Source: Flavobacteriales bacterium
GTDB lineage: Bacteria; Bacteroidota; Bacteroidia; Flavobacteriales_D; Crocinitomicaceae
DNA length: 64,000 nt
Assembly: GCA_022361195.1 (NCBI GenBank)
Contig: JAKSBJ010000232.1
Coordinates: 1-64,000 of the forward strand
Direction: 5' to 3'
The notes under the pieces are model-generated. The model did not search any database. It was not told where the DNA came from and saw only the letters and a list, made by a program, of their open reading frames with translations. Made by a program: the position numbers and the translations under genes. Positions 1 to 64,000 of the stretch are shown here, one piece after another; within the stretch, counting starts at the first letter, position 1; the number at the start of each line of letters is the position of its first letter.

Positions 1-329
1 AGGGATTGAGACAATGGCGCTTTTCTAAAATGGAAGAAATTGAGGCCGATTTGCTCAAAGAATACCTTTTAGAAGCTATCCAAAACCAAAAAGATGGTAA
101 GATGATAAAAGTCGAGCCAAAAAAGGTTGAAATTCCCGCTGAACTAAAGGATGCTTTGGCTAAAATGCCTGAATTAAAAGTTAAGTTTGAAGCACTCACT
201 CCCGGAAAGCAAAAAGAGTATTCAGAACACATTGGTAGCGCTAAACAAGAAAAGACACGTCTATCGAGATTGGACAAGTCAATCCCGTTGATTTTAGAAG
301 GAAAAGGACTCAATGATAAGTATCGTTAA
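1..329 (+). CDS. YdeI/OmpD-associated family protein, C-terminal part (5' end outside window)
   Basis: The reading frame is open to the left edge and ends at a stop at 327-329, so only about the last 108 residues are present. The visible part is hydrophilic and helical and ends with the block TPGKQKEYSEHIGSAKQ followed by KTRLSRLDKSIPLILEGKGL. This is the conserved C-terminal helical region of the YdeI/OmpD-associated (OmdA) family, whose members are usually close to 190 residues. Family members are cytoplasmic and their biochemical role is not established; some have been linked to bacteriocin protection. The true start cannot be seen. In-frame ATG and TTG codons near the edge (ATG at 30, TTG at 6) are probably internal. 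Family call fairly sure, function unknown. Confidence 0.75.
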   Translation, partial: GLRQWRFSKMEEIEADLLKEYLLEAIQNQKDGKMIKVEPKKVEIPAELKDALAKMPELKVKFEALTPGKQKEYSEHIGSAKQEKTRLSRLDKSIPLILEGKGLNDKYR

Positions 330-717
330 ATAATTGTTTCCTAGCTGAATTTCAACTGTTTAAATCAAAACAGCGAACCCATCTTTTGTTATATAATCAA
401 CATTACGTATTAATACTGTTTTTTATATTTCACATCCTTACAATCTTTGTTATGACCCAAAACGTTCTCTAAAAGACTTCAAACTCCTATCGGCCGTGCG
501 GTGATTTGAAGTTAGAATTGTGTTTAACTGAAATTCTTGAAAATACACTTACGTAAATGAGATTTTGCCAATAGCGGCAAATTACTCAAATAGGAAAAGT
601 ATGTCCTGGAATTCCAGTTTAAGCAAAAGTTTTTTAAAGGAAATATAGAATTGTATTGGTGAGCTGCGGAAGCCGAAAAGCATAAAAAAGAGTAGGCATT
701 GCTAAATATTGTGAATT
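330..717. other. AT-rich intergenic region with one inverted repeat
   Basis: No convincing ORF, tRNA or promoter box is seen in these 388 bases. One inverted repeat is present: ACTTCAAA at 476-483 and TTTGAAGT at 505-512, an 8-bp stem around a 21-base GC-richer loop. It lacks a following T-run, so it is not a typical terminator. It could be an operator or a leader structure for the downstream secreted protein. No function can be assigned. Confidence 0.3.
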
Positions 718-2523
718 ATGAAAACTTTAAAACAATTAACAGCAGTACTTTGTTTTCTATTATTAGGAGGCAGTAGTTTTGCTCAACCCTTCGAAATGGC
801 CTATCACGGTACCTATGGTCCTCCACCATGGTATCCATTATACGCCACTGACTTTCAACATTACTCTATCGAATCTACTCCTGCAGGAGAATATGTAATT
901 GCTGGAACTGTATTAAACAGTGCAACAGGGAATACAGACATTCACCTAATGAAATTAGATAATGCCGGTAATTTATTGTGGGAAGTAAATGTAGATTACG
1001 CCGGTTTTGATGATGCCGCTTTGGATGTTGCTGTCGATCCTGCAAATGAAATTGTAGTATGCGGTTATGTATCAAACTCGCCTAATTTTCCTGAAATGTA
1101 TGTTGCCAAGTACGATCCTGCGGGAGGACTCATCATGGATAATATCATCACAGGATTTCCAACTGCTGCCAGTGCTGGAACAAATATCATTTATTCGATG
1201 ACAACCAACAATTACGTTGTTGGAGGTTTTCATCACGATCCCCCTGTAATGTATCCATTAGTAGATGGACAAGCTGTTGTAGTAGAATTAGACCCAGGAT
1301 TAAATCCAATGGCTACATCTCTTTTCTCCAGAACTGGAGGAATTGAGGACCATTCTTCAATCAACGATATTGAAGAAGTACCTGGAGTTGGATATTTTGT
1401 TACGGGTACATACGAATCAAACTGGGGAACTCCAGCAGTTTTGGCTGTTATGCTTGATCCAGGACTTAACATGATGAATGACTTATCATTCAATGACGGA
1501 ACGGCTACAAACCAATGTGGAGTTTCTGCGTTCTATGATATGCCTTCGGATGAAATCTTTTTAGTATCAAATCACGGTTCTACAGCAGATCCTCAGCTTA
1601 GAAGAATTGTTGGTGCCAGTGGAGGTGGTTTCATTGCACAACAAATCGACATCAATATCTTTGATCAAACAATGACTCCAGTTGACGGTTCAGCCTTCAA
1701 AATCATGGAATGCCCATGGAATCCAGCTGACTTCGTAATTGCAGGACGATTTAAATTTGGAACATCAGGAACAGGAATGGATAACAACGCATGGCTTTTG
1801 TCATTTGACAAAGGAGGATTGTTCCAAACTGGAGGGATGACCTGGAATATGACTTCACCTAACTACGAAGCCTTTGCTCCAACAGTAATGGGACCATTGT
1901 TCTCGACCTGGGTAGGAAGCCATCCTTATATCTATAATGAGGAAATCATCACTAACCGTATTGATATGGCAGGTTTAGTACTTATTGCTCCAACGGATAT
2001 TGCATCACCAAACTACGGTATTAATGTAGTAACAACAAATGCACTGAATCCATTGGGATGTTATGATGGTATTAGAGCTATCCTATCTCCGGCTACAACT
2101 AACTTTGATCCTATTACTTTTATTCCTTTTGGAGTTGGTGCAATTCCTCAGGGACTTTGGGGACAAAGAAAAACAGGAATGGACTGGAACTGTTTAGATC
2201 CATCTTTACCAAGATCTGCTGAAGCTTATGATGGTAAAGAAGAAATCACACACAATTTAGCTTCTATCGAGGATGAATCAGTTCATTTTGACATCTCTCC
2301 TAACCCTTCATCTGATATCTTTAATATCGCTATTTCAGGTGAAGAACTTCAGGGACAATTTACTGTTACCAATTCAATTGGCAAAGTGGTATATGTATCC
2401 CCTCAGTTCAAAACAACAGACTATAAGACCCAAGTGGATTTGTCTGATTTTGAACATGGAGTTTATATCATCCAATTCACTTCAGGTGAAAAACAAATCA
2501 CTAAGAAGTTAATTAAACTTTAG
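718..2523 (+). CDS. T9SS type A sorting domain-containing secreted protein
   Basis: 601 residues. Residues 1-22 form a Sec signal peptide (Lys-rich start, LLLGG core, AQ cleavage site). The body has short repeats of the kind DxxGNLLWEVN / ALDVAVDPANEIVVCGYVSN, which resemble the blades of beta-propeller-like repeat proteins common in secreted Bacteroidota proteins. Residues about 523-601 form a type A C-terminal sorting domain: ISPNPSSDIFNI at its start, then the VTNSIGKVV and DLSDFEHGVYII blocks, ending in KKLIKL. The protein is therefore probably exported by Sec, translocated by T9SS and anchored or released at the surface. The cargo function is unknown. It is a single-gene unit closed by a good terminator at 2550-2582. 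Confidence 0.85.
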   Translation: MKTLKQLTAVLCFLLLGGSSFAQPFEMAYHGTYGPPPWYPLYATDFQHYSIESTPAGEYVIAGTVLNSATGNTDIHLMKLDNAGNLLWEVNVDYAGFDDAALDVAVDPANEIVVCGYVSNSPNFPEMYVAKYDPAGGLIMDNIITGFPTAASAGTNIIYSMTTNNYVVGGFHHDPPVMYPLVDGQAVVVELDPGLNPMATSLFSRTGGIEDHSSINDIEEVPGVGYFVTGTYESNWGTPAVLAVMLDPGLNMMNDLSFNDGTATNQCGVSAFYDMPSDEIFLVSNHGSTADPQLRRIVGASGGGFIAQQIDINIFDQTMTPVDGSAFKIMECPWNPADFVIAGRFKFGTSGTGMDNNAWLLSFDKGGLFQTGGMTWNMTSPNYEAFAPTVMGPLFSTWVGSHPYIYNEEIITNRIDMAGLVLIAPTDIASPNYGINVVTTNALNPLGCYDGIRAILSPATTNFDPITFIPFGVGAIPQGLWGQRKTGMDWNCLDPSLPRSAEAYDGKEEITHNLASIEDESVHFDISPNPSSDIFNIAISGEELQGQFTVTNSIGKVVYVSPQFKTTDYKTQVDLSDFEHGVYIIQFTSGEKQITKKLIKL

Positions 2524-2549
2524 TATCTTTTTTACATACGTTATAAGGG

Positions 2550-2582
2550 ATCGGGGCGACTTTATCGTCCCGATTCTTTTTT
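2550..2582 (+). terminator. Intrinsic terminator after the T9SS cargo gene
   Basis: ATCGGGGCG (2550-2558), loop ACTTTAT, CGTCCCGAT (2566-2574), followed by TCTTTTTT. The stem is 9 bp with one G-U pair. Confidence 0.85.
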
Positions 2583-2642
2583 ACAAATAGGAATACAAGT
2601 CCTATCAATATTTGAGGCACAGTTCTTGGTGAATTCCAAGGT

Positions 2643-3212
2643 ATGAAATCATTTCTTTTCTTTTTTGTTCTATTGTTTTTTTGGGGATATACTCCCTTCG
2701 CTCATCAAGCATCTCAAAAAAAGAATGTAAAACGACTTTTTTTGGTTCGGCACGCTAAGTCCAGTCATGATAATCCCGAATTAAAAGACTTTGATCGTCC
2801 ATTAAATGATCGAGGAAGGAAAGATGCCCCGGCTATGGGACAACGTTTACATCAAATGGGAATACTGTTAGATCATATCATCTCTAGTCCTTCACGCAGA
2901 ACTCGTCAAACAGCTCAACTCATGTGCGAAAAGATGGCTATTGATTTCAATAAAATTAGCTGGGATCAATCCATTTACCGCTGTGCATCAAAAGTACTAC
3001 GCGAGCGTATTTTTAAAATTGACGATAGCTACAATAGTGTGATGATCTTTGGCCACAACCCTGCCATTACATCTGCCGCTAATTTCTTTCAAAAAGATAG
3101 TACGATTAAGAAAGTCCCCACAACAGGCATTGTAGCCATTGAGTTTGAAACTTCTCATTGGTCTGCTCTTGATAGCATAAAAGGGAAACTGTTGTTCTTT
3201 AAACATCCATAA
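2643..3212 (+). CDS. SixA-like histidine phosphatase, exported copy 1
   Basis: 189 residues. The core LFLVRHAKSSHDN near residue 32 carries the RHx catalytic-histidine motif (RHA here). DFDRPLNDRGRKDA, SSPSRRTRQTA and FGHNPAIT (second catalytic His) follow in the order of the short SixA branch of histidine phosphatases. In E. coli, SixA dephosphorylates phosphohistidine domains. Unlike typical cytoplasmic SixA, this protein starts with a hydrophobic segment of about 20 residues (FLFFFVLLFFWGYTPFA) that looks like a signal peptide, so it probably acts outside the cytoplasm. A diverged paralogue follows 75 bases downstream on the same strand. Substrate unknown. The enzyme class is secure; the location is inferred. 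Confidence 0.85.
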   Translation: MKSFLFFFVLLFFWGYTPFAHQASQKKNVKRLFLVRHAKSSHDNPELKDFDRPLNDRGRKDAPAMGQRLHQMGILLDHIISSPSRRTRQTAQLMCEKMAIDFNKISWDQSIYRCASKVLRERIFKIDDSYNSVMIFGHNPAITSAANFFQKDSTIKKVPTTGIVAIEFETSHWSALDSIKGKLLFFKHP

Positions 3213-3287
3213 TCATTTTATTACTAGACTTACCAGACGTTTGATCGGCTTTTTTTATTTTAGAGAAGAACCGCTAATCAACTTTAG

Positions 3288-3899
3288 ATGAATATTTTAC
3301 TGTTTAAGGGCTATTTGAATCAAGCATTCAAACTCATTTTTCTTTTTATACTAACACTTTTAGCAACTCCCACCTTTGCTACTGCATATGTAAAAAAGGA
3401 GAAAACGAAAAAAGTAATTTATCTGGCCAGGCATGGGAAATCAGACAAAAAATCAGGTTTTGGGGATTTTGACCGTCCCTTATCGGAACGAGGAAAAAAT
3501 GATGCGGTTGAAATGGGGAAAAGACTTCAAAAGCATAATGCTCAATTTGATCTTGTCATAACCAGTGCTGCTTTTCGATCAAAACAAACAGCAGAGTTAA
3601 TGTCTCAAAAAGCTCCTTTTACACAGGACATTGTAATTCATGACAGTACCCTGTTTCGCTGTTCTCCATCTATCTTAATTAATCGTATTCGAGGAATGAA
3701 TGATAGCTTCAATCATATTATGCTCATTGCTCACAATCCAGCAATAGCATCATGCGCAGCTTATTTCCAAGACAAAATCACCATCAAAGATTTCCCTACT
3801 TGTGGAATTATGGCCATTGAGTTTAAAATTGAAAAATGGGCTGAAATTCCGGATGTAAAAGGTGATGTTTTATTTTATGTTTATCCCAAAAAACAATAA
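3288..3899 (+). CDS. SixA-like histidine phosphatase, exported copy 2
   Basis: 203 residues and a tandem paralogue of the preceding gene. It shows YLARHGKSDKK (canonical RHG), GDFDRPLSERGKNDA, TSAAFRSKQTAELMS and IAHNPAIAS with the second catalytic His. A hydrophobic N-terminal stretch (about residues 14-33, LIFLFILTLLATPTFATA) again looks like a signal peptide. The two copies share motif order and their C-terminal layout (GIxAIEFxxxxW), but diverge strongly elsewhere, pointing to an old duplication. Probably co-transcribed with copy 1, since no terminator lies between them. It ends at a shared bidirectional terminator. Confidence 0.85.
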   Translation: MNILLFKGYLNQAFKLIFLFILTLLATPTFATAYVKKEKTKKVIYLARHGKSDKKSGFGDFDRPLSERGKNDAVEMGKRLQKHNAQFDLVITSAAFRSKQTAELMSQKAPFTQDIVIHDSTLFRCSPSILINRIRGMNDSFNHIMLIAHNPAIASCAAYFQDKITIKDFPTCGIMAIEFKIEKWAEIPDVKGDVLFYVYPKKQ

Positions 3900-3902
3900 A
3901 AA

Positions 3903-3928
3903 AGGCCAGGTTTTCACCTGACCTCTTT
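3903..3928. terminator. Bidirectional terminator between convergent genes
   Basis: AGGCCAGGT (3903-3911), loop TTTC, ACCTGACCT (3916-3924), with one C-A mismatch. A-run upstream and CTTT downstream, so it can serve both the phosphatase pair and the YceI gene on the other strand. Confidence 0.65.
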
Positions 3929-3950
3929 ACAGTTCTTAACGTTTAATTTT

Positions 3951-4466
3951 CTATGCTACTGGAATCAAAAAGTTGATTTTAACGTTTGTTTTCTCCGGCT
4001 TCTTCTTGGAGAAATTTCCAACATCATAATTTGACAATCGAATATTCATCTCCCCTTTAAAGATATTGTCTTTAAAACTGAATGATACCATCTCGTCATG
4101 CTCTACATCCTCAATTTTTAGTTTCCCATTCATCACAAACATGTCTCCTTTTGTTTCAAAGCCTAAACTTGAAAATGACATTTTTGGGTGCTTTTCAGCA
4201 CTGAAATAATCATCAGACTTTAAATGGTCATCTCTTTTGTTATTCCCAGTACTCAAAGTTGCTACATCAACCGTTCCAGTGATTCGTGATTCACTTAACT
4301 TTTCTGGATTAAAGTGAATGGTTGCTTCAAAACCTCCAATGGTTCCTGAAGTGTTTTGAATATCTGTTAAAAAATCAATTTTTACTCCCTCTGCTTTTAC
4401 TTTTAAATCATCATCTGCACTGATAAAGGGTGAAAACATCAATGCTATTCCTACTAGTATATTCAT
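3951..4466 (-). CDS. YceI family periplasmic lipid-binding-like protein
   Basis: 171 residues. A signal peptide occupies about residues 1-17. The mature part is a YceI-like beta-barrel: IDFLTDIQNTSGTIGGFEA, then FNPEKLSESRITGTVDVATLSTGN, then the diagnostic RDDHLKSDDYFSAEKHPKMSF block around residues 78-98. YceI proteins are lipocalin-like barrels that bind polyprenoid or other hydrophobic ligands. Ligand and role here are unknown. It is an isolated gene with no visible promoter box, convergent with the phosphatases. Confidence 0.85.
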   Translation of the reverse strand: MNILVGIALMFSPFISADDDLKVKAEGVKIDFLTDIQNTSGTIGGFEATIHFNPEKLSESRITGTVDVATLSTGNNKRDDHLKSDDYFSAEKHPKMSFSSLGFETKGDMFVMNGKLKIEDVEHDEMVSFSFKDNIFKGEMNIRLSNYDVGNFSKKKPEKTNVKINFLIPVA

Positions 4467-4587
4467 CTTTCTCTTTTTTTAACTTCCGAAAAAAGGATAA
4501 TCCCATCTCGGCTATTCATTTGTTTAGACAAATATCCGGCCATTTTCTTTCGAAAACATTAATCCAGATTAAGAAATAAGATGATTG

Positions 4588-5166
4588 TTATTTGCGAACG
4601 AGTTCTCCCTTTAATTTACTCAATGCCTCTGGGGTAATTCCAAGGTAAGAGGCAATCATCCGTTGAGGAACTCTTTGCACTATTTGTGGATACGTTTTTA
4701 AAAACTCCTCATAGCGTTCAGTTGCTGTAGAACTCATCAATGAAATAACCCTATTTTGAAGAACCGAGACTCGTCGTATTAATCGGCTAATTTCTACTTT
4801 AAGAGCTTCTTCATCTAAAAAACTCAGATAATGATTGAATAAATTAGAATTGGCCATCTCCACTTCAGAATCCTCCAAAGCATCAATGAATAATTCGGTT
4901 CGAGGATTCTCTGAATCAAACTCAAGACCTCCAGCAATCCATCCTTCAGGTGCAAAGATGTAAATGTGTTCTTTACCTTTTGCATCAACAGAATAAGATC
5001 GTAACAACCCTTTCTTTACAAGATATCCCTTACGGACAAGATCTCCTCTTTGCTGAATAACCTCGCCCTTTTTAACTTTTATCACCTTCACACTTTCTTC
5101 CAGCAATTTCCGTTGATCATCAGGCAAATTGGGAAGCTTTTCTAGTATATCAAAAAAAGAGTTCAT
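4588..5166 (-). CDS. Crp/Fnr family transcriptional regulator
   Basis: 192 residues from the ATG at 5166. A longer reading from a TTG at 5202 would add 12 residues with no family support. The N-terminal cyclic-nucleotide-binding fold includes KVKKGEVIQQRGDLVRKGYLVKKGLLRSY. The long dimerisation helix follows (about 110-150), and a short helix-turn-helix at the C-terminus (RMIASYLGITPEALSKLK). This is the common Bacteroidota Crp-like group that lacks the arginine-serine cAMP signature, so the effector is unknown. It follows the methionine operon on the same strand with 78 bases between them, so it might be its last gene, but no shared function is evident. Confidence 0.85.
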   Translation of the reverse strand: MNSFFDILEKLPNLPDDQRKLLEESVKVIKVKKGEVIQQRGDLVRKGYLVKKGLLRSYSVDAKGKEHIYIFAPEGWIAGGLEFDSENPRTELFIDALEDSEVEMANSNLFNHYLSFLDEEALKVEISRLIRRVSVLQNRVISLMSSTATERYEEFLKTYPQIVQRVPQRMIASYLGITPEALSKLKGELVRK

Positions 5167-5244
5167 TAAAATCAAAGAAACAAATTCGGAACCAAATCTC
5201 AAAGAGAAAAAGTACTTCAGTTTTGATAATAATTTCCATTGGGA

Positions 5245-6402
5245 CTAGGCCAAAGCCTGAGATAAGTCCTCCCAAATGTCATCAAGGTACTCTAAACCTA
5301 TGGATAAACGAATTAATCCAGAGGTAATTCCAACCTTTAAACGGTCCTCTTCAGTTAATTTAGAATGTGTTGTACTAGCCGGATGCGTGGCAATGGATCT
5401 TGAATCTCCCAAGTTTGCAGTTAAGGAAAACATTTTAAGCGAATCCAAAAATTTCTTTCCTGCAACTAATCCTCCTTCAATTTCAAAGGTCACCAATCCA
5501 CCTCCACCTTGCATTTGATTTTTTGCAATTTCATACTGCGGATGGGATGGTAAAAAGGGATATTTAACCCATTTTACTCTTGGATGAGATTCAAGGCGTT
5601 TGGCTATATCTAAAGCAGATTCATTGTGTCGTTCTACCCTTAAAGGCAATGTCTCCAATGATTTGGAAAAGGTCCATGCATTATAAGGTGATAGTGCCGG
5701 ACCTGTGTGTCTGGCAAAAGCCTGAATTTGATCAATGAGTTTGTTAGATCCCAAAATAACTCCTCCCATTCCTCTTCCCTGGCCATCAATGTATTTTGTA
5801 GCTGAATGAATGGATAAATGTGCACCAAAATCTAACGGTCGTTGATTAATAGGTGTTGCAAAACAATTATCGACAATCAAAAGCAAGTTCTTCCGTTTTG
5901 CCAACTCTCCTACCTTTTTTAAATCAATGATATCTAATCCCGGATTTGTCGGTGTTTCCAAATAAATGACTTTGGTATTCTCTTGAATTTGGCCTTCCCA
6001 ATTATCAACATCATCAAAAGGGACATAAGTCGTTTCAATTCCCCACTTTGGTAAAAGTTCAGTAAATAAGCGATGCGTTGAACCAAAAACCGAACGGGAC
6101 GAAAGAATATGATCTCCTTGCCCCAATAAAGCTCCAAAAGTACTAAAAATGGCCGCCATTCCCGAAGCTGTAGCCCAACCACTTTCCGCCCCTTCCAATA
6201 AAGCCATTTTACTCACAAATTCGTCCACATTGGGATTAGAATAGCGGCTGTAAATAAATCCTTCTTCCTCTTCATTAAAAAGAGCGGCCATTTGGTCCGA
6301 ATCTTCAAAAGTGTAACTAGAAGTAAAATAAAGTGGAACCGCATGTTCTCTATGTTGAGAACGTTCGGCCTGATTTCGTATGAGTTGTGTTTGAGGTTTC
6401 AT
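5245..6402 (-). CDS. metZ: Trans-sulfuration PLP enzyme: O-acetyl/succinylhomoserine sulfhydrylase (MetZ/MetY type)
   Basis: 385 residues, the usual length for the Cys/Met metabolism PLP family. It has the substrate loop YSRYSNPNVD, the cofactor region VDNCFATP, and the PLP lysine in SIHSATKYIDGQGR (Lys203). The HSATKYIDGQGR form is typical of the O-succinylhomoserine sulfhydrylase group rather than cystathionine gamma-lyase. The neighbours are homoserine dehydrogenase and homoserine O-acetyltransferase, so the likely reaction is O-acetylhomoserine plus sulfide to homocysteine, in the cytoplasm. It is the third gene of a riboswitch-controlled operon, 12 bases after hom. Cystathionine gamma-synthase activity cannot be excluded from sequence alone. 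Confidence 0.85.
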   Translation of the reverse strand: MKPQTQLIRNQAERSQHREHAVPLYFTSSYTFEDSDQMAALFNEEEEGFIYSRYSNPNVDEFVSKMALLEGAESGWATASGMAAIFSTFGALLGQGDHILSSRSVFGSTHRLFTELLPKWGIETTYVPFDDVDNWEGQIQENTKVIYLETPTNPGLDIIDLKKVGELAKRKNLLLIVDNCFATPINQRPLDFGAHLSIHSATKYIDGQGRGMGGVILGSNKLIDQIQAFARHTGPALSPYNAWTFSKSLETLPLRVERHNESALDIAKRLESHPRVKWVKYPFLPSHPQYEIAKNQMQGGGGLVTFEIEGGLVAGKKFLDSLKMFSLTANLGDSRSIATHPASTTHSKLTEEDRLKVGITSGLIRLSIGLEYLDDIWEDLSQALA

Positions 6403-6414
6403 TTTTTAGATGGA

Positions 6415-7638
6415 TTAATGTGCCAATACAAATTCTTCCTGCTTTTGAAGATCTTTTAGAATACCTTCTCCAAAAAAGGAAATGAACAGTTCAGGGTTTT
6501 CGCGATACAATTGGTGATTCAATTGTTTGATTTCAATTTCACCAATACGGTAGGAATAGTGTGAAGAGATAAACTCTTCCTCCACCGTTAAAAATTCAAT
6601 TTTTTGGAGTGATTCCTGTTCGCTGGTAGAAACAAATACACGAATTTTATATTCATCATTCCATTTTAGCTTATTACGCTTAAACTTACGGTATTCGTAA
6701 TCGTAACTGAATTGCAATGCAGAAACGTCGGATAACACAGCACTTGCCGTAGGATAACTCCCTGCTCCTTTCCCGGTAAACAATTGTCTATCCGCAAAAA
6801 GCCCTTCAATAGAAACTGCATTAAATTCATTCTCAACATTGTACCCAAAACTATCGTCTCGCACAAACTGAGGTGCTACAAAAGCTCTTACCTCCTCACC
6901 TATCTTCTTTGCAAAAGAAATGAGCTTGATTCGATAACCTTTTTCCTGTGCAAAACGAATGTCAGATTGTTTGATATTACGGATCCCCAAGTTCAATACT
7001 TCCTCTGGTCTTGTAATCAAACCAAAAGCATGTAATAACAATATCTGAAGTTTAAACTTACTATCAAAACCGTCAATATCAAGCGTAGGATCGCTTTCTG
7101 CAAATCCAACCTCCTGAGCATCTTTCAAAATCTCATCAAATGATTTTCCTTCCTTGTCTAATCGACTAAGAATATAATTGGTTGTTCCATTACAAATTCC
7201 TTGAATGGAATCTAAGCTATCGTTGTTATAATATTCTTCAAGGTTTCGGATAACCGGAATACTACCACAAACGGCTGCCTCATACAAAAACGAAACATTG
7301 TACTTTTCTTTTAACTGGATCAGTTCTTCTAAGTGCTCAGCGATGAGTTTTTTATTCGCAGAGACTACATGTTTGCCATTTTTCATGGCTGTAGTAACAA
7401 TGTCATACGCCGCTTCGGCATCATCAATCAACTCAACGACCAAATTAATTTCTGGATCGTCCAAGATATCATGCTTATTGTAAGAAAAAGCAGATGGAGA
7501 GAGACTCCTTTTTTTCGTTGGATCTTTAACCACAATTTTATTGATGGTAGCATTCAGCAAATTACTCTTATTCAACACTTCGTAAAGTCCCGACCCTACG
7601 CAACCAAAGCCAAATAATCCAATATTCAGTTTATTCAT
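6415..7638 (-). CDS. hom: Homoserine dehydrogenase
   Basis: 407 residues. The N-terminal nucleotide-binding motif is GLFGFGCVGSGLYEVL. SANKKLIAEH is the conserved lysine-containing segment, ICNGTTNYILSRL lies in the substrate-binding domain, and FAESDPTLDIDGFDSKFKL holds the catalytic Asp and Lys. The enzyme reduces aspartate semialdehyde to homoserine. It is a free-standing enzyme, not fused to aspartokinase. The C-terminal 70 or so residues do not show an obvious ACT domain to me. Placed 4 bases after metX and 12 before the sulfhydrylase, it supplies homoserine dedicated to methionine synthesis under SAM riboswitch control. Function secure. Confidence 0.92.
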   Translation of the reverse strand: MNKLNIGLFGFGCVGSGLYEVLNKSNLLNATINKIVVKDPTKKRSLSPSAFSYNKHDILDDPEINLVVELIDDAEAAYDIVTTAMKNGKHVVSANKKLIAEHLEELIQLKEKYNVSFLYEAAVCGSIPVIRNLEEYYNNDSLDSIQGICNGTTNYILSRLDKEGKSFDEILKDAQEVGFAESDPTLDIDGFDSKFKLQILLLHAFGLITRPEEVLNLGIRNIKQSDIRFAQEKGYRIKLISFAKKIGEEVRAFVAPQFVRDDSFGYNVENEFNAVSIEGLFADRQLFTGKGAGSYPTASAVLSDVSALQFSYDYEYRKFKRNKLKWNDEYKIRVFVSTSEQESLQKIEFLTVEEEFISSHYSYRIGEIEIKQLNHQLYRENPELFISFFGEGILKDLQKQEEFVLAH

Positions 7639-7642
7639 TTTT

Positions 7643-8680
7643 TTAATTTAAGATGTGATTTCTCCTTTTTAAGGAGGTTGGTTTATATGATTTAAAATCG
7701 TTCCACAAAAAATCAGCGATGATCTTCTCCAAAACGTCGTAATTAATTAAAAAAGCATCGTGACCATGGACGGAATTAATAACTCCTAGTTCGGCCCCTG
7801 GAATGTGATTGGCCAGAAATCGTTGTTCATCTAATGGGAATAGCAAATCGGATGAAATTCCAACCACCAAAGTTTTAGCCTCTATCCAGCTCAAAACCTC
7901 AGCCTGATTTCCTTCTCTTCCTCTTGCCACATCGTGACTATCCATTGCCTTGGTCAGTGTATAATAGGCATTAGCTGAGAAACGATTAATGAATTTTTCA
8001 CCTTGATAACGTACATATGAAGAAGCTTTAAAATCATCTTTTTTCCGTTGAAAATCGGTTTGTTTAATTTCAAAATCTTCGTATGATCGGTACGAGAGCA
8101 TGGCAATGGCTCGAGCGGCCTTTAATCCCTTTGCACCACCTTTCTTTTTTCCAAAAGTAGGATCGGCTTTAAGGGCTAAACGTTGTGTTTCGTTAAAGGC
8201 TCTTCCCAAAGCCGAATGAGCAGCATTACAAGCTATTAAGATGAGTTGTTTATGTCGCGAAGCCTGTTGAACGGCCCACTCAACAGCCTGTTGTCCACCC
8301 AATGAAGGACCAATTAACAAATCAATTTCATTGACTCCTAAATGATCAGCTAAAAGGATGTGAGCTTTCACCATATCCTTAATGGTAATGAGCGGAAATG
8401 TAGAAGGATTTTGAGAAGATTCAGCTCCACTGCTCCCGTAACATCCCCCCAAAACATTGGCACAAATGATTTTATAATTGACTGGATCAAAAAGGCGATT
8501 TTCACCAAATAATCCTGGCCACCAATCCAAAACTTCTGAGTTTCCTGAGAGGGCATGACACACCCATATTACCTTAGTGGCATTGGGATTACCGTAAATT
8601 GAATAGGCGATTTGAATTCCTTCAAGCTTTTCACCTGATTCTACTTTAAATTGTCCGTCGTATTGAAAATAATTAATCAC
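7643..8680 (-). CDS. metX: Homoserine O-acetyltransferase
   Basis: 345 residues, alpha/beta hydrolase fold. The oxyanion region is CHALSGNSEV, the nucleophile elbow is GPSLGGQQAVEWA (Ser126), and the C-terminal catalytic His is in SVHGHDAFLI; an Asp sits upstream in SSDLLFPLDEQ. MetX transfers acetyl from acetyl-CoA to homoserine, the committed step of the direct sulfhydrylation route. The frame starts at a GTG (8680); no ATG fits near the conserved N-terminus. It is the first main gene of the operon, preceded by a SAM-I riboswitch and a small Cys-rich leader ORF. Acetyl rather than succinyl specificity is the family norm and is not proven here. Confidence 0.92.
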   Translation of the reverse strand: MINYFQYDGQFKVESGEKLEGIQIAYSIYGNPNATKVIWVCHALSGNSEVLDWWPGLFGENRLFDPVNYKIICANVLGGCYGSSGAESSQNPSTFPLITIKDMVKAHILLADHLGVNEIDLLIGPSLGGQQAVEWAVQQASRHKQLILIACNAAHSALGRAFNETQRLALKADPTFGKKKGGAKGLKAARAIAMLSYRSYEDFEIKQTDFQRKKDDFKASSYVRYQGEKFINRFSANAYYTLTKAMDSHDVARGREGNQAEVLSWIEAKTLVVGISSDLLFPLDEQRFLANHIPGAELGVINSVHGHDAFLINYDVLEKIIADFLWNDFKSYKPTSLKRRNHILN

Positions 8681-8697
8681 TTTATGTGCTTTTAAGG

Positions 8698-8747
8698 TGC
8701 CCGAAAGGGCAAATGAATACTTTGAAATAGATTCTTTGAGAAAGAAT
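8698..8747 (-). promoter_or_regulatory. Two hairpins between the Cys-rich leader ORF and metX
   Basis: On the minus strand, ATTCTTT-CTC-AAAGAAT (8747-8731) begins at the leader ORF stop codon. TGCCC-TTTC-GGGCA (8711-8698) follows, ending 17 bases before the metX GTG. Neither has a strong U-run, so they look more like attenuator, pause or start-masking structures than simple terminators. Role is inference. Confidence 0.4.
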
Positions 8748-8887
8748 TAATGCATTGAGCAGCAACAGTTCAGAAAAGAAACTGTCATTGAAATTGAGTT
8801 CAAAGATTCAGAACATAAAGTAAGAGTGCAACAATCCCCTGTGTTACGACTAGCTAAAGCTATTTGCTTGTGATTTTGTGTCTTCAT
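8747..8887 (-). CDS. Cys-rich leader ORF (46 residues) between SAM riboswitch and metX
   Basis: This frame begins at an ATG (8887) nine bases after the last base of the riboswitch P1 stem and ends at a TAA overlapping a hairpin. The peptide starts MKTQNHKQIALASRNTG. It has six cysteines: a CC pair and a single C in DCCTLTLCS, and three consecutive Cys codons in the C-terminal LNCCCSMH. There is no signal peptide and no recognised domain. A short ORF with clustered codons for a pathway-related amino acid, placed in the leader of a sulfur amino acid operon, is the layout of a ribosome-mediated attenuator. The Cys codons would report cysteinyl-tRNA supply. The same frame is open back through the riboswitch, but that part is structured RNA and not coding. 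No homologue is recalled, so coding status is tentative. Confidence 0.45.
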   Translation of the reverse strand: MKTQNHKQIALASRNTGDCCTLTLCSESLNSISMTVSFLNCCCSMH

Positions 8888-8896
8888 TTGTAATTC

Positions 8897-9016
8897 ATTT
8901 ATATTTCCCCACCTTGGGGACAGGAATTGGCACCGATTTTCCAATTTGTCAGGGACAAACTTATAGTTGGTTGCCAGAGGGTCATAGAGCCTGTCTCTCA
9001 CCTCTTCTTTATAAAT
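8897..9016 (-). ncRNA. SAM-I (S-box) riboswitch upstream of metX-hom-metZ
   Basis: Read on the minus strand, the P1 stem is ATTTATA (9016-9010) paired with TATAAAT (8903-8897). Inside lie the conserved S-box pieces in order: GAGGTGAGAGAC, the CTCTATGACCCTC segment, GGCAACC, GGTGCCAATTCCTG, and the P4 hairpin CCCC-AAGGT-GGGG. This matches the SAM-I aptamer order, with a P3 insertion between GGCAACC and GGTGCCAA. SAM binding would be expected to shut off methionine synthesis. The expression platform is not a textbook terminator: P1 is followed at once by a small ORF and two short hairpins. No exact TAnnTTTG box was found upstream. Confidence 0.93.
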
Positions 9017-9155
9017 CAATCACAATGCTTACAAGAATTGTAATCGACTGGGACAAAGATTTGAAAAGAAAAATTGAAATTCCAAATCTTTATTTAAAAA
9101 AAATTAATCAGCGATTTTAAAAACAGCTTGTAAGGCTAGTAAAATCAATAAAAAA

Positions 9156-9180
9156 GGCCGGTAAAAACCGGCCCTCTTTT
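9156..9180. terminator. Bidirectional terminator
   Basis: GGCCGGT (9156-9162), loop AAAA, ACCGGCC (9167-9173), perfect 7-bp stem. It is flanked by AAAAAA upstream and CTCTTTTTT downstream, so it works best for the minus-strand hydrolase gene ending at 9201. Confidence 0.88.
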
Positions 9181-9200
9181 TTATCAAAAATTAATCTAAA

Positions 9201-12200
9201 TTAGTGCAAAACAATCTTTCTTTCAACCTTAAAGTCGGCATTAGAAGCTTTCAAAATATACGTTCCTTTTGCGTTTTCTGAAAGATCAATTTGCTTAATT
9301 CCATCTTTGGAATTAATAGTTTCTTTATGAATTAACTTACCATCCGAGGCAAAAATTTCAATCTCAAACGGATAGCTTAATTGAGTTGCTTGTAGTGTAA
9401 TAATTCCGTCAGTTGGATTTGGATGGATTTGTAAACCAATTTCTTGATTTTCACCAATTCCAATATGTCCTTCAACGGTCACTGTTACAGATGCTGTGTT
9501 TTCACATCCATGGTCATCAGTCACTGTTACGGTGTAAGTTGTTGTAACGGTTGGAGAAGCTTCAGGATTTGGTGACGTTGGATCATCCAAACCTTCTTCA
9601 GGATCCCATGAATATGATGTTCCTCCGCTTGCTGAAAGATCGGTAGACGTACCTCCAACAATCGTCACATCAGGTGAAACAGTTACTGTTGGTAATGGAT
9701 TTACAGTAATAGTAATTTCATCCGTTCCGCCACAACCACTCGTCTCCGAAACAGTATAAGTTGCCGTTTCTGTTGGTGAAAATGGTACACCATCTGTTAC
9801 TCCTCCATCCCACGAATAAGATGATCCGCCACTTCCGGTCAAAGTTACTTCTTCACCCTCACAAATCTCAGTTGCAGAGGCATTTGCTTCAACAGTAACC
9901 GTAATTGTTGGATCAATTACTCCTGTCACCTCTGAGAATTCACTAATACAATCCGCTTCTCTCACTTGCCAGTCGTAGAAGAAATAGTAATAATCTGTTT
10001 CTGCTCCATCAACATTTGAACCTGTTAATGAAACCACACCAGGCAAAGTGTATGGATAAGATGGCCCACTATTATTTCGATATAGGTTTACTGGAAGCCC
10101 GGTAATTTTAATGTAATAACCATCATAAGGAGCAATGGTCCAATCCAAATCAATAACGCTTTCTCCTGTTGGAATAAAGACATCTGTTGTATGAACAACC
10201 GAACCACCTTCTCCATCCAAAATTTGAATGGTACGTGTGGCAGCTTCTCCGGAATAAACTCTAACTGATTCTAAAATAAACTCAGAATAAGCATCAAAGA
10301 AAATCCCTCTTAAGTCATTGGCAGTAAAGTAACCACCAGTTCCAAAAGCATTAGAAACCGGTCCAACGCTCATTGTTGGTTGTTCCACTACTTCCTGAAC
10401 CCAATATGATGTTGTTGAACTAATAGAAGGTTCATAAGTATCACCTGTACTCAATAAGGTTCCTCCAGGAGAATCATACCAGTTTAAAGTTCCTCCACTA
10501 CCTGCAGTGGCAGACAAACTAACTATTCCAGTATCACAAATAGTATCATTTTCAGTTGCTGGTGCCTCTGGTTTATCTACTATGATATACGAAACCTCCG
10601 TATAAGTATCTCCTCCAGCAGGATTGGTAACCGTTAACTCGACAGTATAAGTTCCGTCTTCTTCATAAGTATGTGTTGGGTTTTGATCAGTTGATGTATT
10701 TCCATCTCCAAAATCCCAATCCCATGTCTCAGGGAAAAAAGCTGAATTATCCGTAAAAGAAATTTCTCCTGTACAAGTGGTTGTTACATCAGAAACAAAA
10801 GCTGCAATTGGAGGAAAAACCAAATCAGTCTCAGATGAAATAATTAAATCTGAGATCAAAATAGCTCCTGCAGCTGACTCATCAAATACAAAACGGACAT
10901 TAGTAACATTCGTTAAATCAATTCCGGTAAAATCCGCGATTGGAATTTTGATGGTATTATGCATCGTTCTTGGAACCGTAGTTCCTGTTCCACCTGGAGG
11001 GAAATAAAGTGCATCACTGTATGAAGTAACCTGAAGACTTGAAGTTGCTCCAGTACCATCTTCCAACACAACACTAAAATCTAAATCAGTATCATCAGGA
11101 GAATCCTGGAAGTTAACAGCAGCTCTAAACTGAACGGCTCCAAAAGCCGTAAAATCCTGCATAAAAGCTGGTACAGCATTATCATACATATCATCAGCCG
11201 AATCCCACTGCAGTTCTAATTGGGATACCCCCAAAATAGCTACACCTCCGTTTTTGTTATGAGGCTCTTGCGCAGTTCCAACTCCTAAGCAATATTGCTC
11301 TCCCCAATCGTCACCACAAATATCATATTCAACCAATCCGGTTTGCGTCACTGCCTCAGATTGTGTATTAGTCGTCTCTGATCCCTCTGAATCCTGGCGA
11401 TTTAAATCTATTCTCTTTTTTACTGGTGGATGATAAGAAACATAAACATCATCACCTGATAATAATGAAGATGGCGGAGGCGTAATATCATCAACCTGAA
11501 TAATCGGTTCAAAAGCCGTTTCACCACCAATGTGAACTCTAAAGAAGGCTGAGGCATAAGCTAACAAAGCCGCCCTTTGAGTAGGCGCATCATAACGAGC
11601 ATTCGCCGGATTTGAAGTTCCGCATTGAGAATCGTTTTGTGAAGGGTTAACCCATTGCCAATCATCACCTGTTCCCGCTGGGAATAAACCAGGAGTCCAA
11701 ACCGTATTGTAATAGTTGTGATTAGCTCCTAACATAACGATATTATACTTTGGAGAATTATCATCCGGATCGAGGTAACGAACATCATCGTAAAAATGAA
11801 CCCCTTGCAAATCCGAAACATCTCCATCACAATATGGAGCAATATTCATTACCGGAGTTCCCGTTAGAACCGGTCGGTTAAAATCAACTGGAGCCAATGT
11901 TAAAACCGCATTTACACCATAAGGGCTTCCTAATTCTTCATTGTATAAAGCATGTTCAATAACACCCTCTCCTCCACGGGAATGTCCCATAGTACCTACA
12001 TTACTCAAATCCAACGCTCCGATGAAATCCGAACCAAATGGTCCTCCACCAACAGTATTCCAATCATTCCATAAATCCAAATGATGTTGAACTAACTCTC
12101 CTCTTGCCTGCATCCCATAATCAGGAGTACTGTTGTCCGTATTTGAAATTGAGTTCGCTGAAACAGAGATTACAATGTATCCATGACTTGCAAAATGTTC

Positions 12201-12551
12201 AGCCAAATAATCGTACCCATCATAAGAAGGTATAGAACTCCATGCACCAGTGCAAGGCCAGTCTAAAGTTGAACTAGAACCGGTATAACAAGTTGAATGT
12301 CTTCCGTGCAAGAAAACTAATACCGGATAAGGTCCTCCTGTTAAATCAGTAGGATGGTGAACTGAACCAATTACCTCTACATCAACAGGGAAAGTTGGTG
12401 GAGAAAAGGCTTCGTCCCCAAGGTCATAAGATTGCTTTGTCCAAGCTAAAGGTCCGGGAGTTCCAGGATCCTGAGCATATACTAAAGTTGAAAATAAAAC
12501 AGCCACCAGGATTAAGATGAACTGTCCGAAAAATTGTTTCAAATGATTCAT
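9201..12551 (-). CDS. Large T9SS-secreted alpha/beta hydrolase with PKD and Ig-like domains
   Basis: 1116 residues. A signal peptide covers 1-26. Residues about 40-345 are an alpha/beta hydrolase of the dienelactone/chlorophyllase-like type: oxyanion loop VFLHGRHS near 80, nucleophile elbow GHSRGGE with Ser191, and a candidate catalytic His in GANHNYYN. An all-beta segment of about 220 residues follows (DICGDDWGEQY onward). Next come a PKD domain (WDWDFGDGNTS, HTYEEDGTYTVELTV), Ig-like CDTG-type repeats ending in TTTYTVTVTDDHGC, and a type A sorting domain at 1040-1116 (IHPNPTDGIITL ... KGTYILKA). It is probably a surface or released esterase or lipase. The substrate cannot be read from sequence. 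It lies 5 bases downstream of a small exported protein in the same transcript. Confidence 0.88.
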   Translation of the reverse strand: MNHLKQFFGQFILILVAVLFSTLVYAQDPGTPGPLAWTKQSYDLGDEAFSPPTFPVDVEVIGSVHHPTDLTGGPYPVLVFLHGRHSTCYTGSSSTLDWPCTGAWSSIPSYDGYDYLAEHFASHGYIVISVSANSISNTDNSTPDYGMQARGELVQHHLDLWNDWNTVGGGPFGSDFIGALDLSNVGTMGHSRGGEGVIEHALYNEELGSPYGVNAVLTLAPVDFNRPVLTGTPVMNIAPYCDGDVSDLQGVHFYDDVRYLDPDDNSPKYNIVMLGANHNYYNTVWTPGLFPAGTGDDWQWVNPSQNDSQCGTSNPANARYDAPTQRAALLAYASAFFRVHIGGETAFEPIIQVDDITPPPSSLLSGDDVYVSYHPPVKKRIDLNRQDSEGSETTNTQSEAVTQTGLVEYDICGDDWGEQYCLGVGTAQEPHNKNGGVAILGVSQLELQWDSADDMYDNAVPAFMQDFTAFGAVQFRAAVNFQDSPDDTDLDFSVVLEDGTGATSSLQVTSYSDALYFPPGGTGTTVPRTMHNTIKIPIADFTGIDLTNVTNVRFVFDESAAGAILISDLIISSETDLVFPPIAAFVSDVTTTCTGEISFTDNSAFFPETWDWDFGDGNTSTDQNPTHTYEEDGTYTVELTVTNPAGGDTYTEVSYIIVDKPEAPATENDTICDTGIVSLSATAGSGGTLNWYDSPGGTLLSTGDTYEPSISSTTSYWVQEVVEQPTMSVGPVSNAFGTGGYFTANDLRGIFFDAYSEFILESVRVYSGEAATRTIQILDGEGGSVVHTTDVFIPTGESVIDLDWTIAPYDGYYIKITGLPVNLYRNNSGPSYPYTLPGVVSLTGSNVDGAETDYYYFFYDWQVREADCISEFSEVTGVIDPTITVTVEANASATEICEGEEVTLTGSGGSSYSWDGGVTDGVPFSPTETATYTVSETSGCGGTDEITITVNPLPTVTVSPDVTIVGGTSTDLSASGGTSYSWDPEEGLDDPTSPNPEASPTVTTTYTVTVTDDHGCENTASVTVTVEGHIGIGENQEIGLQIHPNPTDGIITLQATQLSYPFEIEIFASDGKLIHKETINSKDGIKQIDLSENAKGTYILKASNADFKVERKIVLH

Positions 12552-12556
12552 CGCAC

Positions 12557-12976
12557 CTAGTTTTTAAGAAGTGATTTATTTAAATTTCCTGCTGACCAGT
12601 TAGGACCTTCAAATCCATTTTGCTGGCTTCCTTCTCCATCCTGCTTGGTATTAGAGTGATATAAACCATATACCAAAACCATTGGTTTTCCATCTTCCAA
12701 AATTTCAAATTGGTCGATAGGAATTAAGAACGTGATGGTTTTAACATCTCCTTTTGGATGTTTGGAATATTTAAAATGAGTTCCTCCGATATGCAAAACA
12801 TAGCGATTGGCTCCAATAATAAAATTCTTATCTGAACTGAGAGAAAGTTCAACAACATCCCCATTTTGTTCAATTTTGCTGAGTGTAATGGGCGAATCAG
12901 CTTGAGCATTCACCACATTAACAAAGAGCGAGAGTGCTAACAACAGCAATCCTCGTCCGAGTAGTTTTTTGATCAT
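12557..12976 (-). CDS. Small exported protein, partner of the T9SS hydrolase
   Basis: 139 residues. A signal peptide covers about 1-25 (KKLLGRGLLLLALSLFVNVVNAQ). The mature part looks like an all-beta domain (ITLSKIEQNGDVVELSLSSDKNFI ... YVLHIGGTHFKYSKHP) and ends with a Gly/Asn-rich tail. I do not recognise the family. Only 5 bases separate it from the hydrolase start, so the two are co-transcribed, and it could be a chaperone, inhibitor or surface partner of that enzyme. No sorting domain is present, so it probably stays in the periplasm or outer membrane. Confidence 0.6.
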   Translation of the reverse strand: MIKKLLGRGLLLLALSLFVNVVNAQADSPITLSKIEQNGDVVELSLSSDKNFIIGANRYVLHIGGTHFKYSKHPKGDVKTITFLIPIDQFEILEDGKPMVLVYGLYHSNTKQDGEGSQQNGFEGPNWSAGNLNKSLLKN

Positions 12977-13082
12977 TTTAACATAGTTTGAAGTATTTAA
13001 AGTTATAAAAAAAAATCGCCCAACTCAGGATTAGGTTAATTCATTGATTAAAGTGTTATTAACAACGATCTAAAATAAAAAA

Positions 13083-13112
13083 AGGCACTCACCAATTTAA
13101 TGGTGAATGCCT
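13083..13112 (-). terminator. Terminator after glutamine synthetase gene
   Basis: AGGCA-C-TCACCA, loop ATTTAA, TGGTGA-A-TGCCT (13083-13112). Read on the minus strand the stem is followed by TTTTTTTATTTT, a strong U-run. Confidence 0.85.
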
Positions 13113-13137
13113 AATCAGAATAGTAGTTTGGCTGTGC

Positions 13138-15330
13138 TTATTTAGTAAAGAGCAATTCTCTTAGTTTTGGTAATGGCCACATGTCATCATCGACCATAAT
13201 TTCCAATTTATCCGCATGGTAACGGATTTCATCAAAGAGACTCTTTACGTTATCACAGTAAGCATAGGCTTTCTCACGTGTATCTTCAATAGCATTAGCT
13301 TCTTTTCTAGCAGTAATCATGTCATTCGTAATATCATTCATACTGTTGATATGCTTAGAGATTGATTTAATGAAATTGATTTGAGTTCGTCCCGCTTCCT
13401 TACTTTCTTCGGCTCCTAAAACATCCTTTAATCCTTTTACGTTTTTAATCAAGATGTTTTGATACTCAATCGCCGCAGGCATGATGTGATTTTTAGCCAG
13501 GTCACCAATCACTCTAGCTTCAATCTGCAATTTCAAAATGTAGTTTTCCAATTCAATTTCGTGACGTGCTTCAATTTCAACTGGACTAAGAATTTCAAGA
13601 TTTCCAAACAAATCTTTAGTTTCTTTTCTAGCCCAAACGTCTAATGCACGTGGTGTATCTTTCATGTTTGAAAGTCCTCTTTTTTCTGCTTCTTCTACCC
13701 ACTCATCACCATATCCGTTTCCTTCAAATCGGATTTTCTTAGAGTCAGTAATCAGCTTTTGAAGTTCTTTCAGAATAGCTTCATCCTTCTTATCTCCTCC
13801 AGCAATTGCCTTATCAACATTCTCCTTAAAGTCAATTAATTGACGTGCTACAATGGTATTTAATACAGTCATTGCGTGCGCACAGTTTGCTGTTGAACCA
13901 ACGGCTCTAAATTCAAATTTATTCCCCGTAAAAGCAAATGGTGAAGTTCTGTTTCTATCTGTATTATCTAAAAGGATTTGAGGAATCTTACCAATGTTCA
14001 ACTTTAACTCTGTTTTAGCCTCAGGAGTCATTTTCCCAGCAGAAATACTCTTTTCTAACTCATCGAGCATTTTAGTTAATTGCGTTCCGATGAATACAGA
14101 AATAATTGCAGGAGGAGCTTCGTTTGCTCCCAAACGATGATCATTAGATGCTGAAGCAATAGATGCTCTTAACAAATCAGCATTATCCTTAATTGCCTTA
14201 ATGGTATTGACAAAGAAGGTTAAGAATTGCATGTTTGATTTGGGATTTTTACCGGGTTGCAATAAGTTAACTCCAGTATTAGTTCCTAACGACCAGTTGT
14301 TGTGTTTTCCTGAACCATTAATTCCTGCAAATGGTTTTTCATGCAATAACACTCTAAAGTTATGCTTCTTAGCTACTTTTTCCATCACATCCATTAATAA
14401 AAGGTTGTGATCGTTTGCAAGGTTAACTTCCTCAAACATAGGAGCACACTCAAATTGATTAGGTGCCACCTCATTGTGACGAGTTGTTACAGGAATACCT
14501 AATAGGTGTGCTTCGTATTCAAACTCTTTCATAAAAGCCTGGGCTCTTCCTGGAATTGAACCAAAGTAGTGATCATCTAATTGTTGACCTTTAGCCGGAG
14601 AATGTCCAAATACAGTTCTACCAGTCATTAATAAATCTGGACGACCATTAAACAAATCAAGATCAACTAAAAAATATTCTTGTTCCCAACCCAAAGTAGC
14701 TTTTACGTTGGTTACGTTCTTATCAAAATATTGACAAACATTTTTAGCAGCGTCTTCAACGGCTAATAATGCTTTTAAAAGAGGCATTTTATAATCCAAT
14801 GCTTCTCCTGTATAAGAGATAAATACAGTTGGGATACATAAAGTACCGTCAATCACAAATGCAGGAGATGAAGGGTCCCATGCGGTATAACCTCTTGCTT
14901 CAAAAGTATTTCGAATTCCACCATTCGGGAATGAAGATGCATCAGGTTCTTGCTGTACCAATAAATCTCCCTCAAAACGCTCAATAGCTTTTCCAGGACC
15001 AATTGGTTTAAAAAACCCATCATGCTTCTCGGCAGTAGCACCAGTTAATGGTTGAAACCAGTGTGTATAGTGCGTTGCACCTTTTGAGATGGCCCAATCT
15101 TTCATTGCAGTAGCAATTTGGTCAGCAACCGCCCGATCGACAGGAGTTCCATGTTCAATCGCATCTTTAACAATACGATAAGCATCCTCTGTTAAACACT
15201 CTCGCATTTTATCCAAGTGGAAAGTGTTCTCACCAAAGTACTCAGAAACTCTTCTGGTATCTTTATGCGTTACGATTTCGTGATGAAGGGCCTCAGCCAT
15301 TCCTGTTTTACGAATATTTAATTCAGCCAT
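13138..15330 (-). CDS. glnN: Type III glutamine synthetase
   Basis: 730 residues, the usual length of GSIII, far longer than GSI or GSII. The N-terminus holds GENTFHLDKMRECL and SKGATHYTHWFQPLTGATAEKHDGF, the GSIII-specific start. Catalytic-domain motifs include TLGWEQEYFLVD, TTRHNEVAPNQFE and NGSGKHNNWSLGTN, followed by NRTSPFAFTGNKFEFRAVGS. It forms glutamine from glutamate, ammonia and ATP in the cytoplasm as a large hexamer-type complex. The gene is a single transcription unit with a -7 box 37 bases upstream and its own terminator. No PII or NtrBC gene is near. Confidence 0.96.
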   Translation of the reverse strand: MAELNIRKTGMAEALHHEIVTHKDTRRVSEYFGENTFHLDKMRECLTEDAYRIVKDAIEHGTPVDRAVADQIATAMKDWAISKGATHYTHWFQPLTGATAEKHDGFFKPIGPGKAIERFEGDLLVQQEPDASSFPNGGIRNTFEARGYTAWDPSSPAFVIDGTLCIPTVFISYTGEALDYKMPLLKALLAVEDAAKNVCQYFDKNVTNVKATLGWEQEYFLVDLDLFNGRPDLLMTGRTVFGHSPAKGQQLDDHYFGSIPGRAQAFMKEFEYEAHLLGIPVTTRHNEVAPNQFECAPMFEEVNLANDHNLLLMDVMEKVAKKHNFRVLLHEKPFAGINGSGKHNNWSLGTNTGVNLLQPGKNPKSNMQFLTFFVNTIKAIKDNADLLRASIASASNDHRLGANEAPPAIISVFIGTQLTKMLDELEKSISAGKMTPEAKTELKLNIGKIPQILLDNTDRNRTSPFAFTGNKFEFRAVGSTANCAHAMTVLNTIVARQLIDFKENVDKAIAGGDKKDEAILKELQKLITDSKKIRFEGNGYGDEWVEEAEKRGLSNMKDTPRALDVWARKETKDLFGNLEILSPVEIEARHEIELENYILKLQIEARVIGDLAKNHIMPAAIEYQNILIKNVKGLKDVLGAEESKEAGRTQINFIKSISKHINSMNDITNDMITARKEANAIEDTREKAYAYCDNVKSLFDEIRYHADKLEIMVDDDMWPLPKLRELLFTK

Positions 15331-15366
15331 TTTTAATCTTTAAAGCGTTAAAAAGATAATTTTTGG

Positions 15367-15374
15367 CAAAGTTA
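15367..15374 (-). promoter_or_regulatory. Bacteroidota -7 promoter box for glnN
   Basis: TAACTTTG on the minus strand, matching TAnnTTTG. A TTTG is found 23 bases upstream (15398-15401), slightly beyond the usual 19-21 spacing. Confidence 0.55.
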
Positions 15375-15515
15375 AATCATTTTTTAGGGGGTCTAACCAA
15401 AAAAAGAACATTTTTTTTCAACACACCCCCTATTTTTTCAACCAAAAACCAAAAACAATCTACTTTTCGACTTTTCAGTACCTGTTTTGGAAGCTTTGGC
15501 AGGTGAAAATTACAA

Positions 15516-15650
15516 AAACTGACTTTTTTTCAGTTTAATTTTAAAAAACATGACAAAATGACTCAAAAATTAGACTGGTCTGCGAATTGTTCTATGGTCA
15601 ATGTGCAATTAAGCACCAAAAATTAAAAAAATGATCTCTTAACTGATCAT
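15516..15650. promoter_or_regulatory. Two inverted repeats in the glnN-hsp20 divergent region
   Basis: The 358-base divergent region 15331-15688 holds AAACTGA (15516-15522) / TCAGTTT (15530-15536) and ATGATC (15631-15636) / GATCAT (15645-15650). The second lies 38 bases before the hsp20 start and is placed like an operator. No TAnnTTTG box is present on the hsp20 side, which fits use of an alternative promoter or a stress regulator. No CIRCE element is seen. Confidence 0.35.
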
Positions 15651-15688
15651 GATATAAATAGAATTATAAACGTATAAAAACAACAAAA

Positions 15689-16138
15689 ATGAACGTAACT
15701 AAAAGAAATAACTACCCGGTATTTGGAGATATGATGGCTAACTTTTTTGAAGATGACTTCTTCCAACCTTTTGCTACAAATCGTAAAAGTATTTCTGTTC
15801 CAAAAGTGAACATTAAAGAAAATGACAAAGAATTTACAGTAGAGGCTGTTTTGGCGGGAATGAAAAAGGATGAGATTGAAATTGATGTGAAGGAAAATCA
15901 GATGAAAATTGTTGCCGAGAAGAAAACGAACAAAACGGAGGAGAAAAAAGAAGGTACAACCAAAGAAAAATATACCTTAAAAGAATTCTCACACACCAAG
16001 TTTCAAAGAAGTTTCACTCTACCAAAGGGTATTGACAAAGACAATATTAAAGCGAATTTCGAGGATGGAATTCTGTCGGTGAGCATTCCAAAAAAGGAAC
16101 CTAAAGCACCGAAAACGAGAAACATTAAGATCTCATAG
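15689..16138 (+). CDS. Hsp20/alpha-crystallin family small heat shock protein
   Basis: 149 residues. A short N-terminal arm carries FEDDFFQPF. The alpha-crystallin domain (about 33-140) starts VPKVNIKENDKEFTVEAVLAG and contains the conserved LPKGIDKDNIKANFEDGILSVSIPK with the A-x-x-x-n-G-v-L signature. The C-terminal tail RNIKIS carries the I-x-I oligomerisation motif. It acts as an ATP-independent holdase that keeps unfolding proteins soluble. It is a single gene with a strong hairpin terminator. Regulation is probably stress-linked, since the usual -7 box is missing while a palindrome lies upstream. Confidence 0.93.
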   Translation: MNVTKRNNYPVFGDMMANFFEDDFFQPFATNRKSISVPKVNIKENDKEFTVEAVLAGMKKDEIEIDVKENQMKIVAEKKTNKTEEKKEGTTKEKYTLKEFSHTKFQRSFTLPKGIDKDNIKANFEDGILSVSIPKKEPKAPKTRNIKIS

Positions 16139-16143
16139 TTTAG

Positions 16144-16187
16144 TTTGTCCTGCAATGGAGACTGAATGCAGGACAAATTGTTTTTTC
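16144..16187 (+). terminator. Strong terminator after hsp20
   Basis: TTTGTCCTGCA (16144-16154) and TGCAGGACAAA (16167-16177), a perfect 11-bp stem with a 12-base loop, followed by TTGTTTTTTC. Confidence 0.9.
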
Positions 16188-16202
16188 ATAGTTTGGTTTA
16201 AT

Positions 16203-16235
16203 AAAAAGGGGGCTTATACTATAAGCCCCCTTTTT
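16203..16235. terminator. Bidirectional terminator
   Basis: AAAAAGGGGGCTTAT, loop ACT, ATAAGCCCCCTTTTT. The 10-bp GC stem has A and T runs on both sides. It serves the minus-strand DUF4836 gene that ends at 16256 and backs up the hsp20 terminator. Confidence 0.92.
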
Positions 16236-16255
16236 ATTTTTATGTATTAATCTTT

Positions 16256-18034
16256 TTATTCTCCACCCTCACAGGCACCTCCTTCACATGCTCCGGCTTC
16301 GCAAGCACCAGCCTCGCATCCCATTGCTTCTTCTTCTTCAATCACCTCAACGGCATCTTCAAATTCTTCCATCAAATCCGGATTCATTCGTTGCTCCATC
16401 TTGTTCAACTCATCCGAAACAACTTCAGTTAAAATTCTCAATGCATTTTTAGAATCATCTTTTAAAGCAAGACTAAAGCTACCTGCATCTAAATTTGCCG
16501 CTCCTGAGAAATCCTTAAACAAGTTAACGTATACTCGTGCATCGTTAAGGTTTTCCATTTTTGCAAGACTAGCAAAGTTGGCATAAATACCAAATGGATC
16601 TTTTCCTAAAGTACCTTTTGGATCTTTAATTTTAGCACCTTTTCCAGTTGCTACTTTTTGAGCCCAGGCACTATCATTAGAGGCAAATAATACATCTTTA
16701 CCTAAGTGAATGTAAGCTTCATCAATTCGGATTACTCCATTAGCTTGTTCTTCAATTTCAGGACCATAAGCCGTTTCTTCCATCTCCTCCAGTATAGCCA
16801 TGATCTCTTCTGTCTCCATTGTTACATCAGCAAGATCAACGTCAGATTCACCTCCAGTCATCTCCATCATTGATTTCATTGCTTTTTCAATTACACTGCG
16901 ATTAGAAACTCTCAATGCAACACCAAAAACAGGCTCAGTAGTTGTGTAAGTATAAGGATCACCGTAACCAAAATCCCAAGTCACTTCCTTTGTCTCAATT
17001 CTGTCAATAACATACATTGCTTCTCCCGATAAAGCTGTTTTAGCTTCATCAATTGACAATCCTACTTCAGACAATCCCTCGTCTAAATCTTCCATTTCAT
17101 CCTCACCTAAAGTTGCCTCTAAGTAATCAAACATCTCGGTAAACTTGACGTGATAAGTTCCTACCAACACTGGATTTGGATTATTACCATAAGAAAGTAG
17201 TTTTTTATCAATTGGACCATCGCCAATAAAATTCAAATCTTCTTTTAATTCATCTGACAAATGAGTGATATAAGAAAGATCAACACTTCCGTTTTCAAAG
17301 TTCAATGCAAACTCATAAGACATTCCTTCATAAATATCTTTCATTGATTCCAACTCATCACTTTCGCCCATGCTCATTTCCTCAAGGTAAGAGTACATTC
17401 CAGCTCCATCATAGTAAATTGAAATATCATCTTCTTTTTTCAAAAAGTCAGCATATTTCATATCTACCTCAGCATCATCAGCTGCTTTTATCAAATCAAT
17501 GTTTTTATTTACCTGAGATTCTCCTTGATCTCCCCCACCACCAGTTAACATAGCAGCAAAGTCCATAGGAATGTTTGACATTACGGCAAACTCTTCATTC
17601 CAAACAACAACAAAGTTATCACCTTCCTTTATGGTATAGGTAAACCCTTCTTTTTCTTTGATTTTAGCGTTGGCTTCCTTCTCCAACATCTCTTTAAATT
17701 TCCCTTCATCCTTAATTTTAAAGATGACATAAAAATTAGGTGTGAATGATTGTCCTTTACCCACTACAGCCTGAGTCTTGACATTATAGTCAATACCTGT
17801 TAAGCTATCGTCAATAAATAATCCTGTAATTAGTTCGTACGTATAAGGAAGAGCTCCATCCTGAACTCCTGATTTATCCAAAAGGTTTTGAGGAGTTAGA
17901 TTAATGATTAACCAAGGCTCTTCAATTTTACCAATCATTGCTCCCACTTGTTCTTCTCTGGTTCTATCCGCAGAACAAGCAACGAAAATCAAAACTAAAA
18001 AGCTAAATGTTAATAGTTTACCAATTTTACTCAT
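16256..18034 (-). CDS. DUF4836-like lipoprotein with C-terminal Cys-Glu-Gly repeats
   Basis: 592 residues from the ATG at 18034; a TTG at 18055 would give a longer, less likely start. The lipobox FLVLIFVACS puts the lipidated Cys at residue 20, so the protein is an outer- or inner-membrane lipoprotein. The body is acidic, with long alpha/beta stretches rich in KADDAEVDMKYADFL-like and YGNNPNPVLVGTYHVKF-like segments, resembling the Bacteroidota DUF4836 family, whose function is not known. The tail is unusual: an acidic run (EVIEEEEAM) leads into GCEAGACEAGACEGGACE, several repeats of a five-residue E-A/G-G-A-C unit. The tail could bind metal or be oxidised. A promoter pair lies upstream and a strong terminator downstream. 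Confidence 0.7.
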   Translation of the reverse strand: MSKIGKLLTFSFLVLIFVACSADRTREEQVGAMIGKIEEPWLIINLTPQNLLDKSGVQDGALPYTYELITGLFIDDSLTGIDYNVKTQAVVGKGQSFTPNFYVIFKIKDEGKFKEMLEKEANAKIKEKEGFTYTIKEGDNFVVVWNEEFAVMSNIPMDFAAMLTGGGGDQGESQVNKNIDLIKAADDAEVDMKYADFLKKEDDISIYYDGAGMYSYLEEMSMGESDELESMKDIYEGMSYEFALNFENGSVDLSYITHLSDELKEDLNFIGDGPIDKKLLSYGNNPNPVLVGTYHVKFTEMFDYLEATLGEDEMEDLDEGLSEVGLSIDEAKTALSGEAMYVIDRIETKEVTWDFGYGDPYTYTTTEPVFGVALRVSNRSVIEKAMKSMMEMTGGESDVDLADVTMETEEIMAILEEMEETAYGPEIEEQANGVIRIDEAYIHLGKDVLFASNDSAWAQKVATGKGAKIKDPKGTLGKDPFGIYANFASLAKMENLNDARVYVNLFKDFSGAANLDAGSFSLALKDDSKNALRILTEVVSDELNKMEQRMNPDLMEEFEDAVEVIEEEEAMGCEAGACEAGACEGGACEGGE

Positions 18035-18121
18035 ATTAAAAATGTTCGTTTTCAAAATTGTGGAAGAAATACGTTTAGGACCATTTATTTCTCCCGTTCT
18101 TTTTAATTAAATGTTGTCAAG

Positions 18122-18150
18122 CAAAGTTAATCAAATCTTCTTTGTTTCAA
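18122..18150 (-). promoter_or_regulatory. Promoter for the DUF4836 lipoprotein gene
   Basis: On the minus strand: TTG (18150-18148), 18-base spacer, TAACTTTG (18129-18122). This fits the Bacteroidota consensus TTTG-N19-21-TAnnTTTG closely. The leader would be about 80 nt. Confidence 0.65.
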
Positions 18151-18171
18151 TTTTGAAAGGAATTATCTTTG
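18141..18171 (+). promoter_or_regulatory. Promoter for the gene at 18192, sets its start
   Basis: TTTG (18141-18144), 19-base spacer, TATCTTTG (18164-18171): an exact match to the Bacteroidota consensus. Transcription would begin near 18177, downstream of the ATG at 18111, which therefore cannot be the start codon. Confidence 0.75.
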
Positions 18172-18191
18172 TACATATAAATATTTACTAC

Positions 18192-18764
18192 TTGCACACA
18201 ATAGAACCATATTACAATTGGCGAGGTTATTATATTGCTTCCGAGGATATTCAATCTCCTTTTTATGAAAGGATTTACAGTGAATTTGAATTCACGGATA
18301 CGATCTATAACTACTGTATCCATCCTCAATGGGATAACATTGGATCTCCTACCCTCTTTATTAAGATTTTGTTCAGTGATTACGATGAGGGCTTTGCCAT
18401 CATTGAATTGTTTGGAGAATGGAATGATGCCGTTCAAAATGACATTATGATTTTTAAACGGGATATTTTAGAACATTTAATGCAATGTGGTATTTCCAAG
18501 TTTATTTTAATAGCTGAAAACATTCTCAACTTTCACGCCTCAGATGATTGTTATTATGAAGAATGGTTTGATGAAGTGGAAGATGAAGGTGGGTGGATTG
18601 CCATGCTCAACTTACGGCCACATGTGTTAGAAGAAATTCAGTCCGAAGAATTGGACCAGTATTTTGTACTAGGCGGAGAACTCAGTGACTTTGCATGGCG
18701 AACCATGACTCCCCAACAATTCTACTCTAAAGTAAGTGGCTACGTTCAAAAGAGACTTTGCTAA
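18192..18764 (+). CDS. Conserved hypothetical protein, acidic, about 190 residues
   Basis: The frame is open from an ATG at 18111, but a perfect promoter at 18141-18171 places the transcript start after it. The likely start is TTG 18192, giving 190 residues beginning LHTIEPYYNWRGYYIASEDI. The protein is acidic and aromatic-rich (FGEWNDAVQNDIMIFKRDIL, DCYYEEWFDEVEDEGGWIAM) with no signal peptide or membrane segment, so it is cytoplasmic. It looks like a conserved Bacteroidota family with no assigned function. It is convergent with the NUDIX gene and has its own promoter. Confidence 0.7.
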   Translation: MHTIEPYYNWRGYYIASEDIQSPFYERIYSEFEFTDTIYNYCIHPQWDNIGSPTLFIKILFSDYDEGFAIIELFGEWNDAVQNDIMIFKRDILEHLMQCGISKFILIAENILNFHASDDCYYEEWFDEVEDEGGWIAMLNLRPHVLEEIQSEELDQYFVLGGELSDFAWRTMTPQQFYSKVSGYVQKRLC

Positions 18765-18775
18765 ACAAGTACCTT

Positions 18776-19216
18776 TTACATTCTTGAAAGGTTACCTGCA
18801 ACGACTTTGTCAATTGGAAAAGTAAATTCATCCGGATTCAGATCTACCAAAGGCATCCATCTAAATCCCTGCTGATTTCTCTTTAGTGACTCTTTGCGAC
18901 TAGGAGACGGAATCATATCAATCTCTTTCGTTGAAACAAAAAAGTAGAAGCTGTGTAGTTGATCGGCTTTATTAAACTGAGATTGCTGAAAAAACTCATT
19001 GGTATAATAAAACTCATCTACCTGAATGATGATATCCAGCTCTTCGTAAAATTCCCGAATTAAACAATCGGCAATTCCCTCTCCCTTTTCAACTCCGCCA
19101 CCAGGAAATTTAGTCATCAATACTCCAGCACGATTTTCGTCTGTAATTAAAACAGCGCCTTCGTGTATCAGGAGCCCATAAACTCTTAGATTGAAGTTCT
19201 CTATTGAATGTGCCAA
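18776..19216 (-). CDS. NUDIX hydrolase
   Basis: About 146 residues from a TTG at 19216; the frame is open further, to 19282, but a -7 box (19240-19247) sits inside that extension. The NUDIX box is FPGGGVEKGEGIADCLIREFYEELDI, fitting Gx5Ex7REUxEExxU with D in place of the last G. NUDIX enzymes hydrolyse nucleoside diphosphates linked to another group, using Mg2+ bound by the EExxE-type glutamates. The strand start LRVYGLLIHEGAVLITDE resembles MutT-like housekeeping members. Exact substrate unknown. It is divergent from the carboxylase gene. Confidence 0.85.
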   Translation of the reverse strand: MAHSIENFNLRVYGLLIHEGAVLITDENRAGVLMTKFPGGGVEKGEGIADCLIREFYEELDIIIQVDEFYYTNEFFQQSQFNKADQLHSFYFFVSTKEIDMIPSPSRKESLKRNQQGFRWMPLVDLNPDEFTFPIDKVVAGNLSRM

Positions 19217-19239
19217 AGGTCTAAAAATAAATTTGGGGC

Positions 19240-19247
19240 CAAAGATA
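19240..19247 (-). promoter_or_regulatory. -7 promoter box for the NUDIX gene
   Basis: TATCTTTG on the minus strand, exact TAnnTTTG, ending 23 bases before the proposed TTG start. No clear -33 TTTG at the right spacing. Confidence 0.5.
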
Positions 19248-19266
19248 AAATCTATAAGCAATATAG

Positions 19267-19274
19267 TATATTTG
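19267..19274 (+). promoter_or_regulatory. -7 promoter box for the acyl-CoA carboxylase gene
   Basis: TATATTTG, exact TAnnTTTG, 24 bases before the ATG at 19299. No clear -33 element. Confidence 0.5.
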
Positions 19275-19298
19275 ATCTCCAATAAAATTTAAGATTAG

Positions 19299-20942
19299 AT
19301 GGCTATTTCTGCACAAGAACTTGAGTTTAATAAGAATGACGATGCTATTCGAATGATGATTTCCGAAATGGAGCAACGATTAGCTAAAATTGAATTGGGA
19401 GGAGGAAAAAAACGAATTGATAAACTCCATGCCAAAGGCAAACTAACTGCGCGTGAGCGAATTGAGAAGTTAGTTGATCCCGGAACAGAAGTATTAGAAA
19501 TTGGAGCTTTTGTTGGAGATGGAATGTATGAAGAGTACGGAGGATGTCCATCTGGGGGTGTTGTAATTAAAATAGGTTATGTAAGTGGCCGACAAGCCAT
19601 TATTGTAGCCAATGATGCTACTGTCAAGGCAGGTGCCTGGTTTCCTATTACTGGGAAAAAGAACCTACGAGCTCAGGAAATTGCAATGGAAAACCACCTT
19701 CCCATTATTTATTTGGTTGATTCGGCAGGAGTATTCTTGCCTTTGCAAGATGAAATTTTTCCAGACAAAGAACATTTTGGAAGAATTTTCAGAAATAATG
19801 CTGTCCTTTCCTCAATGGGAATTACCCAAATTGCTGCAGTAATGGGCAGTTGTGTTGCCGGAGGAGCTTATTTACCAATCATGTCAGACGAATCTTTAAT
19901 TGTTGACAAAACAGGAACCATCTTCTTAGCAGGTTCATATTTGGTAAAAGCAGCAATTGGAGAAAGTATTGATAATGAAACGTTAGGAGGAGCAACAACG
20001 CACACTTCTATATCAGGAGTTTGTGATTACAAAGCTAAAGATGACGAAGACTGCCTAAACACTATTCGTGACTTAATGAGTCGAATTGGGGAACAAGAAA
20101 AAGCAGGATTTGACCGTATTGAAGCCGTGGCTCCTAAAGAAGAAGAAAGAGAAATTTACGGAATTCTTCCCAGAGACAGAGCTAAACCTTATAATGTAAA
20201 GGATATTATTAAGCGTTTAGTGGACAACTCTGAGTTTACTGAATACAAAGAAGATTATGGTAAAACCATTGTTACGGGGTATGCTCGAATTGATGGTTGG
20301 AGTGTTGGAATTGTAGCTAACCAAAGAGAGATTTTAAAAACCTCAAAGGGTGAGATGCAGTTTGGAGGAGTTATTTATAATGACTCCGCCGATAAAGCTT
20401 CACGTTTTATCATGGTTTGTAATCAAAAAAATATTCCATTAGTCTTTTTACAGGATGTAACCGGATTTATGGTTGGTTCTAAATCGGAACATGCTGGAAT
20501 TATTAAAGATGGAGCCAAAATGGTAAACGCTATGTCCAACTCTGTTGTTCCAAAATTCACAGTAATTATGGGGAACTCTTATGGAGCTGGAAATTATGCC
20601 ATGTGTGGTAAAGCTTACGATCCAAGGTTGATTGTATCCTGGCCAACGGCGAATTTGGCTGTGATGAGTGGTGCTTCAGCAGCGAAAACACTTCTTCAAA
20701 TTGAAATTGCTTCAATGAAAGCTAAAGGTGAGGAACCGAACGAAGAAGAACAACAAAAACTCTACGATAAGATTAAATCGAGATACGACGCTCAGATTTC
20801 ACCTTACTACTCCGCTGCCAGATTGTGGGTAGACGCTATTATTGATCCACTTGAAACCCGTAAGGTTATTTCAATGGGAATTGAGATGGCAAATCATAAA
20901 AAATCCGAACAACGTTATAACGTAGGCGCAATTCAAACCTGA
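19299..20942 (+). CDS. Acyl-CoA carboxylase, carboxyltransferase beta subunit (methylcrotonyl-CoA type)
   Basis: 547 residues, a full-length biotin-dependent carboxyltransferase. The N-terminal half has GKLTARERIEKLVDPGT, DATVKAGAWFPIT and GSCVAGGAYLPIMSDESLIV. The C-terminal half has GYARIDGWSVGIVANQ, QDVTGFMVGSKSEHAGIIKDGAKM and TVIMGNSYGAGNYAM. The oxyanion-type loops are GSCVAGGAYLP and GNSYGAGNYAM. LGGATTHTSISGVCDYKA matches methylcrotonyl- or geranyl-CoA carboxylase beta subunits better than propionyl-CoA ones. It transfers CO2 from carboxybiotin to an acyl-CoA, probably in leucine breakdown. No biotin carboxylase subunit is nearby, so the alpha subunit must be elsewhere. Function class sure, substrate inferred. 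Confidence 0.9.
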   Translation: MAISAQELEFNKNDDAIRMMISEMEQRLAKIELGGGKKRIDKLHAKGKLTARERIEKLVDPGTEVLEIGAFVGDGMYEEYGGCPSGGVVIKIGYVSGRQAIIVANDATVKAGAWFPITGKKNLRAQEIAMENHLPIIYLVDSAGVFLPLQDEIFPDKEHFGRIFRNNAVLSSMGITQIAAVMGSCVAGGAYLPIMSDESLIVDKTGTIFLAGSYLVKAAIGESIDNETLGGATTHTSISGVCDYKAKDDEDCLNTIRDLMSRIGEQEKAGFDRIEAVAPKEEEREIYGILPRDRAKPYNVKDIIKRLVDNSEFTEYKEDYGKTIVTGYARIDGWSVGIVANQREILKTSKGEMQFGGVIYNDSADKASRFIMVCNQKNIPLVFLQDVTGFMVGSKSEHAGIIKDGAKMVNAMSNSVVPKFTVIMGNSYGAGNYAMCGKAYDPRLIVSWPTANLAVMSGASAAKTLLQIEIASMKAKGEEPNEEEQQKLYDKIKSRYDAQISPYYSAARLWVDAIIDPLETRKVISMGIEMANHKKSEQRYNVGAIQT

Positions 20943-20943
20943 T

Positions 20944-21354
20944 TTGTACCACTTAAATGATGATATATTTGAAGAACGGTTCAGGAATTGCAGTCTTGAA
21001 CCGTCTCTTTTTACGCATGAGGCTCATTTGCGTTTGGCTTATATCCACATAAGAAAATATGGAGAAGATAAGGCTATTCAAAACCTCTGCCTACAAATTG
21101 CCATCTATGATCGAACGCATGATGAGGGAAAAAAATTTCATCATACCATCACCGTTGTTGCAGTAAAAATTGTCTATCACTTCATACGAAAATCCAGAAC
21201 CCGGAGTTTTAGAACTTTTTTGACGGAATTTCCTCAACTAAATACCAACTTTAGAGGTTTAGTATCTCAACATTATTCAATAGACCTCTTTAAACATCCC
21301 ACAGCTAGAATTGCCTATATTGAGCCAGATTTAAAGCCTTTTGGTCGTAAATAA
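20944..21354 (+). CDS. Conserved hypothetical protein, cytoplasmic, 136 residues
   Basis: It starts at a TTG one base after the carboxylase stop; no in-frame ATG exists nearby, so translational coupling is likely. The protein is helical with several His residues: SLFTHEAHLRLAYIHIRKYG, then IYDRTHDEGKKFHHTITVVAV, and a C-terminal HPTARIAYIEPDLKPFG. The pattern FTHEAHLRLAY...KYG...I..Y...KFHHTIT recurs in many bacterial hypothetical proteins. I cannot assign a function. The His cluster could bind a metal, which is inference. Confidence 0.7.
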   Translation: MYHLNDDIFEERFRNCSLEPSLFTHEAHLRLAYIHIRKYGEDKAIQNLCLQIAIYDRTHDEGKKFHHTITVVAVKIVYHFIRKSRTRSFRTFLTEFPQLNTNFRGLVSQHYSIDLFKHPTARIAYIEPDLKPFGRK

Positions 21355-21416
21355 CCTTTTCTTTCTTTAATCAAAACATAATTTTAGCTATCTTCATTTT
21401 GTTCTAAATTGATTGT

Positions 21417-21938
21417 ATGAAAGTAATTGCTAAAGCACAGTTTAATCCTAAAATTAAAAGCTACATACTGGTGATAATGGGATTATTTTTTTCCATTACA
21501 CTATTTGGAATTCCTTTGGCGATTGTTTGGTTTTTAGGACTTGGACAATGGATTAGCCGGAAATTTTACGAGAGTTTGGAATGTGAGCTCAACGAGCGTC
21601 ATTTGGAATATAAAAAAGGAGCTTTTTTTAAGGTTGAAAAGACTATTCCTCTCGAAAACATTCAGGACTTAACCTTTGTAGACAATCCCTTTTTACGTTG
21701 GTTTGACCTCAGAATTATCAAAATAGAAACTGCAGGTAGTAGCTCTCAAAATGGCAGCGACATGAAGCTGATAGGAATTATCGAGGCCGAAAATTTCAAG
21801 CGTCAGGTTTTGACAGAACGAGATCGTCTTACCAATAAACTCCAAACAGGCAGCTCTATAACGGAAGGACAATTAGATTCGAATACCGAACTCCTAACTG
21901 AAATAAGAGACCTCTTAAAAGTCATTGCCGAAAAGTAA
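21417..21938 (+). CDS. Bacterial PH domain (bPH2/YdbS-like) membrane protein
   Basis: 173 residues. A hydrophobic segment at about 14-45 (SYILVIMGLFFSITLFGIPLAIVWFLGLGQWI) makes one or two membrane passes. The bPH2 domain follows: LECELNERHLEYKKGAFFKVEKTIPLENIQDL, then FLRWFDLRIIKIETAG, the family signature. The C-terminal 40 residues are charged and probably form a coiled coil. PH-domain membrane proteins of this class are often linked to envelope functions, but no specific role is known. It probably shares a transcript with its neighbours (12 bases to the next gene). Confidence 0.8.
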   Translation: MKVIAKAQFNPKIKSYILVIMGLFFSITLFGIPLAIVWFLGLGQWISRKFYESLECELNERHLEYKKGAFFKVEKTIPLENIQDLTFVDNPFLRWFDLRIIKIETAGSSSQNGSDMKLIGIIEAENFKRQVLTERDRLTNKLQTGSSITEGQLDSNTELLTEIRDLLKVIAEK

Positions 21939-21950
21939 AACCTAGCAATC

Positions 21951-22295
21951 ATGGATGCTAAAATTGAACACTTCTATTTTGACAAAGAAGAGCCAATTAA
22001 AAGCTGCATTTTAGCTTTACGTGATTTGATTTTAGAGTCAGACGAACTTATTAGCGAAGGAATCAAATACAATCAACCCTTTTTTCTTTATAAAAACAAG
22101 AACTTTGCTTACATCTGGTTCGAGAAAAAAAGTGGTGATCCCTACCTTGGAATTACAAAAGGAGCTAAAATAGACCACCCTATTTTGGTCAAAGGAAATA
22201 GAAATACTATAAAAATTATTCCCATCAACCCCAAAAAGGATCTTCCTATCAAAGAAATTACCGAAGTATTTGAATTAGCCAAAGATTTTTTTTAG
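21951..22295 (+). CDS. DUF1801 family protein
   Basis: 114 residues. It contains the DUF1801 core: EPIKSCILALRDLILESDELISEGIKYNQPFFLYKNKNFAYIWF, where helix 1 is followed by a hydrophobic beta segment, and a GITKGAKIDHP block. The fold is small and cytoplasmic, and no catalytic residues are known for the family. The first gene of the window (1-329) belongs to the YdeI/OmdA group, which often carries a DUF1801-like N-terminus, but the two are far apart here. Function unknown. Confidence 0.8.
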   Translation: MDAKIEHFYFDKEEPIKSCILALRDLILESDELISEGIKYNQPFFLYKNKNFAYIWFEKKSGDPYLGITKGAKIDHPILVKGNRNTIKIIPINPKKDLPIKEITEVFELAKDFF

Positions 22296-22407
22296 TCTAT
22301 TCATCTGGATTAAAACCACTTTAAAAAACTCATTTCCCATTTAGGGAAATTATCATTTCATTTGACCGGGCAAATGAGTATATTCGTAAGCTTATCAATC
22401 CTGGATT

Positions 22408-24510
22408 TTGACACTTAAGCAATTAATAGCCATTTGGGCCTGTTTTCTCATGGTCCCCACCGTACAGTCACAAGAGTACGGAGATCCGGATTTTTACCTT
22501 ATTGATTCCTTAAATTTAGAGCGTCTCAACGATTGGGATAGAGAACTAATTGATTCTACTCTACACCTTTATCACCAAACAAAGAATGATACCATTCAAC
22601 TTGAGCTACTGGAGCACTTAGTCGATAATTGCTGGAATGAGCGGGTTTGGCCACGTTATAATAACTTTATGATTCTGCAGGTTAAGAAAAACCTGAGTCA
22701 AAATTCGTCCGTCGAAGTTCAACTAAAAAACAAATACTTCTTAGCTGGAGCCCTGAATAACATTGGTTTGGAAAATGACCAAAAAGGTCGACTTGGTGAT
22801 GCTCTCAACTATTATCATGAAGCCCTTCGTTTATACGAAGAAGTAGGTAATCAAAAAGGCATGTCTGTGACGCTTAACAACCTTTCTGTTATTCACAGTA
22901 TACTCGGCAATTTTGAAAAATCTATTATCTATCAAAAAGAGAGCATTCGACTAAAACGAGAAATTAGGGACCATGAAGGAATCACTGTTTCATACATTAA
23001 TTTAGGGCATGTTTATGAGAATAAAAAGAGCCATTTTGAAGCCTTAGAATACTATGAAAAAGCATTGGCTATTGGTTTAGAATACAATGACACCAGAGGA
23101 ACAGCTCTTGCCTACTCTAAAATTGGTGACATTTATGAGTTAGAAGAGGTTTACCCCAAAGCCCTGAGCTTTAACCTAAAAAGCCTTGAACTATGGCAGG
23201 AAATTGGAAGTGATGTAGGAATTAGTATGACATCCAATAGTATTGGTTCTGTTTTATTGCAGCAAGGAAAATACTATGAAGCGAAGAAGTACGCTGAAAA
23301 AAGTTTGGCCATAGCTCTAGAACTGGACTACCCTCAGGATATTCAAAATGCAGCAAAAACCCTAAGTTTTATTCATGAGGACATGAGAAACTACAAAGCT
23401 GCTTTAGAGTATTTTCAACTTTATACTGAGATGGAAAGCCGTTTAATTAATGATGAAACGGAGAAAAAAGCCTACAAAATTTCCATGCAATATGAATATG
23501 AACGAGAAGCTTTAAAGGATAGTCTAGAATACGCCAAAAGGGAGGAATTAAATACACTCGCTTTAAAAAATCAGCAAGCTGAAAATTATGCACTATATGG
23601 AGGATTAATTTTGATGGCCATTATCTTGTTTTTAGGATGGAGGAGTTTACAACATCGTAAAAGGGTAAATGAGCTGGTACAACAACAAAAGGAGCAAGTT
23701 GAAGTACGAAAAGAAGAAATTGAGCAAAAACACCAGGTTTTGTCCATCGCCCACAAAGAAATATCGGACAGTATTAGTTATGCGCAACGAATCCAACGAG
23801 CAATTCTACCTTCAGAGGAAAAGCTCAATCAGTTGTTGGGACAAGGTTTTGTTCTTTTTAAACCAAAAGACATCGTAAGTGGTGACTTTTATTGGTTAGA
23901 AGAGGTTGATAATGAATTGATTTTTGCCGTAGCAGACTGCACAGGACATGGAGTTCCCGGAGCCATGGTAAGTGTCGTTTGTCACAATGCATTAAACAGA
24001 AGTGTTAGAGAGTTTGACTTAAGACAACCCGCTGATATACTCAATAAAACACGAGAGTTGGTCATTGAAGCATTTTCTGCTAATAAAGAAAATGTACGCG
24101 ATGGAATGGATATTTCACTTTGTCGCCTCAATATAAATACCCGAGATTTACAATGGGCAGGGGCTTATAACCCTCTCTACCTTATTCGATCACAAGAAAC
24201 AGAAGGCATTGTCGAATACCTTGCTGATAAACAACCAGTAGGACGTTACCAAAAAGCTCAACCATTTACAAATCATCGACTCCAATTAAAAACAGGAGAT
24301 CAATTATACCTTTTTTCAGACGGTTATCCTGACCAGTTTGGTGGACCAAAAGGAAAAAAGTTAAAATATTCTGCCTTTAAGGAATTATTGCTACAATGTT
24401 TTTCTCTTTCACCGGACGAACAAAGACGTAAACTAAACGACTACTTTGAACAGTGGAAAGGAGACATGGAACAAATTGATGATGTCTGTATAGTTGGGTT
24501 GAAAGTGTAG
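22408..24510 (+). CDS. TPR-repeat sensor with SpoIIE-type PP2C phosphatase domain
   Basis: 700 residues, starting at a TTG (22408). A signal-like segment lies at 1-22 (ending TVQSQ). TPR-like helical repeats run from about 100 to 340 (ALNYYHEALRLYEEVGNQKG, ALEYYEKALAIGLEYND, ALSFNLKSLELWQEIG). A single membrane helix is at about 392-412 (LYGGLILMAIILFLGW), then a coiled coil, then the PP2C/SpoIIE domain at about 475-700. Metal-binding aspartates are visible in SGDFYW, ADCTGHGVPGAM, SDGYPDQF and IDDVCIVGL. The TPR part is expected in the periplasm and the phosphatase inside, so it could transmit an envelope signal to an anti-anti-sigma factor. No such partner is adjacent. Confidence 0.9.
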   Translation: MTLKQLIAIWACFLMVPTVQSQEYGDPDFYLIDSLNLERLNDWDRELIDSTLHLYHQTKNDTIQLELLEHLVDNCWNERVWPRYNNFMILQVKKNLSQNSSVEVQLKNKYFLAGALNNIGLENDQKGRLGDALNYYHEALRLYEEVGNQKGMSVTLNNLSVIHSILGNFEKSIIYQKESIRLKREIRDHEGITVSYINLGHVYENKKSHFEALEYYEKALAIGLEYNDTRGTALAYSKIGDIYELEEVYPKALSFNLKSLELWQEIGSDVGISMTSNSIGSVLLQQGKYYEAKKYAEKSLAIALELDYPQDIQNAAKTLSFIHEDMRNYKAALEYFQLYTEMESRLINDETEKKAYKISMQYEYEREALKDSLEYAKREELNTLALKNQQAENYALYGGLILMAIILFLGWRSLQHRKRVNELVQQQKEQVEVRKEEIEQKHQVLSIAHKEISDSISYAQRIQRAILPSEEKLNQLLGQGFVLFKPKDIVSGDFYWLEEVDNELIFAVADCTGHGVPGAMVSVVCHNALNRSVREFDLRQPADILNKTRELVIEAFSANKENVRDGMDISLCRLNINTRDLQWAGAYNPLYLIRSQETEGIVEYLADKQPVGRYQKAQPFTNHRLQLKTGDQLYLFSDGYPDQFGGPKGKKLKYSAFKELLLQCFSLSPDEQRRKLNDYFEQWKGDMEQIDDVCIVGLKV

Positions 24511-24516
24511 TGTAAA

Positions 24517-25287
24517 CTACTTTCTTACTACGTATAACAATTCTGACTTAGGAATACGATAACGTTCAAACTGTTCAGCTGGCATTTCTTCTGATAAATC
24601 AACAACATCAACTTTAAAGCCTGCTTCTTCTAACCTTTTAGGATAATTCAAACCGTACAAACGTACGTGGTCATATTGCCAAAAATGCTTTTCTCTTTCT
24701 TCAGGAGTAGTAATTGACCAATCCTCGTAAGTTTCATTTCGGCTAGCGTCAATTGGAACTTGCATAATCCCCCAACCTCCCGGCTTCATGATTCGATAAA
24801 GCTCTTTCATACATTGCAAATCATCTTTTACATGCTCCATTACATGATTACAAAAGATGACTTCGTACTGATTATCTTCCAATGGAATTTCGTGCAGATC
24901 AAAATGTAAATCAGCTATGGGAGAAAGCAAATCACCAGTGGTATATTTTAGGTTTTTTTGATTTTTGAACTTCTTGTGAAAGCACTGCTCCGGAGCAATA
25001 TGCATCACAGTAAGATCATCTTTGGTGAAGAAGTTAGACTTGTTCTTTAAGTAAAGCCACATGGCTCTGTGCCGTTCCAGCGTTAAATCGTAAGGACACA
25101 AAACGTTTTCGCGGTGCGCGATGTCTGAACCATAAGAGAGAAATTTGCTAAATGATTTTTCACAAACAGGACATTCTACCTTATTTCCTTTATACAACAA
25201 AGGCGCAAACAAACGAAAAACATAACTCAAGCGAATTAAGATAGGACGCGGAAGCGTATTCAGCAGCCATTTATAAAACTTCTTCAT
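24517..25287 (-). CDS. Class I SAM-dependent methyltransferase with N-terminal Zn-ribbon-like motif
   Basis: 256 residues. The N-terminus has CPVCEKSFSKFLSYG and, 26 residues later, LCPYDLTLERHR, a possible metal-binding pair (CxxC...C). The methyltransferase core has VMHIAPEQCFHKKF (motif I variant), DLHEIPLEDNQYEVIFCNHVMEHV (motif IV, with the acidic residue and NHVMEH) and LYRIMKPGGWGIMQVPI. Genes of this type often act on lipid or cell-surface substrates, but the substrate here is unknown. A -7 box sits 10 bases before the start, so the mRNA has almost no leader. Confidence 0.85.
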   Translation of the reverse strand: MKKFYKWLLNTLPRPILIRLSYVFRLFAPLLYKGNKVECPVCEKSFSKFLSYGSDIAHRENVLCPYDLTLERHRAMWLYLKNKSNFFTKDDLTVMHIAPEQCFHKKFKNQKNLKYTTGDLLSPIADLHFDLHEIPLEDNQYEVIFCNHVMEHVKDDLQCMKELYRIMKPGGWGIMQVPIDASRNETYEDWSITTPEEREKHFWQYDHVRLYGLNYPKRLEEAGFKVDVVDLSEEMPAEQFERYRIPKSELLYVVRK

Positions 25288-25297
25288 AAGACGGCCC

Positions 25298-25305
25298 CAA
25301 AGATA
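25298..25305 (-). promoter_or_regulatory. -7 promoter box for the methyltransferase gene
   Basis: TATCTTTG on the minus strand, 10 bases before the ATG. No clear -33 element. Confidence 0.5.
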
Positions 25306-25329
25306 ATAGATTTATAAATGCTAAATGTA

Positions 25330-27180
25330 TTAAGGTAAGAGGACGAGTCTGTGATTTTCAATTTTTCCTGCGCGGTTAAATTGAATGTTATAAGTTCCTG
25401 CCTGTAATCCATCAAAATCAATGGTCATAACATCCACATCAACACGAATTTGAGGCTGAACTTTTTGTCCCAAAGAATTAAATACCTGTACCTCTACCAA
25501 ATTAGGAGATTCCTCTAAACGAGTATACACTTCTTTTTCGGTTGGATTTGGAAAGAGAATTAAATCGTCAACACAAAGTGTAGCATATTCCACAAACTCC
25601 ACCGATTCATTTCCATCTAAGTCAACTTCCACTAAACGATAATATGTTCGTCTTGGTAACGGAACTTCATCGATAAACGAATAATCAAGTTTAACACTAC
25701 TATTTCCTGCAGCATCTACCCTTCCTACTTCTACCCAACTGTTATTGTCACGCGATCGTTCAATTTTAAAATAATCACTTTGCAATTCACTTTTTGTCAC
25801 CCACTTAATTTCAACTCTCCCTTCATTACAAACCACCTCATGATCGACTAATTGAATAGGTAATGGACCCGTTGTTAAACTAATAATCCCATCACCATCA
25901 CTGCCACTGGCATCTCCCGCTACTGATGTACAAGGAACTGTATTGTTATTACATCCTCCCGATCCATTATTCGTTGTTACTGTCACATTTGTAGTTGGAG
26001 TTGCTGTAGAGAAGATAACCGCTCCCTGAGCGCCACCGCCACCACCTCCATGAGTAGCTCCACTATTTACATCTCCACCGTTACCTCCATTAGCCTCAAT
26101 GGTTAAAGGACAGCCTGGACTCACACTAAAATTATTGGTTTCAATTACAATAGTTCCAGCAGCACCTCCACCACCTCCGCCATCATTCCCTGCAAATGAG
26201 ATAGATTCTCCATTTACACTTAAAGTAGCTGAAGAAGCACAAGAAGTAGCAATTTCATTGGCCTTAATCAAAATGATTCCTCCTCCGTCTCCTCCGTCAG
26301 TGGCAAGGTTATTATTTCCTTCTCCGGCTCCGCCGCCTCCGCCCATAAAGATTCTATTTACGGAAATGTTTGTTTGTAAACTCAACCCTCCTAAACCTCC
26401 GGCAGAAGGTGTACAAGTTGGCCATCCAGGCCCTCCATCGCCTCCGGCAGTATAATTACCGCCTCCGCCACCACCACCATTGTGGCTATTTCCTCCTCCG
26501 CCACCATTGAGAATTCGTCCCATTCCAGCAGCATAAGAAGTATTTGTGGCTTTATAAATACTTTCACCTTTATCAGCAAAATTAGCTTGAGTTACCACTC
26601 GATAATTAGATGCTCCCGAACATCCGGCAGAACCTCCTGCATTAGGACCAGCTCCGCGAAATCCATCTAAATCAGCATCAATATCATGTGCAATTGTAAA
26701 TGTCCCAGGACAAAAGATAGCTACTACACCACCTATTGTTCCATCCCAGGCTAAAGCACTAATTGGTGCGGTTGTGGTATAATCCGGAAGACCTAATTCA
26801 CGAAAGGTGATAATTTGAACGGATTCGTTTGCTCCGGTATTATACGAATTTGTTGGTGCATTTTCTAAAGTAACAGAAGCTGGAACTCCTCCCGATTCGG
26901 TATGTGACTGAATTTGTCGGATTTCGTAAACTCCGGCTTCTTGAATTGAACCTAAACTTCCAAAAGAAGAATTATTTGCAGTTGTACCAATGACATCATC
27001 CTGCATTTGCATGAGGACAACCCATTCACCGTCTTCGAAACTGTCAGATGACTCATCAACAGTTCCTAAGGTAAGTGTTGCTCCAGCAATAGCTGTGACT
27101 TCGGCATATCCATTTATAACCTGTCCGTTGGACATTATTGGAATAATGGCCAGAAGAAAAATAGTAGCAAAATTTTTCAT
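25330..27180 (-). CDS. Gly-rich T9SS type A sorting domain protein
   Basis: 616 residues. Signal peptide at 1-19. Then comes a beta-rich segment that ends in FCPGTFTIAHDIDADLDGFRG, followed by a very Gly-rich stretch (about 175-395) with blocks such as GGGGGGNYTAGGDGGPGWP and GGGGGAGEGNNN, separated by short beta strands (GGGIILIKANEI). The C-terminal part has a fibronectin-like linker (VEIKWVTKSELQSDYFKIERS) and a type A sorting domain at about 542-616 (LFPNPTEKEV ... QAGTYNIQF). The Gly-rich region with repeated IILIKA-like strands suggests an extended fibrous surface layer or adhesin. A surface location is likely, function unknown. Confidence 0.85.
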   Translation of the reverse strand: MKNFATIFLLAIIPIMSNGQVINGYAEVTAIAGATLTLGTVDESSDSFEDGEWVVLMQMQDDVIGTTANNSSFGSLGSIQEAGVYEIRQIQSHTESGGVPASVTLENAPTNSYNTGANESVQIITFRELGLPDYTTTAPISALAWDGTIGGVVAIFCPGTFTIAHDIDADLDGFRGAGPNAGGSAGCSGASNYRVVTQANFADKGESIYKATNTSYAAGMGRILNGGGGGNSHNGGGGGGGNYTAGGDGGPGWPTCTPSAGGLGGLSLQTNISVNRIFMGGGGGAGEGNNNLATDGGDGGGIILIKANEIATSCASSATLSVNGESISFAGNDGGGGGGAAGTIVIETNNFSVSPGCPLTIEANGGNGGDVNSGATHGGGGGGAQGAVIFSTATPTTNVTVTTNNGSGGCNNNTVPCTSVAGDASGSDGDGIISLTTGPLPIQLVDHEVVCNEGRVEIKWVTKSELQSDYFKIERSRDNNSWVEVGRVDAAGNSSVKLDYSFIDEVPLPRRTYYRLVEVDLDGNESVEFVEYATLCVDDLILFPNPTEKEVYTRLEESPNLVEVQVFNSLGQKVQPQIRVDVDVMTIDFDGLQAGTYNIQFNRAGKIENHRLVLLP

Positions 27181-27316
27181 CTTAGCTTGTAGTAGGGTAT
27201 TCTTATTTGTATATATGGGAACTCAAAATACAAAATTCTACGCAGAAATAAAGCTTTTTTAGAGCATTCTAAAAAAATTAAACAGACTTTTCTTTCGTGT
27301 GTGTTTTTGTACAAAC

Positions 27317-28003
27317 CTAATTTTTAACCAGTTCGATTGTTTTTTCGATTGCCATTTTGACGTTATCTCTGATTTCCACAATGTTTACATCCATCATGTA
27401 ACAAGGAGCGGTAACAATTAAGTTTTCCGCATCAACTTTAATCTCTTTAATCGTCTTCATTTCAGCTACTGCTCCTACACTCTCTATTCCCGCATTAAAT
27501 CCAGAAATATCGTAAGGAGAAGGCTCCTGATCTGTACCCAAAGTCATTTGTGCTTTAATGTTTGAACCTTCAAAAGCTTTGGCTAATACCACCGGACTGA
27601 CGCATAGTGCGCAAATAGGTTTTCCGACATTTACCATATTCACCAAAAGCAATTTAACTTCGGGTAAAATATCTCCCTCAGGACCAGAAAATGCCCATTT
27701 TGAAAAGTTTTTAGCAGAACCAAATCCACCCGGAATAACTAAAGCATCTATATCTGCTGGACTAATATCATTAATTTCAGTGACGTCACCTCTTGCAATT
27801 CGAGCAGCTTCAATCATCATATTTCGATTCTCATCCATATCTTCACCATTTAAATGATTCACCACATGATGTTGATTTTGATTAACCGAAATACACACAT
27901 AATCATGCCCTGCTTCTTTAATAGCCAACATGCTTAAAACAGACTCCTGAATCTCTGCCCCATCATAAACACCACATCCCGATAATAAAATTCCTATTTT
28001 CAT
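27317..28003 (-). CDS. elbB: ElbB/YhbL family glyoxalase-like protein (DJ-1/PfpI superfamily)
   Basis: 228 residues. It starts KIGILLSGCGVYDGAEIQES, the hallmark of the ElbB group. The nucleophile-elbow Cys lies in GKPICALCVSPVVLA, and PGGFGSAKNFSKWAFSGPEG is another family signature. The group belongs to the class I glutamine amidotransferase-like superfamily. E. coli ElbB has weak glyoxalase activity and was linked to isoprenoid synthesis genetically. A cytoplasmic detoxification role is the best guess. It is a single gene, divergent from the DCC gene at 28052. Confidence 0.9.
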   Translation of the reverse strand: MKIGILLSGCGVYDGAEIQESVLSMLAIKEAGHDYVCISVNQNQHHVVNHLNGEDMDENRNMMIEAARIARGDVTEINDISPADIDALVIPGGFGSAKNFSKWAFSGPEGDILPEVKLLLVNMVNVGKPICALCVSPVVLAKAFEGSNIKAQMTLGTDQEPSPYDISGFNAGIESVGAVAEMKTIKEIKVDAENLIVTAPCYMMDVNIVEIRDNVKMAIEKTIELVKN

Positions 28004-28039
28004 CTTTAATTTAGTTTAGGTTTGCCGCTTAAATTTAGG

Positions 28040-28047
28040 TAATTTTG
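28040..28047 (+). promoter_or_regulatory. -7 box immediately before the DCC gene
   Basis: TAATTTTG ends only 4 bases before the GTG at 28052, so the transcript would begin at or very near the start codon. Confidence 0.5.
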
Positions 28048-28051
28048 ATTA

Positions 28052-28447
28052 GTGACACAGACCAAAGAGCCAATAATATTCTATGATGGAGATTGCGGTT
28101 TTTGCAATACTTCTGTTCAATTTATTTTGAATAGACGTAAAAGACCATTCTATTTTAGTGCTCTTCAATCTGATCATGCAAAACAGCGTTTAGGCGAAAA
28201 GGGAATTGAAATAAAGTTAGATACTCTTTATTATCTAAAAAATGATCGGGTTTATGATCGTTCATCGGCGGCTTTACAAATAGCAAAAGGACTAGGTGGT
28301 GCTTATCCGCTTTTAATGATTTTTTACATCGTTCCACCTTTTATTCGAAATTGGGTGTATAATGGAATTGCAAAAAGACGTCAGCGCATTCGCAAAGGTT
28401 ATTGTGTTCGACCTACCGAGGAAGAAAGCCAGTATTTTATTAATTGA
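28052..28447 (+). CDS. DCC family thiol-disulfide oxidoreductase-like protein (DUF393)
   Basis: 131 residues from GTG. IIFYDGDCGFCNTSVQFILNRR near the N-terminus holds the DxDCGFC motif that names the family (DCC), with a CxxC-like C-x-x-C pair. RPFYFSALQSDHA and the C-terminal GIAKRRQRIRKGYCVRPT follow. The family has a thioredoxin-like fold, is predicted to be redox active, and its substrates are not known. A -7 box directly abuts the start codon, suggesting a leaderless mRNA. Confidence 0.85.
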   Translation: MTQTKEPIIFYDGDCGFCNTSVQFILNRRKRPFYFSALQSDHAKQRLGEKGIEIKLDTLYYLKNDRVYDRSSAALQIAKGLGGAYPLLMIFYIVPPFIRNWVYNGIAKRRQRIRKGYCVRPTEEESQYFIN

Positions 28448-28549
28448 TTGTTGATTAAAATCCTCTTAAGGCTAAACCATATAAAAGAGAGTAGAGCTTA
28501 TTACCTTACTTGATAACAACCTCTGATTTAGAATTTGGTTGAAATAAAA

Positions 28550-28702
28550 CTAAGATTTAGGACAGCTTCCGCAAAACTTTCCTTTTTTCTTGTATTTCTT
28601 GCAACACTTTTTCTTTTTACAGCAAATAGTGTCAAAAGGAGCACCTGTTCCCTCTCCTCCAAATTCAGGAGAATTAATTTTTCGATCCGCATTAAATTGC
28701 AT
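28550..28702 (-). CDS. 50-residue Cys/Lys-rich microprotein
   Basis: ATG 28702 to TAG 28550-28552. The peptide begins MQFNADRKINSPEFGGEG and ends with TICCKKKKCCKKYKKKGKF plus CGSCPKS. It has six Cys in CC, CC, C, C order and a very basic centre. The Cys pattern CC-x4-CC-x8-C-x2-C looks like a compact metal-binding or disulfide knot. No signal peptide. A near-perfect Bacteroidota promoter (TTG-N20-TAGCTTTG) ends 4 bases before the ATG, and the frame is the only one here that gives a compositionally protein-like result. I recall similar short CCKKxKCC proteins in Bacteroidota, without function. The downstream region is AT-rich with no terminator. Confidence 0.65.
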   Translation of the reverse strand: MQFNADRKINSPEFGGEGTGAPFDTICCKKKKCCKKYKKKGKFCGSCPKS

Positions 28703-28706
28703 CCTG

Positions 28707-28737
28707 CAAAGCTAAACAGGACGCTAACCAATTTCAA
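28707..28737 (-). promoter_or_regulatory. Promoter of the Cys/Lys microprotein gene
   Basis: Minus strand: TTG (28737-28735), 20-base spacer, TAGCTTTG (28714-28707). It ends 4 bases before the start codon, predicting a leaderless or nearly leaderless mRNA. Confidence 0.65.
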
Positions 28738-28822
28738 TACCATAAAAGTGGTATTTTGACCATTTGTTTTCCTATATGCTTCCAGACAAGGCTTTGAACT
28801 TAGGCTACAATGAACCATAAAA

Positions 28823-28853
28823 AAGGGGCATCTTATTAAAAAGATAACCCCTT
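28823..28853 (-). terminator. Terminator after the ABC-F gene
   Basis: AAGGGG-C-ATCTT, loop ATTAAA, AAGAT-AA-CCCCTT. Read on the minus strand the stem is followed by TTTTTTATGG. Confidence 0.85.
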
Positions 28854-28875
28854 AGGTGTTTTTATATTTCTAATT

Positions 28876-30498
<1,623 letters not shown>

Positions 30499-30597
30499 TT
30501 AGCCTTATTTTTATGAGTTTCAAACCCCGTTTTATTAAAGGGAGTGCAAATTTAAAATGTTCGAAATCAAATTGAGTATCTTTTATCAGAAAAAAAT

Positions 30598-30627
30598 TTT
30601 GTTTTATTGAAAACTAATATATATTTG
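30598..30627 (+). promoter_or_regulatory. Promoter of the small lipoprotein gene
   Basis: TTTG (30598-30601), 18-base spacer, TATATTTG (30620-30627). Leader about 34 nt to the ATG at 30666. Confidence 0.65.
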
Positions 30628-30665
30628 CAGCGTAATTAATATTTTAAAGTAAGTAAAACCAAGTT

Positions 30666-31052
30666 ATGAAATTAAGAACATTATTAGTAGGAGCAGTAGC
30701 AGGATTGTTGTTGACTGCTTGTGGAGGAGGATCTTCTCCAGAGGACGTAACAAGATCTTTCGCTCAAGCTTTAGCTGATGGAGATTGTACTAAAGCTATG
30801 GAAATGGCTGTTGATGCTGCAAAAGAATCTGTACAAGGTTCAGTAGATGCAGGATGTGAAAAGTACGACACTGATATCAAATCGGTTACTTGCGAAACTT
30901 CAGAAGAAACTGCGACTTGTACTTGTGAAGAAAGCAGAACTGGTATGGACATGACTTTCAACTATGATCTTAAGAAAGTTGATGGTGAGTGGAAAATTTC
31001 CAACTACCAAAAAGATCTTGGAATGGACATGGACTTAGGTGAAGAAGAATAA
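30666..31052 (+). CDS. Small lipoprotein, DUF4878-like
   Basis: 128 residues. A lipobox LLLTACGGG gives lipidation at Cys19. The rest has the layout of a small NTF2-like/DUF4878-type domain: SSPEDVTRSFAQALADGDCTKAMEM at the start and FNYDLKKVDGEWKISNY near the end. Five further Cys are found, including CTCE, and an acidic tail. It is probably surface or periplasmic and of unknown function. It has its own promoter and a strong terminator, so it is a monocistronic gene. Confidence 0.75.
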   Translation: MKLRTLLVGAVAGLLLTACGGGSSPEDVTRSFAQALADGDCTKAMEMAVDAAKESVQGSVDAGCEKYDTDIKSVTCETSEETATCTCEESRTGMDMTFNYDLKKVDGEWKISNYQKDLGMDMDLGEEE

Positions 31053-31073
31053 GAAATTTCAACATCGAAATAT

Positions 31074-31105
31074 AAAAAACCCGTTACATTTGTAACGGGT
31101 TTTTT
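31074..31105 (+). terminator. Strong terminator after the DUF4878-like gene
   Basis: AAAAAACCCGTTAC, loop ATTT, GTAACGGGTTTTTT: perfect stem with flanking A and T runs. Confidence 0.93.
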
Positions 31106-31131
31106 ATTGTCAAATCCTACCGATATACTTC

Positions 31132-31776
31132 ATGAAACACTACTACATTTTTACGCTATTAGCAGTATTGACATTTTATTCTTGCTCGGGGGAAGGAGAG
31201 CAAACAACAGAGTCTGAAAACGAAAAATACGTTCACGTTCCACCATCTTTACCTGATCATGTTTATGATGAATTGCAAGAAGGTGATGTTATCATCAGAA
31301 AAGGAAACGGTCCTCTCTCCTATCACCTTATGAATAACACCAAAGAAGATTATTCGCATTGTGGTGTTCTTGTTAAAGAAGAAGGAGAATGGACAATCAT
31401 TCATACTATTGGTGGAACTTCAAGCGAAGATGCTATTGATGGAATGCAAACTCAGTCTTTAAAAGAATTTGTGATGAATGCAGCAGACTCAATGTTGTAC
31501 ATTTGTCGACCAATTTTTGTTGATTCTGCCGGACCAAAAATTAAGGAAAGAGCGTATTATTATCTTGACCAAGAAATTCCTTTTGATCATCGTTTTTCTG
31601 TTTTTACAACCGATGAGTTTTACTGCACCGAATTACTCTTTTATATTTTTAGAGATGTAGGAGGAAAGAAAATTTTTGACATCCAAAAGAAACACAAATC
31701 ATACATGCTCATGTTTTCAACCTTTTTTAATGAGGAAAACTTTGAGCCTATTTTCCACTTAAAAGAAGACCTATAA
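31132..31776 (+). CDS. YiiX-like lipoprotein, permuted NlpC/P60 papain-like fold
   Basis: 214 residues. A lipoprotein signal (LLAVLTFYSCSGEG, lipid Cys at 19). The domain begins LQEGDVIIRKGNGPLS and has DYSHCGVLVKEEGEW (catalytic His region). The catalytic Cys is expected in TDEFYCTELLFYIF, with PFDHRFS between. This order (His before Cys) is the circularly permuted YiiX (peptidase C92) arrangement. Members are predicted amidases, peptidases or lipid-acting enzymes of the envelope. The substrate is unknown. It is followed 22 bases later by the FkbM gene. Confidence 0.85.
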   Translation: MKHYYIFTLLAVLTFYSCSGEGEQTTESENEKYVHVPPSLPDHVYDELQEGDVIIRKGNGPLSYHLMNNTKEDYSHCGVLVKEEGEWTIIHTIGGTSSEDAIDGMQTQSLKEFVMNAADSMLYICRPIFVDSAGPKIKERAYYYLDQEIPFDHRFSVFTTDEFYCTELLFYIFRDVGGKKIFDIQKKHKSYMLMFSTFFNEENFEPIFHLKEDL

Positions 31777-31798
31777 TCTTTCATTGATCTGTAGTTCC

Positions 31799-32692
31799 AT
31801 GAGAAAGATCTTTAGAGACCTAAGTTTTGGCATTTTAGGGCGGTCGTTTTACAAGCTCATTCGCTTTTTCTTTACACCACCTGAAAAATTCTGTAATAAA
31901 ATGAAGTTTAGAGGAAGCTTCAAAACCAAAGCCTCTAACGGAACAACATTTCAATTACACAACCAGGGATTCATCATTGAAACCAATATTTTTTGGCACG
32001 GACTTGAAAATTATAAATGGGAGTGGATGAGTCGAAAACTATGGACTCATTTATCAGAACATTCTAATTGCACTTTTGACATTGGTGCCAATACTGGCAT
32101 ATTTGCCATTTTAGCTAAAGTTCATCAACCAAAAGCCAAGGTTGTAGCTTTTGAGCCTCAGCCCAATATTCATACCGTTTTGACAAAAAGCAGTAAGTTA
32201 AATCAGTTTGATATTCATTGCGAAAACCTGGCCGTATCGAATGAGGAAGGTGAATTACCATTCTACAATCAAGGAGCTGATGCTTTTTCAGGCGCTAATA
32301 CCACTATTGGAAGTCTCAATAAAAATTGGCGACCAGAGGATCAGTTTTCAATCACCGTTCAGGTAACAACTTTAAAATCGTACGTTGAGGAAAAGAAAAT
32401 TGAAAAGATTGACTTGATGAAAATTGATGTTGAAACCCTGGAATATGAAGTTTTAGACGGATACGGAGATTATTTAGCTCAACACCGTCCAATGGTTTTA
32501 CTTGAGGTTCAGAATCCTGAAATTGGAGACAAAATTCAATCTCTATTTGATGCTTCAACTTACAGCTTTTATAACATTATTGAAAAAGGAGGAATTGAGG
32601 CTGTAAATCATATAGGTCTATCAACTAGCAATCACAATTATCTTATTTGCCCACAGGAGAAAAACGAATTGGTAAAAGATTTTATCAATTAA
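31799..32692 (+). CDS. FkbM family methyltransferase
   Basis: 297 residues starting at ATG 31799. The Rossmann core begins FDIGANTGIFAILAKVHQP, VVAFEPQPNIHTVL follows, and the FkbM signature IDLMKIDVETLEYEVLDGYG lies before RPMVLLEVQN. It methylates hydroxyl groups on sugars or secondary metabolites in the cytoplasm; the substrate is unknown. Its stop codon overlaps the stop of the convergent PLP gene by 4 bases (TTAA), and no terminator lies between them. Confidence 0.9.
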   Translation: MRKIFRDLSFGILGRSFYKLIRFFFTPPEKFCNKMKFRGSFKTKASNGTTFQLHNQGFIIETNIFWHGLENYKWEWMSRKLWTHLSEHSNCTFDIGANTGIFAILAKVHQPKAKVVAFEPQPNIHTVLTKSSKLNQFDIHCENLAVSNEEGELPFYNQGADAFSGANTTIGSLNKNWRPEDQFSITVQVTTLKSYVEEKKIEKIDLMKIDVETLEYEVLDGYGDYLAQHRPMVLLEVQNPEIGDKIQSLFDASTYSFYNIIEKGGIEAVNHIGLSTSNHNYLICPQEKNELVKDFIN

Positions 32693-33618
32693 TAAATCAG
32701 CTGATCCTGAATAGAATGAATTCCTTGTAAACCTCCAGTGTGCAAGAACAAAATCTTTTCTCCGGCCTTGAAGCCATTTTTCTTTAGCTGATCAACTAAC
32801 GCAAACATGGTCTTTGCCGTATAAACCTGATCCAAAGCAATTTGCGTTTCATTATAAAAATCATTCATAAAGTCGATTAAATCTGAACTGTGTTTACCAT
32901 AACCACCAAAATGATAATCAGTATGTAAGGTCAACTTTTCGTCACATTCATTTAGTGTTTCATCATCCAATCCAGCTTGAAATAAAAGCTGGCGGATACT
33001 TTTTCGTAGAAACTCTCCTCCTTTTAAAGCTGGAACTAAATGGATTTGAGTGGAACTCTGAGCATATAATAAACCTGCAGCTGTAGTTCCGGTTCCTCCC
33101 GCCAAAAAAATGTGATCATAGATTTCCCCTAATTCCTTGATGATTTGCACACAGCCCAAAACACCCAAAAAGTTAGCCCCTCCCTCAGATACAATTAAGT
33201 AGTTTCCGTGCCGTCTTCTCAACTCCTCTTCATAGTATTTTTCATCCCTGAGGGCATACTCTTGACGAGAAGTAAAAACCAATTGCATTCCATCAAGATG
33301 CGACTCTGACAATGTTTGATTAGATTGAGGATTTAATTCATCTCCACGAATAATACCAATTGACTTAACTCCTGCCAGTTTTGCTGCTCTGGCCGTAGCG
33401 CGAATGTGATTGGAATAAGCTCCTCCAAAAGTTAGAATTCCATCATATTTTTCTTGTTTACACCGCTCAATGTTCAGCGCTAATTTCCGCCATTTATTTC
33501 CCGAAATAACATTATCAATTAAATCATCTCGTTTAATGAATAACTCCACTCCCTTTTCATTCGCCAGGGAATAATTCAATTTATTGAGAGGTGAAGGAAT
33601 CTTTAACTCACTCTCCAT
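32689..33618 (-). CDS. ACC deaminase / D-cysteine desulfhydrase-like PLP enzyme
   Basis: 309 residues from ATG 33618. The fold is beta-family PLP-dependent: FIKRDDLIDNVISGNKWRK supplies the PLP lysine (in GNKWRK), FGGAYSNHIRATARAA binds substrate, and LAGGTGTTAAGL is the phosphate loop. The family includes 1-aminocyclopropane-1-carboxylate deaminase and D-cysteine desulfhydrase, and the two cannot be told apart here with confidence. Outside plants and rhizosphere bacteria, D-amino acid breakdown is more common. It is the last gene of a four-gene operon, and its start overlaps the upstream gene by 11 bases. Confidence 0.85.
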   Translation of the reverse strand: MESELKIPSPLNKLNYSLANEKGVELFIKRDDLIDNVISGNKWRKLALNIERCKQEKYDGILTFGGAYSNHIRATARAAKLAGVKSIGIIRGDELNPQSNQTLSESHLDGMQLVFTSRQEYALRDEKYYEEELRRRHGNYLIVSEGGANFLGVLGCVQIIKELGEIYDHIFLAGGTGTTAAGLLYAQSSTQIHLVPALKGGEFLRKSIRQLLFQAGLDDETLNECDEKLTLHTDYHFGGYGKHSSDLIDFMNDFYNETQIALDQVYTAKTMFALVDQLKKNGFKAGEKILFLHTGGLQGIHSIQDQLIY

Positions 33619-34504
33619 AGGGGGTGTACATTGTAATACCATTTTTCTCGTACTGCTCAATCATCACATCTAAAAAGCGAGCAGCATCAACCATTAAGGT
33701 ATGAGCTTCTCCAATTTGCACCTTTTGTAAAGCACCTTCTTTTTCAAACATTGGAATAAGATCATCACACTTCCGCTTTTTGGAATAAACCGGATTGTGA
33801 ACCTTGGTTTTAATTTTATGTCTGACACCTTCATAATCAACCACCTCAAAGTCAAACACTTCATCATGGTAAACAGGATACTTAAAGTCGACAGCATCTT
33901 CTAAGGTATGTAAATTGGTTCCGGCCATAGAAAGCGATACTCCGATATATAAAATCTTACCCTTTTGCTCAGAAACTCTAAAAAATGGGCTTTTTTCAGT
34001 GTAAGGCGTTAATTCACCAAAATGATCTTTGGTAAAATAATCTGCCAACGGCCCTATTGCCGAAACAGGTTCGGTAGGATGAATACTCCGTTTGGCTTGT
34101 GGAAGTTTTCTGAAATATTCGGTTATTGCTCCTGTTTTTGAAGGAGAATTTTTGACATCAAAATAAGGAGTATTACGGATGTAATTAAGCTGAAAAACAT
34201 TGTTTGGAGAAGTTGGCATTAAAACATTTCCCTCTTCTCCTACTTGCTCCAAAAGTGCATCTACCAAAGTTTTTGGTCCTTCTTCCAAATAACCAATTCT
34301 GCTCAAACTGGAGTGAACTAAAACACTATCTCCTTTTTTGATTCCAATTCGCTCCAAATCATCCAAAATAGAAGCTTTGGAAAGCGCTTTTCCAGATTCC
34401 TTTTGTTTTTCGAGTTGATTATTTCGATTATTCTTCTTTCTGCGGCGATTTAAATTCAGTAAGAAGGTTGGAGTAATACTGCGGACAAAATCCTTTAATG
34501 CCAT
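33608..34504 (-). CDS. AAC(3)-fold N-acetyltransferase
   Basis: 298 residues. The family core is GIKKGDSVLVHSSLSRIGYL, PTEPVSAIGPLA, GVSLSMAGTNLHTLEDAVDF and LMVDAARFLDVMIEQYEK. This is the aminoglycoside 3-N-acetyltransferase (Antibiotic_NAT) family, acetyl-CoA dependent. Chromosomal members in non-producers often act on amino sugars or other amines, and the neighbours here are a PLP enzyme and TonB/WG proteins, not resistance genes. A resistance function is therefore not inferred. It is 2 bases from the TonB-like gene upstream and overlaps the PLP gene downstream by 11. Confidence 0.85.
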   Translation of the reverse strand: MALKDFVRSITPTFLLNLNRRRKKNNRNNQLEKQKESGKALSKASILDDLERIGIKKGDSVLVHSSLSRIGYLEEGPKTLVDALLEQVGEEGNVLMPTSPNNVFQLNYIRNTPYFDVKNSPSKTGAITEYFRKLPQAKRSIHPTEPVSAIGPLADYFTKDHFGELTPYTEKSPFFRVSEQKGKILYIGVSLSMAGTNLHTLEDAVDFKYPVYHDEVFDFEVVDYEGVRHKIKTKVHNPVYSKKRKCDDLIPMFEKEGALQKVQIGEAHTLMVDAARFLDVMIEQYEKNGITMYTPYGE

Positions 34505-34506
34505 TT

Positions 34507-35274
34507 TTATTGACCTTTAAATACGTAAGTGATGGTTCCTGTTTGTGTGGAAGCTGAGCCACTGTAATTAAAACGTGATTTTTTGGCATATCGTTTAGCC
34601 TTCGAAACCATACATTCTGTTGCCCCAGGTGAAGCGCCTGATAAAAAGCTGGTTTCTTTGACATCTCCATTCTTATCTACCTTCACCTGAATAACTACTT
34701 TTCCAGAACCATTACAGGTATAACCTGGAACTGGAAGATCGTGTGCTTTTCGTCCCTTGAGATTAAAGGATACCATCACCTGTCCTGCATAAGCATTACC
34801 TCCATCCGAATCAATTGTCTTTTTGATCGAATTGTCATTCTTGTTTTTGTTCTCATCTTCATTTTCTTTTTCAAGACTGGCAAATTCCGATGGATCTGAA
34901 TCAGGATGAGTAGCTGCCCACTCCTCAAAATATTGTTTTTCTAACGCTTTGGCATCCATCTCTACCTGTTCATCCAATTCTTGCGTTGAAAAATTTTCGT
35001 ATGAACGATCACGATTATCATTTTCATCCGCAGCCATATTCATCACCTCTTGAGGAATTACCTGTTCGGCTGGATCGATTTCCAATAACTTCATCATTTC
35101 CTCATCAAACTCTATTTCCTCCAAAGGTACATCTGCCTCAGTAATTTCTTCAGTGTCGCCAAATTGATCTTCGCAAGTAGTTAAGTTGAATGTGAAGAAG
35201 ATGAGTACATGAAACATAACCGTTCCCATAACAGCAAACTTATATTTCTCTATCACCTCAAAAAAACGGTCCAT
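34507..35274 (-). CDS. TonB-like protein with acidic linker
   Basis: 255 residues. A membrane helix lies at about 13-32 (FAVMGTVMFHVLIFFTFNL). A long acidic, low-complexity linker (about 38-165) follows with DTEEITEADVPLEEIEF and EDENKNKNDN. The C-terminal TonB/AgmX-type domain is GSGKVVIQVKVDKNGDVKETSFLSGASPGATECM. It resembles TonB or TolA-like energy transducers but has an acidic instead of proline-rich linker. The start overlaps the stop of the WG-repeat gene by one base (TAATG), so the two are coupled. Confidence 0.8.
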   Translation of the reverse strand: MDRFFEVIEKYKFAVMGTVMFHVLIFFTFNLTTCEDQFGDTEEITEADVPLEEIEFDEEMMKLLEIDPAEQVIPQEVMNMAADENDNRDRSYENFSTQELDEQVEMDAKALEKQYFEEWAATHPDSDPSEFASLEKENEDENKNKNDNSIKKTIDSDGGNAYAGQVMVSFNLKGRKAHDLPVPGYTCNGSGKVVIQVKVDKNGDVKETSFLSGASPGATECMVSKAKRYAKKSRFNYSGSASTQTGTITYVFKGQ

Positions 35275-37385
35275 TAATCTTCTTCTTTACGAATAAATGA
35301 ATTTTTAGGAAGATGGTAATAATATAAATCTCCTCCTCGCTCTAATTTTACGACGAATTCATTAATAGGTTCAATAGAAATATACGAAAAATTAAGAAGC
35401 GTATCACCCGCTGTTGTGAGCAATCCATAATTTGATCGACTCTTAGCTATAATCAAACTATCATTCAAAAATTTCAGCTCTTCAAAATAAGGTTCAACAA
35501 CATATTTCCCTCTTTTGTTAATCACTCCCCAAAGAGGTTCTTCTCCCGCAATTCCATAATCCCCTCTAAAGGATTTTGCCATGCTAAAACTATTTGGAAT
35601 TACCATTGCTCCCTTTGGTGTTAAATATCCCCAATGCATTCCTTTTTTAACAGCAATTAAATCACCATAATCCCCAAGATTTGATTGGTTTCGAGGATAA
35701 AGTTTTTTACCTGTAGTATCAATGAGGTTATAGGCATCATCCAATTTGATTTTAGCATAACCACTTCGGAATTTGGCCAGTTCTCTGAATTCATCATAAA
35801 CCGGAATCCATTCATTTAAAAGGACATTTCCTTTTGCATCAATATAATTAAACTCTCCTCCTCTTTCTACCAAAGCACGTTCATTATACATATTGCCTAT
35901 GTAATCGTAGTAAAAAGGCGCCAAAGTATCTCCTTGCAAATTAACCAGTCCCCAATTTCCTCTCAGTTTAGCTTTATAAATATCTTCTCTATAAGGACGA
36001 AGGTCTTCATATTTAAATGCCATGAAGGTTGTTCCAAATCGATCTATTAAACCGTAATAATCATTCTTGGCAACAATAGCTCGCCCATTTTCAAAATCAT
36101 AAGCATCTGTAAACTGAGCTTTAAGTCTCTCAATTCCTTTTTCATCAAAATATCCGTAGAGCTCTTCTTCATTCTGGAAATAGGCCAGTCCATCTTCTAA
36201 ATTCCCCAAATCTTCATAAACCGCTGGAATGGTGAACTCTCCATTTCTATTGATCATTCCGTATTTTTCACTCTGCTCAACAACAGCATGGCCTTCATTA
36301 AAATCAAGTGCATCATCAAAAGCCGGATCAATCGTAAATTTCCCCATTTTGTCGATGTAACCATATAGGTCCTCTCTTTTCACTACAGCTAGACCTTCGT
36401 AAAACCAATTTACCTCTTCAAACTCCAATGGAATAAAATAATTTTGCTCAAGATCTGTATATCCCCATTTGTCTCCTTCTTTGACTGGATAAAAGCTAAT
36501 ATTCGCCAATTCCAATTCCCTTTCAAGTTCATCTGTAAAAGGATAATCAGGAAAACGTCTTTTAAATTCTTCAAGGTTATCGACAGAATATCCTTTTTGT
36601 AAAAAAGCGTTGAATAACCGTCTCCATGCCAGTTCTACATTATGATTGGTTGGAAAATCCTGAATAAATCGTTCGTAAGCCTCAGCACTTTCTGCTCGGG
36701 TAGAAATTTTAAAGATTTTATCCTCGGCATCCGTTCGATAAGGACTTTCAGGATATTTATCCAAAAAATTAAGATAATCCACAAAATTATCAGAAGCGGT
36801 ATTTTCAACATATAACAGCTTATCGTAAGATGTTTTTGCAACCTTTGAGAACTCAGATTCAGGATAATCTTTCAAAAATTGCTCATAACCTTTCGATTTT
36901 CCTTCTGTCACTGCAATATCAAAAGCTATAGAATCTCTCTTATAAATGGCTTCACTTTTATTTTGACTCCAGGGATGTTCTTGAATAAAGTTGGTAAAAG
37001 AAGCAACTGTATTTTCTTCTTTCGTTCGATTATACATCAACTCCGAAATCAGGTTTCGCTGTTGAACAATTTGTAGACTATCAATGCCAAATTTCCTGTA
37101 TTTATCTTTCTTTTTTATTGAAAGTGACGAATATTGATCGACTGATCGTAAAATTTTTGAGAAAGCACTATCCAAATTTGAAAACGGATTATCGGTTCTC
37201 TGGTAGATAATACTTAGTCCATAAGAAGCTGCTACGGGATGTTTCTTTTCTGCTTTTTCAAAAAGTCGTTTTGCTTCGAAATAGTTGTATATATCAAGGG
37301 CTTGCATCCCTTTTTTCACCTTTCCACTAAAAGCCGATGCGACGAACAAGGTCGCGAAAAGCACTATTAAAATCCTAAACTTCAT
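35274..37385 (-). CDS. WG-repeat exported protein with N-terminal TPR-like region
   Basis: 703 residues. Signal peptide 1-19. The first half (about 25-295) has BamD-like tandem helical units with F-x-x-P-x-S motifs (FIQEHPWSQNKSEA, FLKDYPESEFSKVA, FLDKYPESPYRTDA, FIQDFPTNHNVELA). The second half (about 300-690) has a run of WG beta repeats: KWGYTDLEQNYFIPLEFEEV, LYGYIDKMGKFTIDPAFDDA, KYGMINRNGEFTIPAVYEDL, GNWGLVNLQGDTLAPF. WG repeats form beta-propeller-like surfaces of unknown ligand. It opens a four-gene operon. A -7 box sits 16 bases before the start. Confidence 0.85.
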   Translation of the reverse strand: MKFRILIVLFATLFVASAFSGKVKKGMQALDIYNYFEAKRLFEKAEKKHPVAASYGLSIIYQRTDNPFSNLDSAFSKILRSVDQYSSLSIKKKDKYRKFGIDSLQIVQQRNLISELMYNRTKEENTVASFTNFIQEHPWSQNKSEAIYKRDSIAFDIAVTEGKSKGYEQFLKDYPESEFSKVAKTSYDKLLYVENTASDNFVDYLNFLDKYPESPYRTDAEDKIFKISTRAESAEAYERFIQDFPTNHNVELAWRRLFNAFLQKGYSVDNLEEFKRRFPDYPFTDELERELELANISFYPVKEGDKWGYTDLEQNYFIPLEFEEVNWFYEGLAVVKREDLYGYIDKMGKFTIDPAFDDALDFNEGHAVVEQSEKYGMINRNGEFTIPAVYEDLGNLEDGLAYFQNEEELYGYFDEKGIERLKAQFTDAYDFENGRAIVAKNDYYGLIDRFGTTFMAFKYEDLRPYREDIYKAKLRGNWGLVNLQGDTLAPFYYDYIGNMYNERALVERGGEFNYIDAKGNVLLNEWIPVYDEFRELAKFRSGYAKIKLDDAYNLIDTTGKKLYPRNQSNLGDYGDLIAVKKGMHWGYLTPKGAMVIPNSFSMAKSFRGDYGIAGEEPLWGVINKRGKYVVEPYFEELKFLNDSLIIAKSRSNYGLLTTAGDTLLNFSYISIEPINEFVVKLERGGDLYYYHLPKNSFIRKEED

Positions 37386-37401
37386 TCTCCAATTACTACT
37401 G

Positions 37402-37409
37402 CAAAATTA
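37402..37409 (-). promoter_or_regulatory. -7 box for the WG-TonB operon
   Basis: TAATTTTG on the minus strand, 16 bases before the ATG at 37385. No clear -33 element. Confidence 0.5.
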
Positions 37410-37494
37410 ATCAAATCAATTCGCATGCCTACCTTACATTTTCACCTTCGTAAAATAAAATTAAAAATATAGTGTTATACATTTACGCTATTTT

Positions 37495-37502
37495 TAACTT
37501 TG
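37495..37502 (+). promoter_or_regulatory. -7 box for the lipid A acyltransferase gene
   Basis: TAACTTTG, 21 bases before the ATG at 37524. No clear -33 element. Confidence 0.5.
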
Positions 37503-37523
37503 CACCCAGTTTTTTGATTATGA

Positions 37524-38408
37524 ATGGTAAAAATCGCTGACCGAATACTGTTTTACTTATTCCTAAAACCCTTGTCTTACTTTCCTCTTGGAATCTTGTA
37601 TTTCTATGCGATGATAGTGAGCTTTCTGACCTATAGAGTAATTAGGTACAGACGTAAGGTGGTACATGGAAATCTAGTTCGAGCTTTTCCGGATAAATCC
37701 GCTGCGGAAATCCAAAAAATCGAACGGGATTTCTACAGGCATTTTATGGACTTTATTGCTGAGAGCATTAAAGCGGTTAGTATATCCAAAAAACAAGTCC
37801 TTAAGCGAACATCCATTAAAAATCCAGAATTGTTAGAGGAATTGGCCAAACAAAACCGCAGCGTTATTGTGGTTTGTGGACATTATAACAATTGGGAATT
37901 TTACGCATTGTCGTTACCAGAATTAGTTCCGTCTTACACTCCCTATTCAGTGTATCAGCCTCTTTCTAATCCGTTTTTTGATAAAATCTTATTCCGTTCA
38001 AGAACTCGATATGGAATGAACTTGATCAAGACTCGCGAAGTCATTCCATTCTTTAAAAACTCAACCCATCAGGAAAAGCTGGTAGTTATTGTTAATGATC
38101 AATCTCCTAGCAACAAAAAGAAAGCACATTGGAATACTTTCTTAAATCAAGAAACTGGTTGGAATATTGGGCCAGAGAAATTGGCTCAAAAATTTGACCA
38201 CGTTGTTTTATTTGGGCACTCAGAGCGTGTTAAAAGAGGGTATTACGAAGTAGAGTTTAAGTTGATTACTGAAGATCCTCCATCCATGCCTAAAGGAGAA
38301 ATTACAGATGTTTACAGTAAGATGCTAGAGGAATTAATCATTAGCGACCCTAAAAACTGGTTGTGGTCACATAAGCGTTGGAAGCACCAACGTCCGGACG
38401 GAGTGTAA
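37524..38408 (+). CDS. LpxL/HtrB-like lipid A late acyltransferase
   Basis: 294 residues. An N-terminal membrane helix lies at about 11-33. The family motif is VVHGNLVRAFPDKSAAEI, followed by FYRHFMDFIAESIK. The catalytic HxxxxE-type box is GHYNNWEFYAL (His and Glu). VVIVNDQSPSNKKKAHW resembles the second conserved block. Late acyltransferases transfer an acyl chain to the 2' or 3' acyl chain of lipid A at the inner membrane. The genes lpxK and lpxH lie in the same window, which supports an envelope-lipid role. Chain specificity unknown. Confidence 0.9.
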   Translation: MVKIADRILFYLFLKPLSYFPLGILYFYAMIVSFLTYRVIRYRRKVVHGNLVRAFPDKSAAEIQKIERDFYRHFMDFIAESIKAVSISKKQVLKRTSIKNPELLEELAKQNRSVIVVCGHYNNWEFYALSLPELVPSYTPYSVYQPLSNPFFDKILFRSRTRYGMNLIKTREVIPFFKNSTHQEKLVVIVNDQSPSNKKKAHWNTFLNQETGWNIGPEKLAQKFDHVVLFGHSERVKRGYYEVEFKLITEDPPSMPKGEITDVYSKMLEELIISDPKNWLWSHKRWKHQRPDGV

Positions 38409-38431
38409 AAAAATAGTTCTACCTTTCTTTT

Positions 38432-38764
38432 GTGAACTATCTCGTTGAAATATTCATTTCTTTATTTCTAATTTTTTTCATTGTTTATTCCTTAATCCGA
38501 CTGGCCTTTTGGAAAAAGAGTGATTTTGCTCTTTGGGGTTCTTTAGCCGCTCTTATATTGTTTGGCTTTGGAATATATTTAGTGTTCAAAAATAGTTTGA
38601 TTCTGGATTATGGAGAATTTGGTAAAAATGATCCTACCACAAACGAAATAGCCAATTTGACGAGTCAATGTGGACAATTGGATATCATCATATCAATTTC
38701 TTTTCTTTTGTTGATGATTGTTTTGTTGGTAATTGGATTGATTAGACGAAAAACAAGCGTTTAG
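38432..38764 (+). CDS. Small membrane protein with three helices
   Basis: 110 residues from GTG 38432, 23 bases after the acyltransferase stop. Three hydrophobic segments are visible: about 5-24 (VEIFISLFLIFFIVYSLIRL), about 35-52 and about 83-103 (LDIIISISFLLLMIVLLVIGL), each followed by basic residues. I do not recognise the family. It probably shares the acyltransferase transcript. Confidence 0.6.
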   Translation: MNYLVEIFISLFLIFFIVYSLIRLAFWKKSDFALWGSLAALILFGFGIYLVFKNSLILDYGEFGKNDPTTNEIANLTSQCGQLDIIISISFLLLMIVLLVIGLIRRKTSV

Positions 38765-38804
38765 TTACGTTTGGAAAAAAGCCTCCACATTTTTTTTCAC
38801 ATTG

Positions 38805-38834
38805 TTTGAGTCTGTCGAATAAGCATTAACTTTG
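38805..38834 (+). promoter_or_regulatory. Promoter immediately upstream of rarA
   Basis: TTTG (38805-38808), 18-base spacer, TAACTTTG (38827-38834). It ends 7 bases before the ATG, so the mRNA would have almost no leader. Confidence 0.65.
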
Positions 38835-38841
38835 CCTTAGC

Positions 38842-40116
38842 ATGAATCTTACACCACTAGCCGAACGAATGCGACCAAAGTCTTTGTCTGACTATATTGG
38901 ACAACAGCATATTGTTGGATCAAGTTCGGGACTGAGAAAAGCGGTTGAAAGTGGCAATATTCCAAGTATGATTTTCTGGGGACCTCCTGGAGTTGGTAAA
39001 ACAACTTTAGCACAAATCATTGCCAATACAGTTGACCGTCCCTTTCATTCCCTTTCAGCTATTAATTCAGGTGTAAAAGACATTCGGGAAATCATTCAAA
39101 AGGTGCAAAGTACTGGATTGTTTGGAAGTAAAAACGCCATCCTTTTCATTGATGAGATTCATCGATTCAGTAAATCACAGCAAGATTCCTTATTAGGAGC
39201 TGTTGAGAAGGGAATTATCACTTTAATTGGTGCAACTACCGAAAATCCTTCTTTTGAAGTTATTTCGGCCCTTTTATCACGTAGTCAGGTTTATGTTTTA
39301 AAGCATCACAGCCGCGAGGAACTAGATCAGTTAATGCAAAGAGCTTTAAAGGAAGATAAAGAATTGTCTTCTAAAAACATTGAGTTGGTGGAGACTGACG
39401 CCTTGCACAAAATTTCGGGAGGTGATGCTCGAAAATTGTTGAATGCACTGGAAATGGTTATTTCACAGAATGATTCAGCATCTTTGAAAATTACCAATAA
39501 AATGGTAAACGAGACCATCCAGGCTAACATTGCCACTTACGATAAGGATGGTGAACAGCATTATGATATTATCTCAGCCTTCATCAAGTCCATTCGGGGA
39601 AGTGACCCTAATGCAGCTGTTTATTGGCTGGCCAGAATGATTGAAGGAGGAGAAGATCCTAAGTTCATTGCCCGTCGAATTATTATTTCGGCATCTGAGG
39701 ATATTGGACTAGCTAATCCAAACGCACTAATCATTGCCAATGCTGCTTTTGATGCTATTGCCAAAATTGGTTGGCCCGAAGGACGATTGGTTCTCTCTCA
39801 AGCGGTTATTTATTTGGCAACATCTCCCAAAGGAAATGCTTCGTACATGGCCATTGGACGAGCTCAAAAGGTAGTTAAGGAAACAGGGAATTTACCAGTC
39901 CCACTTCATTTAAGAAACGCCCCTACTACCCTTATGAAAGATTTGGGATATGGGGAAAATTATAAATACTCGCACGATGGTGCGAACAATTTTGTTGCTC
40001 AAGAGTTTTTCCCTGAAGAACTAAGTGGGACCAACTTTTACGATGCAGGATCGAGCAAGAGAGAAAAAGATATCAAAGAAACCATCAAAAACCTCTGGGG
40101 AGATAAGTATGAGTAG
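38842..40116 (+). CDS. rarA: Replication-associated recombination protein A, AAA+ ATPase
   Basis: 424 residues. Walker A GPPGVGKTT near residue 47 and Walker B ILFIDEIHRFSKSQQD; sensor 1 LIGATTENPSFEV; RarA core ALLSRSQVYVLK and GGDARKLLNALEM; the tetramerisation C-terminal domain starts near YDKDGEQHYDIISAFIKSIRGSDPNAA. RarA (MgsA) acts at stalled replication forks, interacting with SSB. The 3' end overlaps menA by 8 bases (ATGAGTAG), so the two are coupled. Confidence 0.96.
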   Translation: MNLTPLAERMRPKSLSDYIGQQHIVGSSSGLRKAVESGNIPSMIFWGPPGVGKTTLAQIIANTVDRPFHSLSAINSGVKDIREIIQKVQSTGLFGSKNAILFIDEIHRFSKSQQDSLLGAVEKGIITLIGATTENPSFEVISALLSRSQVYVLKHHSREELDQLMQRALKEDKELSSKNIELVETDALHKISGGDARKLLNALEMVISQNDSASLKITNKMVNETIQANIATYDKDGEQHYDIISAFIKSIRGSDPNAAVYWLARMIEGGEDPKFIARRIIISASEDIGLANPNALIIANAAFDAIAKIGWPEGRLVLSQAVIYLATSPKGNASYMAIGRAQKVVKETGNLPVPLHLRNAPTTLMKDLGYGENYKYSHDGANNFVAQEFFPEELSGTNFYDAGSSKREKDIKETIKNLWGDKYE

Positions 40117-41056
40117 TTTTGGTTCCTGGGTTAAAGCAGCACGTCTTAGGACGCTTCCACTATCGTTTAGTGTTATTTTAGTGGGAAACTTTAGTGTTTA
40201 CAACTATATAGGTATAAAAGAGGGCGAACTGGTCCTTCCACCCAAGGAATTTAACTGGGGAGTTTTGGGATTGGCACTTTTAACTACTTTATTTCTTCAA
40301 ATCCTTTCCAATTTCGCTAACGATTACGGTGATGCTAAAAAAGGAGCTGATAATGCTGAAAGAGTTGGTCCGGACAGAGCCATTCAAAGTGGTGAAATAA
40401 GCAGCAAAGCCATGTTTAGAGCCATTGTTTTATTTGGTGTTTTATCGTTTATATCAGGATTATCGCTTTTACTAGTGGCTTTTGGAAGTTCGCTAAACTG
40501 GACCTTGATTGGTTTTATACTCCTAGGACTTGCTGCTATTGCTGCAGCAATTAAGTACACCATGGGAAAAGGCGCTTATGGTTATTCGGCCATGGGAGAT
40601 CTTTTTGTCTTTATCTTTTTTGGATTGGTGGGCGTAATGGGAAGTGCATTTGTTCAGGCCGGGGAATTCGTTTGGTATACCATCTTTCCGGCTATGATTA
40701 TAGGCTGTTTTAGTGTTGCCGTTTTAAATCTCAATAATATGAGAGATATCGTCAACGACAAAGCGGTTGGAAAAACGACATTAGCCGTTCTTTTAGGTTC
40801 AAAAGGAGCAAAAGTATATCACTACATTCTTTTTGTTCTGGCCTATGGTTCGTTGAGTGTTTTAATTATTTGGGGAAAGGAGAGTTTTCAATTATTAGGC
40901 CTTTTGAGTATTCCAGTGATTATTCTCCACTTTACTCACCTCATAAAGGTGAGTAAAGTAAAAACACCAAAAGAGTTTGACCCAATGCTCAAAGTAATTG
41001 CCTTAAGTACCTTTGTTTTTTCCATTATTTTTAGTTGTACTTTGTATTTTGCTTGA
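40109..41056 (+). CDS. menA: 1,4-dihydroxy-2-naphthoate polyprenyltransferase
   Basis: 315 residues from ATG 40109; an upstream extension to 40025 would overlap rarA by about 90 bases and is not needed. The UbiA-family membrane enzyme shows about eight helices. The first Asp motif is NFANDYGDAKKGADNAERVGPDR (NDxxD type) and the second is NLNNMRDIVNDKAVGKTTLAVLLG. MenA attaches the isoprenoid tail to DHNA in menaquinone synthesis at the inner membrane. It is coupled to rarA, with trmD 30 bases downstream. Confidence 0.93.
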   Translation: MSSFGSWVKAARLRTLPLSFSVILVGNFSVYNYIGIKEGELVLPPKEFNWGVLGLALLTTLFLQILSNFANDYGDAKKGADNAERVGPDRAIQSGEISSKAMFRAIVLFGVLSFISGLSLLLVAFGSSLNWTLIGFILLGLAAIAAAIKYTMGKGAYGYSAMGDLFVFIFFGLVGVMGSAFVQAGEFVWYTIFPAMIIGCFSVAVLNLNNMRDIVNDKAVGKTTLAVLLGSKGAKVYHYILFVLAYGSLSVLIIWGKESFQLLGLLSIPVIILHFTHLIKVSKVKTPKEFDPMLKVIALSTFVFSIIFSCTLYFA

Positions 41057-41086
41057 TAAAGCAGAACGATTTATATATTCATCCCA

Positions 41087-41764
41087 ATGCGCATTGACAT
41101 TCTTACCATATTACCTAAATTACTTGAAGGTCCACTGCATGATTCTATCATGAAACGGGCTCAGGAAAAGGGATTGGCCGAAATTAACATTCATAACCTA
41201 AGGGATTACTCTACGCATCGTCAAAAAAGTTGTGATGATTATCAATATGGAGGTGGAGCTGGTATGGTAATGACCATTCAACCCATTGCTGACTGTATTG
41301 AAAAGCTCAAATCAGAGCGGGAGTACGATGAGATCATTTACATGAGTCCGGATGGAGAATTATTAACGCAGACTATTTGTAATCATTTTTCCTCTTATCA
41401 AAATATTATGATTTTGTGCGGACACTATAAAGGGGTTGATCAAAGGGTGAGGGATTTATTCATCACAAAAGAAATTTCCATTGGTTCTTACGTTCTTTCT
41501 GGAGGAGAATTAGGCGCTGCAGTTTTAACAGATGCCATTGTTCGTTTAATTCCGGGAGTATTAAATAATGAAACCTCTGCCCTATCCGACTCTTTTCAGG
41601 ATGACTTATTAGCACCTCCTGTTTATACAAGACCCGAGGACTATAAAGGTCATAAAGTTCCAGAGGTTTTACTATCTGGACATGCTGCCAAAATTGAAGA
41701 ATGGCGAAATGAACAAAGCCTTAAAATCACACAGGAAAAGCGTCCCGATTTATTGGATGAATAG
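41087..41764 (+). CDS. trmD: tRNA (guanine-N1-)-methyltransferase
   Basis: 225 residues. It starts [16 protein letters not shown]. The catalytic and SAM-binding trefoil knot region contains [37 protein letters not shown] and [37 protein letters not shown] near the end is highly conserved. TrmD makes m1G37 in tRNA and keeps the reading frame. It usually sits in the rpsP-rimM-trmD-rplS operon, but here it is with rarA and menA. Confidence 0.97.
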
Positions 41765-41766
41765 TT

Positions 41767-42177
41767 TTAATGAAACGTAATGGGTAAAATATAACGTACC
41801 CGTACCTTCTTGCCTTTGTTTACTCCAGGACGCCAATCCGGCATCATTTTTACAAGTCGAATGGCTTCCTTATTCAGTTTTTCATATTTTCCCATACGAA
41901 TAGATACATCAGAAATAGAACCATCCTTTTCCACCACAAACTGCACATAAACCTTACCACTCAAATCTTTAGCATCGGCTGGTTTTTTAAGGTTTTGTTT
42001 GATAAAAAGGTCCATTGCATCCGGTCCTCCAGGAAATTGTGGCATAATTTCGGGATAATCGTAAATCATTCCCTTTTTGGTGCTTTGTGTAGAATCTGGA
42101 GGATTGTCCATTGTTTCAAACGAAAACGACAGTGATGAAAATGCCATAAGCACCATGAGCAAAATTCCCTTATTCAT
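41767..42177 (-). CDS. TonB C-terminal-domain protein with signal peptide
   Basis: 136 residues. The signal peptide is MNKGILLMVLMAFSSLSFSFE. The C-terminal domain is of the energy-transducer TonB type: PEIMPQFPGGPDAMDLFIKQNL, KVYVQFVVEKDGSISDVSIR and RLVKMMPDWRPG-like GVNKGKKVRVRYILPITFH. There is no long membrane anchor other than the signal peptide. Such short TonB_C proteins are common in Bacteroidota and may act in outer-membrane transport. Its 3' end is 2 bases from the convergent trmD, with no terminator visible. Confidence 0.8.
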   Translation of the reverse strand: MNKGILLMVLMAFSSLSFSFETMDNPPDSTQSTKKGMIYDYPEIMPQFPGGPDAMDLFIKQNLKKPADAKDLSGKVYVQFVVEKDGSISDVSIRMGKYEKLNKEAIRLVKMMPDWRPGVNKGKKVRVRYILPITFH

Positions 42178-42306
42178 AATTCGATATTGAGTTTAAATGG
42201 TTGGACAAGTGATTTACTAATTTACGATATTTTCAAATTGAAAGTGATGCAGAGCCCAAAAAGATCAGTTTCATTGATCTAATCTACTGAATGGCTGATG
42301 TAACAG

Positions 42307-42338
42307 TTTGCCTTCTTTCAAAAAACTCGTTAAATTTG
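42307..42338 (+). promoter_or_regulatory. Promoter for the lipoprotein at 42365
   Basis: TTTG (42307-42310), 20-base spacer, TAAATTTG (42331-42338): full match to the Bacteroidota consensus. Confidence 0.75.
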
Positions 42339-42364
42339 GTTATCGTGCTTATTTCTGAAAAATT

Positions 42365-43015
42365 ATGAAACCATTCTATTCTCACTTAGCCTTCCCGCTT
42401 CTATTAATTAGTTTTTTTACCTTCTCTTGTAAGAAAGGAGAAATCACCTATGACTTTGAAGGAAAGGTAACAGAAACCGCTGCAGGTGGCAATGTATCAG
42501 GAGCTGATATTGAAATTCATCAGGTTGTTTTTAGTCAATCTGTTTCTAATACCAATTTTCAAAAAGCTGGAGAAACAACAACTGATGCTAATGGATTCTA
42601 CAATATTTCAATTGCTCGAGAAAAAGTAACCGATTTTAAAATTGATATTACAAAGGATGGTTATTTTGACCAGCAATTGGAATTCACCTCCAAAGAAGTT
42701 TCAACAGAAGAGAGTAATGTATTTAACGTAAGTATGGATGCTGAAGCTTGGGTTAGATTGGATGTTAAAAATGTTGGACCAATGCCAGGTGATGAACTTA
42801 CCATGGTACTTTCGGAGTTTAGAGAAGGTTGTGTTGGCTGCGCAACCAATGGCCATCATTCATTAGTAGAAGATATTGATACAACCTTCCTTTTTAAGAC
42901 AACCGCTGGCCGATACGCCTACTTTAGCTTTAAAGATGAAGTATGGAACAATCTAACAAAAGATTCTCTTTTCACCATTGCTTCGGATACCGTTTTTTAC
43001 GAATTCAACTACTAA
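42365..43015 (+). CDS. Lipoprotein with carboxypeptidase-regulatory-like domain
   Basis: 216 residues. A lipobox LLISFFTFSCKKGE gives lipidation at Cys20. The domain at about 26-110 (YDFEGKVTETAAGGNVSGADIEI, TTTDANGFYNISIAREKV) is a transthyretin-like beta-sandwich. FREGCVGCATNGHH near residue 160 contributes a CxxC. It is a surface or periplasmic lipoprotein of unknown function, with a consensus promoter and convergent overlap of 11 bases with the gene at 43005. Confidence 0.7.
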   Translation: MKPFYSHLAFPLLLISFFTFSCKKGEITYDFEGKVTETAAGGNVSGADIEIHQVVFSQSVSNTNFQKAGETTTDANGFYNISIAREKVTDFKIDITKDGYFDQQLEFTSKEVSTEESNVFNVSMDAEAWVRLDVKNVGPMPGDELTMVLSEFREGCVGCATNGHHSLVEDIDTTFLFKTTAGRYAYFSFKDEVWNNLTKDSLFTIASDTVFYEFNY

Positions 43016-43379
43016 GAAGTCCTTTTCTCAGTTCCCATTTTCTGAGCACATAAAAAATAACTCCCCCAATAAAGTACATTAAAGCATCCACCGGATCAGC
43101 AGTGTACATAATAGACTTTTGAGGTAAATAGTATTCAAAGTAGAGTGCATAAAATGTACACATGCCCAATATGTGCCAAATACTCAATTCCAGCTGAGCA
43201 TCTCTTTTTATTTTTCGGACTAGAAACAAGCCTAGTGTAAGAATGATTGGCAAACACAGTAAATCATTTAAATGATGTTGAATAAATGATGGTAAAGCAA
43301 TATTTTGATATTGCAGATACTTTACTGTTAAATAGCTGAACGTAAAGAGAAGAAAATATGGTTTTGTAAGTAGCTTCAT
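43005..43379 (-). CDS. Small integral membrane protein, function unknown
   Basis: 124 residues from ATG 43379. Four hydrophobic segments: PYFLLFTFSYLTVKYL, LNDLLCLPIILTLGLFLV, SIWHILGMCTFYALYFEYYL and ALMYFIGGVIFYVL. The last three with the HHLNDLL and YTADPVDALMYFIGG blocks resemble a small Bacteroidota membrane family sometimes labelled as a citrate-transporter-like protein. No role can be assigned. Its start overlaps the stop of the zinc-ribbon gene by 4 bases (ATGA). Confidence 0.65.
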   Translation of the reverse strand: MKLLTKPYFLLFTFSYLTVKYLQYQNIALPSFIQHHLNDLLCLPIILTLGLFLVRKIKRDAQLELSIWHILGMCTFYALYFEYYLPQKSIMYTADPVDALMYFIGGVIFYVLRKWELRKGLLSS

Positions 43380-43666
43380 CCGTTTGCCATAGCAACCAAC
43401 CAAGCCATAAAGGCACCAAATGCACCTAACAGGATTGAAATAGAATAAAGAATTTTATACCCTATTCTAACAGCTAAGAAACGATGATTTCTCATTCGCT
43501 CCAGGAGTAACTCAAACTTATCCTTTTCTCTTTCCTCCTCTGCTTTAATTTTTGCCTTTTCCTTTTCTTGCATGACATCCTCATAGCGCATGAGGTTACC
43601 ACAATTTGTACAATGCTTTTCGTCCTTGTTCCAGGTTTGGCATTTCAAACATTTACGTTCAATCAT
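43376..43666 (-). CDS. Zinc-ribbon membrane protein, function unknown
   Basis: 96 residues from ATG 43666. The frame is open to 43717, but that extension runs into the csp terminator. CLKCQTWNKDEKHCTNCGN is a four-Cys zinc ribbon (CxxC-x9-CxxC). A charged coiled coil follows (EKEKAKIKAEEEREKDKFELLLERM), then one membrane helix (about 72-92, ILYSISILLGAFGAFMAWLVAM). Coupled to the next gene by an ATGA overlap, so the two products probably act together. Confidence 0.75.
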   Translation of the reverse strand: MIERKCLKCQTWNKDEKHCTNCGNLMRYEDVMQEKEKAKIKAEEEREKDKFELLLERMRNHRFLAVRIGYKILYSISILLGAFGAFMAWLVAMANG

Positions 43667-43685
43667 AGTTTTGAAAATAAAAAAA

Positions 43686-43711
43686 CCCCTTGAACAACTT
43701 TGCTCAAGGGG
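43686..43711 (-). terminator. Terminator after the cold-shock gene
   Basis: CCCCTTGA (43686-43693) and TCAAGGGG (43704-43711). Read on the minus strand the stem is followed by TTTTTTTATTTT. Confidence 0.88.
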
Positions 43712-43740
43712 TGTCAAATCAAATTTATGATAGTAGACGC

Positions 43741-43932
43741 TTAGGCCAACTTAACATTAACCGCGTTTAGTCCCTTTTTCCCTTCTTGAAGTTCAAAAGT
43801 TACTTCGTCGTTTTCTCTGATTTCATCAATTAAACCAGAAATATGAACAAAATGCTCTTTTCCTGATTCATCGTCAATAATAAACCCAAAACCTTTGGTT
43901 TCATTAAAGAACTTTACTTTTCCTTTACTCAT
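43741..43932 (-). CDS. Cold-shock domain protein (CspA family)
   Basis: 63 residues, a bare cold-shock domain. GKVKFFNETKGFGFIID contains RNP1 (KGFGFI) and HFVHIS is RNP2. It binds single-stranded RNA and DNA and acts as an RNA chaperone. A -7 box sits 19 bases before the start, and a terminator follows, so it is monocistronic. The short 5' leader gives little room for the long cold-responsive leader known from E. coli cspA, unless a second promoter lies further upstream. Confidence 0.95.
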   Translation of the reverse strand: MSKGKVKFFNETKGFGFIIDDESGKEHFVHISGLIDEIRENDEVTFELQEGKKGLNAVNVKLA

Positions 43933-43951
43933 AATTGTAATCGTATTTAAT

Positions 43952-43959
43952 CAAATGTA
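43952..43959 (-). promoter_or_regulatory. -7 box for the cold-shock gene
   Basis: TACATTTG on the minus strand, exact TAnnTTTG, 19 bases before the ATG. No clear -33 element. Confidence 0.45.
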
Positions 43960-44190
43960 GGCATAAAAGATCATATACACATTATTTCACACTTTTCTAT
44001 AAATAAATACTTTTCCCAACGTATTAGAAATCCCCCCTTCTTTCCCCAAAGCGATGTTATTCAAAATTGCAAAGAACAGATACTAATTGCTTATTCTAAA
44101 GCAGTAGGGTTTTGTTTCTCGAAAGGTAGAAAGTCAGTGGAAATAAAAGGGATAGAATTCAATAAACAAATGAAAAAACTCAACAAAAAA
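43960..44190. other. Noncoding AT-rich stretch
   Basis: No gene with a start codon is supported. On the plus strand one frame is open for about 79 codons ending at a stop near 44190, but it has no usable start before ATG 44170. Nothing else is seen. Confidence 0.3.
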
Positions 44191-44191
44191 T

Positions 44192-44218
44192 AAAGGGGAT
44201 AATAAAATTACCCCCTTT
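44192..44218 (-). terminator. Terminator downstream of the 22-codon ORF
   Basis: AAAGGGG (44192-44198) and CCCCTTT (44212-44218) around a 13-base loop. On the minus strand the stem is followed by ATTTTTTG. Confidence 0.7.
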
Positions 44219-44223
44219 AACCC

Positions 44224-44292
44224 TTAACCTGTAATCGTTATAATTGATCCGTTTACACCCATATAAACGAAGAATAAAATAAAAGGTTTCAT
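44224..44292 (-). CDS. Candidate 22-residue hydrophobic micropeptide
   Basis: ATG 44292 to TAA 44224-44226. The peptide starts MKPFILFFVYMGVN and continues GSIITITG: a short lysine then a hydrophobic stretch with the look of a membrane-inserting peptide. An A-rich leader (AAAAAAAAGAAAACAAA) typical of Bacteroidota start regions precedes it, and a terminator begins only 6 bases after the stop. This spacing suggests a dedicated small transcript, not the end of the upstream operon. Alternatively, it is the tail of the lpxH transcript and the ORF is chance. No homologue is recalled. Confidence 0.35.
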   Translation of the reverse strand: MKPFILFFVYMGVNGSIITITG

Positions 44293-44425
44293 TTTGTTTT
44301 CTTTTTTTTCAGATCCAACTCCAAAATCAAAATAAAGGCAAAATGAAAATTTCTTGTTTTAACATAAATGGAAAGACATGAAATGAGAAGATTAGCGAAC
44401 CTCTAGATGAAGCCAAGTTGGCTTC

Positions 44426-45175
44426 TTATTCAAACTTTTTCAATTCAAATTGCTCTCCGTCAAATACCCCGTAAGTAAAGTAGGTGATCCAATCTCCGAT
44501 ATTAAAATACTTACTCCCCTCTCCTACATCAAAACCATCAATGGGTAGATGACGATGGCCAAAAACAAAGTAGTCGTACTTTTTCTCTTTTAATTGAGTT
44601 TTACAAAACTGGATAAGCATTTCTTTATCTTCTCCGTAAAAGGTCTCATCCGCATTTCCGGTAGCGGCTCTACTTTTTCGAGAAAAGAAATTGGCTAATC
44701 CAATTCCAAAATTAGGATGCAAACGTGCGAATAACCACTGACAAATTTTATTCCTAAAAACTTTTTTAATGAATTTATAACCATGATCTCCTGGCCCTAA
44801 ACCATCACCATGTCCAATAAAAAATTGTTTTCCACCAAACTCCCTTTCTATTTCAGTTTTATGCAACTCCACCCCTAATTCTCTTGGGATGTAGTCAAAA
44901 ATCCACATATCGTGATTGCCAATAAACCAATGAATTTTAATTCCTGAATCACTGAGCTCGGCTATTTTACCTAAAATCCTAACAAAACCACGTGGAATAG
45001 CCTTTTTGTATTCAAACCAAAAATCAAATACATCCCCCAGCAGAAAAATTTCCTCTGCTTCGTCACGAATACTGTCCAACCAGCGAACAATTCGTTTTTC
45101 ACGCTCTAAGCTGGATTCGTAGTCAGGGGCGCCAAGGTGAAAGTCAGATGCGAAAAATATTTTTTTCTCTGCCAT
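44426..45175 (-). CDS. lpxH: UDP-2,3-diacylglucosamine diphosphatase family protein (LpxH-like)
   Basis: 249 residues, calcineurin-like metallophosphoesterase. The metal-binding motifs are visible: ASDFHLGAPD (DxH), FLLGDVFDFWFE (GDxxD), WFIGNHDMWIFDY (GNHD), FFIGHGDGLGPGDHGY and VFGHRHLPI (GHxH). LpxH hydrolyses UDP-2,3-diacylglucosamine to lipid X in lipid A synthesis. It is the last gene of a six-gene operon that begins with lpxK, which supports this role, although the family is broad. The start overlaps the stop of the upstream tlpA gene by one base (TAATG). Confidence 0.85.
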   Translation of the reverse strand: MAEKKIFFASDFHLGAPDYESSLEREKRIVRWLDSIRDEAEEIFLLGDVFDFWFEYKKAIPRGFVRILGKIAELSDSGIKIHWFIGNHDMWIFDYIPRELGVELHKTEIEREFGGKQFFIGHGDGLGPGDHGYKFIKKVFRNKICQWLFARLHPNFGIGLANFFSRKSRAATGNADETFYGEDKEMLIQFCKTQLKEKKYDYFVFGHRHLPIDGFDVGEGSKYFNIGDWITYFTYGVFDGEQFELKKFE

Positions 45176-46323
45176 TAATAGCCAAAGATAGTTTTTAAAT
45201 TCTCTTCGAGTTTGGGCCCTCTAATATTTGTCCCTATTATTTTACCTTCCCGATCTAATAGAACCGTAAACGGGATACTTCTGACATTATAAGCCTTTGC
45301 AGCTGAAGATTGCCACCCTTTTAAATCACTTACATGATTAGGCCAAATAAGTCCATCTTGCTGAATAGCTCCTTTCCATCGATCACCATGTCCAGGATTA
45401 TCTAAAGAAACACTAAAAACTTCAAAACCATCTTTATTATACTTCTGGTAGTTTCTCACCACATTTGGATTTTCCATTCGGCAAGGTTTACACCAAGATG
45501 CCCAAAAATCAATCAAAACCACTTTTCCTTTTAGATCAGACAATCGCAAAGTATCTCCATCAACACCGGGTAAGGCAATGTCCGGTGGAATTTTACCTGG
45601 AGCAAAAGCTTCATTGGCTTTACGCTGTGCTTCTATTTGAGCATTTTTCTTTAATACATAAGTTTTGACACTCTCAACAGTGGGAGAACCTTTAAAACTT
45701 AAATCCAACAAACGAACTACCTCTGTATAAGCTTTCCATTCCTGATTTTGGTCAAAAGACCCCAAAACCACCAATAAAGCCGGTGAATGCTGATTTTTCT
45801 TAATGAACTCTGATCGCATTCTAACAAATTCCTCTGCAAAAGGCTTGTAGTAGGCATTTACCTCAGGTCCTTTGCTTCTATCCTTAGCAACTACCAATTT
45901 TAGAGAATCTCCTAATCGTTTAAATTCAGTAAACGGAACCAAAAATTCTAATAATAACTGAGAGTCTTTTGAACGTTCAAATTTAGTGGCGTTAATATTC
46001 GTCACATCAGCATTAAAGGTAATGGAATCACCTGCTTGTAAAACTAAATTTAAGGGTTCCGAAGTTCTGAAATTGATAGCATAATAATCTTTAAAAGGAA
46101 TAGCCGTTTTCCAAACAAACTTTCCCTCTGCATCGGTTGTGCAACTATCCATTGGCTTTTTACCTTTGGCTAGATTTTGATTATGCAAATACATGGTTTT
46201 GTTTTCAAATCCCTTGATTTGACCATCCATGCTCACCGTTCCGTAGGAATCAAAGATCATTTCCTGTGCACCAACTGTAAATGATGCCATACCAATAAAT
46301 ATCCCCAGAAATAATCTCTTCAT
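45175..46323 (-). CDS. DUF4369-TlpA type thiol:disulfide protein, copy 2
   Basis: 382 residues. Signal peptide 1-19. The N-terminal DUF4369-like beta domain (about 30-130) is followed by a helical linker. The thioredoxin-like TlpA domain is at about 240-382: PGVDGDTLRLSDLKGKVVLIDFW, catalytic CxxC in WASWCKPCRMENPNVVRNYQ, SLDNPGHGD and SIPFTVLLDREGKII (cis-Pro). It reduces periplasmic disulfides. A paralogue sits directly upstream with near-identical DNA around the CxxC, suggesting gene conversion. Coupled to lpxH. Confidence 0.88.
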   Translation of the reverse strand: MKRLFLGIFIGMASFTVGAQEMIFDSYGTVSMDGQIKGFENKTMYLHNQNLAKGKKPMDSCTTDAEGKFVWKTAIPFKDYYAINFRTSEPLNLVLQAGDSITFNADVTNINATKFERSKDSQLLLEFLVPFTEFKRLGDSLKLVVAKDRSKGPEVNAYYKPFAEEFVRMRSEFIKKNQHSPALLVVLGSFDQNQEWKAYTEVVRLLDLSFKGSPTVESVKTYVLKKNAQIEAQRKANEAFAPGKIPPDIALPGVDGDTLRLSDLKGKVVLIDFWASWCKPCRMENPNVVRNYQKYNKDGFEVFSVSLDNPGHGDRWKGAIQQDGLIWPNHVSDLKGWQSSAAKAYNVRSIPFTVLLDREGKIIGTNIRGPKLEENLKTIFGY

Positions 46324-46343
46324 TACTTACAACTTTTAAATGC

Positions 46344-47585
46344 TTATCCTAAAATTTCTTGCAACTTTTGTTCCAATTGTCCTCCTCTTAGATTTCGTCC
46401 AATCACTTTTCCTTCCTGATCAATTAAGAAAGTATTAGGAATTGAATTAACCCCATACTGAAAAGCCACAGGCGACGTCCATCCTTTTAAATCCGAGACG
46501 TGATTTGGCCAGGAAAGGTTGTCACTTTCAATCGCCTTCATCCATGCTCCTTTATCTTCATCTAAAGAAACACTGTAAACTGTAAATCCTTTATCTTTCC
46601 ATTTATCGTAAGCTCTTACCACATTTGGATTTTCCATTCGGCAAGGTTTACACCAGGATGCCCAAAAATCAATTAAAACAACCTGTCCTCTCAAGGATGA
46701 AAGACTGATTGGTTTTCCATTATAATCATCCAATGTAATATCTGGTGCATATTCAAACTCTCCTGGGGCAAATTTTGGTTGAGGATTTTTCAATGCTTCC
46801 AATTGCGCTTTTACAGATTCCATATCCGCTTCTACCAAATCAGGATAATCGGAGTCAGGGTACTTTGATCGCATTCCATTAGCAACTGTTTGGAAATACT
46901 TTAAATCTGTTGTATCAAAGTTTTCTAAACCACTTGCCGGAAATAAATCACGTAACAAAAGCCAGTTAGTCGGTGAAGTAGAATCAGCTTCAATATGCTC
47001 CACTGCATATGTTCTTCGGATGGCGGAGATACTATCCAATTTCTCCAAATAAAAATCAATCATTACTGTATCATCAGGTGGAGTTGATTGCAAGAGAGCA
47101 GTCAATTCATTGTATCGAGGATAAGTTGGCTTTAAGAAATCCATATAATCAATGATCTCCTGACTTGGCTTAGATCCCGAGACTTGATAATTCTCTCCAA
47201 TTCCAGGAATAGATCCTGTAATTTTCACATCACGTGATTCAGCGTCCAACATTAATACAATTGGTAATTCCTGACCTCCAATCATCATCACATATTGTCT
47301 CAAACCAAGCGTTTTCGTCTTAATTTTAAACTCTCCGTTGGTGATTTTAGTCGAATCGACTACTGATTGCTCACCATCCTCAAAAACCAATAACATAACA
47401 GGTTGTCCCTCTCCACCTTCTATTTTCCCACTAATTACATGTCCTTGCGGAAGCATATCCTGCGTATCATCTCCTTCCAACTCTACACCTCCTCCACAAG
47501 CAGTTACTCCAACAACAACAGCTGTCAACCACAAAAGGTTCTTTAAATGCTTCATTCCACTCATCACTTTTAAACCTATTCTCAT
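46344..47585 (-). CDS. DUF4369-TlpA type thiol:disulfide protein, copy 1 (lipoprotein)
   Basis: 413 residues from ATG 47585; later in-frame ATGs (MSGMKHLKN) are also possible starts. A lipobox LTAVVVGVTACGGG makes it a lipoprotein. A DUF4369-like domain (GHVISGKIEGGEGQPVMLLVFEDGE) is followed by a helical region and a TlpA domain (ITLDDYNGKPISLSSLRGQVVLI, WASWCKPCRMENPNVVRAY, SIPNTFLIDQEGKVIGRN). The tandem pair is an old duplication with a strikingly conserved catalytic block. The start overlaps gatB by 4 bases (ATGA), so it is translated after gatB. Confidence 0.88.
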   Translation of the reverse strand: MRIGLKVMSGMKHLKNLLWLTAVVVGVTACGGGVELEGDDTQDMLPQGHVISGKIEGGEGQPVMLLVFEDGEQSVVDSTKITNGEFKIKTKTLGLRQYVMMIGGQELPIVLMLDAESRDVKITGSIPGIGENYQVSGSKPSQEIIDYMDFLKPTYPRYNELTALLQSTPPDDTVMIDFYLEKLDSISAIRRTYAVEHIEADSTSPTNWLLLRDLFPASGLENFDTTDLKYFQTVANGMRSKYPDSDYPDLVEADMESVKAQLEALKNPQPKFAPGEFEYAPDITLDDYNGKPISLSSLRGQVVLIDFWASWCKPCRMENPNVVRAYDKWKDKGFTVYSVSLDEDKGAWMKAIESDNLSWPNHVSDLKGWTSPVAFQYGVNSIPNTFLIDQEGKVIGRNLRGGQLEQKLQEILG

Positions 47586-49054
47586 TTTATTAATTCATTT
47601 ATCAATTTACTCGCTGATTGAGGATCAGCCTTTCCTCTACTTTTCTTCATCACCTGTCCCATTAGGAATCCCATCAACTTTTTTTCTCCTGCCTTAAAAC
47701 GCTCATATTCTTCAGGATTTTCTTTAAACACTTCCAAAATGATTGTTTTAATAGCACCTTCATCAGAATTTTGAATCCAATCATTCTGCTGAGCAATTTC
47801 CAGCGGATTTGTATTCCCTCCTTCTTTTGCTATTTCTAACATTTTGGGGAATAGTTTTTGCCCTGCTAAGTTATTTGAGATTTTACCCTCATCAATTAAA
47901 GCAATCATAGCAGCAATATCCTTAGCTGACAAAGGAAAATCTTCAATTCCAACTGCTAAATTGTTTAGGTAGGACTTAATGTCTCCCATCAACCAGTTAG
48001 CGGCAGATTTATAGTTCTTTGTATGAGAAATTAAGTCTTCATAATACAAGGCAATTGGCTTTTGATCAGTTAAAAGTCCTGCATCATAATCTGATAACTT
48101 CAATTCCTCTGTATATTTTCTAAACAACTGACTTGGAAGTGGAGGCATTTGCTCCTTAATTCCATCAATCTTCTCCTGCGTCACCTTAATTGGTTGTAAA
48201 TCAGGCTCAGGAAAAAAGCGATAATCATTCGCTGCTTCTTTTGTTCTCATAGCAGTAGTACTGCCATCTAAAGCATTAAATGTTCTCGTTTCCTGACGTA
48301 AAGTTTCTCCATTTTCAATGGCCAAAATGTGGCGCTCAATTTCATGTTCAATAGCACGTTGAACGTTACGAATAGAGTTCATGTTCTTCACCTCCACTCT
48401 CACACCATATTCGGTTGCATCCTTAAGCATAACCGAAATGTTTGCATCACAACGTAAACTTCCCTCTTCCATATTTCCATCACAGATATCCAGGTAACGA
48501 ACCAACTTACGAACCTCAGTTAAATAATCGTAAGCCTCCTGTGATGAAGCGATGTCTGGTTCAGATACAATCTCAATTAACGGAACCCCTGCCCTGTTAA
48601 GGTCGATTAGCGTATTAAAAGGATCGATATCGTGAATACTCTTACCGGCATCTTCCTCCATATGAATACGAATGAGGCGAATGGCTTTTTCTTCGCCCGA
48701 TTCAGTCTTAATCGTTACTTTTCCCCCTGTACAAATAGGAGTAGTATCTTGCGTAATTTGGTACCCCTTTGGTAAATCGGGATAGAAATAGTTTTTTCGA
48801 GCAAAATGCTGTTCTTCGGCAATCTCACATTCACAAGCCAATCCCATCTTAATTGCATAATCGATGGTTTTGGTGTTCATCATGGGTAGTGTTCCTGGAT
48901 GGCCAAGGGTTACCGGACTAACATTAGTATTGGGTACTGCCCCATATTCATTCACATCAGATGAATAGGCTTTAGACTTAGTAAGCATTTGAGCATGTAC
49001 CTCCAAACCGATAACTGGTTTGTATTTTGCTCGTATTTCTGGACTTAAACTCAT
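47582..49054 (-). CDS. gatB: Asp/Glu-tRNA amidotransferase subunit B
   Basis: 490 residues. GLEVHAQMLTKSKAYSSD starts the conserved core, then YFYPDLPKGYQITQ, IRIHMEEDAGKSIHD, DLNRAGVPLIEIVSEPD, and the C-terminal YqeY-like region ending KADPQSASKLINELI. GatB with GatA and GatC transamidates Glu-tRNA(Gln) or Asp-tRNA(Asn). gatA and gatC are not here. Overlaps PNP by one base (TAATG) and the TlpA gene by 4. Confidence 0.97.
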   Translation of the reverse strand: MSLSPEIRAKYKPVIGLEVHAQMLTKSKAYSSDVNEYGAVPNTNVSPVTLGHPGTLPMMNTKTIDYAIKMGLACECEIAEEQHFARKNYFYPDLPKGYQITQDTTPICTGGKVTIKTESGEEKAIRLIRIHMEEDAGKSIHDIDPFNTLIDLNRAGVPLIEIVSEPDIASSQEAYDYLTEVRKLVRYLDICDGNMEEGSLRCDANISVMLKDATEYGVRVEVKNMNSIRNVQRAIEHEIERHILAIENGETLRQETRTFNALDGSTTAMRTKEAANDYRFFPEPDLQPIKVTQEKIDGIKEQMPPLPSQLFRKYTEELKLSDYDAGLLTDQKPIALYYEDLISHTKNYKSAANWLMGDIKSYLNNLAVGIEDFPLSAKDIAAMIALIDEGKISNNLAGQKLFPKMLEIAKEGGNTNPLEIAQQNDWIQNSDEGAIKTIILEVFKENPEEYERFKAGEKKLMGFLMGQVMKKSRGKADPQSASKLINELIK

Positions 49055-49866
49055 TAAATTTTGCTAATCAGTTCTTTCATTATTTTGGTCATCTTTGGCT
49101 CCTGGCGATTCGCCACAGCAATTACATCTTCGACCGTTACTTTCTTAATTTTTCCTTCAACCCCTAAATCAGTAATGATTGAAATCGCAAAACAAGGAAT
49201 ATCCATGTGACGAGCAACAATTACCTCAGGAATGGTTGACATACCAACCGTATCTGCTCCAATAATTCGGATATAGCGATACTCTGCCGGAGTTTCTAAA
49301 GTTGGACCGGTTAAACCAGCATAAACTCCCTCCGAAACTTTAATCTCAAATTCGGTTGCGATTTCCTTCGCCATGTCAATCATCTTACGATCATATACAT
49401 CACTCATGTCAGGAAAACGTGGTCCCAATTCGTCGATATTTTTCCCAGTTAATGGATTATCAGGGAATAGATTAATGTGATCATTCAGAATCATGATCTC
49501 TCCCACTTCAAAGTCAGGGTTAACACCACCTGAAGCATTAGAAAGGAACAATTTTTTAATTCCTAACATCTTCATAACTCGAATTGGAAATGTTACTTGC
49601 TCAAGCGAATAACCTTCGTAGTAGTGAAAACGTCCTTGCATAGCTACCACATTTTTACCTCCTAGTACACCAAAAATTAACTTTCCAGTATGACTTTCAA
49701 CTGTTGAAATAGGAAAGTTCGGAATGTCATTGTAATTCAAGGAATGCTTAATCTCAATTTCTTTGGCTAATCCACCCAATCCAGTACCTAAAACAATTCC
49801 TATTTCGGGCGCAAACTGAACTCTGTCATGGATAAATTCAGTGGTTTCTACGATTTGTTTCCACAT
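49054..49866 (-). CDS. Purine-nucleoside phosphorylase, trimeric type
   Basis: 270 residues. GIVLGTGLGGLAKEIE and STVESHTGKLIFG form the phosphate site, then VAMQGRFHYYEGYS, FLSNASGGVNPDF, GLTGPTLETPAEYRYIRIIGADTVGMSTIPEVI, and ITDLGVE. These are typical of the class I (inosine-guanosine) enzymes that cleave purine ribosides to base and ribose-1-phosphate. It overlaps lpxK by 29 bases and gatB by one, an unusually tight arrangement. Housekeeping purine salvage. Confidence 0.94.
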   Translation of the reverse strand: MWKQIVETTEFIHDRVQFAPEIGIVLGTGLGGLAKEIEIKHSLNYNDIPNFPISTVESHTGKLIFGVLGGKNVVAMQGRFHYYEGYSLEQVTFPIRVMKMLGIKKLFLSNASGGVNPDFEVGEIMILNDHINLFPDNPLTGKNIDELGPRFPDMSDVYDRKMIDMAKEIATEFEIKVSEGVYAGLTGPTLETPAEYRYIRIIGADTVGMSTIPEVIVARHMDIPCFAISIITDLGVEGKIKKVTVEDVIAVANRQEPKMTKIMKELISKI

Positions 49867-50893
49867 AATTTTTTATTATTTGATCAAATTCTTCTTTTCT
49901 GTCAATTTCAATTTCTATACTCTGGTAATACCACGGGTAATTCTTCAGCTCCTCTTCAAATTCATGAACAATCAGTCGCATAGCGTCTTTTTCGGTCGTT
50001 AGGATGATTGGATCACGATCCGCAAATTTACCAAAAATACCGTGAATATCCCTGAGATCTTCGGGCTTAAAATTGTGGTGATCCTTGTAATTGAAATGAT
50101 GTATAATTTCGGCCTTATCCTGAAGGTACTTTTTCAAAGGTTCGGCATTAGCTATACCACTCACCAAAATGATTTTTTTTCCATTTAAAACTCCTATTTC
50201 TTGTGAAGGAAAGAAAGGTAAAATATTAGCATAATTGATTTTAGAGAAGAAGACTTTTCGAGGATTATCTGGCGCTATTTTACGAGCAAAAAAATCCCTT
50301 TTAACTTTTTCAAAATCAACACATTTACTAACAACAACTAAATCAGCCCTTGAACTCCCTTTTCGGCTTTCCCTTAAATCTCCAAGAGGGAGAATATAAT
50401 CCTTAAAGTAAGGTTTATCGTGTGTGGTAATTAGAATATTTAGGCCTCTATGAATTGCTCGATGTTGATAGGCATCATCCAGTAAAACGACCTCTGTGTC
50501 TTCATGCTCATGCATGAGGTCCATCACCCCTTTTACCCGATTCGCCTCAACCACCACTTTTATATCATCTCCGTACTTTTTATAGTACTGCATTGGTTCA
50601 TCTCCAATTTGCTTGTAAGTTGATTCTTCGTTAGCTATGATAAAACCTCTTTCTTTTCTTCCAAATCCACGCGATAATGTAGCTACCTTGTATTCATCTT
50701 TTAACAATCGAATTAAATATTCGGTATGAGGTGTTTTTCCGGTTCCACCAACACTTAAATTTCCCAAATTGATAATAGGAATGCTAAACTTAGATGCTTT
50801 GAATATACCTCGATTATAGAAACCATTCCTCAGCGTGGTAATCACCCAGTAAAACAAGCCTAAAGGAGCAAAGAGGATTCTAAAAAACTGCAT
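49838..50893 (-). CDS. lpxK: Tetraacyldisaccharide 4'-kinase
   Basis: 351 residues. An N-terminal membrane-associated segment; Walker A NLSVGGTGKTPHTEYL; TLSRGFGRKERGFII; VLLDDAYQHRAIHRGLNILI (DDxxQH motif); LPLGDLRESRKGSSRADLVVVSK; TEKDAMRL near the end. LpxK phosphorylates the 4' position of the lipid A precursor. First gene of the operon with PNP, gatB, two tlpA genes and lpxH. A -7 box ends 5 bases before the ATG. Confidence 0.96.
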   Translation of the reverse strand: MQFFRILFAPLGLFYWVITTLRNGFYNRGIFKASKFSIPIINLGNLSVGGTGKTPHTEYLIRLLKDEYKVATLSRGFGRKERGFIIANEESTYKQIGDEPMQYYKKYGDDIKVVVEANRVKGVMDLMHEHEDTEVVLLDDAYQHRAIHRGLNILITTHDKPYFKDYILPLGDLRESRKGSSRADLVVVSKCVDFEKVKRDFFARKIAPDNPRKVFFSKINYANILPFFPSQEIGVLNGKKIILVSGIANAEPLKKYLQDKAEIIHHFNYKDHHNFKPEDLRDIHGIFGKFADRDPIILTTEKDAMRLIVHEFEEELKNYPWYYQSIEIEIDRKEEFDQIIKNYVETNRRNH

Positions 50894-50898
50894 TAATG

Positions 50899-50906
50899 CA
50901 AAATTA
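50899..50906 (-). promoter_or_regulatory. -7 box directly before lpxK
   Basis: TAATTTTG on the minus strand ending 5 bases before the ATG, so the operon transcript would start at or very near the lpxK start codon. Confidence 0.5.
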
Positions 50907-51006
50907 AACTTCTAACGCTATGATTGAAGAAAAATTGACGGATAGTCTTAAAATAAGTTAAAAGCTTGCATTTTCTGGTCTGTGAACCAGAGGATGGAAT
51001 CAAAAA

Positions 51007-51816
51007 TTAGAGATTTCCTTCTAAAAGAGCCTCTATTTGCCGCTGGAAGTTTGCTTTAAGTACTTTTCTCATTCGCTCAGCTCTTTTTGCATCAAAGTGT
51101 CGCTCAGTATCATCCATGTACAAATTCTTGTTTCGTTCGAGCTGTAAGGCATGAATGTTATTTGAAGGATTGCCAAAGTATCGGGTAATGTGCCCTCCTT
51201 TAAAAGGATTGTTGTGATTTACTTGATAGTCCTTTTTTAATTCTTCCAAGGCGATTTGAATCAACTTAGGTGATGCAGATTTTTCATCGTTGTTTCCCAA
51301 TATCATTTCAGGAAATTTTTCCGGCCTAATGGTTGGAACCGACTCTCGAATGGAGTGCGCATCCCACAATAAAACGTTTTTAAAACGCTTCAAAAGCTCA
51401 CCCAACAACTCTTCAACCTTTTGATAATAAGGCCAATAATAAACTTCAAGCCTTCTCTCCACTTCTTTTTGATCGGGTTCCCTTCCAGCCTGATAAATAG
51501 GCCCTCCTAAAAAATCGGTAGTTGTTGTTAAAGCCGTAATAATTCGTCCATCATTATACAAAGGTTTGGATTCAGGATCACGATTTAAATCAATTACCCA
51601 TCTGCTATATTTTGCATGAATGGTAGTGATTCCCATTTCAGAAGCAAAGTTGTACAAATCCTGCAAAAACCAATCTGTATCATCAACTGAGGCCCTTTGT
51701 TCCTCAATAAAATCATCTGCAATTTCAGCTGGAAAATCAGTTCCGCAATGTGGGATACTAAGGATAATTGGAACAACTTCACCCTTTGCCTCAATGATAT
51801 GATAAGGTGTATCCAT
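51007..51816 (-). CDS. N-formylglutamate amidohydrolase family protein
   Basis: 269 residues from ATG 51816; a TTG at 51831 would add 5 residues. ILSIPHCGTDFPAEIADDF opens the family core, SVDDTDWFLQDLYNF and YSRWVIDLNRDPESKPLYNDGRI follow (His, Asp and Arg sites), then LLWDAHSIRESVP and GGHITRYFG. The family hydrolyses N-formylglutamate in histidine breakdown or related N-formyl amino acids. No hut genes are adjacent. The start overlaps the stop of the upstream gene by one base (TAATG), so the two proteins are made together and probably share a substrate. Confidence 0.9.
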   Translation of the reverse strand: MDTPYHIIEAKGEVVPIILSIPHCGTDFPAEIADDFIEEQRASVDDTDWFLQDLYNFASEMGITTIHAKYSRWVIDLNRDPESKPLYNDGRIITALTTTTDFLGGPIYQAGREPDQKEVERRLEVYYWPYYQKVEELLGELLKRFKNVLLWDAHSIRESVPTIRPEKFPEMILGNNDEKSASPKLIQIALEELKKDYQVNHNNPFKGGHITRYFGNPSNNIHALQLERNKNLYMDDTERHFDAKRAERMRKVLKANFQRQIEALLEGNL

Positions 51817-52679
51817 TAGTTTCGTTTCCAAATTAGTTCAGGAATTTCACTGTCTTCGGCAATGATTTCGGCAGTTTTAAGGTGATAAATCACATTCTCT
51901 ACCATTTTATCCGAAACCCAGCCATGAATTGCCCATTCAGTTGAATTATACCAGCGCTCCGCATCTTTCAATTCCAATCCATATCGGCTAGAAGTAATTG
52001 CAGGAGCATCTCTGTTGTCCATAAAACGATCACAACTATCATGAATTACACGTAACAACCGAATAATATAGTCAGGATACTTTTCAAGAATTTCATCTCT
52101 TGCTGCAATAACAAAACAAGGCCATGGAGTTCTGTACTCCCCTAATTTTCTAAGTTTACCCGCATCTACATAAGGTTTCGTTGTATACTTTTCCCAGTAG
52201 AAAACATCTGTTTCATTAGTCTCTAAAGAAGGTAAAGCACCATCAATATCTTTTATCACATGAAACTGATCTTTATTTAATCGATATCCCTTACTCTCTG
52301 CATCAACAATCGCCATGAGATGAGATCCCGATCCAAAACGGCTTATTGCATAATTTTTATCGTAAATATCTCTGTAATCCGATAATCCATTATTTACTCC
52401 TGTGTGTACTCCCCAAGTTAAAGGAGTTAACACATATTCCGAAATAATCTTAGCAGGATTTCCTTTAATAATGTCTGCAATCATCCCCTCTGTCAGCAAA
52501 ATACACACATCAACTTCATTTTCTCGCAAAGCCTTTGTCATTGCCCCTGTTCCACCACCAAAGTCAGTCCATTCCAAATCAATTCCACGTTTTGAAAAGG
52601 CATTTTGTTCTTTAGCAAGATGTATAGGTAAATTAAAGTGTTCCGGAACTCCTCCGATTCTTATTTTGATAAGATCCAT
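51816..52679 (-). CDS. Substrate-binding-protein fold (NMT1/THI5-like) without signal peptide
   Basis: 287 residues. It looks like a type 2 periplasmic binding protein: IKIRIGGVPEHFNLPIHLAKE, TDFGGGTGAMTKALRENEVDVCILLTEG, then ISRFGSGSHLMAIVDAE and PWPCFVIAARDEILEKYPD. The first residues MDLIKIRIGG go straight into beta strand 1, with no hydrophobic signal and no lipobox, so it is predicted to stay in the cytoplasm. No ABC permease or ATPase is nearby. Its partner is the N-formylglutamate amidohydrolase, coupled by TAATG. It may be an enzyme (THI5-like proteins can be catalytic) or a cytoplasmic sensor. Confidence 0.8.
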   Translation of the reverse strand: MDLIKIRIGGVPEHFNLPIHLAKEQNAFSKRGIDLEWTDFGGGTGAMTKALRENEVDVCILLTEGMIADIIKGNPAKIISEYVLTPLTWGVHTGVNNGLSDYRDIYDKNYAISRFGSGSHLMAIVDAESKGYRLNKDQFHVIKDIDGALPSLETNETDVFYWEKYTTKPYVDAGKLRKLGEYRTPWPCFVIAARDEILEKYPDYIIRLLRVIHDSCDRFMDNRDAPAITSSRYGLELKDAERWYNSTEWAIHGWVSDKMVENVIYHLKTAEIIAEDSEIPELIWKRN

Positions 52680-52799
52680 GCGGCGAAGTTAGCAAACAGA
52701 CCTTTAATTCTGACGAAATTGTTAAATTTGATACAAGGTGAGAGATCAATTTTAACATTTGACCTTTTAACTTTTGGTCGGTATTCACGTACAATAAGC

Positions 52800-52807
52800 T
52801 AATTTTG
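52800..52807 (+). promoter_or_regulatory. -7 box for the exported protein at 52845
   Basis: TAATTTTG; a TTTG lies 23 bases upstream (52773-52776). Leader about 30 nt. Confidence 0.45.
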
Positions 52808-52844
52808 TGCTGTTACAATTTTTTAGCCGAACGTTATAGAACTG

Positions 52845-53987
52845 ATGAAATATATTTTTCTATTCATATTGGGACTTTCAACTTCTTTTGTCATGGCAAA
52901 GGAAAAGGAAGCTGTGGACACCTTTTTTGTTCATCAGGAAGGAATTTTGGAGGATGCTTTAATGCGACTGCGAAGCGCAGAAAATGATAATCAACGACTT
53001 ATTGCTAATGAGGACCTAATTACTGCCTTAAAAGAAACCATGAAACATCCTGGGATAATGGATTATCCTTTTGAGAAATTGACTACCATGTCTACGATTA
53101 AATCTCCTGACAACTCATTTAGGATTTTTAATTGGAATGTAGAAGATGAAAACCTGGTTCATAAACACTACGGTTACATTGTAAAACCAAGTCGTTCAGG
53201 AAGAAAAAATACCGTCATTGAGCTAAAAGAAGACAAAATTACCATTACTCGAAAACCAGAAGGTATGCTCACTTCTCAACATTGGTACGGTGCCTTATAT
53301 TACCGCATTATTCCAATTAAAAAAGAGAATAAAACCTACTATACTGTTTGTGGATTCAATGGAAATGACCAAAATACTAATATGAAGATTTTGGATGTCT
53401 TTTACTTTAAAGGGAAAAGCGTACGAATTGGTTATCCCCTATTTCAGGAGTCGAAAAACTCTACGACTTATTTGAATCGAGTATTTTTTGAATACTCCGA
53501 AAAAGCTTCCATTAGCGTTAATATGAATGAGAAATACGGTGCAATTATTTTTGATCACCTCATTCCAGAAACGCCCAATTTAGAAGGAATGTACGATTTT
53601 TATATTCCGGATATGTCTTATGACGGTTATGAATGGAATAGTAGCCGTTGGATTTATAAAGAAGATGTAATTGTTGGGAACGATCCTAATCGAACTATTC
53701 GTTATTACAATCCTGATCCAAAAAACGAAAATGACGTAGCCGTTGAAGTTAGTGATTCATGGATTGACCCTGTTGACAGCGGCGGACCAATAAACAACGG
53801 TGGAGTTGATGCCGTTGCCCCCTTGGAGACTCTTGACGCCAAGGAAGGGAAAAAGCCGACTAAACAAGGGAAAACCAAAAGAAAACGATTCCGTTTATTT
53901 GGTAAATACGACAAGCCTCATTCAGCAATTGGTGATACCAGTGTTGAAAAACGAAAAAAGAAAAACCAAAAGAAAAAGAAAAACTAG
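52845..53987 (+). CDS. Exported protein with Lys/Arg-rich tail, unknown function
   Basis: 380 residues. Signal peptide at about 1-18 (FLFILGLSTSFVMA). The mature part is beta-rich with aromatic residues (FNWNVEDENLVHKHYGYIVKP, HWYGALYYRIIPIKKENKTYYTV, FFEYSEKASISVNMNEKYGAIIFDHL). After a Gly/Asp-rich linker the last 60 residues are strongly basic, ending RKKKNQKKKKN, which could bind nucleic acid, phosphate or lipopolysaccharide. A family I do not recognise. It converges with the carboxypeptidase-regulatory protein at 53990, separated by two bases and no terminator. Confidence 0.65.
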   Translation: MKYIFLFILGLSTSFVMAKEKEAVDTFFVHQEGILEDALMRLRSAENDNQRLIANEDLITALKETMKHPGIMDYPFEKLTTMSTIKSPDNSFRIFNWNVEDENLVHKHYGYIVKPSRSGRKNTVIELKEDKITITRKPEGMLTSQHWYGALYYRIIPIKKENKTYYTVCGFNGNDQNTNMKILDVFYFKGKSVRIGYPLFQESKNSTTYLNRVFFEYSEKASISVNMNEKYGAIIFDHLIPETPNLEGMYDFYIPDMSYDGYEWNSSRWIYKEDVIVGNDPNRTIRYYNPDPKNENDVAVEVSDSWIDPVDSGGPINNGGVDAVAPLETLDAKEGKKPTKQGKTKRKRFRLFGKYDKPHSAIGDTSVEKRKKKNQKKKKN

Positions 53988-53989
53988 CC

Positions 53990-55312
53990 TCAAACTGGTT
54001 TTAATACCTCTTTATACAGATATTTCTTTTGGATTGATTCAAATGGACGGTAAATGTAAATCACCTCTCCGTTTCTAATTTGCAGCCCCTCTACATACTT
54101 AAAATGTAATTTGTAAGAACGAATAACTTGCCCCGTATCGTGATTTATTTCCCTCAGATAAGTATGCCCATTAATTTCAAATAAAGCATAAATCTGTTGA
54201 GTGAATTCATCTTGAATGAGAGGTTGTTCCCATCCCGATTTACGGGCATTGTGGTGATATGAAATGGCCAAACTATCCTCTACTCCATTTTGCGGATGAT
54301 ATTTAAACATCAAATCTTTGTAATGATCAAAAATGAGGAGCGTATCTCCTTCTACCTTAAAAAGAGGAGCATAAATAGGATCATAATACAAGGTTTGTGT
54401 AAAGAATAAGGCTCCTGCCCAAATTTCCTTGTCGATTCCAGTTTCAAGCTGCTTTTTATGTAATTCCAACTTAGTACGTTGATCTAAGTACTTAAACTCG
54501 GCCCGATAAAAAGGCATAATAAAAGTATCTTCAATGTATAACACCTTTTTATTCGAAGAATCAAGAACATCATATTCCCAATAGTCAAAGGCTGGATATA
54601 CCTCTGAATAAGTAGAATAATAGACTTTTTCAGCTATTGTATCAATTACGGGAGCTACGTTTTTAAAATAATACTCTCTTTCTTCAGGATACACGTACAA
54701 TTGCTGATTTTCCACCCAAACCAAATACACTCCCTCTTCCGTAATTAAATGAATGTTATTTCTGAAATCGGTTTGTAATTCGATTGATTGATCCGTAATG
54801 TGGTATTTATCAATCACCTTTTGATCCTTATCTAATAACCTTAATGCACTTCCCCTTCTCAAATTATGATCATAAGTCAATAAAACAAGCTGGTTATTTG
54901 AATCAAAAGCAAAATCGGAGACACTGTATTCCTGTGTTCCAAATAGCGTATCAGGTAATTCCGGTTTTATCACAACAATATCCGTCAATTTATTCGGCAT
55001 CACAATAGATAAAAAATATTTCCCCTTTTTTAACCCTCTTTTTTCAATCTTCTGATCAATTAAAACTCCCTTATAGTCAAAACTTACGCTCTTAAAAAGC
55101 AAACTATCATAGGTTCCAACCTTATATTGAATTTCAAACTTTCCATCAGAACCAGACACCTTTTTATTTTGCGAATTGTTTTTAAAGTAATAACGAACTC
55201 CAGGTACAGGATCGCCATCCTCATCCTGAATAGTTCCATAAATTGTTATTTCCTGAGCAAAAGTTTGAAATTGTACAAACAGTGTAAATATGAAAAGTAA
55301 TTGTCTTAGCAT
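53990..55312 (-). CDS. Exported protein with carboxypeptidase-regulatory-like domain
   Basis: 440 residues from the ATG around 55312; the frame runs 21 codons further but starts there at a TTG. A signal peptide (LLFIFTLFVQFQTFAQ) precedes a CarboxypepD_reg-like domain (EITIYGTIQDEDGDPVPGVRYYF). The remainder is beta-propeller-like with repeated Tyr/Asp segments (LVLLTYDHNLRRGSALRLLDKD, YLVWVENQQLYVYPE). An outer-membrane or periplasmic protein of unknown function. A promoter with TTTG-N22-TAATTTTG lies upstream. Confidence 0.7.
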   Translation of the reverse strand: MLRQLLFIFTLFVQFQTFAQEITIYGTIQDEDGDPVPGVRYYFKNNSQNKKVSGSDGKFEIQYKVGTYDSLLFKSVSFDYKGVLIDQKIEKRGLKKGKYFLSIVMPNKLTDIVVIKPELPDTLFGTQEYSVSDFAFDSNNQLVLLTYDHNLRRGSALRLLDKDQKVIDKYHITDQSIELQTDFRNNIHLITEEGVYLVWVENQQLYVYPEEREYYFKNVAPVIDTIAEKVYYSTYSEVYPAFDYWEYDVLDSSNKKVLYIEDTFIMPFYRAEFKYLDQRTKLELHKKQLETGIDKEIWAGALFFTQTLYYDPIYAPLFKVEGDTLLIFDHYKDLMFKYHPQNGVEDSLAISYHHNARKSGWEQPLIQDEFTQQIYALFEINGHTYLREINHDTGQVIRSYKLHFKYVEGLQIRNGEVIYIYRPFESIQKKYLYKEVLKPV

Positions 55313-55342
55313 TCGGTTCTTTTCTATTTTGGATGCAGACAC

Positions 55343-55376
55343 CAAAATTATTCCATAATTCCTATTATTTTGCAAA
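55343..55376 (-). promoter_or_regulatory. Promoter of the exported protein at 53990-55312
   Basis: Minus strand: TTTG (55376-55373), 22-base spacer, TAATTTTG (55350-55343). Confidence 0.5.
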
Positions 55377-55385
55377 AGCTTTTAA

Positions 55386-56324
55386 ATGAAAGTATTTATT
55401 CATTATATCCGCGACTATTTTAAGGAGGATTTCCAATGGGCTCCTCACCTTATAATTGGCGCTTTTTTGGCTGTTTCAATTGGTTTGAACTACCAATATG
55501 ATATCTATGATCAAATTTTAAATGATCATCATAAAGAAGCCTCTTCAATAGTCTACTTATATCTTTTTTACCTGGTTGCCTTTGTGTTTTCGGTCTCCAT
55601 AGTTTCAATTTTCTCAAAAAAGAAAGAAGATAGACCTATTTTTAATAAGAAATATCTACTTTTCAGCCTCATTGGAATTCTTTTTCTCTCCTTGGATTGC
55701 AGCTATTATCTGATGCAATTCTCTGTGGATTTTCTAGAAGATGTAAATCCTTACATAGCGCGATGGGTTTACATGTGTTTGAGTAACTTGCATAGTCTTT
55801 TAACCATCATAATTCCGCTGTTCCTTATCTATTTTGCTGTTAAACACTTTAAACCTGAATTATATGGTTTGCGATTGAATGGAGCCAAGGTAAAACCTTA
55901 TTTCTGGTTGATTTTATTGATGATTCCGTTAATTTATTTAGCCTCTTTTCAACCTGACTTTTTAGAAGCTTACCCTTCGTATGAAGACTATCAGGAATAC
56001 AAACACCTTGGAGTTGATCAATGGGTAACAGCAGGTACTTTTGAACTTTGTTACGGATTTGATTTTCTTTCTGTAGAATTGTTTTTTAGAGGATTCTTAG
56101 TTATCGCTCTTTCTCGTTTTGTAGGAAGGGATGCCATTTTACCAATGGTAACACTTTACTGCTTTTTGCACTTTGGAAAACCCGCGGGAGAAACCATTAG
56201 CTCAATTTTTGGAGGATATATTCTAGGAATTTTGGCTTATCGTTCACGAAATATTTATGGTGGACTAATTGCTCATTTGGGTGTAGCTTGGGGAATGGAA
56301 CTAATGGCTTATTTACAGGGATAG
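55386..56324 (+). CDS. CPBP family intramembrane metalloprotease
   Basis: 312 residues with about eight membrane segments. The CPBP/Abi signature is at the C-terminus: SVELFFRGFLVIAL (ExxxR, with V replacing the first Glu of EExxxR), LYCFLHFGKPAGE (HxxxP-like) and GGLIAHLGVAWG (second catalytic His). The first half is helical with no motif. CPBP proteases cleave membrane substrates or act as maturation factors. The loss of one Glu may weaken activity. Divergent from the exported protein gene. Confidence 0.8.
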   Translation: MKVFIHYIRDYFKEDFQWAPHLIIGAFLAVSIGLNYQYDIYDQILNDHHKEASSIVYLYLFYLVAFVFSVSIVSIFSKKKEDRPIFNKKYLLFSLIGILFLSLDCSYYLMQFSVDFLEDVNPYIARWVYMCLSNLHSLLTIIIPLFLIYFAVKHFKPELYGLRLNGAKVKPYFWLILLMIPLIYLASFQPDFLEAYPSYEDYQEYKHLGVDQWVTAGTFELCYGFDFLSVELFFRGFLVIALSRFVGRDAILPMVTLYCFLHFGKPAGETISSIFGGYILGILAYRSRNIYGGLIAHLGVAWGMELMAYLQG

Positions 56325-56447
56325 GTCGATTTTGGGTTTAATCATTGTCCCAACCTAATTTTTGATATCAACGTTATTAAAAAAAAGATAAGTTATTAAC
56401 TGAATTTGCTTATCCTAATATTGCTCCTTATATTTAAAGGACAAGGT

Positions 56448-56834
56448 ATGGTTACCGGAGTTACATATGGCGTCAAGATTTCTGTAGAAAGCCTTTATAG
56501 AAAAGACCTTTCCAACATTGAAAACAGATTGTTCTTTTTCAATTACCGTATTGTAATTGAGAACAAGAACTCGTTTGATATTCAATTAAAATCCCGTTAC
56601 TGGTTTATTTTTGATTCATTAAACCCACCTCGTGAAGTAGAGGGTGATGGAGTTGTAGGTGAGCAACCTATTTTAAGTCCTGGACAAAAACATGTTTATG
56701 TTAGTGGTTGTGACTTACATTCTGAAATTGGATATATGCACGGGTACTACGTTTTTGAACGAATTGATACACGTGAATTGTTTAAGGTAAGAGTTCCGCA
56801 ATTTGATCTTTTTGCTAAACCAAAGATGAACTAG
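56448..56834 (+). CDS. apaG: ApaG domain protein
   Basis: 128 residues from ATG 56448; the frame extends upstream to 56406, but the added 14 residues are hydrophobic and atypical. The ApaG core: GVTYGVKISVESLYRKDLSNIENRLFFFNYRIVIENKNSFDIQL, then RYWFIFDSLNPPREVEGDGVVGEQPILSPGQKHVYVSGCDL, where GDGVVGEQPxLxPG is the signature. ApaG is a small beta-sandwich protein linked to Co2+/Mg2+ resistance phenotypes in E. coli, function unclear. Its stop overlaps the convergent gene by 4 bases (CTAG). Confidence 0.95.
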   Translation: MVTGVTYGVKISVESLYRKDLSNIENRLFFFNYRIVIENKNSFDIQLKSRYWFIFDSLNPPREVEGDGVVGEQPILSPGQKHVYVSGCDLHSEIGYMHGYYVFERIDTRELFKVRVPQFDLFAKPKMN

Positions 56835-57988
56835 ATTTTACTTTCTAGTTTGTATTTCTTTCTTTTCTGTGTTAGCGTTTTCCATTCATCTTTGCTCATT
56901 GAAGCTCTTCTTGGCTCCAGAACATCGAATAAAATTTGTTGATCTGCTTTTGAAGAAGTATTGTCAATTTGTTTAATGAGGTTACTTGTCATTGCTCCAG
57001 GCCAGTAATCCTGATCTCTCATCAAATAAACTAACTCTTTATACAACTTAGGGTAATCATTTAAGCCCTTAGATAATTTATGCAGGTAGACAGGTTTCAT
57101 AGGTGCTGCACGCCATTTTTGAATAACCGTCTTTTTCATTTCTAATGATGATTCTCCAAAAAACTTTCGTCCCAATACTTTTTGAACAGTATCCAACTCC
57201 ACCTCAGCATAGTTTAATTGATTGATACAATAAGTCGCCAAAGTCTCATTAGTAGTATCTGCAATGGACATTAAAGTATTGGTCATACTGCTTTTTCCTC
57301 CTGCTTTAGCAGCTAGGGTCTGAAGCAAATAATCTCTACACCCTAAGTCCTCATTTTCTAAGAAATAGGTATAATATTTTTCTTTAAATAAATTCTTTCG
57401 GGTATGGTTCAACATTTTTAGTCGACTTGAATGTGCCAATTCCCATATTGTATAAGTAGTATACAACGCTCCTGGAACAAATTGTCCCTTTAATTCGGGT
57501 AAGGTTGCACCACTAATCCCATCTACCATTTCCGATTTTTTCATGAAAACAGCTTTGGATTGAACTGTACTTGAGTTTCCCTTCTTACTTTCAGCTGGTG
57601 ATGGTTTTACACTATTCCCATAACGCGGATCCGGTCCTCTCAAAATTTCATCCAATAATTTATAATCTGACTGAGTAAAAGGTTCGTGATTTATTTTCGT
57701 TAGAATTTCTTTTCCTGGTTGATCATATTTTAGATATTCTCCATTCAATTTCCAGTACAGATTAACATAAATAGGCTTGCACTCCCCTGTTTCACAAACA
57801 GGAGTAAAAATTTGTGAAGAATAATAAGCGGGCATATTATCCTCATATATCAGCATCACAGAATTCTGGTTAGTATCCAGAAAAATCCCAGTTCTCTCCT
57901 GATTATCGAATAAATTGGGAGAAGATTGAATGGCAATTCCTGCCATACAGCATAGGGTTATCAAACCGATAAAAATTACCTTTTTCAT
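56831..57988 (-). CDS. Exported protein with SGAT-type motif, unknown family
   Basis: 385 residues from ATG 57988. Signal peptide about 1-18. A Cys pair in FTPVCETGECKPIYVNLYW. KSEMVDGISGATLPELKGQFVPGALYTTYTIWELAHS contains GISGAT, resembling the D-x-x-S/T-GAT motif where FMN is attached covalently in flavin-binding domains. The rest is helical, possibly HEAT-like (DYPKLYKELVYLMRDQDYWPGAMTSNLIKQI). I have seen similar GISGAT-GALYTTYTIW patterns in Bacteroidota exported proteins, but function is not known. It is exported and convergent with apaG. Confidence 0.6.
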   Translation of the reverse strand: MKKVIFIGLITLCCMAGIAIQSSPNLFDNQERTGIFLDTNQNSVMLIYEDNMPAYYSSQIFTPVCETGECKPIYVNLYWKLNGEYLKYDQPGKEILTKINHEPFTQSDYKLLDEILRGPDPRYGNSVKPSPAESKKGNSSTVQSKAVFMKKSEMVDGISGATLPELKGQFVPGALYTTYTIWELAHSSRLKMLNHTRKNLFKEKYYTYFLENEDLGCRDYLLQTLAAKAGGKSSMTNTLMSIADTTNETLATYCINQLNYAEVELDTVQKVLGRKFFGESSLEMKKTVIQKWRAAPMKPVYLHKLSKGLNDYPKLYKELVYLMRDQDYWPGAMTSNLIKQIDNTSSKADQQILFDVLEPRRASMSKDEWKTLTQKRKKYKLESKI

Positions 57989-58129
57989 AAAGTTTGAATA
58001 ATAAATTGGTGTCACGGGTTCTTCTTGTACGGAGAATCAATGATTTAGGTTTTACTTCACCCCACATTTGCCTAATTAGGATTACAAAATAAACAGGACA
58101 GCGGGGAGCAAAATGCCGTATAAAATGAC

Positions 58130-58137
58130 TAATTTTG
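58130..58137 (+). promoter_or_regulatory. -7 box for pruA
   Basis: TAATTTTG, ending 27 bases before the ATG at 58165. It overlaps a TTG that would otherwise be taken as the start of a longer frame. Confidence 0.55.
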
Positions 58138-58164
58138 TTCCTTCAAAATACAAAAGAAAAGATT

Positions 58165-59790
58165 ATGCCACAAGCCATTTATCACGTACCTGTTCCAAAA
58201 AATGAACCCGTTAGCGCATTTGCACCGGGAAGTAAGGAAAAAGAATCTCTGTTGGCTCAGTATAAAGCAATGTACAACAGTCAAATTGAGGTTCCAATGC
58301 ACATTGGAGGCGAAGAAGTTACTACTTCTGATAAGCGTCCTATGTCACCTCCTCATGATCATCAGCATGTTTTGGGGCATTTTAATTATGGAGACGCTTC
58401 ACATGTTAATCAAGCAATTGATGCTGCTTTAGCCGCTCGTGAAGAATGGGCTTCTCTTCCATGGGAACAAAGAGCTGCTATATTTTTAAAAGCCGCTGAC
58501 CTATTGGCTGGACCATTCAGAGATAAAATGAATGCGTCAACTATGTTAGCTCAATCTAAAAACTGTATGCAAGCTGAGATTGATGCAGCTTGTGAGTTGA
58601 TTGACTTTTTCAAATTCAACGTGGCCTACATCACTCAAATTTATAATGAGCAACCAGGTTCTAATGACGGAATGTGGAATCGTTTAGAATATCGTCCGTT
58701 AGAAGGATTTGTATTTGCTATTACTCCATTTAACTTCACTTCTATTTGTGCTAACCTTTGTGCCGCTCCGGCAATGATGGGTAACACTGTAGTATGGAAA
58801 CCTGCTGATTCGCAAGTTTACTCTGCGCAAGTGATCATGGAGTTATTTAAAGCTGCAGGATTACCTGATGGTGTTATTAATATGGTTACTGTTGACGGAC
58901 CAACAGCCGGAGATGTAGTATTTAAACATCCTGACTTTGCAGGATTACACTTCACAGGCTCATCAGCTGTATTTAAGCATCTTTGGAAAGAAATTGGAAC
59001 GAACATTGATTTATATAAAACCTATCCACGAATTGTTGGAGAAACTGGTGGTAAAGATTTCATCATTGCTCATGAGTCTGCTGTTCCAGGTGAAGTGGCT
59101 ACAGCAATTTCAAGAGGCGCATTTGAATATCAGGGACAAAAATGTTCAGCCGCTTCAAGAGCATACCTTCCATCTAACATGGCACAGGAGGTTATTGAAT
59201 TGGTCAAAACAGATGTTAATTCATTTAAAATGGGATCACCTGATGATTTTGGGAACTTTATCAATGCTGTTATTGATGAAAGAGCATTTGACAAAATTGC
59301 AGGATACATTGATTACATCAAAGAACAAGGTGACGCTGAGATTGTAGCCGGAGGTAACTATGATAAATCAAAAGGGTATTTCATTGAACCAACAGTAGTC
59401 GTAACCAGCAATCCAAAATTCAGAACTATGTGTGAAGAAATTTTTGGACCGGTTATTACCATTTTCGTTTATGAAGCTGATCAATTTGAAGAAACATTAG
59501 AACTTTTAGATAGTACATCGGAATATGCACTAACCGGAGCTATTTTCTCAACAGATCGCTACGCAATTAATCGAGCTTCTAAAAGACTTGAAAATGCTGC
59601 GGGGAACTTCTACATCAATGACAAGCCTACTGGTGCCGTTGTTGGTCAGCAACCATTTGGGGGAGCCAGAGCATCCGGAACAAATGATAAAGCAGGATCT
59701 TACCTAAACCTTATTAGATGGGTATCTCCAAGAACCATTAAGGAGACCTTTAATCCTCCAACGGATTATCGTTACCCTTTCTTAGGATAA
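58165..59790 (+). CDS. pruA: L-glutamate gamma-semialdehyde dehydrogenase (P5C dehydrogenase)
   Basis: 541 residues from ATG 58165. The N-terminus MPQAIYHVPVPKNEPVSAFAPGS is typical of this enzyme. NAD-binding FTGSSAVFKHLWKEIG, catalytic VGETGGKDFIIAHES (Glu) and FEYQGQKCSAASRAYLP (Cys). FNPPTDYRYPFLG closes the gene, as in Bacteroidota P5C dehydrogenases. It oxidises glutamate semialdehyde to glutamate in proline and arginine breakdown. Proline dehydrogenase is not adjacent. A -7 box lies upstream and a strong terminator follows. Confidence 0.96.
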   Translation: MPQAIYHVPVPKNEPVSAFAPGSKEKESLLAQYKAMYNSQIEVPMHIGGEEVTTSDKRPMSPPHDHQHVLGHFNYGDASHVNQAIDAALAAREEWASLPWEQRAAIFLKAADLLAGPFRDKMNASTMLAQSKNCMQAEIDAACELIDFFKFNVAYITQIYNEQPGSNDGMWNRLEYRPLEGFVFAITPFNFTSICANLCAAPAMMGNTVVWKPADSQVYSAQVIMELFKAAGLPDGVINMVTVDGPTAGDVVFKHPDFAGLHFTGSSAVFKHLWKEIGTNIDLYKTYPRIVGETGGKDFIIAHESAVPGEVATAISRGAFEYQGQKCSAASRAYLPSNMAQEVIELVKTDVNSFKMGSPDDFGNFINAVIDERAFDKIAGYIDYIKEQGDAEIVAGGNYDKSKGYFIEPTVVVTSNPKFRTMCEEIFGPVITIFVYEADQFEETLELLDSTSEYALTGAIFSTDRYAINRASKRLENAAGNFYINDKPTGAVVGQQPFGGARASGTNDKAGSYLNLIRWVSPRTIKETFNPPTDYRYPFLG

Positions 59791-59820
59791 TTTAGATAAA
59801 GAGATTTTCTTAATATTGAA

Positions 59821-59852
59821 AGAGGCTATCCAGAAAGGTAGCCTCTTTTTTG
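59821..59852 (+). terminator. Terminator after pruA
   Basis: AGAGGCTA (59821-59828) and TAGCCTCT (59839-59846), 10-base loop, followed by TTTTTTG. Confidence 0.88.
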
Positions 59853-59926
59853 TTTAGTAGAACTAAAATGAAATCAGCAAATACCATTATTTCATTATTG
59901 GAAAGGCTGGGTGTTTATTAGTTATT

Positions 59927-60044
59927 CTCTAATTTGTTGATCGTTCTTTATTTTTTGTCACTTCCCTATTTATGTAATTGATCACAAAATCTTGTATTTC
60001 ACTGCATAATAAGACTTAAGAAGAATTTGAAAAATTCCCATTCA
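59927..60044 (+). repeat. Imperfect direct repeat, copy A
   Basis: About 118 bases that align with copy B (60125-60243) at roughly three quarters identity by eye. Shared blocks include TTTTTGTCA, TTTATGTAAT, TCACT-CATAA-AAGACTTAAG and AATTTGAAAA, ending in CATTCA. The period is about 198 bases. No ORF, tRNA or terminator is in the copy. The CTTAAG centre gives a small palindrome. Together with copy B it fills most of the 59853-60320 gap, which otherwise holds no gene. Confidence 0.65.
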
Positions 60045-60124
60045 GATATGTTATGGTATTTTGAATGGTCACTCCAACTTGTCTCTCTATCATTAAGATA
60101 GAAATTATGAGAAATGATCGTTAT

Positions 60125-60243
60125 TTCTGAATTGGCTTATCGTTTTTGCTTTTTGTCATTCCTTTTTTATGTAATCGACCAAATTACCGCGTATCTCACT
60201 CCATAACAAGACTTAAGTGAAATTTGAAAAAAAACTCCATTCA
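60125..60243 (+). repeat. Imperfect direct repeat, copy B
   Basis: Second copy of the repeat described at 59927-60044, ending about 80 bases before a small coiled-coil gene. The spacer (60045-60124) is not repeated. Differences are spread along the copy, so it is an old duplication. Confidence 0.65.
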
Positions 60244-60320
60244 AGAGAATGTTTTTTTTCCAAATGTCTTGTTCTGTTGTTCAATACACAGTATGGGGTC
60301 TCAAATTAAAAATAGAAGAG

Positions 60321-60557
60321 ATGACAAAAAGACAACAAAATACAGCATTTAACCAACTGATCGATGATTCAAACATTTTTAAAACAATCGAAACTTTGGA
60401 GGGAATACTTGATCAGTATCGACAGTTAGCAATTATTCAGCGCGAGCGTTATTTGGTAGAAACTGAAATCAATCAATTGGATAGAATGGTTTTAGAATTG
60501 AAAAATAAATTAAATGATTTCATTCAAAAATCTATCCAATGGGAAGCGCTGGAATGA
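60321..60557 (+). CDS. Small coiled-coil protein
   Basis: 78 residues from ATG 60321, with an AGAAG just upstream; the longer frame from 60249 would add a Phe/Cys-rich, non-protein-like stretch. The peptide is hydrophilic and helical: NQLIDDSNIFKTIETLEGILDQYRQ then ETEINQLDRMVLELKNKLNDFIQ, with heptad spacing of Leu/Ile. Soluble, no known family. It could be a small structural or regulatory protein. It follows directly on the direct repeats. Confidence 0.5.
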   Translation: MTKRQQNTAFNQLIDDSNIFKTIETLEGILDQYRQLAIIQRERYLVETEINQLDRMVLELKNKLNDFIQKSIQWEALE

Positions 60558-60729
60558 TCAGTGTTTTATTTTTTTCTTCACTTGAAATCTTAAAAACGTA
60601 CTTAAACTATCTCTCGCCCTTTTCAACCATTCCCCAGAAATATACTCCTCATTCATTATTGGATTCTCTCCAAATATTGGACAAAATAATTTAACGAAGT
60701 ATTCTATTTAAATCGATTTATTATTTGCC

Positions 60730-60737
60730 TAATTTTG
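60730..60737 (+). promoter_or_regulatory. -7 box for the mini sorting-domain gene
   Basis: TAATTTTG, 63 bases before the ATG at 60801. No clear -33 element. The rest of 60558-60800 shows no gene. Confidence 0.45.
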
Positions 60738-60800
60738 CTCTGTATAATCCTAACAAAAAACTACATGATAAAGCTAAAAAATTGAATTAAAAAAATATAA

Positions 60801-61145
60801 ATGAGTCCCATACAGCAAACCTTCTACCGACAGAAACTCCTCAAACTGGCTCTATTTTTCCTACTTTTACTAAGTCAAAATTTGTCTTTTTCAAAAACTG
60901 ACACTGATTCTTTAACTGGCGTTTATCAATCTCACCCTGATACTTCAAATCAATCAAGTATTCATTTTATACAACTTCCTCAAAAATATCATTTAGTAGA
61001 AGTAGTACAATTAGATGGTGAAGTAGTACTATATCAAGAAAGCATATCCCGTATAGACATTCGTAATTTGAGTTCAGGAGTTTATATTCTAAGGGCCAAG
61101 AACAACGGCCAACACCTTTATCAAACCAAATTCATAAAAAACTAG
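60801..61145 (+). CDS. Minimal secreted protein ending in a T9SS type A-like sorting domain
   Basis: 114 residues. A signal peptide (LLKLALFFLLLLSQNLSFS) ends near residue 32. The rest is short and Ser/Thr-rich until about residue 60. The final 55 residues, HLVEVVQLDGEVVLYQESISR then IDIRNLSSGVYILRAKNNGQ and YQTKFIKN, match the second half of a type A sorting domain (the DLSxLxxGVYILKV and K-I-I-K-N end). The usual N-terminal half (PNP motif) is missing. The mature protein is thus little more than a sorting domain. It may be a decoy or partner for T9SS, a small adhesin, or a degraded gene. Confidence 0.6.
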   Translation: MSPIQQTFYRQKLLKLALFFLLLLSQNLSFSKTDTDSLTGVYQSHPDTSNQSSIHFIQLPQKYHLVEVVQLDGEVVLYQESISRIDIRNLSSGVYILRAKNNGQHLYQTKFIKN

Positions 61146-61215
61146 TCTTCACTATTCACAGTTTTTTTTTGAAAAGCTTAGGCTCATGCTTATGCTTATC
61201 TCTTTTCCTATTTTG

Positions 61216-61223
61216 TATTTTTG
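61216..61223 (+). promoter_or_regulatory. -7 box for the lipid acyltransferase pair
   Basis: TATTTTTG, ending 15 bases before ATG 61239; it overlaps a TTG that cannot therefore be the start. Confidence 0.55.
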
Positions 61224-61238
61224 CACTTATCCATTTTT

Positions 61239-62057
61239 ATGGAAGATCGCTTTATCGATATAGAACGTGCTATCAAAAGCAAGAATCCTCGTTTGTTACG
61301 ATGGATGCCTGGTTTTTTGCTTCGTTATCTTAAAAAAAAGATACGTCAGGACGAATCCAATGCCATTATTGCAGCTAATGAAGGTTCTAATGGTTATGAA
61401 TTTTCAAAGTACGTCATTGATTATTTAAACATTAAGGTAGTTACCGAAGGAATGGAGAACATTCCAAAGGACGGAGGAGCAATTATTGCTGTTAATCATC
61501 CACTTGGAGGAATTGATGCACTTGCCATTATTCAGGAAGTTTACCCGAATAGACCTGATTTGAAATTTGTTGTGAATGATTTACTCATGCAATTGGATAA
61601 TTTGAAGGATTTATTTGTGGGTGTTAACAAGCATGGAGCGAATAGCAAAGAATCACTTCAAAAGTTGAACGAGGTGTATGAATCAGATCAATTGGTTTTT
61701 GTATTTCCGGCAGGATTAGTCAGTCGAAAGAAAAAAGGTAAAGTAGAAGATTTGGAGTGGAAAAAAACTTTTATCACACGAGCTAAAAAGCTCGAAAAAC
61801 CTGTCATTCCAGTTTATTTAGACGGAGAATTGAGTCGTTTTTTTTATCGGCTTTCTAATTTCAGAAGCAAAATTGGTATTAAAGCTAATCTGGAAATGTT
61901 TTATCTTGTAGATGAATTATTTAAGCAAGCTGGAAAAACCTTAACTATTCGTTTTGGAACGCCTATTTCTCCAGATCAATTTGATAACTCAAAGAAAGAC
62001 ATTGAATGGGCACAATGGGTAAAAGAAAAAGTTTACAAACTAAAAGAAAAGCCTTAG
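61239..62057 (+). CDS. glsA: Lysophospholipid-type O-acyltransferase (GlsA/OlsA-like)
   Basis: 272 residues from ATG 61239. The acyltransferase motif is IAVNHPLGGIDALAI (HPxxxxD type) near residue 86, and the second block is VFPAGLVSRKKKGKVEDLEW. KKTFITRAKKLEKPVIPVYLDG follows. With the adjacent GNAT-fold hemolysin-type gene this is the two-gene OlsA/OlsB layout. In Bacteroidota the pair makes glycine lipids (GlsA O-acylates the N-acyl-glycine made by GlsB). Symbol follows that inferred role; the chemistry is not proven here. Membrane-associated. Confidence 0.8.
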   Translation: MEDRFIDIERAIKSKNPRLLRWMPGFLLRYLKKKIRQDESNAIIAANEGSNGYEFSKYVIDYLNIKVVTEGMENIPKDGGAIIAVNHPLGGIDALAIIQEVYPNRPDLKFVVNDLLMQLDNLKDLFVGVNKHGANSKESLQKLNEVYESDQLVFVFPAGLVSRKKKGKVEDLEWKKTFITRAKKLEKPVIPVYLDGELSRFFYRLSNFRSKIGIKANLEMFYLVDELFKQAGKTLTIRFGTPISPDQFDNSKKDIEWAQWVKEKVYKLKEKP

Positions 62058-62061
62058 GTGT

Positions 62062-63012
62062 ATGGAAGATTCAAATTTGGACTATATCATTCCGAAAGTA
62101 GATCGAGAGCTAATTCGCGCTGAATTAAATCGTGATCGTTGGGTTAGAGACACCAATAAAGGCAATAATCAAGTTTACATTGTCAATCACCACAATTCTC
62201 CTAACGTAATGAGGGAAATTGGGCGATTGAGAGAACTTACGTTTGCCAAAGCCGGTGGAGGAACTGGACAAGCTTTGGATATTGATCATAATGACACATC
62301 AGACAATTGCTACGAGCAACTCGTTGTTTGGTCTCCTGAAGACGAAGAAATTTCCGGTGGATATCGATTTATAGACTGTGCAAAGGCTATTAACAGTTGG
62401 GAGGAAGATTTATCTACCGCTCATTATTTTGATTTCTCTGACAAATTTGTCAATGATTACCTGCCCTACTCCATTGAACTGGGCCGTTCATGGGTAAACC
62501 CACTTTTTCAACCTACTGTTGATCCAAGAAAAGGATTATTTGCCTTAGATAATTTGTGGGATGGCTTAGGTGCTATTGTCCTAAAACATCCTAATATGCG
62601 GTACTTTTTTGGAAAAGTGACCATGTACAGTAGCTTTAATGAAGAAGCAAAACGAGCTGTTCTTGGGTTTATGAAATCATATTTCCCTGATAAAGAAGAA
62701 CTGGTTTTTCCTAAAGACCCTATTTATACTTCTGTTTTAACGCACGAAATAATTTCCTTGACTGAAGGACTTGATTTTAAAGAAGGTTTAAAAGTACTAC
62801 AACGTTATTGTAGGGATCGTGGGGTAAATGTTCCCCCATTAATTTCAAATTATATGCAATTATCTCCCACCATGAAATCTTTTGGAACCACTCGTAATCC
62901 TGATTTTGGAGGTGTTGAAGAAACAGGAATTTTAATTCGCCTAGAGGACATTTATGACTCTAAGAAAGAACGACATATTGAGGGATACCCTGATTCGATG
63001 ACTAAATCCTAA
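62062..63012 (+). CDS. glsB: N-acyltransferase of the OlsB/GlsB hemolysin type
   Basis: 316 residues, 4 bases after the O-acyltransferase gene. GNAT-like acyl-ACP N-acyltransferase: LRELTFAKAGGGTGQALDID, YEQLVVWSPEDEEISGGYRFID, SIELGRSWVNPLFQP (E-x-GR), LFALDNLWDGLGAIVLKHPNMRYFFGKVTMY, and VPPLISNYMQL. OlsB-type enzymes put a 3-hydroxy fatty acid on an amino acid. In Bacteroidota the homologue GlsB acylates glycine as the first step of glycine-lipid synthesis. The pairing strongly supports this; the amino acid could also be ornithine. Confidence 0.8.
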   Translation: MEDSNLDYIIPKVDRELIRAELNRDRWVRDTNKGNNQVYIVNHHNSPNVMREIGRLRELTFAKAGGGTGQALDIDHNDTSDNCYEQLVVWSPEDEEISGGYRFIDCAKAINSWEEDLSTAHYFDFSDKFVNDYLPYSIELGRSWVNPLFQPTVDPRKGLFALDNLWDGLGAIVLKHPNMRYFFGKVTMYSSFNEEAKRAVLGFMKSYFPDKEELVFPKDPIYTSVLTHEIISLTEGLDFKEGLKVLQRYCRDRGVNVPPLISNYMQLSPTMKSFGTTRNPDFGGVEETGILIRLEDIYDSKKERHIEGYPDSMTKS

Positions 63013-63079
63013 TTACCAACAATCTTCTGAGTGGTGGGTTTGAGTTAGTGAACGGTGAGGAAAACTATTTAATTATTAA

Positions 63080-63087
63080 TATTTTTG
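63080..63087 (+). promoter_or_regulatory. -7 box for the last gene
   Basis: TATTTTTG, 15 bases before ATG 63103. No clear -33 element. Confidence 0.5.
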
Positions 63088-63102
63088 TACAAACTACATT
63101 TC

Positions 63103-64000
63103 ATGTTGAAGCGATTTTCTTTTTTGGCCATTTGCATCGCAGCTCTTGGTTTTAAATCTTGTCAAACCGAATTTAGCGTAAACGGTGCTTATGAAATTAC
63201 ACCTGTCGTAATGGGCCTTTTGGACCATGGAGATAGTGTACATATCATTAAAATTACCAAAGCGTTTTTAGGTGATGGAGACAATTTGGTTTATGCCAAA
63301 GAGCCAGACTCAAATTACTTCCAAAATGTAGATGCACGTGTTATTGAGTATGAAGGTGACGGTGAAACTAAAACGGGAAGAGAATGGCAACTGCAAGACT
63401 CTATGGTTTCTAATAAGGATACTGACGGAATTTTCTACGCGCCAGAGCAAAAGATATACTACTTTGAAGCCAATGACTTAAATGAAGAATATCAATATGA
63501 AATCGTTGCAGATTTGGATGAAGGAGCGCATTCTTTCAATGCCAAAACAGGTATGATTAATGGCTTTAGCATTAGTAGCCCAGCGGTATTCAGTAGTGAT
63601 CGTATTAACTTTAATGGAGCAACGGTTAACGGTGACGATGACTATAAAGCTTACAAATTCACTGTTAATGAAGCTCTTAATGCAGGTTTGTACAACTACA
63701 AATACATTTTTAGATGGCGTGAATATTATCTTGATGGAAGCAGTCAGGACTTTGAATTGGAACGAATTGACAAAGACGTTACTCAGGAAGTTCCGCAGCA
63801 AGCTAACTCTCACAGTGCATTCTTCCACGGGTTAGAATTCTTCCGTTGGTTAGGAGGTTATGAAAATACAGCTGGTCAACAACAACCAGGAGTTATTACC
63901 TATGACGAAAATGTAGATCGAAGAATGGTTTTAGGAATTGACATTAGAATATCAATTGCTCATTCTGATTTAGTACAATTCATGGAGGTAACTAAGCCTC
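63103..64000 (+). CDS. Bacteroidota lipoprotein, N-terminal 299 residues (3' end outside window)
   Basis: The frame starts at ATG 63103 and stays open to the right edge, so it is partial. A lipobox AALGFKSCQTEF gives lipidation at Cys20. The following text FSVNGAYEITPVVMGLLDHGDSVHIIKITKAFLGDGD is a typical start of a Bacteroidota surface-lipoprotein family with beta-sandwich domains, often near other surface proteins. The rest is beta-rich and acidic, with aromatic residues (KYIFRWREYYLDG, FFHGLEFFRWLGGYE). No function can be assigned. Confidence 0.75.
   Translation, partial: MLKRFSFLAICIAALGFKSCQTEFSVNGAYEITPVVMGLLDHGDSVHIIKITKAFLGDGDNLVYAKEPDSNYFQNVDARVIEYEGDGETKTGREWQLQDSMVSNKDTDGIFYAPEQKIYYFEANDLNEEYQYEIVADLDEGAHSFNAKTGMINGFSISSPAVFSSDRINFNGATVNGDDDYKAYKFTVNEALNAGLYNYKYIFRWREYYLDGSSQDFELERIDKDVTQEVPQQANSHSAFFHGLEFFRWLGGYENTAGQQQPGVITYDENVDRRMVLGIDIRISIAHSDLVQFMEVTKP

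Follow-up and report, generated by a model that had tools for sequence, protein, structure and literature searches.

We propose that the metX operon of this Crocinitomicaceae genome is governed by a two-stage, two-signal RNA regulator, in which a SAM-I riboswitch responds to SAM first and a leader peptide ending in a run of cysteine codons responds to Cys second. We regard this reading as probable, though well short of certain. Comparison of related genomes reveals a conserved leader open reading frame (ORF) in a constant position, a Cys run that is likewise conserved, and complementarity to the start region of the downstream gene in many lineages. Translation of the leader, ribosome stalling, Cys-tRNA shortage as the trigger, the sign of the effect, and the two-input logic are inferred, with no expression, ribosome-profiling, or structure-probing data at hand.

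The window, that is, the whole stretch of DNA that was analyzed, comprises 64,000 nucleotides. The aptamer, leader, hairpin, and metX are all encoded on its minus strand, and the locus contains the following features.

8896..9017, minus strand: SAM-I riboswitch aptamer (RF00162; cmscan 69.8 bits, whole model 1-108)
8893..8904 (approximate limits), minus strand: 3' strand of aptamer stem P1, A/U-rich (leader RNA fold)
8747..8887, minus strand: leader ORF, 46 codons, ATG start, TAA stop (sequence; same layout in relatives)
8828..8833, minus strand: Cys codons 19-20, TGT TGC (sequence)
8813..8815, minus strand: Cys codon 25, TGT, within the predicted anti-metX helix (sequence; RNA fold)
8759..8767, minus strand: Cys codons 41-43, TGT TGC TGC, the terminal run, matching the conserved position in relatives (sequence; comparison)
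8810..8823, minus strand: predicted anti-metX helix, 5' strand, leader codons 22-26 (RNA fold)
8698..8711, minus strand: small hairpin TGCCC-TTTC-GGGCA, 5 bp, directly before metX (RNA fold)
8677..8690, minus strand: predicted anti-metX helix, 3' strand, formed by the translation initiation region of metX, GTG start included (RNA fold)
7643..8680, minus strand: metX, homoserine O-acetyltransferase, GTG start at 8680 (best NCBIfam model TIGR01392, 316 bits, below the cut-off of 500; Pfam Abhydrolase_1)
6415..7638, minus strand: homoserine dehydrogenase, operon gene 2 (NF004976 above cut-off; Pfam)
5245..6402, minus strand: PLP enzyme, probable O-acyl-homoserine sulfhydrylase, operon gene 3 (TIGR01325, 503.8 bits, cut-off 510)

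The window aptamer qualifies as a SAM-I element, exceeding the RF00162 gathering score of 44.4 and carrying the conserved core. Nine positions past it, the ATG at 8887 opens a frame that translates as MKTQNHKQIALASRNTGDCCTLTLCSESLNSISMTVSFLNCCCSMH up to the stop codon ending at 8747, with six Cys at codons 19, 20, 25, 41, 42, and 43. An earlier note on this DNA had singled out this ORF, with CC in the middle and CCC near the end, and the ORF is present as described. It is unlikely to be a product of chance: when the stretch from the aptamer to metX was shuffled 4,000 times with dinucleotides preserved, 12 shuffles contained an ATG ORF having at least three Cys in its last 12 codons, and one of the 4,000 also reached at least six Cys in that ORF. 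The same note held that the pathway encoded here uses sulfide directly. This claim receives moderate support from operon gene 3, whose best match is an O-succinylhomoserine sulfhydrylase, but the score remains under the model cut-off.

Both SAM-I elements of the window genome are preceded by a similar ATCTTTGT[CT]CCAGT stretch with an upstream TTG (window 9025-9080, minus strand; L001, approximately 1455-1495). The Bacteroidota promoter has the form TTG/TAnnTTTG, and because these stretches resemble it, they are probable promoters. Elsewhere in the window, positions 663-698 of the plus strand hold a DUF805b RNA (RF02914; 44.4 bits, above the gathering score).

A MetX search over 240 Crocinitomicaceae genomes, made without any selection for Cys, yielded 86 upstream regions, and SAM-I was detected by its core motif or by Rfam at 73 of these loci. 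A first survey of the family with RF00162 had given mainly metH leaders, and the MetX-centred survey was used instead. Fourteen of the 73 loci are of a leaderless type, with 50-57 nt separating the aptamer core from the metX ATG. The remaining 59 have a longer spacer of 150-400 nt between SAM-I and metX, and 55 of them carry a Cys-run ORF of 25-51 codons at the start of the spacer, the criterion being at least two Cys within the last 12 codons. Examples of these leaders are MKTNSKNTKAYQQYNTAKTITFDTSRMHCCCMCCCCC, MKSAKIYDQNFSPNPGSNPSFSFVSQMCCCCCC, and MKKELHSSSQEKSLSTLKAVKSISVVGFYSMCCMCCCCCMC, each followed by a stop codon, and the longest terminal Cys runs extend up to CCCCCCCC. SAM-I elements before metH were without a Cys leader ORF in the loci examined; the second SAM-I of the window genome (L001:1501-1627) and those of relatives (L083-L112) directly precede metH.

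The leader ATG is located 37-61 nt from the aptamer core (47 nt in the window, the same as in L116). Because it occupies the place that the metX ATG takes in leaderless genomes, SAM-I probably gates translation of the leader. Most simply, this geometry would mean that initiation at the first ORF, be it the leader or metX, is under SAM-I control. In the window, the 3' strand of P1 stops some 5 nt short of the leader ATG, and the ATG-to-core position is kept in relatives; judging from geometry only, this strand is the likely site where SAM controls leader initiation. At high SAM, binding of the ligand would close P1 directly ahead of the leader ATG, leaving the leader untranslated, and in leaderless genomes, the same stem would face the metX start codon itself.

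The Cys codons are concentrated at the end of the leader. In 60 leaders, mostly from Crocinitomicaceae, Cys accounts for 256 of the 720 codons in the last 12 positions versus 15 of 1378 upstream (about 35% versus 1%), and in 62 other leaders, mostly from Sphingobacteriaceae, the corresponding counts are 257 of 744 versus 71 of 1598. The two synonymous codons are used side by side in the first set of tails (TGT 132, TGC 124). Likewise, 28 equal-length Pedobacter leaders have Cys at codons 38 and 39 without exception, both synonymous codons being used, and much of the remaining peptide drifts. In genus g8, the tail M-C-C-C-C-C is invariant, and changes elsewhere in the leader are spread about evenly over the three codon positions (338, 315, and 364). 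Because there is little constraint outside the tail and the tail Cys are kept, the pattern is, as far as sequence comparison can tell, the mark of regulatory codons and not of a working peptide. The earlier note had suggested looking in relatives for conservation of the frame and of the Cys codons, and the idea held up: several Bacteroidota families share the frame, its placement behind the aptamer, and the Cys run, with free exchange of TGT and TGC. By its sequence, the window copy is a weak member of this conserved leader family.

These counts bear on the possibility that the ORF encodes a functional small Cys-rich protein under SAM control, for example one that is metal- or thiol-binding. 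Consecutive Cys residues might coordinate a metal or react with thiols, and the ORF does stand at the position of a SAM-regulated gene. However, the peptide outside the Cys/Met tail is not conserved between genera, the even spread of changes over codon positions in g8 speaks against such a protein, the Cys run lies at the extreme end adjoining the stop, and searches of the leader peptide against Pfam and NCBIfam returned no match. We give this explanation very little credence.

Equally hard to sustain is the idea that a (UGY)n repeat has been selected only as an RNA pairing element, with the ORF being incidental. While the repeat does pair with downstream RNA and the Cys codons of Pedobacter fall within a conserved hairpin, Cys-type triplets are concentrated in one frame (256, 92, and 14 by frame in the 720 tail codons). 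Moreover, an open frame from a fixed start precedes the run and a stop follows directly after it; at the third base, T and C are equally common and TGG triplets are seldom seen, and a TGA would terminate the ORF.

Met is enriched beside Cys in the tails of both leader sets, at 13% and 16% of the last 12 codons versus about 1% or less upstream (96 of 720 versus 16 of 1378 in the 60 leaders above), and tail patterns such as MCCCM, MCMCM, and CMCCC are common. The leader could accordingly be taken to sense the sulfur amino acids jointly, Met together with Cys, or mainly Met. We consider this improbable: Cys codons are more than twice as frequent as Met and form the runs, the tail Met codons may instead serve the pairing with the metX start, CAU/AUG pairs being present in many of the helices described below, and the supply of Met is already reported by SAM-I.

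As a short ORF with regulatory codons clustered near its end, located upstream of sulfur-metabolism genes, the leader has the ORF layout expected of an amino-acid-sensing leader-peptide attenuator. It does not fit the trp type, since no intrinsic terminator (a hairpin with a U-run) was found on the minus strand between the window leader and metX, and this intrinsic-terminator model was ruled out. Where the earlier note had pointed to hairpins before metX, the small 5-bp hairpin is indeed present, but the main predicted structure is a helix between leader codons 22-26 and the metX start (8823-8810 with 8690-8677). Holding 8677..8690 unpaired costs about 5.6 kcal/mol (MFE).

Pairing of this kind recurs among the relatives. 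The metX initiation region places 0.22 of its predicted pairing with the segment from -18 to +11 around the first tail Cys codon, versus 0.063 for shuffled spacers (3.5 times; P = 7e-5 at the level of leaders and P = 0.015 at the level of genera). Native pairs of leader and start bind better than start regions swapped between genera (P = 0.0078), with no effect for a control segment inside metX, and a codon-permutation test gave P = 0.010 at the genus level. The helices have 10-14 pairs and differ in sequence by lineage, as in L120 (CAUUUUAAUUGU with ACAAUUAAAAUG), L175 (UUUUCAAUGAU with AUCAUUGAAAA), and genus g8 (AAUGUGUUGU with ACAACACAUU). Restricting the fold to the RNA that lies downstream of a ribosome placed at the first tail Cys codon raised the predicted accessibility of the start region from 0.44 to 0.62. 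Because predicted pairing joins the beginning of the Cys run to the metX start region in many lineages, a ribosome stalled for want of Cys-tRNA should expose metX, an inference for which neither stalling nor direction has been shown. The window helix alone is not significant, as 18% of codon permutations do as well and its swap quantile is 0.22. Of the Cys codons, this helix includes Cys25 and leaves out the terminal CCC, and the conserved terminal run may therefore work in another way in the window. Covariation in the g8 helix is one-sided, from G-C to G-U, and genus g16 and most of g4 have no anti-start helix.

In genus g22 (L167, L172, and L179), the start, length, and frame of the leader are kept, and nearly all tail Cys codons are lost; L167 and L179 retain the pairing with the metX start despite this loss, which counts against the regulator that we favor. 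A change of the sensed amino acid is possible, as is decay.

The genera without the anti-start helix need another output, which lends some weight to the main rival explanation, a Cys-sensing leader with a transcriptional output: leader translation, or a ribosome stalled on the leader, would keep Rho off the spacer or operate a Rho-dependent stop. The lack of an intrinsic terminator between leader and metX fits this explanation, and Rho has been suggested for mycobacterial Cys leaders (PMC1262725) and reported at a riboswitch-controlled upstream ORF (uORF) in Mycobacterium tuberculosis (PMC12810186). However, a Rho mechanism has no need of the complementarity between the start of the Cys run and the metX start, and we judge it unlikely, without dismissing it.

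In the two-signal regulator that we favor, the leader segment at the start of the Cys run would pair with the metX initiation region in the resting RNA and shut metX. At low SAM, the leader would be translated, and its terminal Cys codons would gauge charged Cys-tRNA. Under Cys-tRNA shortage, a ribosome stalled on these codons would cover the pairing strand and free the metX start, whereas with plentiful Cys, the ribosome would depart, the helix would re-form, and metX would be shut again. MetX output would be greatest when SAM and Cys are both scarce.

Similar leaders are present in other Bacteroidota clades and before other genes. Near 80 named MetX relatives, chosen by MetX similarity only and with no Cys selection, a leader with a Cys run was found at 69 of 74 SAM-I elements. 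In Pedobacter (...TCMCCCIQ, then stop), Mucilaginibacter (...CMCCCC, then stop), and Adhaeribacter, the leader precedes metY, which is upstream of metX. A pattern search in Hymenobacteraceae detected the SAM-I core together with CCC in 47 of 150 genomes; the leaders read there mostly have a GTG start, and the gene behind them is mostly an amino-acid permease or ATP-grasp gene, with some before metY and one before cysH. At least three further families gave single cases of SAM-I with a Cys-run leader, before metY and cysH. Since the pattern searches select for CCC, no frequencies are taken from them. A phylum-wide pattern with a narrow gap matched only 3 of 395 genomes because it demanded the exact core and a CCC in a narrow range, and wider patterns and the named loci gave many more. 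Three class-level pattern matches (L261, L266, and L269) were judged to be chance, no leader ORF being seen, and a search for a wider regulon with a genome-wide poly-Cys tail pattern was too noisy, its reversed control also being rich in matches.

Two groups of Hymenobacteraceae loci have other genes behind SAM-I and a poly-Cys leader. In L200, L202, L239, L240, L244, L249, L254, and L258-L260, the gene is a RimK-like ATP-grasp gene (MSSLQKPIGIYFEHPEWFKPLFAELDRRG...) of unknown function, and its place behind these elements suggests a role in sulfur or SAM metabolism. In L199, L237, L238, L241-L243, L245-L248, L250-L253, L255, and L256, it is an APC-family amino-acid permease (best model BcaP, below cut-off), which may import Met or Cys.

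The Cys run of Pedobacter sits in a conserved hairpin. The region that follows, between leader and metY (L008:1377-1578 and the same region in 38 other loci) holds two more conserved hairpins, approximately CUUCC..GGAAG and GUCCCG..CGGGAU, the second with compensatory changes; a comparison with Rfam gave no family above threshold, and they constitute unannotated structured RNA. Because the RNA structures between leader and gene differ in Pedobacter and Hymenobacteraceae, the output step probably varies, and it seems that the sensor is conserved with an output structure that differs by lineage.

SAM-I riboswitches usually control a terminator or the enzyme gene's own start. The window aptamer is a full member of this class (S-box, RF00162) but faces the start of a leader peptide. 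Mycobacterial polycysteine leader ORFs are reportedly Cys-responsive attenuators and leaderless, to go by the title of a 2020 study by Canestrari et al. They share with the window leader a short ORF with a Cys run near the stop, a place before sulfur genes, and the absence of an intrinsic terminator, but belong to Actinobacteria and are not known to have a riboswitch. In the Bacteroidota leaders, in contrast, the start codon comes right behind SAM-I, and the genes downstream are metX, metY, cysH, and others. The window ORF, which follows a SAM-I element of about 120 nt and has no NCBIfam match, does not share the trait that marks the mycobacterial family, a leaderless 5' start without a riboswitch. 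A 2005 study had already predicted poly-Cys leaders lacking terminators for the cys operons of mycobacteria (PMC1262725). In the LEU element of actinobacterial leuA, Leu codons pair with the leuA ribosome binding site (PMC1262725); pairing of a regulatory-codon run with the initiation site of the next gene is thus shared with the model proposed here, but the codons are Leu and not Cys, a pseudoknot is formed, there is no riboswitch, and the phylum is another. In M. tuberculosis, B12 riboswitches with translated uORFs precede ppe2 and metE, and an Mbox-controlled uORF precedes pe20 (PMC11260477, PMC12810186). There too, a riboswitch controls a small upstream ORF whose translation sets gene expression (ppe2), but the ligand is B12 or Mg2+, no regulatory-codon run or amino-acid sensing has been reported, and ppe2 is reached by termination-reinitiation at overlapping ORFs. 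The SAM-II riboswitch of Sinorhizobium metA is likewise close to an initial AUG, the true start of the gene being further downstream, but it is of a different class, has an intrinsic terminator between the two AUGs, and lacks a Cys leader (PMC9373788). The earlier note knew of no described Bacteroidota case in which a SAM-I riboswitch is combined with a Cys leader peptide, and we found no account of one, there or elsewhere, in the open literature, subscription literature being outside the scope. The parts are of known kinds, and their combination in series looks undescribed and new.

Extended to the phylum, the proposal would be that SAM-I controls the start of a Cys-sensing leader, and not the enzyme gene, throughout Bacteroidota, so that metX, metY, cysH, and transporters require low SAM and then a shortage of Cys (perhaps also Met), sensed through ribosome stalling at a codon run that would keep the gene start masked when no ribosome is stalled there. 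We lean toward this general form only slightly. If the proposal is true, a metabolite-binding riboswitch and a translated amino-acid-sensing leader peptide, the two classic forms of leader RNA control, are joined in series in one mRNA, the former acting on the latter, in a large phylum for which we found no account of leader peptides of this type in the open literature. The arrangement occurs in culturable genera (Pedobacter, Mucilaginibacter, relatives of Fluviicola, and Hymenobacteraceae) and is directly testable. It would show SAM-I combined with a cysteine signal where methionine and cysteine share sulfide.
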